Positions 1-40,353 of a stretch of DNA of 40,353 nucleotides are shown here, in pieces. The notes beneath the pieces were generated by a model. The model had not been told where the DNA came from. It searched no databases and saw only the letters and a list, made by a program, of their open reading frames with translations. The position numbers and the translations under genes were made by a program. The stretch's first letter is position 1; every line of letters begins with the position of its first letter. This stretch comes from Jaenimonas drosophilae (Eukaryota > Euglenozoa > Kinetoplastea > Trypanosomatida > Trypanosomatidae), in assembly GCA_030849065.1 (NCBI GenBank), contig JASAON010001496.1, forward strand, positions 1 through 40,353, read 5' to 3'.

Positions 1-464
1 CAGGCTGGGACACGGCTTGGTTCTTGTGCAGTCGTGGAATGGTTTCGTGAAAAAAGGTTTCCCCACCTCTAGAGAAAGTGCGCACCATATGAGGGAAAGA
101 AGATCAAGTGCTGGTTATTTCAGGTATCGTATCCAATTTCCATTTCCATTGTTCCAAACCCTCTTCAACCCCCACGCGATGCATGTGACACCCCATCACT
201 TCATCACGATTCAGTATTTTGCGGGGGGGTCACGATACTATGCGAGAGCAAAGGGGGAAAAGACGAATGCGATAACCAAGCTCGACTGCGGAGCGCGAGC
301 GCTCGCTGTCCAACGCAGTACACATTGCCCAACTACTGTTTCGTTTTCGCTCTTGCGGCAAGTCCACCCCCCCCCCCATAGGTTCGGTTAGCCACCATTC
401 CCACACCCATGACGCATCCCAATGCGGGATGCTGTTTGGGAGACAAACATCTGGCAACTGCGTC
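1..464. other. Left-edge non-coding sequence, probable downstream flank of the retroelement
   Basis: No supportable gene. It lies beyond the end of the minus-strand RNase H remnant, so it may be the 3' untranslated end of the VIPER-like element or a related SIRE-type sequence, but I cannot define a boundary. It contains a G7 run at 223-229 and a C11 run at 367-377, like the rest of the element. Short open frames on both strands here show no recognisable domain. Confidence 0.4.
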
Positions 465-1162
465 TCAGTCAAGCAAAGGGCAGCGCGTTGTCGTCAAACG
501 AGGCAAGCCCATCGTAGGTTTCCGTTGGGACGTTGATTTCCCCACGGAGCCCCCCTGCCCCAAAGCTGCGGGACACGATGTCTGCCGGTTCATGGTGCCC
601 CGGATATAGAAGAAAGCCACCCCGACGCCACGGCTCTCTTTAATGCCGTGCGCCAATTCGAAGAGCTTGTTTAGCGAGAAACCTCCACCTATTCCGCCGA
701 AACCGTTCAATTTTCGCTGAGCGTGCACAATCGGAAAGTGGTCCGTTGTGAGGGCGATGCGGGAACCGGGAGGGATACCCATCCGCAAAAACTAACTGAG
801 CAGCCCGCGGCTCAGCGTGCGCAGAATGTCGCGCGTTAAAACGAAAGGCCGGTATGTTGGCATCCAAGGAGAAATGTTTTTTGCCCAAGGCAGAATGTCA
901 TGGATCCGCCGCCGCTGCACCTTTGTCAGAAAACCGTCAGCTTGCCGTTGAATCAAAGCACCCCAGCCGCCAGCCGAGGCGTCTGCGCACACTATGAAAT
1001 CATAATCCGCCTCGGTGCGGGATACTTGGCACCGGTCAGCAATCTGCCACCAATCGTTCCGTAAGATGAGTTCGCCCAGTTCCTGAAGTTGTTGTCCAAC
1101 CAAAGGATCCAGTTGGGGAATCTCATCGTCCCGGCCGCAACCCGTGGCCACCCGGCGGCACA

Positions 1163-1172
1163 CCCCCCCCCC
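1163..1172. repeat. C10 homopolymer run at an RT/RNase H frame change
   Basis: Ten consecutive C. The connection-domain frame stops matching here and the RNase H frame begins immediately beyond it on the minus strand. Confidence 0.9.
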
Positions 1173-1359
1173 GGCAGGCTCGCAACAGGCGGAAAGCGCC
1201 CGCCGGGTTTATTTTCGTCGTGTGCAAAGCGCACATCAGCAAAGATATCACAGACGCGAAAGACCCGCAACTGAAACGCTCAAACTTTAATGCCAGTCTT
1301 AATTTTGCCAATGTTTTGGCCGGGTTGCGAGCTGGCCTTTCAGTGCCGTTCCAACGGTA

Positions 1360-1372
1360 CCCCCCCCCCCCC
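1360..1372. repeat. C13 homopolymer run at an RT frame change
   Basis: Thirteen consecutive C on the + strand. Minus-strand RT similarity leaves one frame on one side of the run and resumes in another frame on the other side. Confidence 0.9.
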
Positions 1373-2291
1373 GGGGAACACCCTGTCCTTCCCCGCGCAC
1401 CCCAGCAACCCCCCGCCACCCATACCCTCGAGTGCGGTCCTCTCCGGTGATGCGAGGAGGTTCGCGTCCTGAATGCGTCGTAAAACGGTGTGGACGGCCA
1501 ACAAGAAGTCTGCCTCTTGTCCATCTTCAGCAGCCAACAAGATGTTGTCTATCATGGTGTGGATCGTTACAGGTGTACTGATGTCCACAATCGTCCACGT
1601 GATAGTTTGTCCCACCGCCACACCCCATTTCGCCCCCGTAGGAATTGCGCACAGACGGTAGCAACCCCCGCCTCTGGTCCTGAAAACAAAGCAGTTCCCG
1701 GCCGCCCCAGGCAAGGGATTGGAGTCGCAAAAGGCTTCAAAGTCAATCTGGAGCACGCACTTTGCCCTTCCCAACGACCGTCGTCTTCTTCCCAATCTTG
1801 CCGGGCACCCCAGCCCCGGGATCAGTCCAGGGGGGTATGGCCGCATTCAGCTGGAGTTCTGCAATTATCCTTCCGCGTTGTTTCATCTCGTTTACCACGA
1901 ACACGTTTGTCCAGTATGCTCCACGAGGCAAATTTGTTCCGTTGAAGATGGTCTTGTCGCATAATTGAAATTTCCCCCATTCAACTGCCTTGCGGATGTC
2001 CTCGTCTGTCAATTGAGTGGACTTTATCGTCCTGGAGAGATGATACCCTTCGAAGATTTGAGAGGTGAAGAACTTTTGCACATTTTGAAGGAGTTCCTTT
2101 GTCGCCGCAGTTTTTGTCGGCATCGCAAGGATGGCTCCCATATCCAAAGGCGTCGTGCGTTATAGGTGGAGGGGCCACGTACTCGGGTGTGATAACCTTT
2201 CCGGGAAAGGCTTTCCCCCGAAGCCATTGTAGCTCTCGATAAACACCCCCAACCCGGACTCCCAACTCCTTTGTTTTTGGCGCGCTCGCGC

Positions 2292-2621
2292 CTAGCTCCT
2301 CGGGTGGACCCGCGCAGCGCTGCCCATTGCTCTTTCGTCCCCCAAGGTATGCGGGAGGCCAAGACCCAGGGAGCCTCTTAGCGCCGGCACCCGGGTTTGC
2401 CCCGTGAGGGCCATGAGCTCTTTTTCCGCCACCCCTTGCCGCGCCAGGTGCCGGATCGCCCCATTCCGGACCGAGGGAAAAGAAAGCCCCGCATTCTGAG
2501 TCCTCAGCGCTGCGAACCATCCCCCTGAGTCGATCGCAGAGTTGGAACAGTCGATCCCCCCCCTCCTCCGCGATAGGATTTTCGTGAGGCGCGCTTTGCC
2601 CTCGGGGGAAAGGGGCGGCAT
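2292..2621 (-). pseudogene. Tyrosine recombinase C-terminal remnant of the VIPER-like element
   Basis: The minus-strand frame contains VRNGAIRHLARQG followed by ELMALTGQTR and RGSLGLG. This matches the C-terminal catalytic half of DIRS/VIPER tyrosine recombinases, where the pattern is R-x-GA-x-x-HLA, then a GHT box, then the nucleophilic Tyr in a RYL-like context. Here the GHT His is Gln and the expected Tyr is Ser, so two catalytic residues appear to be lost. The N-terminal half of the enzyme should lie upstream on the minus strand (2650-4450), where frames are fragmented; a segment near 4180-4040 (FFAKAYGVKIADGKTI, TAIGKKQRGI) could belong to its core-binding domain, but I am unsure. Confidence 0.6.
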
Positions 2622-3336
2622 TGGTGGGCATGGTCACCCCCCCCCCCGCATTACCGCCGCCGGCCCTCGGCGGCGACGCGATCCCCACGCCCCCCCCCCC
2701 GGGGGCAGGACATATGGCCCCGCGCGGGCGGCGAAGACCCACATCATCCGCGGGCGCGGCGATGCCTCTTAGGACTTCGCGTTGAGGACCTTCCGCGCCG
2801 CTTTGATTTCCTGAGGAGGGGGGACCGGTGGTGGTGGGTAAGCGATCTCCTGTTTCTCCTGCCTCTTCGCATAATTCGAGGCCGCGGTCCACTCCTTGGA
2901 TCCACTCAGGTCGATCGCCTCCGTGCAGTTTGTGTACAAAGTCAGTCTGCCCAACGCCCCCGCTATTGACGACAGATTTTTGCCCACTGTTGCCAAACAC
3001 CAGTTTCCCAATCATGGCCCGTTGCCGGATCATCTCGAGCACAGCCGGGACTAAGTTCCAACCTGTGAACTGTGCTGGCAGCTGGCATCGCCACAAGGTC
3101 CCGCAACCAACGCATGCGGTGGTCCTGGCGCATCGTATTCGCGACATCCCGATACGCCATCACATGTGCGCGGGGCGGTCGGTCGTGGTACATACCACGT
3201 TGGCGGGCAGACGCGCGGCCTCTGCAGTTTAAAGGAGGCCCCGCCGCAGTTCGTGGCGCGGCGAAGACGTCTTCGTTTCCATAAGCAGACCGGGCCCCTT
3301 TCTTGGCCCCCGGCGTCCTCCTGGCCGCGCCCCACA

Positions 3337-3353
3337 CCCCCCCCCCCCCCCCC
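3337..3353. repeat. C17 homopolymer run, the longest in the window
   Basis: Seventeen C in a row inside the retroelement. Similar runs of 10 or more lie at 2637-2647, 2690-2700, 3817-3826, 4679-4689 (G), 4891-4900 (G) and 5182-5192 (G). Confidence 0.9.
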
Positions 3354-4634
3354 GGGCGTTGACCCTCCAGGAATCGACACCTTGCACACACCCCAGCCCC
3401 CTGGCAGACAAGCCGCACATGTTGCCTCCGCGGGGTTCTGCGTTAAAGCGTAGCGCCCATGTGTTGCGCCATTTGGCCCGATTTCGCCCCCAAACCTGGC
3501 GCCAAGAACAAACCGGTACTTTCCGATGATCCCGGGGGGCGGCAGCGTTCTCCCGGTGCGGATGCACAAGGGCCCGTTGCACAAGCCCCGCTCTCCTGGA
3601 CCATTTTCCGGTGGGATGGCCAGATCCAGGGGGAGACCCATCTTCCCCAGGCCCCGGTCAAGCCGCGTTGGATCTTTGGCCCCTTACCAAACAAAGTGCA
3701 AACTACCTTTCCGATAGCGCCGGATGATGGGGAGCGGCCAGATCCCCCGCCGGCCCTTCTTAAAGCCGCGGCGCAGAGGAAATAACAAGCATTCAGTCGC
3801 GTGCACCTGGCTGCAACCCCCCCCCCGCTTTCCACAACCATTCGACTTATCCATTCCGGGTTGTTGCGGTTTGCGGGGATGCCCGAAAATACCGCCGCTG
3901 CCGCGTGCTGGCGGGGGCGGGGCATACCCTTCCGCGTTTTTTGAGGGTGGGTATACGCCATACCCGCCCCCCCCACCCATTAGCAAGATTCCCGCAATGC
4001 GCGCGCGGGGGGGTGTCATTTCTTTTGGAACCCGGGCCGGCACCCCAAATACGCGCCAAGCCACCGCAATTCCTCTCTGTTTTTTGCCAATGGCTGTGCG
4101 GCATAGATTCCTTAACCGCGCCGCAATAGTTTTGCCGTCCGCGATCTTGACGCCATATGCTTTTGCGAAGAAATGGGCAGCCATGTGAAGGCACAGTCAT
4201 TGCTTCCTCGCTCCTTCCCCTCCGACCTACCCCGGCGTATCCCCAAGTCTGGGAAGAAGCCCGAGAGCCCTTCGCGCAGGCCGCGGTGTATATAATCCTA
4301 TGGGGCGGAGATATGTATGGTGGGCGCCGGCTTTGCACGGTTTTGATGCAGAAAACCTGCGATCCAGCGGCGCCGGCAGAACAACGGGAAAAGCGCCGTT
4401 TTGTGTTTCCGCAACATGTTTGCAATCCGCCAGGCCCTTTGGACAGCAATGGTTGGCGGTGCGTCGCTGGGTAACGCGGTGGCTACTGGGGCGAGGTATC
4501 TCCTTCAGAGCGCATCCGGGTGGATGTTGGATGTCTTTCCTCCCCGGAAGCCCCAAGCATTCTCCGGGAAAAAGTCGCCCCTCCACAGCTGCGGCTTTCG
4601 AGGGGCCGTTTGTTTTTTTGCGCGCGGCTTGGAT

Positions 4635-5075
4635 TCAATTCCGAATCCGCACAGAGCGCGCATCGGTCTTTGTATGATGGGGGGGGGGGCTGGTTGTGCC
4701 CCACCTCCCCGCGCCGCCCCGCCGGGCGGCGCTTCGGGATCCGCGTCCCGCCCCCGAGATGCCGCCCAACCCCCCAACGGGTTGCCCCCGTTCCCACCCC
4801 GCAGCACCCCCCCTTCCCCCAAACCAACCCCCAGCAGCCGCGCGGAGCTGCTGTTTTGCTCTTGAAACCCGCCCGGTAGAAATAAAGGATGGGGGGGGGG
4901 TTCGGGCGCGCATGGTCCAAGAGCAAACCAGCCGCCATTCACGCACGACTTCCCAGTTGCGAACGCACACCCCCCGTTCTCGTCCAGCGGAGAACATGAA
5001 ATGCCCGATCTTGAGCATGCGCTCTTCGATGGTCATCTCGCCCGCGAACATGCGAGGGCCTTGGTGTGTGGTCAT
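4635..5075 (-). pseudogene. Possible first ORF (gag-like) fragment of the VIPER-like element
   Basis: A minus-strand frame opens with ATG at 5075 and begins MTTHQGPRMFAGEMTIEER, with normal-looking amino-acid composition for about 60 residues. It then degenerates into Gly/Ala/Arg-rich sequence after the G10 run at 4891-4900. Its position upstream of the recombinase and RT on the same strand is where a gag-like first ORF is expected. No zinc knuckle or other diagnostic motif was seen, so the assignment rests on position only. Confidence 0.3.
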
Positions 5076-5440
5076 TGGTTTGTTCGCCTGGCATTTTGAG
5101 TGTCCCTCATCGTTGCTGTATCGGTGGCGCTCAGTTCTGTTCCGGCTCGGTTTTGATGGGCGGTGGTGGTGTGTTTTTCTTGGGGGGGGGGGCGGCCGAT
5201 GTTTGGGAATCGACTGGTGTCGTATTGGGCGCTGGTTCTGTGCGCGATCGGCCGTTGTTGTGAAATGTTGCTTGGCAAGAGTGAAAGTGGAGTGGCTTGT
5301 ATTTGTCGAAGTTTTGGTTTCTCTATCTGAGCTCTTGTTGTAGTGGTGTTTGTGTGGATCGTATCAGTTTCTGCGCGACGTGGTGTTTGGTGGTAGCCTC
5401 TGTGTTGAGCGTGTGACATAGACAATATCTTATTAACCCA
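5076..5440 (+). promoter_or_regulatory. G/T-rich region upstream of the first + strand gene, candidate transcription start region
   Basis: From about 5090 to 5430 the + strand is strongly G/T-rich and poor in C and A, with many TGGTG and GTTGT words and a G11 run at 5182-5192. It separates a minus-strand element from a + strand gene series, so it sits at a divergent boundary. G/T-rich sequence is known to act as RNA polymerase II promoter DNA in T. brucei. The functional reading is inference; it could also be the 5' untranslated end of the retroelement. Confidence 0.35.
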
Positions 5441-5464
5441 CTGTTCTCTTTTAATTGTTGCTAG
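5441..5464 (+). promoter_or_regulatory. Trans-splice acceptor of the aminotransferase gene
   Basis: A pyrimidine tract (CTGTTCTCTTTT) is followed by the first AG at 5463-5464. The next ATG downstream is 5485, which fixes the aminotransferase start and rules out an extension to upstream non-ATG codons. Confidence 0.6.
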
Positions 5465-5484
5465 GGTGCACAAAAACCTACCGA

Positions 5485-6726
5485 ATGGCTCAGGTTACTC
5501 CTGCTCGACGCCTGATGGGTCTTCCACAAATATCGATTTGGGAAGAAATGACCCCACTTGCAACCCAACATAAGGCTATTAACCTTGGGCAAGGGTTTCC
5601 AAGCTTTTGCCCTCCGACATTTCTTCTGGATGAGCTGCAGAAAGTAATTACCGATGTGAACCCCTTGAATCATCAGTATTGCCCAGTGCGAGGACATGGA
5701 GAGCTCGTTAATCAACTGAAATGCATGTACTCGACTCAGCTGAAAAGAGATATTCTCCCAACTGAAGTGGTGGTGACAAATGGGGTCACACAAGGATTGA
5801 ATGCGGTGATGCAAGCATTCGTTAATGAAGGGGACGAGATTATTCTAATTGAGCCATACTTTGATGCGTATTTTCAGGATGTTCAGGTGTCTGGAGGTGT
5901 TGCAAAATTCGTACAGCTGCGTCCGTCGAAGGTATCAGCAGATGAGTGGGTTCTAGATGAGGCCCAGCTATTGTCAGCTGTTAGTGAAAGGACGCGACTC
6001 CTCATTCTAAATACCCCTCAGAACGTACCAGGAAAAGTGTGGAGTCGTGATGAGATGGAGATGATCGCCCGAATCGCGAGGGACAATGACATAATTGTTA
6101 TTGCAGATGAAGTGTATATGAACCTGACGTACTCAAAGAAGCACATATCGTTGGCTTCACTTCCTGGAATGTGGGAGCGAACGATAACACTATGCAGCGC
6201 AGGGAAAACATTTTCATGCACTGGATGGAAAATCGGATGGGCTATTTCATGTGAAACGCTTACTGCGCCTATTGCGAAGATCTTGTCATACCAAACATTC
6301 TGTTGCTCGACGCCGACTCAAATTGCTCTTGCCAGAGCTTTGGAGGCTGCTCAGCGCAATGGCTACTACGATTCACTGAGAAGTGAGTATCTTCGTCGTC
6401 AGACTCTTCTGAGCGATCTCCTTACAAAGTGTGGACTCCCCCCTGTAAAAGCAAATGGAGGATTTTTTCTCATGGCGGACATAAGCAATGTGGATCCCTC
6501 ACACTACTTTAATCCAGATGACAGGGATTACGCAAAGGATTGGCAATTTTGCCGCTGGTTGACGAAAACCATTGGTGTGTGCGCTATCCCAACAACTGCG
6601 TTCTGCAATCCATCGAGCCGCTCTACATACGAAGGCTTCGTCCGATTTGCTTGTTGTAAGCCGGAGGATGACCTTCTCGAAGCTGCACGCAGACTTGAGC
6701 GCCTGAAGGACTATTTGATTAATTAG
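5485..6726 (+). CDS. Kynurenine aminotransferase-like / cysteine-S-conjugate beta-lyase family aminotransferase
   Basis: A 413-residue fold-type I PLP aminotransferase of the KAT/glutamine transaminase K group (class I/II). Members transfer the amino group from kynurenine, glutamine or aromatic amino acids to 2-oxo acids; the substrate here cannot be read from sequence. Landmarks: INLGQGFPSF near the N-terminus, which shapes the active site in KATs; NTPQNVPGK at about 176-184; the PLP-pyridine Asp208 in IADEVY; the Schiff-base Lys241 in SAGKTFSCTGWK; and the carboxylate-binding Arg387 in FVRFACCK. Length and motif spacing agree with human KAT I (Lys247, Arg388). One small departure is Val at 181, where NPxG is usual. 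The ATG at 5485 is the first after a good splice acceptor. No signal or targeting peptide is obvious, so a cytosolic enzyme is likely. Confidence 0.9.
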   Translation: MAQVTPARRLMGLPQISIWEEMTPLATQHKAINLGQGFPSFCPPTFLLDELQKVITDVNPLNHQYCPVRGHGELVNQLKCMYSTQLKRDILPTEVVVTNGVTQGLNAVMQAFVNEGDEIILIEPYFDAYFQDVQVSGGVAKFVQLRPSKVSADEWVLDEAQLLSAVSERTRLLILNTPQNVPGKVWSRDEMEMIARIARDNDIIVIADEVYMNLTYSKKHISLASLPGMWERTITLCSAGKTFSCTGWKIGWAISCETLTAPIAKILSYQTFCCSTPTQIALARALEAAQRNGYYDSLRSEYLRRQTLLSDLLTKCGLPPVKANGGFFLMADISNVDPSHYFNPDDRDYAKDWQFCRWLTKTIGVCAIPTTAFCNPSSRSTYEGFVRFACCKPEDDLLEAARRLERLKDYLIN

Positions 6727-6841
6727 TGGTATTGATTGCATGAATTTTGCACTATTTTCTTGGAACTCTGGTTGCCTTGGCGAAATGGCTCGTTGTGATG
6801 TCGCGCGGTAACCGCGCATTACATGCTGGGGCGTTAATTGC

Positions 6842-6935
6842 CTTTTTGTGTTTCACTTCTCTCCAGCTGTGTGTCTCCTGTGTTGAAAGCACAGGTGGGA
6901 ACCATTCACATCTTTTCTTTTCCCCTGCTCTGCAG
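6842..6935 (+). promoter_or_regulatory. Two trans-splice acceptors before the syntaxin gene
   Basis: One tract ends in AG at 6865-6866. A stronger one (TCTTTTCTTTTCCCCTGCTC) ends in CAG at 6933-6935, directly abutting the ATG at 6936. No ATG lies between the two acceptors, so either gives 6936 as the first start codon. Confidence 0.55.
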
Positions 6936-7763
6936 ATGCCGACCGCTGCGCTAGTATGTAGGGATCGCACAACAGAGTATTGGAGCCTTAGATCTGTCGC
7001 ACATAATTTGCGTGATCCATTGGAAAATTATGGGATTCCTCCGGTGCCCCCTCCATGGGCAAGATCAGTGCAGTATTTTGGAGAGTTGGAAGAGAAGGTA
7101 CAGCACAAGCTATTAATCGTTTCGGAAGAGCAAAATTCACTTTTGAGACCAAGATTTTCAAGCGACTCAGACGCCGATGAAGCGCGACAGCATGAATCTA
7201 TTGAACGGAAATGTGGCGAAATTCAACGTCTTATCCGCGAGCTTGAGCGTCTTGTCACTGTCACAATTAATCCAAAACAGGGTTCCTGTAGTGATGAAGT
7301 TCATATCGCTAACAACGCGAGGAAAATTTTGTCCTCGCGTTTGAGATTTCTAGTCTCGATGTTCAAGAGCAACCAAGAGTCCTTTGCTAAGCGATTGGAA
7401 GACCGCAATCGCAAGCGTAGTCAGTACCAGCAGGTTGGATCGAGTGAGTCTCACCAGCGACTGGAGAGAGAGATCAAAGTTTCGGAATTTGCAGAACAAG
7501 GGTTTTCTGGCAGTGATATCGAGGGTCTTCTTGTCGAAGAGCATCAGAACTCAACACTCAATGATGAGATTACTGGCATCTTGGAGAGCGTGAAGGAGCT
7601 GCATCTGATTTTTGAAGAGATCAACTCAAATGTTATCGAGCAAGGTTCCATCCTCGATCGTGTGGATCACAACCTTTCCAGGACAGAAGTTCAAGCAGAA
7701 AGGACACATGAACTACTAATAAAGGCAGATGAACAGCAGAGCTCTATGTGCACCATCATGTGA
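6936..7763 (+). CDS. Syntaxin-16/Tlg2-like Qa-SNARE with C-terminal CaaX box
   Basis: A 275-residue Qa-SNARE. In other eukaryotes Stx16/Tlg2 drives fusion of endosome-derived vesicles with the trans-Golgi. Visible parts: a short lead with GIPPVPPPWARSVQYF, close to the Stx16 pattern before its Habc domain; a helical Habc-like region (about 45-160); and a SNARE motif from about 211 to 264 with zero-layer Gln236 in NVIEQGSILDRVD, also the Stx16 pattern. The normal C-terminal transmembrane helix is absent. The protein ends Q-S-S-M-C-T-I-M, a CaaX box with Cys272 and Met last, which predicts farnesylation. An in-frame ATG at 6798 would add 46 residues including a hydrophobic stretch, but it lies upstream of the best splice acceptors, so 6936 is preferred. 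Confidence 0.85.
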   Translation: MPTAALVCRDRTTEYWSLRSVAHNLRDPLENYGIPPVPPPWARSVQYFGELEEKVQHKLLIVSEEQNSLLRPRFSSDSDADEARQHESIERKCGEIQRLIRELERLVTVTINPKQGSCSDEVHIANNARKILSSRLRFLVSMFKSNQESFAKRLEDRNRKRSQYQQVGSSESHQRLEREIKVSEFAEQGFSGSDIEGLLVEEHQNSTLNDEITGILESVKELHLIFEEINSNVIEQGSILDRVDHNLSRTEVQAERTHELLIKADEQQSSMCTIM

Positions 7764-7843
7764 ATGATTCTGTTTCTCCAGAGTTCTTAGGCGAAACCAT
7801 CGCATTGTTGCGTTATGTGTTTGTCACTTGCTGCGGAGGTTAA

Positions 7844-7871
7844 CTTGCTTTCTCCATTTCTTACTTCTTAG
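7844..7871 (+). promoter_or_regulatory. Trans-splice acceptor of NIP7
   Basis: Tract TTGCTTTCTCCATTTCTTAC is followed by AG at 7870-7871, leaving a 12-nt leader before the ATG at 7884. Confidence 0.6.
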
Positions 7872-7883
7872 TTATTTCCCACT

Positions 7884-8429
7884 ATGAGACCATTGACGGA
7901 GGAAGAGTCAAAAAAACTCTTCGACAAGCTTGCCCAGTATATTGGCCCAAACACAACTCATTTACTACAGCGAAAGGGGGAAGAAGAGTATGTCTTCCGG
8001 TTGCACAAGAACCGCATTTGGTACATGCCCATGAGACTTGCGAAACTGGCCAGTTGTGTAGCAAAGAACAATCTTATGGGCATTGGCGTTTTGTTTGCGA
8101 AGGTGACACACAATGGGAATGTCCGCATTCAGGTTACTGCACTGGAGTACATTGCCCAATACTCCTTATTCAAGATTTGGGTGAAACCAAACCAAGAGCA
8201 GAAATTTCTCTACGGCGGAAATGTGACTCGCGCTGGACTTGGGAGAGTTACAGAGTCCACTCCAAAGTATCAGAAGGTAGCTGTATTCTCGATGGGTGAT
8301 GTGCCGCTCGGTTTTGGAGTTGCCGCCCAAAGCACCATGGAATGCCGAAAGTGTGAAATGAACGCGCAAGTGCTATTTCACGAGGCAGATGTGGGCGAGT
8401 TCTTGCGTGATGAAGCAAGAATGACGTAA
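7884..8429 (+). CDS. NIP7: 60S ribosome subunit biogenesis protein NIP7
   Basis: A 181-residue protein that matches eukaryotic NIP7 along its whole length, including the start MRPLTEEE and the C-terminal block DVPLGFGVAAQST. NIP7 is a nucleolar factor needed for 27S pre-rRNA processing and 60S assembly. It has an N-terminal alpha/beta domain (about 1-90) and a C-terminal RNA-binding PUA domain (about 95-175, with FLYGGNVTRAGLGRV). Human NIP7 is 180 residues, so the gene is complete. The start is secured by the conserved N-terminus and by a splice acceptor 12 nt upstream. Nothing is unusual in the sequence. Confidence 0.95.
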   Translation: MRPLTEEESKKLFDKLAQYIGPNTTHLLQRKGEEEYVFRLHKNRIWYMPMRLAKLASCVAKNNLMGIGVLFAKVTHNGNVRIQVTALEYIAQYSLFKIWVKPNQEQKFLYGGNVTRAGLGRVTESTPKYQKVAVFSMGDVPLGFGVAAQSTMECRKCEMNAQVLFHEADVGEFLRDEARMT

Positions 8430-8562
8430 TTGAAACAAAGTAACTCTCTCTAAGATAAATGTATTCTCGCATAAACAAGTCTTGCTCACCGTTGCCACGA
8501 TGTGATTAGATTAGCCAGGAGAGGCCGAGCAACAAGCAATTCCGATGATCATCGACTTTCTC

Positions 8563-8604
8563 ACCCGTAACTTTTCATAGCTTTTTTTTTTGCATTCTAC
8601 ATAG
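8563..8604 (+). promoter_or_regulatory. Trans-splice acceptors of ISD11
   Basis: There are two close AGs, at 8579-8580 and 8603-8604. The second follows a T-rich tract (about 8582-8598). No ATG intervenes before 8610. Confidence 0.55.
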
Positions 8605-8609
8605 CTACA

Positions 8610-8897
8610 ATGCCTGCCACTGAGAAGTCCATTGTACATTTAAGGGAAAAGATGGTCAGCGCCGCTCGTGGATTTCACGACTATAACTTCCGCCAGTACT
8701 TTGTGAATCGTGTGAACCGTAACTTTGCTGAAGTGGAGAAATGGCCTGCTGACAGGCAGCGTGAGTTTCTTTCAGTTGATGGTCCGAAACAGCTGCATCA
8801 GATGCAGCGAATGGCTGTGGTTAATCGAATGTACTCTCATCAACCAGTATTCTTCGACCACAAGGCAGATGACAGCAGCTCACCTCTAAAGGAATGA
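8610..8897 (+). CDS. ISD11: ISD11 (LYRM4-like) mitochondrial Fe-S assembly factor
   Basis: A 95-residue LYR-superfamily protein. ISD11 binds and stabilises the cysteine desulfurase Nfs1 in the mitochondrial matrix and is needed for Fe-S cluster assembly and tRNA thiolation. Evidence is the small size and the block FHDYNFRQYFVNRVNRNF, which parallels the F-x-x-YN-[FY]R-x-Y-x-x-RR pattern of ISD11, then a helix with QMQRMAVVNRMYS similar to the RQ-x-x-IGQLYS segment. The eponymous L-Y-R tripeptide is not intact: the corresponding site near residue 11 reads L-R-E. ISD11 is established in T. brucei. The next long frame begins only 7 nt after this stop, although the true start of that gene is probably further on. 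Confidence 0.75.
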   Translation: MPATEKSIVHLREKMVSAARGFHDYNFRQYFVNRVNRNFAEVEKWPADRQREFLSVDGPKQLHQMQRMAVVNRMYSHQPVFFDHKADDSSSPLKE

Positions 8898-9028
8898 TAC
8901 CCTAATGGACTCGTCCATAAATTTGTTGCCTATCTGTCAGCCCTCCAAATTGACTCTCTCTTTCTTTGCTGAGCTATCTGAAACGAAAAAAATAGTCGCT
9001 GATGACGCCAATGAACCTGCCGCAAATT

Positions 9029-9061
9029 GCCTCTTCTCTCATGGCTTTTATTTGAATCCAG
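9029..9061 (+). promoter_or_regulatory. Probable trans-splice acceptor of the RAD51 paralogue
   Basis: A pyrimidine-rich stretch from about 9029 to 9051 is followed by CAG at 9059-9061. The first ATG after it is 9112, in frame with the RecA-like domain. An alternative upstream acceptor near 8972 would place a 17-codon out-of-frame ORF (9002-9055) ahead of the gene. Confidence 0.45.
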
Positions 9062-9111
9062 GGTGTCCGCGAGGGGGACTGTCACGAAGTACGTTTTCAC
9101 AAACTGTAGCT

Positions 9112-10152
9112 ATGAATTTGTGCAAGGCTTCTGCCCTCGGTGAAGCTCATTCAGGTGGGCTTGCTTCACCGCGAGCCATCTCCACGGGTATTCCCGCGCT
9201 TGACTACCTTCTTGGGCAAACTGGTGGTGAGAGATGTGGCCTTGAGGAAGGTTCGATAACTGAAGTATTTGGACCCTCGCTATCAGGAAAGAGTTTTATA
9301 CTTCAACGAGTGGTTGCCACGATTGTCGAGAGAATGTTGAGGAGCCACGCACATTTTCTTGCGGCGCCTGCATGTAGTTCGTCTGCATTAGATTGGAAAG
9401 TATATGTGTGCTTATTTGGAGAAATTATGCCTTCAAATGCAGCTCACGCCAATTCATATTACTGCTCTGGATGGAAGTCTCTATTGAGCAGAATTGGCCG
9501 CGACTGCTCAAGACCAGAACAAAAAGACTATTTGGATACCCATGTGCACGTTATTGACTTTGATGAGCCAAATGGACTTCTTGATTTTTTGGCAACGATC
9601 TCTGAGGCTTGCCGTGAGGAAAGAGGAGAGAGGTGCAGCAATGACCATCAATGGGCTCACACATTACTTGTCGTGGATTCACTTAGCTATTTGTGGTCCC
9701 ACCCTGCGCTTGGGGGTTTAGGGTCCCGTCGCTGGTTCTCTATGGAGTTGTGCCGAGTGCTGCGGAAATGTGTGATGATGGGCTCGTCTTCTCGAGGCAG
9801 TTTGGCCTGTTCAAGGATGACTACTGTTGTGGTGGCAAATGGAGTACGCAAATATGGCGTACAGGATGTTCCTAACTGCTTGATTTATCCAGCTGGAGAT
9901 ACGGCGTGGCTGCGTGCAGCCGATTGTCGGCTCTATGTGGAGCCAGCTTGCCCTCTGCAGAACTCAGTTCCCCGAGAAGTTATTAGTGAATCGGGAATGT
10001 CCAGAGGAACTGAGGGTCGTCGCTTTTCGAAAGTATCGCTTATGAAAAGCCTTGTGATGCGACGCGGCCCCCTGCAACAAACTTTCATTCCCCACTCAGA
10101 GATATTCGCGCCTCGTGACGCTGATACGACGTACAGCTCCAAGGGTCCGTGA
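9112..10152 (+). CDS. RAD51-paralogue (RecA-fold recombinase family) protein
   Basis: From ATG 9112 this is a 346-residue RecA-fold ATPase of the RAD51-paralogue type. RAD51 paralogues help load or stabilise RAD51 filaments in homologous recombination, which trypanosomes use for repair and antigen-gene rearrangement. Seen: the family entry motif ISTGIPALDYLLG; Walker A GPSLSGKS at about 54-61 (Lys60); and a hydrophobic Walker B LLVVDSLS with Asp189. The segment between them (HVIDFDEPNGLLDFL) fits the family. I cannot assign it to RAD51B/C/D, XRCC2 or XRCC3. The reading frame is open back to ATG 8905 (415 residues), but those 69 extra residues lack similarity and the candidate splice acceptors lie inside them, so I prefer 9112. 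Confidence 0.75.
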   Translation: MNLCKASALGEAHSGGLASPRAISTGIPALDYLLGQTGGERCGLEEGSITEVFGPSLSGKSFILQRVVATIVERMLRSHAHFLAAPACSSSALDWKVYVCLFGEIMPSNAAHANSYYCSGWKSLLSRIGRDCSRPEQKDYLDTHVHVIDFDEPNGLLDFLATISEACREERGERCSNDHQWAHTLLVVDSLSYLWSHPALGGLGSRRWFSMELCRVLRKCVMMGSSSRGSLACSRMTTVVVANGVRKYGVQDVPNCLIYPAGDTAWLRAADCRLYVEPACPLQNSVPREVISESGMSRGTEGRRFSKVSLMKSLVMRRGPLQQTFIPHSEIFAPRDADTTYSSKGP

Positions 10153-10242
10153 TTCTGCTCCATCTTTTCTTTGTGTGCAAAACCGTAATTCCTTGCAGTA
10201 TGCCCGTCGAACTCTCTTTGCGCTTCTACCTTCTGAGGCTTT

Positions 10243-10272
10243 GGTATCTTCTCTCTCTTTCTCATTTCTCAG
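10243..10272 (+). promoter_or_regulatory. Trans-splice acceptor of the 10321 gene
   Basis: A strong tract (ATCTTCTCTCTCTTTCTCAT) is followed by AG at 10271-10272. The next ATG is 10321. Confidence 0.65.
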
Positions 10273-10320
10273 GTCTTTGATTACTAAACAGACTCTCAAC
10301 TAGACAGCGGAGTAAAGTGA

Positions 10321-11127
10321 ATGCCGTCTATCCAAATTGGAGGCTGGGATGTATCCCTAACAACAGGTAGCCCATTTGTATTTAATCCCTCATTCGCCTT
10401 CGGTCACGACACAAGCTCTTCGTCGGCACTGGGTCTTAGAGACGAGGAGACGGGGGCACTCTTGCTCCCCAGGGATCGTGAGGGAAGCTTAATCGTTTCC
10501 CCAGGTCATCGATACGAAGCAATTTTTGTGTCTGCAAACCCACAGGAAGCTAGAATCTCAGCTCAACCAGTTCAAATGGTATCCTCACATCAAAGAGTAC
10601 ATTACGCAGGGAGCGCCAAGCGCCACAGAAATGAAGCTCAGAGTTGCCCTGTTGATGCAACCGATGAACTACCTCTCACCACTCTATTTATGGCAGGTTG
10701 CACTGAAGAGGCACACGAGGTGCGTACTAAGCGCAAATACACACGCCGCTCTCCGCCGAGTGATCAGCGCTCTCCTGCAGAGGCGTTGCCCGAGTGCCCT
10801 GAAGAAGAGAGAGAGGCTCGCCAGGAGCCATCCCATTCGACTCCTCATAAGCGCAACCCGCAGCAAAATGAAACCAAAAAATTGGAAGGTGATGGGGCGG
10901 CTCGTCCTGATATGAATGACGAAGTTCCGCTGTTTCAGGCGTTTCCAAAGGAATCGTCTCGAGGGGGCCGACAGAAATCTCCTCCACTGCCTGCGGCCCC
11001 CAATTCGGCGCCGCGCCGGCGGAGTCCCGCCAAAGAATCAGAGACGGTTAAGCCTCCTCCGACCTCGAAGAAGGAGCGAAAGACGCGACGCCCACCGATG
11101 GATTCCTCCTCCAGCGATAAAGAGTGA
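10321..11127 (+). CDS. Unrecognised basic, low-complexity protein
   Basis: A 268-residue protein I do not recognise. The first 75 residues look folded (beta-rich, starting MPSIQIGGWDVSLTTG). From about residue 95 the chain turns highly polar and basic: RTKRKYTRRSPPSDQRS near 140-156, many Pro, Ser, Lys, Arg and Glu residues, and an acidic-serine end (DSSSSDKE). Lys/Arg clusters such as KKERKTRRPP could serve as a nuclear localisation signal, so a nuclear, chromatin- or RNA-associated protein is possible but not shown. The start is the first ATG after a strong splice acceptor. The stop is followed by about 490 nt without a gene. Confidence 0.75.
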   Translation: MPSIQIGGWDVSLTTGSPFVFNPSFAFGHDTSSSSALGLRDEETGALLLPRDREGSLIVSPGHRYEAIFVSANPQEARISAQPVQMVSSHQRVHYAGSAKRHRNEAQSCPVDATDELPLTTLFMAGCTEEAHEVRTKRKYTRRSPPSDQRSPAEALPECPEEEREARQEPSHSTPHKRNPQQNETKKLEGDGAARPDMNDEVPLFQAFPKESSRGGRQKSPPLPAAPNSAPRRRSPAKESETVKPPPTSKKERKTRRPPMDSSSSDKE

Positions 11128-11617
11128 GACTCCATTTTGGGCACTGCGCATCACAGATTCACGTACCCCTTGCGTTGTGCATTTCGAATTTTTTATTTTA
11201 TTTTCTCAACATCAAAATCAAAAAACAATAGAGCCCAGATGCGTCGTCTTCTGTGAAACGTATTGGCAACTGCATAGCCAAAGTGAACAGTAACTGAGAA
11301 CCTCCATGACAATGAGTCGGAGAGAGTGCTGAAGGGCTTGGATGTTTCTGGATTGAAATGCTGCCTAAAGTTAATACCATTAATAATTTTTATTACTGTT
11401 ACTATTTCCCTTCTTGCATCGTTCACCCACACCCACTAGTGAGTTTTTGCCACTTACAGTCTGTATATATACACACGTACGTACCGAAGAGCAGTAGTTC
11501 CTTCAATTGAATTGCCATCCTTCATATCTAGCCATCTCTTTTGTCCTCACTATTGACTAGAATCCAGCGTTATCCAGCAGCGCCGCCGTCGTTAAGACTT
11601 CTTCTTGCCCATCAATT
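11128..11617 (+). other. Intergenic/UTR region before the MAP kinase
   Basis: No gene seen. It has an A/T-rich stretch at 11180-11230, an alternating TATATATACACACG stretch near 11465-11478, and pyrimidine tracts with AGs at about 11440 and 11530-11531. No ATG lies between 11531 and the kinase start at 11618, so 11531 is a plausible splice acceptor. Confidence 0.6.
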
Positions 11618-12826
11618 ATGCCACCTCCAGCCAAATCACTGGAGGAGTTGCAAGTTGAGATCACCCAGCTTGACGACCGTTACGTCCTTGATCGCTTGAT
11701 CGGTGCTGGAAGCTACGGCGTGGTGATTCGCGCAACGGATCGTACAGATCAGTCTCTAGTGGCCATCAAGAGAGTAAACAAGGAGATTTTTGAAGAAGCC
11801 ATTCTTGCCAAACGCATTCTTCGCGAAATCAAACTTCTATCCCATTTTCACGATGAAAACATTATCGGTCTCCGAAACATCCTGACCCCACACGACCCAG
11901 AAAACTTTGAGCACTTCTTTATCGTAATGGACATCATGGAAACCGATCTCAAGCAGGTTCTGCGTAGTGGCCAGGTACTGACTGAGGCCCACACTCAGTT
12001 CTTCGTATATCAGGCGCTACGTGCACTGATGGTAATTCACAGCGCCGGCGTGATACATCGTGATATCACCCCGGCCAACATCCTTATCAACACCAATTGC
12101 GATTTGAAGATCTGCGACTTTGGCTTGGCCAAAGAGGAGAGTGACCAGGGTGAGTACATGACAGATTATGTGACGATGAGGTGGTACCGTGCACCGGAAT
12201 TGGTAATGGAGGACAAGAACTACTCCGCGAAAATAGATGTGTGGGGTATCGGCTGTATTCTTGGCGAGTTGTTGGGCTCACGACCACTCTTTCAGGGAAA
12301 GGACCGCGTACAGCAACTGGATAGAATTGTGGAGGTAATCGGTACCCCCTCGGACGAGGATATCAAGTCAGTCGGCTCAGCTGCAGCACAGAAGTACCTC
12401 AAGAAGAAGCAACCTCGTCCACGCGCCAATTGGCGAGGCAAGTACCCGTCTGCCTCAGAAAGCGCGCTGGACCTCCTGGACCGAATGCTCGTCTTCAATC
12501 CGGAGAAACGTATTACGGTCGAAGATGCAATGAAGCACCCCTTCTTCTCAGCAATCTACGACGAGGTGGACACAGGCATTTCCTACGATACTTTCCACTT
12601 TGATGAGCATGCTCAGAAATCTGTCAAGGATGTCAAGCGCGCTATTTACGCCGAGAGCGTTCGATTCCACATGTCACACCCAGGCCTCCAGCGGCAATCA
12701 ACTGCCCGTACAGCAGGAAGTACCGCGCCAAGCGTTGCCACCGACGGCGAAGGTCGCTCGGCCCAACAGACCATTCAGAAAGATGTGCCGGAGGCAAATG
12801 TGGAGAAGATCTTTGAGCGCGCTTGA
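11618..12826 (+). CDS. MAP kinase (CMGC group) with TDY activation motif
   Basis: A 402-residue MAP kinase. Seen: Gly loop IGAGSYGVV (28-36), catalytic Lys51 in VAIKRV, catalytic loop HRDITPAN (147-154), DFG 167-169, dual phosphorylation motif T182-D-Y184 in MTDYVTMRWYRAPEL, and a MAPK-type C-lobe with LLDRMLVFNPEKRITVEDA. TDY activation loops are common among trypanosomatid MAP kinases; I believe the closest relatives are the TbMAPK2/LmxMPK4 group but cannot confirm it. Odd point: the residue two after the catalytic Asp is Thr151, where Ser/Thr kinases nearly always have Lys. The ~50-residue tail (LQRQSTARTAGSTAPS) is Ser/Thr-rich. It should phosphorylate Ser/Thr-Pro sites in cell-cycle or differentiation signalling. 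Confidence 0.93.
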   Translation: MPPPAKSLEELQVEITQLDDRYVLDRLIGAGSYGVVIRATDRTDQSLVAIKRVNKEIFEEAILAKRILREIKLLSHFHDENIIGLRNILTPHDPENFEHFFIVMDIMETDLKQVLRSGQVLTEAHTQFFVYQALRALMVIHSAGVIHRDITPANILINTNCDLKICDFGLAKEESDQGEYMTDYVTMRWYRAPELVMEDKNYSAKIDVWGIGCILGELLGSRPLFQGKDRVQQLDRIVEVIGTPSDEDIKSVGSAAAQKYLKKKQPRPRANWRGKYPSASESALDLLDRMLVFNPEKRITVEDAMKHPFFSAIYDEVDTGISYDTFHFDEHAQKSVKDVKRAIYAESVRFHMSHPGLQRQSTARTAGSTAPSVATDGEGRSAQQTIQKDVPEANVEKIFERA

Positions 12827-13812
12827 GCACACTGGACCAGATGCAAGTTCCTACAGCAGACATATATAGCGACTTTGCGCGACCCTTTTTCCTCACCCAA
12901 ATACCCTGAGAACTTCAGGTGGAGCTGCTCGAGGTGTTCTTCTGTGAGTGAGCTGTGGCTGGTACTTCAGTTACTCTGTGGCGAGATCCGATGTCGTGCA
13001 ACGCAGGTTGGCCAACTTTTTTTTTGGATAGCAGCGATCCGGCCTAAAATCATGGGGGAGGAGGCAGATACAGTGGTACTTCAGCATTGTGACGCCTCAA
13101 GTGATGTGATTGCTGACGCATGCCCCTGTGTATGCGAGACGCAGCACGTGAATGAAGTAACCAAGTGTTCTTTTCATGAATTCTCTCTCCGCAGTCAACG
13201 ATGTACCATGCCCCAGATTCTTTCGCCCATCCTCTGGAGTAATAGGCCTACAATGATGCGGCAGTGAGGGCGGTATGTATCTCGGTGACAGGGTTTACTC
13301 AGGGGACAATGCACCTCCCGATGCAGACTTGCTACACACAGTGTTCCAACGATTGGATGTGAACAGCTGATCCAGAACAAGTGCGCGCGTGTTGAATGTG
13401 CCTCTTATGCTCGACATCCGAGTGGAGATGTACCTCCTAGAGTGATGGCCCACTGCTAGAGCTAACCTCCCTTCCTTTCCGAGCCGAATGCAGAGAAGAG
13501 TGTGGTGTGATCAAATTGAAATTAGCCAGAAATAGGGTAGGTGACGTCGATAGTGGGGTGGAAATATAGCGTAACCATCTTCTGTTTATTTTTCTTCAGC
13601 GAGAGAAGAAGCGGCTTAATCCTACCATTGTGTGGAGAGGCTCCAGGGAAGTTTGCGACGGTTCCAAAGGCGAGTAGCATCGTTGAGGACGAAGAGTCTA
13701 CGTACTTCCCTTTTGCCCTTTTCGCTGTACCGTGTGGCACAGACGGATGCCCTCACCTCGAATGATTTTTGATCTGTTTCTGTGATTCTCTCTTGGGCGA
13801 GGTTTGGCGTGG
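12827..13812 (+). other. Gene-poor interval after the MAP kinase
   Basis: I see no convincing gene. The longest + frame here has only a late ATG at 13051 (72 codons to 13267), preceded by a T9 tract and AG near 13027; its sequence (MGEEADTVVLQHCDASSD) matches nothing I know. The rest is probably 3' UTR of the kinase gene. Confidence 0.4.
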
Positions 13813-14202
13813 ATGCTGTGGGACAAGCCAGATACTTCGTATGCTTGGCATGCTGCCTTTCACGACCCACGCCTCAAGTTCTCTCGTGTTCCTTTGCTCT
13901 CCTCTCTCCCACGCGATGCCTTTGCGCCACTGTTGATTCCCGCCATTTCTCTGTCTTTCTCAATTGGGAAAGATGCGAGTAAGTCGGCATTCGATTGGCA
14001 CCTATGGATCTTGTTATGTTTGCTCGTTTTCTTTCTTGTGTCGGCCGTCGTCATTGATGTCGTTGTTGTTGTGTCTTTTTTTGGTCCTTATCCGCGTTGT
14101 TTGCACGGGGAGCTGGTTGTTAGAATGTGGGGACTTCGCTCGCCACCAGCTCCATCACTCCCCCCAATATCGCAAGATCACGTGGGCGGATCTGCTTGTT
14201 AA
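13813..14202 (+). CDS. Candidate small single-span membrane protein
   Basis: A 129-codon frame from ATG 13813. The best support is context: a pyrimidine-rich stretch ending in AG at 13800-13801, only 11 nt before the ATG, in an otherwise empty 2-kb interval. The protein has a polar N-terminal half and one strong hydrophobic segment at about 65-92 (WILLCLLVFFLVSAVVIDVV), then a short Pro/Ser-rich end. No family is recognised. T-rich noncoding DNA can mimic a membrane span, so this may be UTR. Confidence 0.3.
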   Translation: MLWDKPDTSYAWHAAFHDPRLKFSRVPLLSSLPRDAFAPLLIPAISLSFSIGKDASKSAFDWHLWILLCLLVFFLVSAVVIDVVVVVSFFGPYPRCLHGELVVRMWGLRSPPAPSLPPISQDHVGGSAC

Positions 14203-14892
14203 AGGGGATGTAGAGAGGAAGCTTCTCGCGTCAGCAACTACTTTTTGAAGTACTTCTGACGCTTTCACGGCTTGTACTCTCTACCTTGTACAAGATGGCG
14301 TGATCCATTCTATGTGAGGAGAAGCTGCGACGGAAGCCACGTGATGTGCTTCATTTTGACGGGTAACCCAAGTACCAACCATCACTGACTTCTCTCGTGC
14401 TTCAATCATATTGACTGGGGAGGCGCTCAATGACCAACTGGCCAAGGTTCTCAACTGTATTGTTTCTGGTGTCATTTTGTGTAAGGCACTTTCGTGCTGC
14501 TCCTGGAACACAGAAGAGGCAGACCCCGCAGCGCCGAAACAGACTCAGATTGTAGTGAAGAGCGGAACAGATGGCCAAAAAAAACAGAGATTTATCAATT
14601 CTCGAGCTCTCTGGTCGCACAAGTCTGCTTGATGATTTTGTTTTTTTTTGGTTGGAGATAGCTCATGCTCCCCTTTTTGCCGTCGTTCTTCGCATGTAAC
14701 CTGACACTGTATTCCTCTCAATGGACAAAATGGGCTTTCTATTACTTCTGTGCTCATACTCATGAGGAACGCTGGAGTTTCACAACGTCTGTATTGGATG
14801 CAGCTCAACATAACTGCCAAGTGCGAAGGTTCTTTCACTTCCCATCAAATCATCTTATTATTGGATAAGTAGGCATTTGTTTTCTGGTGGAG
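14203..14892 (+). other. Non-coding interval
   Basis: No gene seen. It contains T-rich tracts near 14638-14650 and a weak acceptor (AG at about 14870) before the next gene. Confidence 0.45.
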
Positions 14893-15828
14893 ATGTTAGG
14901 CTTTCATCTTAAGCACTTATGCTGCTGCCCGAAGCCACTCTCAACGTCGACGTTTAGGGCCGGTAAGGGTATATTTCGCCTCACAGACATCAGGCAACAG
15001 AAGAAGCAGACAGCTGCTGGGTACATGGCAAATGCAGGTAAGGTTGGCAATGAGGAGAAGTGGGCCCAGGCGGCAATGGAGTACATCTACGAAAAGAATC
15101 ATCTCAATGACAGTCGGAAGCGTCAGGATGATGTGGACCAGGAACGTGCCATGGCTCAAGCGTATGATCGCTATTCCACAGTTGTGGAGAAGAATTTCGA
15201 GCGTCGAATGGGACGGCTGGTGCACCGCATGAGCGAGGCGCTGCAGTCGATGGAGGACTTGGGCCTCACTCAAGCTCTTGAGGAGGCGCAGCTACTGAAC
15301 ACTGAGCAACAGACTGGCAGCATGCGCCGCCCCTCCCTCACCCCCCCACTGGGGGGATATGAACCGGGCTTCGGTTTGGATGTCCCTCAGCTACGCTCCC
15401 AGCAAATGGAATATCCCTTGATCGAGCGCGTTACCGACTCTCTTGAGTTTGGTGCAGACAATCGCAGTCAGGCCAACTTTCCCTACGTTGAAACTCACCA
15501 CGTGGAGGACCTCACCACCGCTTGTTTGGATACCCTGGATGCGCAGCATGGCGCCTTGCGCGAGTCAGCTCCATTGACAGGGGTCGAGGGGGAAGCGTGG
15601 GAAGCGTACGTGGCGTTGCAGAGGAAGGCTCTAGCGAGACAGCGACTTATACTTGATCTAAGCAACGACCCTGATTTGCGTGAAAAGTACGACGCCAGCC
15701 CTGAGTTTCGTGAAGAGGAATGGATGCGACGGGGAATGGCACCATTGGAGGTGGAGGGATCTCAGCCGCGAGAGGTGGAACTGCACTACGCGCAATGCCC
15801 CTGCTACGAACCTTTCCGAACAAGTTGA
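14893..15828 (+). CDS. Conserved-looking hypothetical protein, possibly mitochondrial
   Basis: A 311-residue protein from ATG 14893. The first 45 residues are basic, hydroxylated and nearly free of acidic residues (MLGFHLKHLCCCPKPLSTST, then FRAGKGIFR), the character of a mitochondrial presequence. The next part is helical and highly charged (EEKWAQAAMEYIYEKNHLND, about 53-72) and the remainder is acidic with several WEAY/EEEW-type patches. This layout resembles kinetoplastid-specific mitochondrial ribosome or assembly proteins, but I recognise no named family. A second in-frame ATG at 15025 could be the start of an unprocessed form. Codon use and composition look like a genuine gene. Confidence 0.75.
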   Translation: MLGFHLKHLCCCPKPLSTSTFRAGKGIFRLTDIRQQKKQTAAGYMANAGKVGNEEKWAQAAMEYIYEKNHLNDSRKRQDDVDQERAMAQAYDRYSTVVEKNFERRMGRLVHRMSEALQSMEDLGLTQALEEAQLLNTEQQTGSMRRPSLTPPLGGYEPGFGLDVPQLRSQQMEYPLIERVTDSLEFGADNRSQANFPYVETHHVEDLTTACLDTLDAQHGALRESAPLTGVEGEAWEAYVALQRKALARQRLILDLSNDPDLREKYDASPEFREEEWMRRGMAPLEVEGSQPREVELHYAQCPCYEPFRTS

Positions 15829-16919
15829 GCGCTGCTCGTACTTCTTTCGCTATCGCAACTGCACACATGAATGCGTTGAAGTTGTAGCTTTTTTGTGGAT
15901 GCTACGCATGCGCAAAGATGCATATGGAGGACATGCAAGACAACTCTCAGGCATTGTTCGTGTGATCGTTTGTATTCGAGAGTAAGTGTGAAAAGTGGGG
16001 AATCTTCACCAGAGCCTTCACTTCGCTCTCAATTGAGCTGGCCTTTAGTCACTAATGGAGTTCTTTGAGTGATCCACACTGTATCATTGCTGTCACTTGA
16101 TGAGTGATGATATATTTTAATGGGGGTATCGATCAATGCCGATTAACAATCTTCTTTTTTCCGTCTCTTCTTCTTCTTCGTTGTGCTCGTTGCTTGTTAT
16201 TCAGTAGTGTCTTCTTCATGCTAGCACCACCAAGCTGCGCTGTGGATTTTGAGCCTTTCACTGCATCTTGACACGGCACACACATTCGTGAATCTTAGAC
16301 ACGCATTGCACAACCGCGCACACGCACACACGCGCAGGCTGTTGCTTTTGAAAGTGTCCAGCACCAGCGTCACGGGCCATTCGTCACAATTATTCTTCAC
16401 ACCTATTCCAGTGTGGAAAACCTCTGCTAAGCGGCACATCGGAGATTTTCGATTTCTGTGTGAGCTGAGCGGTGCGTGTGTGATCTCGGCAGTACTGTCC
16501 AAGGTCTTTGTTTTCTTGTTTCATTACGGCGAGTGGCTGTGATCGTGAAGGCCGGCTGTTCATTCTCCATTTTATCACGTCCTTGTACTCTGAGCACCAC
16601 CTTTTTCCCCCAAAGCACGTGAATCTAGCCGTTTTCGCAGTCCACTAGCGGGCTGTGTCTTTTTTACGCTGTTCTTCGTGCGCCACAAAAGGTGTGACGC
16701 ATAGGTGCTTTGCCACCTTCGTAGTCTTTCTTCTGTGCTCAAGAGCCTGTGTGCGGTACGTCCTCACAAGGCCGCGCGGGAAAATTTTTGGGTTCGGTTG
16801 TTTTTTTGCGTCTGTGAGACTGGCTTAGTTGGATCAGTTTTTCCAAACTCCAACACGTCGTTCACTCCTGGGTATTCTTCTTTCCATTCTTCCAGCTTGC
16901 TCCATTACACAGCAGCAGC
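15829..16919 (+). other. Intergenic region, 5' leader of the FHA kinase
   Basis: No gene seen. A long pyrimidine tract (about 16149-16201) ends in CAG near 16203, and a second tract ends in AG at 16894-16895, 25 nt before the kinase ATG. If the first acceptor were used, the leader would carry a short upstream ORF starting at about 16218 (ATG CTA GCA). Confidence 0.5.
16864..16895 (+). promoter_or_regulatory. Trans-splice acceptor of the FHA kinase gene
   Basis: Tract GGTATTCTTCTTTCCATTCT is followed by CCAG ending at 16895. The next ATG is 16920, after a CAGCAGCAG run. Confidence 0.6.
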
Positions 16920-19900
16920 ATGGAGGAGCTGAATTTACCCCCACTACTTTCAGCTGCGGCAGACTACGTTATCTCCGCAATGCATGACGTAGATACCGCT
17001 TCGTCGGTACGTCAGGGTGCACCTGATCCCATTGCCCACTGGGGAGGGAGCACGTGCGCTGAAATGATGTGTAGTTCTGACCCGTGGTGCTTGCTGATAT
17101 CTGAAACTAGAACCTTTCGGGGAATGGCCGGAAAGCAATCTATTCGAGTTGGAGGCCGTGGTGCATGCGATGTCCTAGTCTGTGACGATCGAATCAGTGA
17201 GCTTCACTTCACGATTGAGGCACGCTTCGAAAGTCGAGCATCAGTGACTTCAGTGGCTGCCCACCCCAATGGCTCTCCTGTGGACGTATCCACGGGACTG
17301 GAGCCTTGTGCGGTTGATTCAGGTCGCAACTCAGCTCTTTCTCAAGGAAGAAAGCGAAAGTCATGGAAACACCATCACGATGTCTCCGCTACTAGCCACA
17401 TCAGCAGCCCAAATCAGCCTTCATCGACCGGTGGAGGGTTGGCCATGGCTGAGGCAGTTCAGTTTGAGTCAAACGAAGAGCCACAAAGGTGTCGACTTAC
17501 CCAGCCAGTCACACAGCCCGATAACCAGGCCGTTGAAACTAACCAGACCTTACTAAGACCAATGCTGACTGATCACAGCACCAACGGTACGTACGTCAAC
17601 GGGCACAGGGTTCGGAAGCGTATACCTTACCCACTGAAGTCTGGAGATCGCATCTCCATGGTCAAGATTGGTGATAAGCGCCATCGTGAGGGTGAGCAAA
17701 GTGGCGGTGTGCCCGCTTACGTGGATCACGGGGACGATGGCACCTTCGTCGAGTCCTTCTACTTTCACCTCTACGGAGAGAAAGAGGCAACCCCATCGGA
17801 TGAACATGTGATGGTTGGAGGCCCTTCCACTCAGATGGCAAGCCTCGCAGTGCTTCCTGCGCGCGGGCCTGGCATGAGTGAAGTCGTTGCCACGGGCAGC
17901 ATCCTCCCTGACCCCCCCTACAATGAACTTAGTTCTCAGTTCATTTTACCCGTTTACTACGCCGATGGACGACATAATAGCCCCACTGGACGAGGGGATG
18001 GAGAGCTTGCCAAATACGCCGTTCTCCCACCAATGGAGGTTCAATGGGGAGCGAAAATTGGTGCTGGAGCCAGCGGGGAGGTGTACATGGGCATCAGCGT
18101 GGAAGGTGGTTTCATGATTGCAATCAAGGTGCTCAAGGACACAGCGTCGCCATCTCATCAATCGACCCAACCCTCCCAGCCACTTGACGAGCGAAACCCT
18201 GCATCTCAAAGCCGCGACGACACTATCCTCACCTTGTCAGATGTGAGCCTCACCATTCATTCCCCCTCTCCTGGGTATCTTGATGATCGAACGGCTGAAG
18301 GTGAAAACGAGGAGACCGAGCTGAACCCATCTACGAACGACGTGGGCCGTCCTTGTTTGGAGGACACCATCGCTCCCATCCCGCCTACCTCGGCCTCAGA
18401 TAACTTCATGTCATCGGACTGTCCGCTTGCGCCACTTCCCGCAGTAGACGGGCCCCCTAAATCGAAGCCACTTGAGATGTTGGTTGTTGCGCGCGGTGAT
18501 GGTTCACGCTACATCGTTCCCATCCCACCCACCATCAGTCGAGAGCATATGCGGGAGCTCTACGTGCTTACACAGTTGAATCACCGAAGAGTGGTCAAGT
18601 GCCTCGGGTTTCAGCATGTTCCAGCAAAGGGTCTCTGCATCTTTATGGAGTACGTAGCTGGAGGCACTCTTCAGTCCATCATCAAAAGCTTCGGCGCCTT
18701 TCAGGAAAACGTCATTCGCATTTACACCATGCAGATTCTCGAAGGCCTTGAGTATTTAGAGCAACAGCGGGTCGTTCATGGAGACCTTAAAAGCGCAAAT
18801 GTTTTGGTGTCTGAAGTGGGAAGTATCAAGCTTGCCGACTTTGGAACAAGCCACATTCGATCCAAGGCTCACGGAAGCAGTCGCCCGTCACGAAGCACAA
18901 CTGCCAACAGCCTTTCCTCGGAGGGACTTGGGGATCAGTTCGTACAGGGCGAGGAGATGCATTTGGTAGGTACCCCACTCTACATGAGCCCGGAGTTCAT
19001 CCAGACCGAGGTCTCCACCGCCGCCTCCGACATTTGGGCACTGGGTTGTATTGTGTATGAAATGGCCACAGGGGGCATCCTCCCTTGGCGAGAGATCCAT
19101 CACAGAGATCCCATCAGTATCATTTTTTTCATTGGCCAGCAGAAGCGCGGTCCTTCCATGGATGAACTGCTAGCGGCTCGCAGCTCTAGTTACAAGGCGG
19201 CTTCTGCCTCAAATCGGAGTAGCGGTGGTGATTCTGCCAGTACAGCCACTCACTCAGCCCCAGGAAGCAAGTCAGGAAGCGAACGCAATACGCCCTTGAG
19301 CTGCACTACCGCCCCAACTAAGTGTGGATGGGAGAGTGGAGAGTCGATGGGGCTCTCGTTGGAGTTCCGTCATTTTGTGGAGGCAACCTTCACCATGGAA
19401 CCCAACCTTCGACCTACAGCCAAGCAGCTCCTTCAACATCCGTTTATCGTTGGGGTACGCGATTCCCTGGCTCTGCAGATCTGGGAGCGACGGCAGGAAA
19501 GATCAAGCAGTGGGAGTCTGCTCCCGGCCAACGTATTCCCGTCGACTCCGCTTCCCATCAAACGGATTCCTTCGGTACAGACGCGCAGTGGCGGCATCGA
19601 GGGTGGCCAGGCTCACCCATCACCTATGCTCCTTGGCGCAGTAGAGGCTAGTACCCCTCCTGGCATCTCCACCATGCTGCCGCCGCCTGCGAATGGAGGC
19701 AGCCAAACGACGTCACAGTTCCCTAGTGACTCCCGCGCGACACTGGTGACGCCAATCAAGTCTCCTGTTCCATTGCGGCGATCTTCACCAGTGACATTGG
19801 AAGGCATCAGCCCACTTCACCCCAAAGCCATGCGTGGACAACGGACTTCAACTCGGGATCGTGGCCATCGCAGCCCAGGCTCCCTTGGCGGAGATGAGGC

Positions 19901-21179
19901 TTTTCATTTCTCCCAGAGAGGAGGCGGAAACAGTCCTCACTCTAGACGTAGGTCCGAACTGAGTAATCATACAAGCTACGTCAAAGAACAAGAACGCACG
20001 CGGCAACAAAGCTGGTTTCCCACCACCCCACCTGAGGCACGACGAGGAACAAGCGCGATGGTTGGGGGATATCTAGGGACTTGTGCTTACTCAGTACTGG
20101 GTCACGGGAGGCCACCTCCACCGCCTTACTCCGCTGCGCCACTGCCTCTAACCAACAGCCAGCAACCAGTTCTTCTTGCGAATCCATCGAGCCAGAGGAT
20201 GGCCTCATCTACCACAACACAGCACTTTGATCCTGGGGTCTTGCAGGCCTACAGCCAAAGTGTGGCGCGCACCACTTCAATGGAGGAATGGGTAGCTCGG
20301 GACTCTGCAGTGCCAACGCAAGCGAACCTGCCCAGTGCAGGCGTAAGCTCCATTGGCGGAGCCATGCGCTTCGTTGCCACTGCCACACCCGCTGCCCCGC
20401 CTCATTCAGTGATGGGGTATGGGGGTTCTCTGGCCCCGCATCGGCCCATGGAAGGCCAGCCCGGTCATGAGTTGACGGGTAAAGGAGCCAAGGTGAGTAA
20501 AAGCATCACACCGTTGAATAAGAAGGATCGCACTGTGTGGCCACCGTCCGCTGTGCGGGGGAATTCAGTTTTGGGTGGCGTGGCCTCCCCTGCAGACGCG
20601 ACCCGTGTAGTGCCGAACGGAAGTGGGGGGAAGCCAGTGGAGGTGCGGGTGGTACATCCTCCAACCGGCCTCACCCACGATTTCACTGGTTGCTCCGTGA
20701 GTACGAGGAGGGGTAACTCTCCGTCGCAGCCACTGAGCTCAGCGATTGGAAACGGTGGTGGAACCTCACACCCCTCACACCCATTTCCTGGTCCACGGGG
20801 ACGGAGCCCCGGCAGATCACGCAACAGAAGTCTCACCCCTGCCGTCGATCTTCCACTGTGGACGGAGTCGAGCCACGACGACGCTACTAGTACAGCTGCC
20901 CAGCGACGTCGGACGGAGTCAGTGCCCTTCACAGCCCACCCCGAGAGACGAAGTGGAGTTCTCGGGGAAGCAACTGAAGCCATTCTCCTCGAGAGTGGTG
21001 GCCGCTCTGTGGGTGTAGCCGAGCAACCATCTTCTGGAGTCTCAAGCCAGCAGCCTTCGACGGAACAGCCACCTCCGCCCATTCGGACAGATCGGCGCCA
21101 GTCAGCCCAGCAATCCAGGAGGGCCACGCGATCAAAAAAGGAAGCAACACGGCAGTCCCGACGACGACGCGTTGGGTGA
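16920..21179 (+). CDS. Large FHA-domain protein kinase (STE11/MAPKKK-like)
   Basis: A 1419-residue protein. An FHA phosphothreonine-binding domain spans about 70-275, with IRVGGRG (75-81), SELHF and TDHSTNGTYVNG (217-228); a Ser/Gln-rich insertion of roughly 100 residues separates the last two. A kinase domain spans about 375-850: Gly loop IGAGASGEV (380-388), Lys403, a ~120-residue insertion before the alpha-C Glu (about 546), catalytic loop HGDLKSAN (620-627), DFG 640-642, and GTPLYMSPE (684-692). The loop and GTPxYMSPE follow MAPKKK (STE11) kinases, but the usual HRD Arg is Gly621. A further Ser-rich insertion lies near 770-810. The last ~570 residues are disordered (Ser/Pro/Gly) and end in Arg/Lys-rich sequence. 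It probably binds phosphorylated partners and starts a kinase cascade. Confidence 0.9.
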   Translation: MEELNLPPLLSAAADYVISAMHDVDTASSVRQGAPDPIAHWGGSTCAEMMCSSDPWCLLISETRTFRGMAGKQSIRVGGRGACDVLVCDDRISELHFTIEARFESRASVTSVAAHPNGSPVDVSTGLEPCAVDSGRNSALSQGRKRKSWKHHHDVSATSHISSPNQPSSTGGGLAMAEAVQFESNEEPQRCRLTQPVTQPDNQAVETNQTLLRPMLTDHSTNGTYVNGHRVRKRIPYPLKSGDRISMVKIGDKRHREGEQSGGVPAYVDHGDDGTFVESFYFHLYGEKEATPSDEHVMVGGPSTQMASLAVLPARGPGMSEVVATGSILPDPPYNELSSQFILPVYYADGRHNSPTGRGDGELAKYAVLPPMEVQWGAKIGAGASGEVYMGISVEGGFMIAIKVLKDTASPSHQSTQPSQPLDERNPASQSRDDTILTLSDVSLTIHSPSPGYLDDRTAEGENEETELNPSTNDVGRPCLEDTIAPIPPTSASDNFMSSDCPLAPLPAVDGPPKSKPLEMLVVARGDGSRYIVPIPPTISREHMRELYVLTQLNHRRVVKCLGFQHVPAKGLCIFMEYVAGGTLQSIIKSFGAFQENVIRIYTMQILEGLEYLEQQRVVHGDLKSANVLVSEVGSIKLADFGTSHIRSKAHGSSRPSRSTTANSLSSEGLGDQFVQGEEMHLVGTPLYMSPEFIQTEVSTAASDIWALGCIVYEMATGGILPWREIHHRDPISIIFFIGQQKRGPSMDELLAARSSSYKAASASNRSSGGDSASTATHSAPGSKSGSERNTPLSCTTAPTKCGWESGESMGLSLEFRHFVEATFTMEPNLRPTAKQLLQHPFIVGVRDSLALQIWERRQERSSSGSLLPANVFPSTPLPIKRIPSVQTRSGGIEGGQAHPSPMLLGAVEASTPPGISTMLPPPANGGSQTTSQFPSDSRATLVTPIKSPVPLRRSSPVTLEGISPLHPKAMRGQRTSTRDRGHRSPGSLGGDEAFHFSQRGGGNSPHSRRRSELSNHTSYVKEQERTRQQSWFPTTPPEARRGTSAMVGGYLGTCAYSVLGHGRPPPPPYSAAPLPLTNSQQPVLLANPSSQRMASSTTTQHFDPGVLQAYSQSVARTTSMEEWVARDSAVPTQANLPSAGVSSIGGAMRFVATATPAAPPHSVMGYGGSLAPHRPMEGQPGHELTGKGAKVSKSITPLNKKDRTVWPPSAVRGNSVLGGVASPADATRVVPNGSGGKPVEVRVVHPPTGLTHDFTGCSVSTRRGNSPSQPLSSAIGNGGGTSHPSHPFPGPRGRSPGRSRNRSLTPAVDLPLWTESSHDDATSTAAQRRRTESVPFTAHPERRSGVLGEATEAILLESGGRSVGVAEQPSSGVSSQQPSTEQPPPPIRTDRRQSAQQSRRATRSKKEATRQSRRRRVG

Positions 21180-21504
21180 AGCGTGTACGTAAGAGTGAAA
21201 AGTAATATACGATTTTGTTGAATGGCAATTCTTCACTGCGTTATTTCTCACTGACATGTGTATTTTCCACTTACGCCTGTAGCACAGCTGGTCACAACCA
21301 CTTCTCCTCACCACTGTATTTCTTCTACTTATTCCCTCTCTATCTTTTGCAAATATCTGTGACAGCAATTCCACCGTTGTGCCTGAGGTGGCCTGCGGTG
21401 CAGGTCGATTACTCCATTGGTGGATTTCCCAAGATTAGGTTGTTCCCTTCCGCTGTCCAGCGCACCGAGCACCACGGCCATTGACTTATTTGAAGCGTTG
21501 AGAT
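21180..21504 (+). other. Intergenic region with splice acceptors for the transporter
   Basis: Pyrimidine tracts precede AGs at about 21364-21365 and 21463. No ATG lies between the first of these and 21505, supporting that start. Confidence 0.6.
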
Positions 21505-23118
21505 ATGCCGATATCGATGCTGCGTCACTGGTGGCGGAGCGGAGGAATCCCTGGTGCGGCAGTAAGCCTCGCCGTCACCACGATGGGGGCAGGTATTTTG
21601 ACTCTTCCCTCAGCGTTTGCTGCTGCTGGAGTTGTACCCGCCACCGCCATCCTCCTCTTCATGGCGTTGCTCACCGTGTACTCTATTGACTGTCTGGTAC
21701 TCTGTATTGATCAACTTGGACTTAACTCGTACGAAGAGATTACTGGTGAACTTCTGGGGTTTTCGATGCAGGAAGTGATTCGATGGATGTACCTGGTATA
21801 CAATCTCGGCAGTGCGATTGGCTATCTGGTGGTGCTACAGGATTTGTTCGAACCCCTTCTCCCCATCATTATCAAATTTGTTCCTTGGTTGTCCGCGGCG
21901 GACCGCGTCTTGGTAGTCTTTTGGACCGTCGTCATTCTCCCTCTCTCCTGCGTCCCCACCATTGGGTCGCTCAACCTGAGCTCCGTCTTCGCCATCTTCT
22001 CAACCACCTTGATGGCCATAATGGTGGTGTGGCACTTCTTTTTGCTTGGGAACGACCCACAGCACCTTGTGGCTTCTGGGGTATCCTCACCAACCCAAGC
22101 ACCGGAAATGGCGTTGTCAGATAACTCAACCTCTACGCCCTACATCCGTCAAGAGGCGCGGTGGTGGTCTGGGCCGCAGGTTCTTCTTGCTCTTACCATT
22201 GTCATGTTCTCCTTCGATTGTCAATCGTTGGTCTTTCAAATTTATGCTGGCCTCGAAGACATGCGACGGCGCACGATGATGCGTGTCGCGAGCTACAGCG
22301 TCGCTATAACTGCCTTTCTTCATCTCGTTGTGGGGGTCTTTGGGTACTTGTCATTTCCCGCGCGGGTACAGGATAACGTAATAAGCAACTACGACCCCAA
22401 CACAAACCCATTTGTGGCATTGGTGTACTTTATGTATGCAACTCCAATGCTTCTGGCATTTGTCATGCTGCTCTTTCCCACGCGAGATTCCATCTTCATG
22501 TTGTGGTTTGGATACAGCTCCGCCTCTGCCGCCACTCACGTTCCGCGACGAAAAGATTATGTCCGATTGGTTCAGGAACAAGAACGACTCGAGCAGATGT
22601 CAGAGGCCAGCTCACGACAGCAACCATCCGCGAAGTTGACCCTGCTACACAGTGGGGAACGCATCCACTTGCTCGGATCTCAGGAGGATGAGCGAGGCTA
22701 CCAAGCGCAGTGCGCCAGTGTGAGTGTGAGTCGTGCCGCTTCCCTCCACTCGGATTGCGTCCATGAGGCCGCCAACGAGGAGTTGCAGATGCTACTCCAA
22801 CAAAAGAAGCGTACCAATGAGATTGAGGTGATTCCCCTTTGGGATCATATGGTAGTTAGTGTGGCTCTGAGCACCAGTTGTCTCGGCGCCGCTCTCATCA
22901 CGCCTGGCATCGTGTCGGTGGTTACACTGCTGGGGGGAATTTGCAGCAGCACTCTATGTTTCACGGCACCAGCTCTCTACCGCTGGAAGCTACATTCGAC
23001 CGGTGTCGTGCCGCTTGGAAATCTTCGTGAAACCATCATCTGCGGCGTGATGCTCATGGTAGGTGTGGTTGGTGGCGTACTTGGAACGGGGGTGGCACTT
23101 CTGCATTTGATCACTTAA
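21505..23118 (+). CDS. Amino acid transporter, AAAP/SLC38-like family
   Basis: A 537-residue polytopic protein of the amino acid/auxin permease family. The first membrane segment carries the family signature AAVSLAVTTMGAGILTLP, and about ten or eleven hydrophobic segments follow (roughly 14-36, 42-66, 94-113, 130-150, 156-182, 218-240, 256-280, 296-320, 448-490 as two, 508-534). Such transporters move neutral or cationic amino acids with protons across the plasma, vacuolar or acidocalcisome membrane; substrate cannot be inferred. An unusual ~110-residue polar loop (about 340-445, containing LVQEQERLEQMSEASS and LQMLLQQKKRTNEIE) separates the eighth segment from the last three. AAAP genes form large families in trypanosomatids, but only one copy is present here. 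Confidence 0.9.
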   Translation: MPISMLRHWWRSGGIPGAAVSLAVTTMGAGILTLPSAFAAAGVVPATAILLFMALLTVYSIDCLVLCIDQLGLNSYEEITGELLGFSMQEVIRWMYLVYNLGSAIGYLVVLQDLFEPLLPIIIKFVPWLSAADRVLVVFWTVVILPLSCVPTIGSLNLSSVFAIFSTTLMAIMVVWHFFLLGNDPQHLVASGVSSPTQAPEMALSDNSTSTPYIRQEARWWSGPQVLLALTIVMFSFDCQSLVFQIYAGLEDMRRRTMMRVASYSVAITAFLHLVVGVFGYLSFPARVQDNVISNYDPNTNPFVALVYFMYATPMLLAFVMLLFPTRDSIFMLWFGYSSASAATHVPRRKDYVRLVQEQERLEQMSEASSRQQPSAKLTLLHSGERIHLLGSQEDERGYQAQCASVSVSRAASLHSDCVHEAANEELQMLLQQKKRTNEIEVIPLWDHMVVSVALSTSCLGAALITPGIVSVVTLLGGICSSTLCFTAPALYRWKLHSTGVVPLGNLRETIICGVMLMVGVVGGVLGTGVALLHLIT

Positions 23119-24015
23119 GTCACTGCTCTGCAGAATCAAGTTACCGTGGAGTCCCACCGCGCTGATGACGTGCGTCACGTGGTCGCGCTCTCTTTATAAT
23201 TTTTTTTCTTGAGTTTTCTGTGTTGATCGTTTGTTGGTGCACCGAAGTGTCGTGGTATTTTCCCTTCTCTCTTTTTTTCCTCCTCACCGCACACTCTTCT
23301 GTGCCATGGTGACGACTTGTACAGGAGATGGGAACCACTCCCTGTTGTAGTTCTGATTGAATTCCCTGAATGGCGCCCGATTTCTGTATTGCTGTTGCTG
23401 GTATCCGTATTACTGTTGTTGCCCTTGGACGGTGCTAGCATTGCCGTTGTTGCCCCCTACATTTTGCCTGTTTGCGACTCTGGACTGACGCCCTGACGAA
23501 CCAGCGTTTCACTGGTGGGACGATGTGGGCATGGGCCTAAGGTGTATTCCGCGGCCCACAGACCATGTGCGGCTAACATTGTAAGTTATATTGTGTGATG
23601 TGTGCCATCATCAAAATACCAATCCATTGCTGATGTCGATTTCCCTTACCCGAGGTCATTCCCCGATCTGAAACATGCACCGTCACTCTTTCTGCTGGAT
23701 GAACCTCATAGATTACACACAACACCTAGCGGGGGCCACAATTGCCGTCATTGAAAGTTCTGGAGGTCACCACAAAGAGGGCTTGCATCTGAGGGCTGAT
23801 GCTCTCTACAACGTGTAGGTCGAGAAAATGCTTGCGGTCTCATGGAGACGTGTTCTTTTGTTTTTCAGGGAGGGGGGGGGGGGACACCCACTACAACGCA
23901 ATTTCAGGTGCCGTTCCTTCACATCACTTAACCTAACCTACTCCCGTTTGCTGCCTGGCATAGGTCATTTTTCCTTCCTCACTGAATTCAGCACCTCAAG
24001 CGTCGCCCCGAGAGC
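23119..24015 (+). other. Non-coding interval after the transporter
   Basis: No gene seen. It is T-rich at 23195-23285 and has a G12 run at 23872-23883. A strong pyrimidine tract (about 23961-23981) with AG at 23990-23991 lies just before the next open frame. Confidence 0.5.
23961..23991 (+). promoter_or_regulatory. Candidate trans-splice acceptor of the 24016 frame
   Basis: Tract TAGGTCATTTTTCCTTCCTC is followed by CAG at 23989-23991. The first ATG downstream is 24016. Confidence 0.45.
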
Positions 24016-25098
24016 ATGCTTCGCCGTATGCAGACAAGGTCCCGTGCTGCTCATTGCACCCTGGCCCTTTGCTGCCACTCAGACCTTGCCTCATCGCAGA
24101 CGATGCCATCATCCGTTCTCGAAACCATTGACAGCTGTGAAGACGAAACTCTGTCACCAACTGTCGAATGCCTCGGCGAGGGAGTCTTCTACTTCCCGGG
24201 AAGCGTCCATCTAGATCCACTCGGATACCACTGGCCCTTGCATCACCGTCGTCAGAAGCCTCCCTCTTCATCGCCCGGAACCACGTCCCGCGGCCCTCTC
24301 GTTCGAATGTGGTCACAGGCAACCCCACGGGCAGGTGAGGAGGTCAATGGACTCATCATTTCCCCGGTCTTTTGCGGCGACGGCGGACATCTACTACAGT
24401 GGCGGACCGTGCACATGTACAGGGAGAAAACACACAGAAAAACCCCGGACGCGCGTGACGCAATCACAGAGCCACGCAGCTTCCTCCTTCCCTTTCATCT
24501 TTCCACGGACAAGTCGCTGCGAACGCACCACATACAGCTTCACCCTACCGCTGCCCACAGCCTCTGGAGGAAGATAGGTTACATACCAAGCTGCGACAAA
24601 TCTGTCAGCTGCCGTCCGCACCAAGAGATACAGCTCCGTACCCCTTTTGGGGATATCAACGGATTCGTGGCCAGCGCCCTTCCTCTGAGGTCGTCCCCAC
24701 ATGCAGAAGTACCCCGTTCCAACCTAGCGTTGCACAGCCTCTGCACAACCCATGTGCGGCATCAATCAATGTGGACACGCCGCACTATCCTGCGTCGCTC
24801 CTGTCCCCTCCACATCTCCGCTCATCATAATGTTATTTCTGGTGACCTTAGCCACGTTCTCATCGCCGCAGACAAATACGCAGCACTGGTGGCTCGCGAA
24901 GAGCTCACCTTCATATCTGCATGCATGGCCCTCACCTACGATACGGCCAATCAGTATCTGTCCCGTAACCTCCAGCAGCATCCACTTCACGTCCAACAGG
25001 AAATGACAGCTGCTGTTCATGCACACAAGTGGCTTCAACTGAACCCCCGATCACACCCATCTATCACAGCCACTCCACGCACCCACTCAACATCATAG
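24016..25098 (+). CDS. Orphan 360-codon open frame, coding status uncertain
   Basis: A 360-codon frame from ATG 24016, the first ATG after a good splice acceptor. I recognise no domain. The product is rich in His, Ser, Thr, Arg and Pro (for example HHRRQKPPSSSPGTTSRG at about 76-93), with a more ordinary helical part near the C-terminus (ALTYDTANQYLSRNLQQH). The underlying DNA is C/A-rich and G-poor, opposite to most coding sequence in the window, and minus-strand frames of 90-110 codons overlap it. It may be a real lineage-specific gene, the antisense shadow of a decayed minus-strand gene, or a chance frame in low-stop DNA. Its length argues for the first two. Confidence 0.45.
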   Translation: MLRRMQTRSRAAHCTLALCCHSDLASSQTMPSSVLETIDSCEDETLSPTVECLGEGVFYFPGSVHLDPLGYHWPLHHRRQKPPSSSPGTTSRGPLVRMWSQATPRAGEEVNGLIISPVFCGDGGHLLQWRTVHMYREKTHRKTPDARDAITEPRSFLLPFHLSTDKSLRTHHIQLHPTAAHSLWRKIGYIPSCDKSVSCRPHQEIQLRTPFGDINGFVASALPLRSSPHAEVPRSNLALHSLCTTHVRHQSMWTRRTILRRSCPLHISAHHNVISGDLSHVLIAADKYAALVAREELTFISACMALTYDTANQYLSRNLQQHPLHVQQEMTAAVHAHKWLQLNPRSHPSITATPRTHSTS

Positions 25099-26090
25099 AT
25101 CATCTGCTCCTCTCAGATCTCTTCCATAATCACTACTCGATACCTTCCCCACCACACAGAACAGTGGCCATTCACACGTATCCTTCATACCAAATCATTT
25201 CCCTCCAAATAACGACACAGCACAACAACCCCCAATCAACGTGTACCCCACGTGCTCATCTGTGGCGCGCTGGGGAATGGATTTGACCGAGAGCTTTGCG
25301 TTCACACATACGCACATACACTTCTTCTTTGCACCGCATACTCTTTCCCACCCTACCCCCCACCGTCGTTTCGCGTTATCCAGCAAGGTGATGATACTGA
25401 CCCTGCTCCGCTACTGACTTGTGAAGCCATGATCCGATACCCTTCAGGGCATCTGACGACTGGATCTCGCCGCCGACGGCCTTTCCCCACCTCCCCGCGT
25501 GTGTGTATGTGCATTGTGCTTCTTATGTGTGCACGTAAGTGTGTACGTGCGTTTGTTCTTGTGTTTCCCACTGGCGGTGCCAGTATTGCTGCAAGTTGCA
25601 GGCCCACCAGCTACCACGTGGAGTTTACTCTATCAATCTCCGCGGCCGGTCGTTTTCTGGGCCAAGACCCCCCCTCCCCCCCCCCCACCTTCACCTTCTT
25701 CCACTTTTCACTGCAGCTGTATCCACCGTATATGTGCGAGAGTCGGAGCCTGAGCTGTGTGATGATCTGCGTGTACACAATTCGACACTGAGTCGGAACC
25801 TTATCATGACGCACTGTGTCCCATCCGCGGAGGTGCCCTGCATACGTGTGGGGTCACTGACAGCCCAGCTCCCTCGCCTTGTTGCTTGCTGTGTGAAGTG
25901 GCTACCTGCTGCACGACGACGCTCCATTTCGCTCGGCCCGCTCGTACCCCTGATGAGCAGCACCGATGAACAATGGATCCAGAGCAGGCACTACCCTCAC
26001 CCCCTCTCTCTGTGCCTTTCCACTGTATGTTGTTGCTTGCTTCCCCACCCACCACTATACTCACCCAGCTTCCTGGTATTGGGTGTTGGT
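25099..26090. other. C-rich non-coding interval
   Basis: No gene supported; the overlapping + frames of up to 185 codons use non-ATG starts or late ATGs and show no domains. The sequence is markedly poor in G between about 25,130 and 25,260, and has C runs near 25666-25686. Confidence 0.45.
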
Positions 26091-26094
26091 CGGT

Positions 26095-26450
26095 AGTGTA
26101 ATGGTTGTAGTTGATATGGAAGGTGTAGAATGGGGGTAGTAGGTAGACTTTTGATTGGAGATTGTCGTGGCTGTTTTGATGAGTGAATGCAGTGTGGTGA
26201 TGGGTTTGATGAGATACTGCTTTTCATTTGTTCTTGTATTATTGTTCTCATTGATTAGGGGATATAGGTGTTGTCCGGAGTGGTTTTCTTTTTTGTAGAG
26301 TATCTGAATGTTGTGAAGAGTTAGGTGGTGGAGGTAGTTTTTCCTGTATTCAGTACTGTTGCGAGTGGAGGGTGCATTGCTGCATTGGACGGAGAAGTCT
26401 GTTGTTAGTGAGAGGCAGCTCAGTTGTAGGCATTGCTGGCTCTGTTATTT
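26095..26450 (+). promoter_or_regulatory. G/T-rich island upstream of the F-box gene, candidate transcription start region
   Basis: From about 26,095 the + strand abruptly becomes G/T-rich and almost free of C: I count a single C in 26101-26160. This continues to the start of the F-box gene, and the flank on the left is C-rich. The pattern resembles G/T-rich RNA polymerase II promoter DNA known from T. brucei start regions. Function is inferred from composition only. Confidence 0.35.
26333..26353 (+). promoter_or_regulatory. Trans-splice acceptor of the F-box gene
   Basis: GTAGTTTTTCCTGTATTCAG ends in AG at 26352-26353 and no ATG intervenes before 26459. Another acceptor near 26297 would include a one-codon upstream ORF. 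Confidence 0.5.
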
Positions 26451-26458
26451 GGTGGTGA

Positions 26459-29400
26459 ATGCAGGAAGAGGCTTGTTTAGGCGGTGGTGATGTTATGAGG
26501 TCAAGCAGCCCGTTGGAGTTTTGGGCAGAGCGGAGCGGAAGGGAGCATTGTCCTGCTGGCCATGAGCTTCCAATCGATGTGCTCGTGAGTGTTTGGCAGT
26601 ACTGTCCTCAGGAGACGATTTTTGCGTGCCGACTGGTGTGTAGGCTGTGGAATGACTTATTTCTGCAAGAATTATTGCGGGCCGATAGTGCGCAACATTT
26701 TGGAGCGCTGGATGGCGTGCAGAGTGGATCGGTGAGGAAGGCTGTGGAGAGATCCTCGGCGAGGTTGGGATCGAGGTACTGTGACGTGATTCCTGAGGAT
26801 GAGGATGAGGGGTTCGCCTGGATGGGCAAACGTCTTGGTAGGTGTGAACAATCATCTGGATGGCAACCTCAGGTGGCGAACTTTTCGTGGACGGAGTGGA
26901 TGCAGCTTTGTAGACGGCACAATGCGGTGTGCACAAAGGAGACGGGTATGCTGGCGACGACATCGTCGCGGTCTGGGAGCTCTGTGGCAAAGCTCGAAGG
27001 GGTGGTGGCAAGAATGCGAAAGATGGCGGCGATGCAATTGACGGTGAACTCGGCTGAGGAGTGGCTTGGTCATTTAGCTGATTTCCGGCGAGCGCAGCAC
27101 AACATCCGCTGCTGTCGTTCACGTGTATCGCGGTTTCCTTCTTCCCCATCGAGATATTGCCAGGTACTGTTGCTGCCGGATGGGGGGCTCATGAGGCTCG
27201 ATTTGGGAGTGGAGGTCTTCTACCGACGTCCTCCGTATCAGTGGGGGTGCCCCAGTGCGGAGCCAGTGAAGGGTATTCCTTCCCGGAGGAAGGTAGCACA
27301 CTGCACGAGCTGGGCGCCAGAGTTGCGATACCCCGCTCCCGAGGGTGAGAGTATCTTCTACAACCCGTATGTTGGCATGCCATTTCTCATGGGTGGCAGG
27401 GGATTAGAGCCTCTCCCTCTGGAGTGTTCCACCTCGAAGCGCGCGATGGATCTGCGTCTTGGTGTGAAGGACTCTCCATGTCTTGACAGCACGGCGTGGC
27501 ATGATTTACAAGCGTTCCTCCGGCATTCTCGCAGCTGCACCATGCCAATGGTCACTACGGATCTCTTCGCTTCCTTCGACTTTGCTCCCCAGGTGATGCC
27601 AACCACCAGTATGCACAACTTCACCTTTGCTCAAGTGGACGTTACACCACTACCCAACATTGGCTGGAGCTCGAGCAGAGTATCTCGGCTCATGTCGCGT
27701 CTGTATCCCACAGAGGCCTCTACGGCGGATGTGCCCATCCACATTGTCCGGCGCAACACGGACATCACTGAGAGTGTCATGCGACGTCATCCCAGCGCAA
27801 TTCTCAATGCGGTGGACTTGTTCACTATGGTGCTCATGGGGTTGACCGCTTCCGTGAAGTTCGAACCCGTCTTCGCGGGTGATGAGAGTCACCCTGAGCA
27901 AGAAGCTTCCGGTGAAGAGGCGAGCGTGGATGCTTCTGCTTCCTCCAGAGTTGTTGCTGCGCTATCCAACGTACCACACGACAGCACCGTGCTTGAGGAT
28001 GGCGGCGACGAGTCACCCAGCGCGCGGGGCGTGATCCTTGGGAACTTATTGGAGGACGCAAACCTTATTGCTTCGTGTGGAACCGATGGATGCGTCTTGT
28101 TGTGTGCGATATCCCGTGTGGGCTACCGCAGGCTTGGCCAGCTGGAGGGGGTCGGCGCAACTGAGGTGGCCATCCTTGGTGCGCCAGTTTTCCAGCGTGT
28201 GGAAGGGACGACGCCCATCGCGAAGGTGGAGGTGCCACGTCATATCGCTACGCGTCTAGGCCCCTGTCATGCACCTAACTACCTCGAAGATGAACAACTG
28301 TCGGGGGTGGAGAAGGCAGAGGTATTGCTACTGGCCCTCAGCATGCAGTCAATGGCCTACATCTGCACCCACACTGTTCGCCGTGAGCTGTGCTATATGG
28401 CCAGCGTGTCATCCGACACCACCATGATTCTTCATGGCTATTTGTACTACGCCGAGTCCATCACAATCACACTTCGGCAGGAAATTGGACTCTGCTCGGT
28501 TGTGGCGATCCCTCGTCCGTTGACGTGTGTTCGGGGTGGTCTCAATGGCTGTGCCACCTGGAGCAGCAGCCCCTCATGGCGACCCCAGGAAGACGGCCAT
28601 CCGTTCTTCTGTTGGCCTTTCCTGGCAGTTGGACGGAGACGAACAGGGGTGAAGGTGTTCTACCGTCGGTCCGCTGACCAACAACATGGGCCGAGGAGAG
28701 ATGATGAGCATGAATCCCTCTTTGACGGTGTTCGAATCCTACCACCAACCTCCGTACATGGCAGTGAAGGGGAGGATGAGCCCATTGAATGTGTGGATGG
28801 ACGACCATCGCCACGGCAACTTCGAGTTCTCTTAAAGGACGTGACCGCCATCACCATCTCTCCATCTCACGCCATGCTTCTCGTGGCCAATGACTCGCAT
28901 CAAGTGTTTGTTGTTGCCCCTTCACTTGCCGCCGCTAAGGAGGAAGAGGAGGAGGTGCTGCCCAAGGATTCGTTACCAGCACCAACGTTTCGTCCTGGGG
29001 TAGGTGCGCGCCAAGGGAAGCGTATGGGGCTTTTCTCCTCCCAGGATGAACACGGAGTCACATGGATCCACCGTCATTTTTCTCCAGGACGCGAGAACGA
29101 GAGCTCCAGCAGCAGCAGCAGCTCTTCATATTCCGTCTACGTTGGAGAGGGGGTATTTGCGGGAGCCGCACCAACAGATGCTCAGACACCGTCGATGCGT
29201 CTCTATCATCCCGAGGTGACCTCACCCCCTCACCACGACTCTGATGCTGGTGATGAGCTAGCTGACGGTGCTACCCCACGTGCGGTGGTTGGCCCCATTG
29301 AGGTGTTTGGACGTGGTTTCTTGCTTGATCCATGCCTGCATGCCCTTCAATCGACGTACCCCTCACTTATTCCCCCGCCGACAGACTCTCAGCAGCAACC

Positions 29401-30985
29401 CCGTCCATTGGTTTTTGTGGCCTTTGTGGTTCAGGAGAAGCGCGGAAAGCTGGCGGGCATCCGAGACATGGCGGTGGATGACTGGAAGCTCACCGTCATC
29501 ACCGCCTACTTGGATGTTGTGATCTACGATGTGGCTGCTCTCATGAAGGAGGGTGAGGTGGGGGGGAAGGCCCCAACTCCAGGCCTGCAGGAGTTGTCCC
29601 CATTGATGCACTTCCCCCGTGCCACCCCGCTCATGTCTTTGGGGGTTCTTTCTGCACCCCTCTTCAGTCCAGCACTCCAGACGAGCTCGTGGCTGTTGCG
29701 ACTTGCTTCGGTGAGCGGCCTGGATTCATGGAAGAATCGCAGCCGGCTGAGAAATTGCTTCTCGTGGCAGGGTGGCATCTTTGCCCTGCACCACGTGCCG
29801 GCCTTTATGTGTACCGTTGTGGTTGATTTTGAAGCGCTCTGTCCTTCATCGAGTGAGAGTGACCAGGATGATGAGAGCGGTGCAGGTGGCATGGAGGCTA
29901 CCCCACCCAATGAGGAAGCCGCATTCGCGTCTCCATTTCCGGAAACGGGCTTACCCCTTGGTAGCCCCTTTGGTGCTCGTCCTAGAACTTCCACCTCGCT
30001 GGGCTCACGCGGCAGCCCACGAACATCTCCACGAAACTCACCACGGATGAGGAGTCTGCCTGGGGTGCGTGTGGACCACTCACTGCTGAACGTTCCTCAC
30101 GTCCCCTTTGGCACCCACCTTGGGTTGCGTGTGGTCATGCAGATGCTCTCTCCCTTCGCTGTGGCGTCGGGTGTTGGGGCACTCATTTACACGGCCATGC
30201 AGTTAGATAGGCAGCAAGGCCCTCTCTCCGCAGGACTGGCCCTGTGGATCTTGCCGTCGTTGGTGCCAATCGAAGGGTCCTTGGTCACTCGCCAGCAGCA
30301 CGTCTATCAAGACCGCTGGATCGGATGGTGGCTGTGCGTGCTTCGTGGGTTTCTGCTGATGGTGGTAGTCCCCATCCTTTTTGTGGTGAAGTATGACCTT
30401 CAACTTTACCGGGACACCACGCTACCGCTACGGTGGATGCATGTGGGTCTCTTCTGCTCTGCTGGCATAGTCATGGAGGCACTGTGTCAGTGGATGGACA
30501 TCAAAGTTGTGGAGCGTCGCCTGGTGTCCTATCGCTGGTCCTTCACTGTGTGGGTGATACTGCCCACTCTGGCCCTCAGCGCCGCATCGCCACCTCTGAT
30601 TGGTCAATACTTTGATGCCCCACGACACCACCATGGAACAACACCGCAGTTTCCTCTCGCGGTGGCATGCGCTCCCATTATGGCATCCATCGTGATCAGT
30701 TGCCTTTCCTTGGCCATCTCCAGCACCATTTCGAGCAACCTTCCCAGTCTCTGGTACGTTGTTCCTGCCGTCATCCATCTGATCATCATGGGCTTTCTGC
30801 TGCTTCCTTGTATTCTGTTCATCACAAACTTCTCATCGTACTGGAAATGGAGAAACGGGGAGTCACGAGAAGAGAGCCAACCGCAACTTATGGTGGCAAT
30901 GGTATTCGTCTGTATTATTGCTAGTATTTGGGGCATAGGAGTGCTGTGGGAACCCACAAGGCGGCTTGTGAGGATCTTGTGGTGA
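26459..30985 (+). CDS. Large F-box protein with a C-terminal multi-span membrane domain
   Basis: A 1508-residue protein. Residues about 36-73 form an F-box (LPIDVLVSVWQYCPQETIFA then CRLVCRLWNDLF), the motif by which SCF ubiquitin-ligase receptors bind Skp1. The ~1100-residue middle has no clear domain. One stretch (LIASCGTDGCVLLCAIS) looks like a WD40/propeller blade, and low-complexity acidic and Ser-rich linkers occur, including a poly-Ser run (AGC repeats at about 29104-29120) and RGSPRTSPRNSPRM near 1182-1195. The last ~290 residues carry about eight hydrophobic helices, for example WWLCVLRGFLLMVVVPILFV and WYVVPAVIHLIIMGFLLLPC. The repeated LD-x-n-LALWILPSL pattern faintly recalls TMEM185-type proteins. 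It could be a membrane-anchored ubiquitin-ligase adaptor; that is inference. Confidence 0.8.
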   Translation: MQEEACLGGGDVMRSSSPLEFWAERSGREHCPAGHELPIDVLVSVWQYCPQETIFACRLVCRLWNDLFLQELLRADSAQHFGALDGVQSGSVRKAVERSSARLGSRYCDVIPEDEDEGFAWMGKRLGRCEQSSGWQPQVANFSWTEWMQLCRRHNAVCTKETGMLATTSSRSGSSVAKLEGVVARMRKMAAMQLTVNSAEEWLGHLADFRRAQHNIRCCRSRVSRFPSSPSRYCQVLLLPDGGLMRLDLGVEVFYRRPPYQWGCPSAEPVKGIPSRRKVAHCTSWAPELRYPAPEGESIFYNPYVGMPFLMGGRGLEPLPLECSTSKRAMDLRLGVKDSPCLDSTAWHDLQAFLRHSRSCTMPMVTTDLFASFDFAPQVMPTTSMHNFTFAQVDVTPLPNIGWSSSRVSRLMSRLYPTEASTADVPIHIVRRNTDITESVMRRHPSAILNAVDLFTMVLMGLTASVKFEPVFAGDESHPEQEASGEEASVDASASSRVVAALSNVPHDSTVLEDGGDESPSARGVILGNLLEDANLIASCGTDGCVLLCAISRVGYRRLGQLEGVGATEVAILGAPVFQRVEGTTPIAKVEVPRHIATRLGPCHAPNYLEDEQLSGVEKAEVLLLALSMQSMAYICTHTVRRELCYMASVSSDTTMILHGYLYYAESITITLRQEIGLCSVVAIPRPLTCVRGGLNGCATWSSSPSWRPQEDGHPFFCWPFLAVGRRRTGVKVFYRRSADQQHGPRRDDEHESLFDGVRILPPTSVHGSEGEDEPIECVDGRPSPRQLRVLLKDVTAITISPSHAMLLVANDSHQVFVVAPSLAAAKEEEEEVLPKDSLPAPTFRPGVGARQGKRMGLFSSQDEHGVTWIHRHFSPGRENESSSSSSSSSYSVYVGEGVFAGAAPTDAQTPSMRLYHPEVTSPPHHDSDAGDELADGATPRAVVGPIEVFGRGFLLDPCLHALQSTYPSLIPPPTDSQQQPRPLVFVAFVVQEKRGKLAGIRDMAVDDWKLTVITAYLDVVIYDVAALMKEGEVGGKAPTPGLQELSPLMHFPRATPLMSLGVLSAPLFSPALQTSSWLLRLASVSGLDSWKNRSRLRNCFSWQGGIFALHHVPAFMCTVVVDFEALCPSSSESDQDDESGAGGMEATPPNEEAAFASPFPETGLPLGSPFGARPRTSTSLGSRGSPRTSPRNSPRMRSLPGVRVDHSLLNVPHVPFGTHLGLRVVMQMLSPFAVASGVGALIYTAMQLDRQQGPLSAGLALWILPSLVPIEGSLVTRQQHVYQDRWIGWWLCVLRGFLLMVVVPILFVVKYDLQLYRDTTLPLRWMHVGLFCSAGIVMEALCQWMDIKVVERRLVSYRWSFTVWVILPTLALSAASPPLIGQYFDAPRHHHGTTPQFPLAVACAPIMASIVISCLSLAISSTISSNLPSLWYVVPAVIHLIIMGFLLLPCILFITNFSSYWKWRNGESREESQPQLMVAMVFVCIIASIWGIGVLWEPTRRLVRILW

Positions 30986-31444
30986 GGTGTGGGGCCTTTC
31001 TTCTCTTCGCCGCTCCCTGGGGCAAGATCCAACCAAGCGATTGGGCCAAGCCCCTCATATCCCTTCGCGCGTATGTCTGTGTTTTCTCTCTCTCTCTCTC
31101 TCTGTGTGTGTTTGCGCGCACAACTCAACAACCTCACGCCTCAGCTATTCAGGGATTTTTGAATGTACCCCTCGCCACTTTTTTGCAGTGTGGTATCTGC
31201 TTGGCCTTGAGGACGTCAAGATTCTTTCTCCATCCACTACCCAAGTAATCTTGTGTGTCTGTGCGCTGTGGTGTGTGTGTGTGTGCCTCCATGTAGTTGA
31301 TATGGCCATGTACTTTCTTCTTCTCCTTCCTTGCCTTAAACAGCCCTTCACTTGTCAAATACTTGGCTCCTTCCGTCTCACCTCCATCGCTCAGCTGGTG
31401 ACGTTGTTCTTTTCTTCTCCTTTGCAGACTTCACTCATTCGCTC
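30986..31444 (+). other. Intergenic region before the RRM array
   Basis: No gene seen. It has a (CT)n(GT)n microsatellite at about 31085-31112, GT repeats near 31270-31285, and a splice acceptor tract (GTTCTTTTCTTCTCCTTTG) with AG at 31426-31427, 17 nt before the first RRM gene. Confidence 0.6.
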
Positions 31445-32215
31445 ATGGCTCAGTTGTTTGTTGGGCAGCTGCCGTTCAACAAGTTTTATCCCACGGATCT
31501 GCTGGAGCTGTTTCAGCCCTTTGGTCAGGTGATTGCCCAGGAGATTCACATCCGAAAGGGTAATGGCTTCGTGACCTTCGGCTCCACGGCGGAGGCTGAT
31601 GCGGCCATCATGGCGCTCCACGGCAAGTATGTGGTGCCAGGCCGCAATCAGCCCCTTCAAGTCATTTACTCCAAGGGAACACGCATTATTTCTGAGTTTG
31701 GCGAACGTCATCGCGGAGAGTGCGTGGCGATTCGGGAAGAAACTCGCCGGCGAATGGCCCCGACGGAACAATCCGCCGTGATGTACGCTGGTATTATGCA
31801 GAGCCCAATGCTACTGAGCAGCGATATGGCCTATGTGGCAGGGGCGGCAAATCTCCCAGCCGCTCTCCCCCCACCCTTGCCAAACTTCTCTACCTCCAGT
31901 GGAGCCGTCTCCGCCTCACAGGCCCACATGGCACACCTGATTTCTCCGCTTCCTTCCTCAGGCTCTGGATCGGGACCGGCGATGTACTACGTTTTCGCGC
32001 CACCATCGCAGACCTCTCTCACCCCGTTGCCCAGTGGAGCCTTTTACAACGGTAGCTTCGGTAGTGCAAGCAACAGCACAAGCACCTTAAGTGCCCCGGT
32101 GGCTTCTGGTGGTGTTCCCCAAGTGAGTGCTTCCCCCAACAACTTTGGTCAGTATGTTTTTCAGCCGGTTCCTTGTGTTTTGTGTCCCAGCCCTGAGACC
32201 TCAGCACTGGCGTGA
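31445..32215 (+). CDS. RRM RNA-binding protein, array copy 1
   Basis: A 256-residue protein with one N-terminal RRM (about 1-75): RNP2 is LFVGQL at residues 4-9 and RNP1 is KGNGFVTF. The RRM ends in GKYVVPGRNQPLQVIYSKGT, then a basic linker (ISEFGERHRGECVAIREETR) and a Pro/Ser/Ala/Asn-rich tail. Small single-RRM proteins with Q/N/P-rich tails are typical trypanosomatid regulators of mRNA stability and translation. The start is the first ATG after a strong acceptor at 31427; the open frame extends upstream only without an ATG. Unlike copies 2 and 3 the C-terminus lacks the YMYHPLGF signature and ends in a Cys/Pro segment (VLCPSPETSALA). Target RNAs are unknown. Confidence 0.88.
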   Translation: MAQLFVGQLPFNKFYPTDLLELFQPFGQVIAQEIHIRKGNGFVTFGSTAEADAAIMALHGKYVVPGRNQPLQVIYSKGTRIISEFGERHRGECVAIREETRRRMAPTEQSAVMYAGIMQSPMLLSSDMAYVAGAANLPAALPPPLPNFSTSSGAVSASQAHMAHLISPLPSSGSGSGPAMYYVFAPPSQTSLTPLPSGAFYNGSFGSASNSTSTLSAPVASGGVPQVSASPNNFGQYVFQPVPCVLCPSPETSALA

Positions 32216-33982
32216 TGATGGATGTTATGATCGGATTGCTTCCTCTTCCTACTCACCCTGTTCCTTCCTCATGTTTTATTTTGTGTTTTGTGTTTTGTGT
32301 TTTGTGCGCTCCCCTTCTCTTGTCCTTTTTCTTTCTGCGTGTATCCAGGAGGGTGGAGGGACGGGACTGCGTGAGAGACGTGGAGCGGGAGTACGCCTAC
32401 CCCCTCTTCTTCTCCATCCTCTCTCTGTTTCGTTCCTTTTCATAACCTCTTTTTTTCCATCTCCCCCCCCTCAACCGCGCCAAAGGAAAGTGTTTGCCAT
32501 ATTTCGATTCAGGTTCTGCTTCAAGTCCATTCCACGGGAGTGGGCGTGTGGTCTCTCCTTACCCACTGCTGTCTCTCTTTCTCACACCTTGGTTTGCAGC
32601 TAATCACCTCTCCTTCAGTTTTTTTTTTCTGTTCTTCCTTCATGATGATTTTGCTTGCTTCTTCCTTGTATGTTTCTCATTTCAGTTTTTTTTCCCTTGC
32701 TGTCTTTTATCTTTATTATACCCTGGTTTTTTGCTTTTTCCGGTCGCTGGATGTGTTTTGTGTTTCATCACTTACGGTGGTGGATCACGCACGTCGGTAT
32801 TCCACATCTTTTTAATTTTTTTTTTCGGTGGTGAATGCAGACGGGTGAGATCCGTACAGAGAGAGAGAGGCAAAAAAACGCAAATGAGGAAGAGACAGCA
32901 GAGACCGCCAAGTGGAGTGATGCTGTGCTCCTCCCCCCCCTTTCGATATATCCATTCTCTTCCCTCTTCTTCTTTTGGCTGGAATAGCGCTGTCTTTCGG
33001 CATCCCTGTGAGGGCAAGTCGTGATGTCTTGCTAACAGGGCCATCATTAAGTTGCAATTCTCCCCCAATTTTTTACTTTCGCTCTGTTTTTCTTTCTTCT
33101 TCCTTTTGCTGCTGCATTTTTGTGCCGAGAGTCCCTCTGTCCTACACGTGATTCTTGCCTCTGGTTGACGCTCTTGTATCCCCCCCTATCTTCCTTGTAT
33201 GTCCTCACACCCCCGTGCCTCTTGACATATAATCAAACCACAACCACAGGGAAACTGTATGAGATGGCTCTCACGTGGGGTCGAGAGAAACCTTCCGCAC
33301 CGCCCAACGCTGCCCTTTGCTTCTCCTCTTTTTTTTTCGTCACTTACTATGGTTGCTTTTCATGGGTCCGTTCTTCTCTATCTGTGTTTTTGTTTGTCCT
33401 CCACACTGCGATGATTGGGTGGCGCGGCAATGTTTCTTGTTGCTCGCCATGAAAAAAGTTCTGCGCTTTCCCCTTTCGCGCTCTCCAACGACTTCTGTTG
33501 CTCTTGTCGCTGGGTGCTCCATTTCCTTTACCAATTCATGAAGAGGCAAAACAATCCACCTCATTTCATTGTGAGCTGATTATCCTTCCATCACTCGCAT
33601 GACGCCTCATGCCCCACGACCGTTTTTTTTCTTACTTCTTACTTTCAGGTATTGGTGATCTTCATCTGGCATCTACCACGATGTGACACAAGAACCAGGA
33701 GTTGATGCAACAATGTTGTTGAAAAGATTACACCTACGACCCAATCGATAACACAATGAGCACCGTATTGGTGATTCTGGACACATCATGCGACACAAGT
33801 ACTCCAACTCTTGTCTGCCTGCCCACACAATTGCCCTTTCCTCTCTTTCTCTGTGCTTTCCCTTTTTTTTTTTCGCGAAGTCTCCGACGTCCCACACGTT
33901 TCAGCGCCAACAACCGTTTTCCCATTATTACTCACCCACACACCACATCCATCCCCCTTACAGCCCACCCTACCTCCAAACC
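32216..33982 (+). other. U-rich intergenic region between RRM copies 1 and 2
   Basis: 1.77 kb without a supportable gene. It begins with four tandem TTTTGTG units (32279-32306), then many poly-T and CTTTT tracts on the + strand, giving a U-rich 3' UTR. Candidate splice acceptors for copy 2 are the tract ending in AG at about 33648 and a stronger one ending at 33879-33880, after which there is no ATG before 33983. Confidence 0.6.
32279..32306 (+). repeat. Four tandem TTTTGTG heptamers in the 3' UTR of RRM copy 1
   Basis: Perfect 7-bp unit repeated four times, starting 63 nt after the stop codon. U/UG-rich repeats are typical ligands of RRM proteins, so self-binding is conceivable. Confidence 0.85.
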
Positions 33983-34762
33983 ATGGCTCAGTTGTTTGTG
34001 GGACAACTTCCCTTCAACAAGTTCTATCCTGCGGACCTCTTGGACCTCTTCGAGCCCTTTGGCAAGGTTGTGGCACAGGAAATTCATATTCGTAAGGGCA
34101 ATGGATTTGTGACCTTTCCAACAACGGCGGAGGCCGATGCTGCCATCTTGGCTCTTCACGGCAAGTACGTGGTTCCAGGCCGTCATCAGCCCCTGCAGGT
34201 AATCTACTCCAAGGGCACCAAGATGATTTCACAGTTCGGTCGCAGCCACCGCAATGAGTGCCTTGCACTGCGCGAGGGAAGCCGCCGTGGAAGCCGCTCC
34301 GATGCAGCATCCCAGAAACGTCTCAGTGCCGCAAACACTACAGTGACATCCATGGATGAGGCCGGTGCGCTGGCTGCAGCAAGCGCTCCATTCTCCTTCT
34401 TGCAGTCTGCCCTTGACCCCCTGTCTTTTTCATCCACAGCGATTGGCCCCATGACATCCACTACCAACATCGTCTCTCCCATGATGAACCCGCCCCACGG
34501 CTCGATGCCTCAGGCAATGTACCCCCCTGTTACTTCCCTCAATGGCTCTCAGCCCGCAATGTACGTGATGCTTGCTCCGCCGTCGCAGGGTGGGGTGCCT
34601 AGCTCATCTATGTTTGACGGCAGTTTCGGAAGCAACAGCAACAGCAACGCAAGCGGCCCTCCGCCCGTGAATATGCCTAATGCGATGCCCGCTTCGGTGC
34701 CATCGAACCCAGAAGCCGCACAGTACATGTACCATCCTCTGGGGTTTCTGTTTCAACAGTGA
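33983..34762 (+). CDS. RRM RNA-binding protein, array copy 2
   Basis: A 259-residue paralogue of copy 1. The RRM (1-75) has LFVGQL and KGNGFVTF intact, followed by a basic linker (FGRSHRNECLALREGSRRGS) and a long Ala/Ser/Pro/Asn tail. The tail contains the shared block SQPAMYVMLAPPSQ, a GSFGSNSNSNAS stretch, and the C-terminal signature AAQYMYHPLGFLFQQ shared with copy 3. The start is the first ATG after the acceptor at 33880. At the DNA level its second half of the RRM is unusually close to copy 4. The role is expected to be post-transcriptional regulation; no targets can be inferred. Confidence 0.88.
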   Translation: MAQLFVGQLPFNKFYPADLLDLFEPFGKVVAQEIHIRKGNGFVTFPTTAEADAAILALHGKYVVPGRHQPLQVIYSKGTKMISQFGRSHRNECLALREGSRRGSRSDAASQKRLSAANTTVTSMDEAGALAAASAPFSFLQSALDPLSFSSTAIGPMTSTTNIVSPMMNPPHGSMPQAMYPPVTSLNGSQPAMYVMLAPPSQGGVPSSSMFDGSFGSNSNSNASGPPPVNMPNAMPASVPSNPEAAQYMYHPLGFLFQQ

Positions 34763-37232
34763 TTGGAGTGATGGACACTACTTGCGCTGAGCAACCCTTG
34801 ACTGACGCAACCAGGTGACTGTTGGTGGATTTCTCGTGTTTTGTGCTTTATGCTTTTTTTTTGTGTTGTTTCACCGTGCTCTCTCACCTAAAGTTACCGC
34901 TCCCCTCCTTCGCTGCAGCAATGCGGAAAAGGGTACCACGCAATCTGTTTTTTTTTGTTTTCTTTTAAGTACCGTTGGACGTAATTCTTGGTGGAGTTGT
35001 TGTTACTTGTGCGTGCTCACTCCTGAGGCAGTGGAAAACATGCCTCTTTGTTGTGACAAGATAGCAACAAACACCGCGGAGATTGGTGCTCGGTATTTAA
35101 CCTTCCCACCCCTCCAATGTCCCGTGGCTTGTGCGTGAGAGAGAGCCCTTCTGTTTTGCCACGCTGTGTGTTGATAGTTTTACTGTATGATTTTTTTTTA
35201 TGTTGATCACATTAGCGGAGGAGGCGCCAACTCCCCGCGTACGATGTTTGGCTTAATAAGAGAAAAAAAACATGTGTTTGTGCGTCTTTTCTCTGAGTTT
35301 ATCAGTTTTTGCTCGACGTATATTTGGTGTTTCACACCACCGAAGAGGCATAAAACAACAACAACAAAAAAACAACAATTCGAGACAACAAGTTTGGGCT
35401 TGCAGGCTTTGTTCGTTGCTGCTCAGCTAGTGTGTGTGGAAGTCTGGACTCTTATGGCGCAAGCCTTATCTGAAACAAAGTGGTTGTCCGTTTTTGACAC
35501 GAAATTCTTGTTTCCTTTTTACCCTCTTTTTGAATCAAATCTATATATATGAAAACATGAGCCATTATCGAATGGTTCTTCTGTGCTGACAGTGTCGCAA
35601 CCAGGACGCCACCCTTGTTGCTGGTGAAACCCCTTGGTGCTTTTGCACGTTAATGAAATGAGGCTGGGGGTGGGGTTGGTACTGAGCAGTGTAAAAAAAA
35701 AAAAGATCTTTTTTGTGGTGTTTACGTGTGTGTGCGTGTGTGTAAAACTCGTCCCTGTACCTGAACCCGTAGCCAATGAGCTTCGGAGTAGAGTTAAGTC
35801 TTTGCTCACGAAATCTCAACCTGATAGAGAGAAAGAGTGCTTTTTCTTCTTCTGCACAGTTTAGACGGTGCGATGGTGTGTGTGTCACGAGCTTCCCTGC
35901 GATGTGCCTCTCTTGCTTGCCTGATCTGCCAGAGTACTTGTCCGGATAGTTTCTCTGTGTGACCCATGCTGCGTTGCTGTTCTTCGTTTTGTTCCCCATA
36001 CCCCCACCCCCCTCTCCAATCATGCTGTTTCGTGGTCGGTGCACAATAAGCGAAGCGGTCATGTTTCAGTGTTTCCTTGTTGTTGCTGTTGCTGTGCTTC
36101 TCAGTGGAATGGGTAGCTCTACGTGCTGTGGGCTCGCTGCCAAACCAACTGAGCGTGGGCAACTATCGGTGTTTGGTGCCGCGCTGAGTAGCAACATGGG
36201 GTGGTAAAGCACTCATTCGAACTACGTTCCATCCGTTTTTTTTTGTTTTATTTCCCATTCATCTCTTTCTCCGTTCCCACCACTGCTCTTCTTTTTCCCT
36301 GCCTTGCTTGGCCGGCGTAGTGGGAGCCGGCACGTTGATCCCTGTTGGCCCTTCGTCAACAACAATCTCCTTCTTTTTCGCGCAACGACCGCCATTATGC
36401 GCATCTACACACTCAGCGCCAAAAAAGTTGGATTTCTTCAATCACTTTCAGAGTTCTTCCTGTGTCAACGTGAAAAATCTTTTCCTTTCCGTTTTTTTTT
36501 TGTGCGTGCATCTGTGTCTGGTGGAGAGAGAGGAGGTGCCGGATGCGCAGCCCTGACTCTCTGTGGCAACGCTATCCGAACTAAGAGTGGCGCACACGCT
36601 TTTCCAACAATTTCCTCATTTCCATCGTTTCTCTTCTTTGGATCACCGGTAACGCGGTACAGATGACGATGTGGCGGGCTGCATAGAAGTGACATGAAAA
36701 GATGTGTGAGCCACTGCATGCTCACCTTCTCAGCCCATCCCCCCAGTATTGTGACAAATGTGTTGTTGTGAAGGGCGTCTTCACGCAGCGGCTGAGGAGT
36801 TTGGCTTCTTCGAAGACCCAATTCAATGAACATTTATGGCTCTCTCAGCATCGCCATTCTTCTGCGACATCGTGTCTTGAGAGGGAAACTTAAGAAGAAG
36901 AAAAGGAACATTGTTGGGCTTTCTTTCGCAAGGGAACCCCCCCCTTTTCAACGGGCCAAGTGTGTGTTTAATCTTTTCCCCCTTTGTTGTATGGTAGTTT
37001 TTTCTTGTGGGGCAATGGGAAGAGATTCTCTCCCCTCTTGGAATGGCTGCGAACGCTACACCTGGGACGTGGATTGTGCGTATGCATCACTCTAACCTCT
37101 TCACTCTCTTTTTAAATCTCTCAAAACGTTTGTATTTCCGAAAGTTGGTCAATTTGACTTGTTCTAAACTAGGGTGCTCCATTCAACCCTACATTGGGAG
37201 AATTCCGTTCGTTCATTCACAGTCCTTCTTCC
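34763..37232 (+). other. Long U-rich intergenic region between RRM copies 2 and 3
   Basis: 2.47 kb, the longest gap in the array. No conserved gene seen. It contains many poly-T/poly-A tracts (A12 at about 35693-35704), a GTGTGTGTGCGTGTGTGT stretch near 35727-35744, and a small ORF with a signal-like start at 36061. AG at 37221-37222 (TTCATTCACAG) is the nearest candidate acceptor for copy 3, although its tract is weak. Confidence 0.55.
36061..36207 (+). CDS. Candidate small ORF with a signal-peptide-like start
   Basis: A 48-codon frame beginning MFQCFLVVAVAVLLSGMGSS, which reads as a signal peptide, then a short polar end. A pyrimidine-rich tract (about 35975-36018) precedes AG at 36049-36050, 10 nt before this ATG. 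An in-frame upstream ATG at 36022 would give 61 codons. It is too short to be sure and may be UTR. Confidence 0.2.
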   Translation: MFQCFLVVAVAVLLSGMGSSTCCGLAAKPTERGQLSVFGAALSSNMGW

Positions 37233-38048
37233 ATGGCACAACTCTTTGTGGGGCAGCTTCCCTTCAATAAGTTCTACCCCAATGACCTGCTTGATTTATT
37301 TCAGCCATACGGAAAGGTCATTGCGCAGGAGATTCATATTCGAAAGGGAAATGGCTTTGTGATGTTCGGCACTACAGCTGAGGCTGATGCAGCCATTCAG
37401 GCGCTCCACGGTAAGTACGTGGTACCAGGCAGACATCAGCCGCTTCAGGTGACATACTCCAAAAGCACAAAGCTGATCTCTGAGTTTGGCTGCAATCATC
37501 GCAACGAGTGCCTGGCATTGTGGGTCATTAATCAGAACAGCCGCTCTGAAGCGACCACACGCCAGCCTCCCCCACGCAGCATGAACCTCATGAATACCCC
37601 CTTGATTGGCTCTGAGGCAGATGGGCCTGTTCTTTCTCTCTCCCCTTACCCACTCATGCAATCACCGCTGAGTCCGCAGGGGATGGCGCCAGTGCCACCT
37701 CAGACTGTTCAACCGTTTCCAGGTCCGGGGAACCTCCGTGCCTTCCCCATCATGGCTTCTCCCCAAGGTTCCATTTCTCCCCAGGCTGTGTACCCGCCGG
37801 TACCCAACCACAATCTCTCTCAGCCGGCAATGCTTGTGGTGTTGACCCCATCCACACAGAGTGGTATGCCCAACCCTTCACTGTTCAACGGCAGTTTAAT
37901 AAGTGCCGGAAACAGCAGCAGCAGCAACAGCATGAGTGTTCCCCCGCCTGTGAACGTGCCCACGTCAGTGCCAAATTCGATCATTCCACCTTCCCCAGAA
38001 GCTGCACAGTACATGTACCATCCTCTGGGGTTCATTTTTCAACAGTGA
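37233..38048 (+). CDS. RRM RNA-binding protein, array copy 3
   Basis: A 271-residue paralogue, the longest complete copy. The RRM has LFVGQL and, at RNP1, KGNGFVMF, where the Thr seen in copies 1, 2 and 4 is Met. The basic linker differs (FGCNHRNECLALWVINQNS). The Pro/Ser/Met-rich tail includes PQAVYPPVP, SQPAMLVVLTPSTQ, a NSSSSNSMS run encoded by AGC/AAC codons, and the C-terminal signature AAQYMYHPLGFIFQQ shared with copy 2. The start is fixed by homology to MAQLFVG of the other copies. Expected to bind mRNA; targets unknown. Confidence 0.88.
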   Translation: MAQLFVGQLPFNKFYPNDLLDLFQPYGKVIAQEIHIRKGNGFVMFGTTAEADAAIQALHGKYVVPGRHQPLQVTYSKSTKLISEFGCNHRNECLALWVINQNSRSEATTRQPPPRSMNLMNTPLIGSEADGPVLSLSPYPLMQSPLSPQGMAPVPPQTVQPFPGPGNLRAFPIMASPQGSISPQAVYPPVPNHNLSQPAMLVVLTPSTQSGMPNPSLFNGSLISAGNSSSSNSMSVPPPVNVPTSVPNSIIPPSPEAAQYMYHPLGFIFQQ

Positions 38049-39685
38049 TGCTTTTTTCCTTTTCCTTGTTCCTTTTTTTGCCCTTTTGATGGTATATCAC
38101 GTGAGGTGACATTCATTTCCTGCAACCAGGTGGATGTCGCCCACGCTTACGTGAGTCTCTCACCTCCATCCATATACGTATATATATACAAAACAAATGA
38201 AAGAGAAAAGAAAATAACTGCTTCCCCCCCCTCGTGACAGCAATGATGATGATAGCTTCCAATTGCGACCTCAGATGGGTGTTACGTTGGGAGTTAGCCG
38301 ATGAAATGAATGCGAGGCATGACTGGACGTGTTAAGGTTCGCTGTACTTGTGCAGTGTGCAACTTCCGTATAACAGAAATTCAGATTTGGGTCGTTGCCA
38401 TGGCTCAGCGAACACGCAGTTAACAGTCTGGACGCCATGTACTCACTTCATGCATTGCTAGGGGAAGCGGTGTTGAGGGCGGTAAATCACCTGGGCTTGG
38501 ACTGATAGCCCACGTTTTGAAGAGCGATGGTGAGCACATGCTACCCGCCGCGTTACTTTGCTTTTACTAACTGCCTGGATCTCACCTGTGATGATTGTGT
38601 GTGAGCCGGCAGTGGATTCTTTACAGCGACATGCACTTCCTTTTGTTTCACCCGCAGAAAAGGTGGTGTGTGAAATATGGAGAGTGACAACTATGTTAAA
38701 GTCCTTCCCATTGTGTCATATCGATGCGGTAGGTACTTCGTGTTTACTGTATCTGCGCTGCTCCGTGCTCGTACTGACGTGCTACTCTTCTGGCGGGATG
38801 CAGACGGAGAAAGGATGAGAGGAAGCCATCACAGCGTCTCGTCATCACAAAATGCTGTTTGTGCCATCCATCACCGTCGCGAAAAAAAAGGTGTTTTTTT
38901 TTTTTGAGGTGGTTTTGCTCATGCGTTTCTTATTTTCCTTTTTTATTACAGAGATCCTTGGTAGTTGAACGAACGATCACATGAACGGTACAGCCCCTGC
39001 TGCCACCTTACCCAACTCTCACGATGCGAAGAGAGCCGTACTGGGTGGAATCAACCCTTCGCAACCCGCATGGGATGGCCCACTGTGTGAACATGGATTG
39101 ATAGAACCATGTGTGGTTACCCCTTTACCTGATTGTTTGGTTCTCGCTTACCCTATCTTTCATTGTGTGTTTCTTTTCCTTGTCTTGGAGCGCCTGTTAC
39201 CTTACCGTTCCATAAAGAGTGGTGGACGGTTTTTTCTCTCTTCATGCCTTTCCTTTCCCCCGTCTTCATCTTTCCCAATCAGAGATTCTATTTGGTAACT
39301 CTGATTTCTCTGAAATGACATATATTGCTATGGTGGGTTACCCACCCCCCGGGAATCTCGAATCCTCCCAACCGTGAAGGGGCCACCCCCTCATCAAAGA
39401 GACATCATTTTTCCTTTGAAGTATATGCAACGTCTTTTTTTTCTTTCTTTTGAGGAAACATTGCCCACCGTATAGAGGGAGGTAGATGCTCTGATACTGG
39501 CTCATCATCGATGGCGACTGCCAATTGAATGCTATGCTTTCCTTGTCCCGCCTTTTGCCATCATCACTCTACAATACAAGACTCTGACGAACGTCACACC
39601 ACACATCCCAGCGCTTACAACTGTTTTCTTCTCTTACTCAGCGAAACCTCCTCTACACTCATCCAAGTTACTACTTTCACCGACA
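38049..39685 (+). other. Intergenic region between RRM copies 3 and 4
   Basis: 1.64 kb without a recognised gene. It has an alternating ATATACGTATATATATACA stretch near 38171-38189, T-rich tracts, one candidate small ORF (38981), and a splice acceptor for copy 4 (CTGTTTTCTTCTCTTACTCAG, AG at 39640-39641). Confidence 0.55.
38981..39298 (+). CDS. Candidate small ORF with its own splice acceptor
   Basis: A 105-codon frame. Support is positional: the strong tract TTTCTTATTTTCCTTTTTTA leads to CAG at 38949-38951, and 38981 is the first ATG after it. The product (starting MNGTAPAATLPNSHDAKRAV) has one hydrophobic segment (YPIFHCVFLFLVLERLLPY) and no recognised domain. The second half is encoded by T-rich DNA, which easily mimics a membrane span, so it may be only part of the UTR. 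Confidence 0.28.
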   Translation: MNGTAPAATLPNSHDAKRAVLGGINPSQPAWDGPLCEHGLIEPCVVTPLPDCLVLAYPIFHCVFLFLVLERLLPYRSIKSGGRFFLSSCLSFPPSSSFPIRDSIW

Positions 39686-40353
39686 ATGGCTCAATTGTTT
39701 GTGGGTCAGCTCCCTTTCAACAAGTTCTATCCAACGGACTTGTTGGATCTTTTCGAACCGTATGGCAAGGTCATCGCGCAGGAGATACACCTTCGGAAGG
39801 GTCATGGATTTGTGACCTATGAATTGACGACCCAGGCCGATGCCGCCATCTTGGCTCTTCACGGCAAGTACGTGGCGCCTGGTCGGCATGAACCCCTGCA
39901 GGTGATCTACTCCAAGGGCACCAAGATGATTTCCGAGTTTGGTCGCAGCCACCGCAAAGAGCGCCTTGCTGCGCGACGTGAGGGTGAGGGAAGCCACCGT
40001 GGAAGCCATTCCAAAGGTGCAGTCTCACAGACACCGCTGAGTGCCGCTGGTCTTCCTGCATCAGCGGTGGATGGAATGGGGCTTGTGACAGCATACCCCT
40101 ACCCCTTTATGGTGTCCCCGCCGCTCACTCCTCCCGTGGCTGCTGCAACCCCCTTGACCGGGCCCTTCTCTACAGGAAGCAACATGGTGTCTCCCCTGGT
40201 GAGCCCCCCACATGGCGCCATGCCACCAGCAATGTATTCTTCTGTTTCTACCCTCAATGCCTCACAGCCAGCTATGATGTTCGTGGTGCTTGCCCCACCC
40301 CAGGGTGGTGTTCACAATGCGTCTCTGCTCAGCGGCAGCTTTGGCAGTGCAAG
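39686..40353 (+). CDS. RRM RNA-binding protein, array copy 4 (truncated by window end)
   Basis: The first 222 codons of a fourth paralogue; the 3' end is outside the window. RNP2 LFVGQL is intact. RNP1 is KGHGFVTY, with His for Asn and Tyr for the final Phe, both compatible with RNA binding. The linker has an extra Arg/Glu/Gly/Ser stretch (RLAARREGEGSHRGSHS). The tail again has SQPAMMFVVLAPPQGG and GSFGSA, matching copies 1-3. The start is the first ATG after the acceptor at 39641. Whether it ends in the YMYHPLGF signature cannot be seen. The array may continue to the right. Confidence 0.88.
   Translation, partial: MAQLFVGQLPFNKFYPTDLLDLFEPYGKVIAQEIHLRKGHGFVTYELTTQADAAILALHGKYVAPGRHEPLQVIYSKGTKMISEFGRSHRKERLAARREGEGSHRGSHSKGAVSQTPLSAAGLPASAVDGMGLVTAYPYPFMVSPPLTPPVAAATPLTGPFSTGSNMVSPLVSPPHGAMPPAMYSSVSTLNASQPAMMFVVLAPPQGGVHNASLLSGSFGSA

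Follow-up and report, generated by a model that had tools for sequence, protein, structure and literature searches.

The window, i.e., the whole stretch of 40,353 nucleotides of Jaenimonas drosophilae DNA analysed in this work, contains at 6936-7763 (+) an intact open reading frame of 828 bp (275 codons and a TGA stop), whose 3' end, at positions 7670-7763, is where a sequence-only reading had placed a syntaxin-16-like SNARE. An upstream in-frame ATG is present at 6798, but it is with position 6936 as the start that the ORF has the very length of the amplicon published for the Leishmania major gene discussed below. The protein ends in ...KADEQQSSMCTIM immediately before the stop, and since a C-terminal transmembrane helix is missing, it was assigned to Syx16A and not to canonical Stx16. 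The features of the gene and its neighbours are collected in Table 1. In L. major, LmjF.33.1330 is listed as a glutamine aminotransferase (PMC6027508) and LmjF33.1380 as MAP kinase 11 (PMC2374696); with an aminotransferase gene before and a MAP kinase gene after the SNARE gene, the window thus matches chromosome 33 of that species around LmjF33.1340, in a comparison that took in these two genes.

Table 1. Features of the Syx16A gene and of its neighbours in the window.
Feature	Position	Strand	Evidence
Kynurenine/glutamine-type aminotransferase, syntenic neighbour (compare LmjF.33.1330 GLNAT)	5485..6726	+	Sequence families; L. major listing
Syx16A (LmjF33.1340 orthologue), Qa-SNARE, 275 aa and stop	6936..7763	+	Intact ORF; PDB match Tlg2; paralogue Syx16B; 828 bp equal to L. 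major amplicon
N-peptide CRDRTTEYW, resembling the Tlg2/Stx16 N-terminal peptide	6957..6983	+	phmmer alignment with Tlg2; RDRT also in Syx16B
Habc-type helical bundle, residues 40-187, limits approximate	7053..7496	+	Predicted helices; Foldseek rows
Qa SNARE motif, layers -7 to +8, residues 212-264, Q236 at layer 0	7569..7727	+	Layer register; ungapped against Syx16B; Pfam SNARE 17 bits, below cut-off
CaaX box Cys272-Thr-Ile-Met, predicted farnesylation signal	7749..7760	+	ORF; L. major tail CILM; L. major prenylation prediction at 272
TGA stop; three frames up to the next gene without a convincing transmembrane helix	7761..7763	+	ORF; downstream-frame hydropathy
NIP7 homologue, next gene, with its leader within the 120 bp that separate it from the Syx16A stop	7884..8429	+	Pfam pre-PUA_NIP7 and UPF0113
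MAP kinase, syntenic neighbour (compare LmjF33.1380 MAPK11)	11618..12826	+	Sequence families; L. major listing

Elsewhere in the window, an ORF at 8905-10152 is weakly similar to RecA/Rad51, under the Pfam cut-offs, and possibly encodes a Rad51 paralogue, and another at 26459-30985 encodes 1508 residues with, by eye, an F-box-like start and hydrophobic segments near the end. Four tandem genes beginning with MAQLFVGQLPFNKFYP (31445-32215, 33983-34762, 37233-38048 and 39686 to the end) display an intergenic spacing of more than 1 kb, and the one gene tested belongs to the RRM family. No convincing gene was recognized by eye in positions 1-5400, where the listed ORFs overlap on both strands and show odd compositions; this part is possibly non-coding, for instance a strand-switch region. 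Four matches to paraflagellar-rod families were found in the genome, as expected of a kinetoplastid, and the named relatives of Syx16B given below indicate the same affinity; a search of the assembly for a spliced-leader pattern gave no match.

Judged by its sequence, the product is an Stx16/Tlg2-type Qa-SNARE without a helix. Its best sequence match in the PDB was Tlg2 (E 2.7e-7) and its best match in the same genome was a second Stx16-type protein, Syx16B (E 3.2e-17), with E values of 0.26 and 1.7 for the other two matches; together with the glutamine at layer 0, these results agree with the initial assignment to the Stx16-like Qa-SNAREs. The SNARE layers are complete, from I212 (-7) through Q236 to A264 (+8), which places the end of the motif, as had been noted, about ten residues before the stop; the Pfam SNARE model scored 17 bits (E 0.006), under its cut-off of 26.8. 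At the N-terminus, phmmer aligned CRDRTTEYW with WRDRTNLYI of Tlg2, an alignment that is insignificant taken alone, and the RDRT peptide is common to Syx16A and Syx16B. N-terminal peptides of the Tlg2/Stx16 type bind Vps45. Five genes of the Sec1 family were found in the genome, and Vps45 was the best match for both of the two tested; Syx16A, with its RDRT motif, may bind a Vps45. A fold model from a two-sequence alignment (mean pLDDT 75, pTM 0.46, i.e., a weak model) predicted helices at residues 40-70, 78-110 and 119-187, and the top Foldseek rows for it included syntaxin-1 complexes and Habc domains, with a best E of 2.5e-3 and no matches at E ≤ 0.001.

The twin, Syx16B (locus L009, 1501-2406), has 301 residues, with the RDRT peptide and a C-terminal helix whose best 19-residue Kyte-Doolittle mean is 3.25. 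Both proteins share the Qa subfamily with canonical Stx16, Tlg2 and L. major LmjF35.2720, as well as an ungapped SNARE motif; they differ in that Syx16B is well conserved and bears the helix, whereas Syx16A is only 24-27% identical to it and ends in a CaaX box. Searches of the genome with the SNARE and synaptobrevin families found 12 loci (7 and then 5 more), 9 of which display a tail window of at least 1.8, with scores of 2.84-3.57 in eight and 1.8 in the ninth. The three loci without such a tail are Syx16A, a Ykt6-like gene (L022) and a large R-SNARE-like frame only partly within its locus (L023). Stx16 as such has thus kept its helix, since Syx16B bears one in the same genome; the helix-less protein is a duplicate, which a sequence-only reading of the window could not reveal.

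The tail of Syx16A contains no hydrophobic anchor, as had been proposed, with a maximum of 0.54 for 19-residue means over the last 60 residues. The last four residues are Cys-Thr-Ile-Met, exactly as first read, and Cys272 stands eight residues after layer +8, the remaining cysteines being located at positions 8, 93 and 118. From the residue composition of 14 ORFs, picked by us as the probable genes of the window, the chance of a protein ending in C-x-[ILV]-[MQ] is about 0.03%, and in C-x-[ILV]-[MQSACT] about 0.13%; a CaaX end was present in 1 of the 14. A chance origin is unlikely on sequence grounds, because the L. major protein carries a CaaX box at the same residue.

This arrangement is already known from publications of 2006 and 2017. 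Besteiro et al. (2006) described L. major LmjF33.1340 as an Stx16-like protein without a transmembrane domain and with prenylation predicted at residue 272; its transcript was detected in promastigotes only, and a GFP fusion expressed from a transgene gave puncta near the Golgi, apart from Rab1 and without co-localisation with endocytosed FM4-64, which according to the authors argues against early endosomes (PMC1626469). The same report includes a cytosolic L. major Qa-SNARE with neither helix nor lipid site (PMC1626469). For LmjF33.1340, the amplicon listed in its Table 2 measures 828 bp, and the complement of the reverse primer translates to C-I-L-M-stop; if amplicon size is read as coding length, the protein has 275 residues, so that the cysteine of CILM falls at 272, the predicted prenylation site (PMC1626469). 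By the same conversion, the 909 bp of LmjF35.2720 give 302 residues, like most of the Syx16B relatives retrieved below, with a primer ending in K-A-I-T (PMC1626469). LmjF33.1340 and the J. drosophilae protein are thus both helix-less, Stx16-like Qa-SNAREs with a CaaX box at 272-275, a gene of 828 bp and the same flanking genes where compared; they differ in the tail (CILM versus CTIM) and in the first residues (MELKV, from the primer, versus MPTAA). The proposal of a farnesylation-type CaaX box on an Stx16-type Qa-SNARE is supported by these two tails.

Venkatesh et al. (2017) found both Syx16A and Syx16B across kinetoplastids, the helix being absent from all Syx16A proteins and kept in all Syx16B proteins but that of T. 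borreli, and reported that Vps45 is also duplicated (PMC5399786). Syx16A was called "perhaps a regulatory protein", and the passage on T. brucei VAMP7C pull-downs lists Syx16B and does not name Syx16A (PMC5399786). The missing helix (2017) and the Leishmania lipid signal (2006) stood in separate papers, and the main text of the later one contains none of the words prenyl, farnesyl, lipid, CAAX and palmitoyl; what we add is a matching CaaX box with Met in a second genus. In the literature searched, which covered few subscription journals and no supplements, we came across neither farnesyl labelling of Syx16A nor, apart from its localisation in L. major, any experiment on its function. For T. 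brucei, the orthologue was sought by way of the neighbour Tb927.10.11970; Tb10.61.1980 is named a syntaxin in the literature, and the sources consulted gave no link between it and Syx16A.

Conservation of the CaaX box was assessed in two species, L. major being known from its terminal primers, because database searches seeded with Syx16A reached no other Syx16A: the protein alone gave 1048 candidates, none at E ≤ 0.001, and residues 186-275 gave 10, none at E ≤ 10. A search with the two-paralogue alignment retrieved 34 proteins, all relatives of Syx16B (50-79% identical to it), which include syntaxin 16 of Strigomonas culicis (76%) and of Angomonas deanei; none was a Syx16A or had a CaaX end, and 33 of the 34 showed, by eye, a hydrophobic tail. 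The remaining one, an A. deanei protein of 277 residues named syntaxin 16 (P0024), has an unrelated tail where the others have the helix, which may reflect a wrongly predicted frame and not a Syx16A.

The enzymes for a lipid modification were sought in the genome. Two prenyltransferase beta-type genes were found, one with farnesyltransferase beta as best match (L013; E about 5e-45, residues 156-346) and one with Rab geranylgeranyltransferase beta (L012); the search gave no third gene of the type-I geranylgeranyl kind. One alpha-type gene has four repeats in one frame, three of them above the cut-off, and is of the farnesyl- or Rab geranylgeranyl-type. Matches to ICMT- and Rce1-type genes say little, since the two families also gave matches in 5 and 11, respectively, of the 14 prokaryote controls, and the Ste24-type N-terminal family had no match in the genome search. 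The T. brucei farnesyltransferase is reported to take CaaX boxes with X = Met or Gln readily, and a T. brucei kinesin ending in CVIM is farnesylated in cells (PMC3206815). Given that preference for Met and the presence of a farnesyltransferase beta gene, the CTIM end of Syx16A is a likely farnesyl acceptor.

Ykt6 is another SNARE that combines a CaaX box with the absence of a helix, and L. major Ykt6 (LmjF35.2120) has a prenylation site predicted at 202 (PMC1626469). It is, however, an R-SNARE with a longin domain and two adjacent cysteines, whereas Syx16A is a Qa-SNARE with one cysteine near its end and, according to the weak fold model, a predicted helical bundle at its N-terminus. Ykt6 of other species carries a farnesyl and a palmitate on its adjacent cysteines. 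The Ykt6-like protein of this genome (L022, C350) ends in GCCSFA, with X = Ala, reportedly not one of the residues that the T. brucei enzyme accepts readily (PMC3206815). Leishmania also has a SynPM without a transmembrane domain (LmjF28.1480) which, like Syx16A, is a helix-less Qa-SNARE copy beside a helix-bearing twin, but it lacks a lipid site, is cytosolic and is possibly a pseudogene.

The sequence and location of the gene are shown, as are its twin, the genes for the enzymes and the tail of the L. major protein, whereas farnesylation, cycling and function are inferred. Probably, Syx16A is one of two Stx16/Tlg2 copies and uses a farnesyl on Cys272 as an anchor on Golgi-related membranes, with exchange with the cytosol. 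The two copies would have been separate already early in kinetoplastid history, Syx16B retaining the helix and Syx16A ending in a CaaX box just past the SNARE motif. Farnesyltransferase would most likely place the lipid on Cys272, after which the last three residues would be clipped and the new end methylated. The protein would then be held on Golgi-related membranes by the single lipid and its SNARE partners, and probably exchanges with the cytosol, since one farnesyl, without a cysteine next to it that could receive palmitate, is a weak anchor. Syx16A may serve as a Qa-SNARE that can be recruited, or may modulate the complexes of Syx16B, possibly with one of the duplicated Vps45 proteins as chaperone. 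The puncta near the Golgi reported for the L. major fusion fit a membrane-bound pool. Points that count against this reading are the lack of farnesyl labelling in the literature searched, the lack of lipid terms and the regulatory role suggested in the 2017 main text, the VAMP7C pull-down passage that names Syx16B and not Syx16A, a CaaX conservation known for two species, the use of a transgene for the L. major puncta, which overlapped neither Rab1 nor FM4-64, and the little that the ICMT, Rce1, Ste24 and alpha-type searches say.

A different reading takes Syx16A as a soluble regulatory or inhibitory SNARE, i.e., an i-SNARE or tomosyn-like decoy filling the Qa slot, for which the CaaX box is minor or unused. 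In its favour, one lipid by itself holds a SNARE weakly when fusion has to be driven, and Cys272 is the only cysteine near the end. The regulatory role suggested by Venkatesh et al. (PMC5399786) points in the same direction. Nonetheless, both species examined have Met as X in a CaaX box at residue 272, which speaks against it, as do the puncta of the L. major fusion when set beside the cytosolic SNARE that has neither helix nor lipid site (PMC1626469), and we consider it rather unlikely. A lipid and an inhibitory role can, however, coexist.

The lack of a helix could also be an artefact, with a frameshift, an unannotated intron or an assembly error hiding a transmembrane segment, as the DNA downstream of the stop is pyrimidine-rich and encodes mildly hydrophobic runs. 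Their best 19-residue means are 1.31, 1.74 and 1.66 for the three frames, and the highest of these lies in the ORF's own frame beyond two stops. These values are nonetheless unexceptional against 13 other 5' flanks in the window, 2 of which equal or exceed 1.74 (with 1.75 upstream of 26459 and 2.03 upstream of Syx16A itself), and eight of the nine SNARE helices measured in the genome score far higher, as given above; moreover, both the length of the ORF and the position of its stop equal those of the L. major gene. As far as tested, no convincing helix exists in the downstream frames, a helix hidden by a frameshift or short intron is largely refuted, and we regard an artefact as very improbable; the mild hydrophobicity would stem from the pyrimidine-rich NIP7 leader. 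That the gene is a decaying duplicate of Syx16B with an accidental CaaX box, as the low identity and the weak Pfam score might suggest, is scarcely credible for an open frame of 275 codons with intact SNARE layers, a retained RDRT, position and length as in L. major, and a published conservation across kinetoplastids (PMC5399786).

With a farnesyl-anchored Syx16A as the preferred reading, a broader proposal may be put forward tentatively, namely that throughout kinetoplastids the second Stx16 permanently exchanged its helix for a farnesyl and became an on-off Qa-SNARE with a dedicated Vps45. If so, a Golgi-related fusion step would depend directly on farnesyltransferase, and the published view of Syx16A as perhaps only a regulator would be corrected. 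With tails that match between two genera, the lipid reading can be put to the test, and a Qa-SNARE on a single lipid bears on the question of how strongly SNAREs have to be anchored. More speculatively, such a SNARE might be one of the reasons why trypanosomes are sensitive to farnesyltransferase inhibitors.
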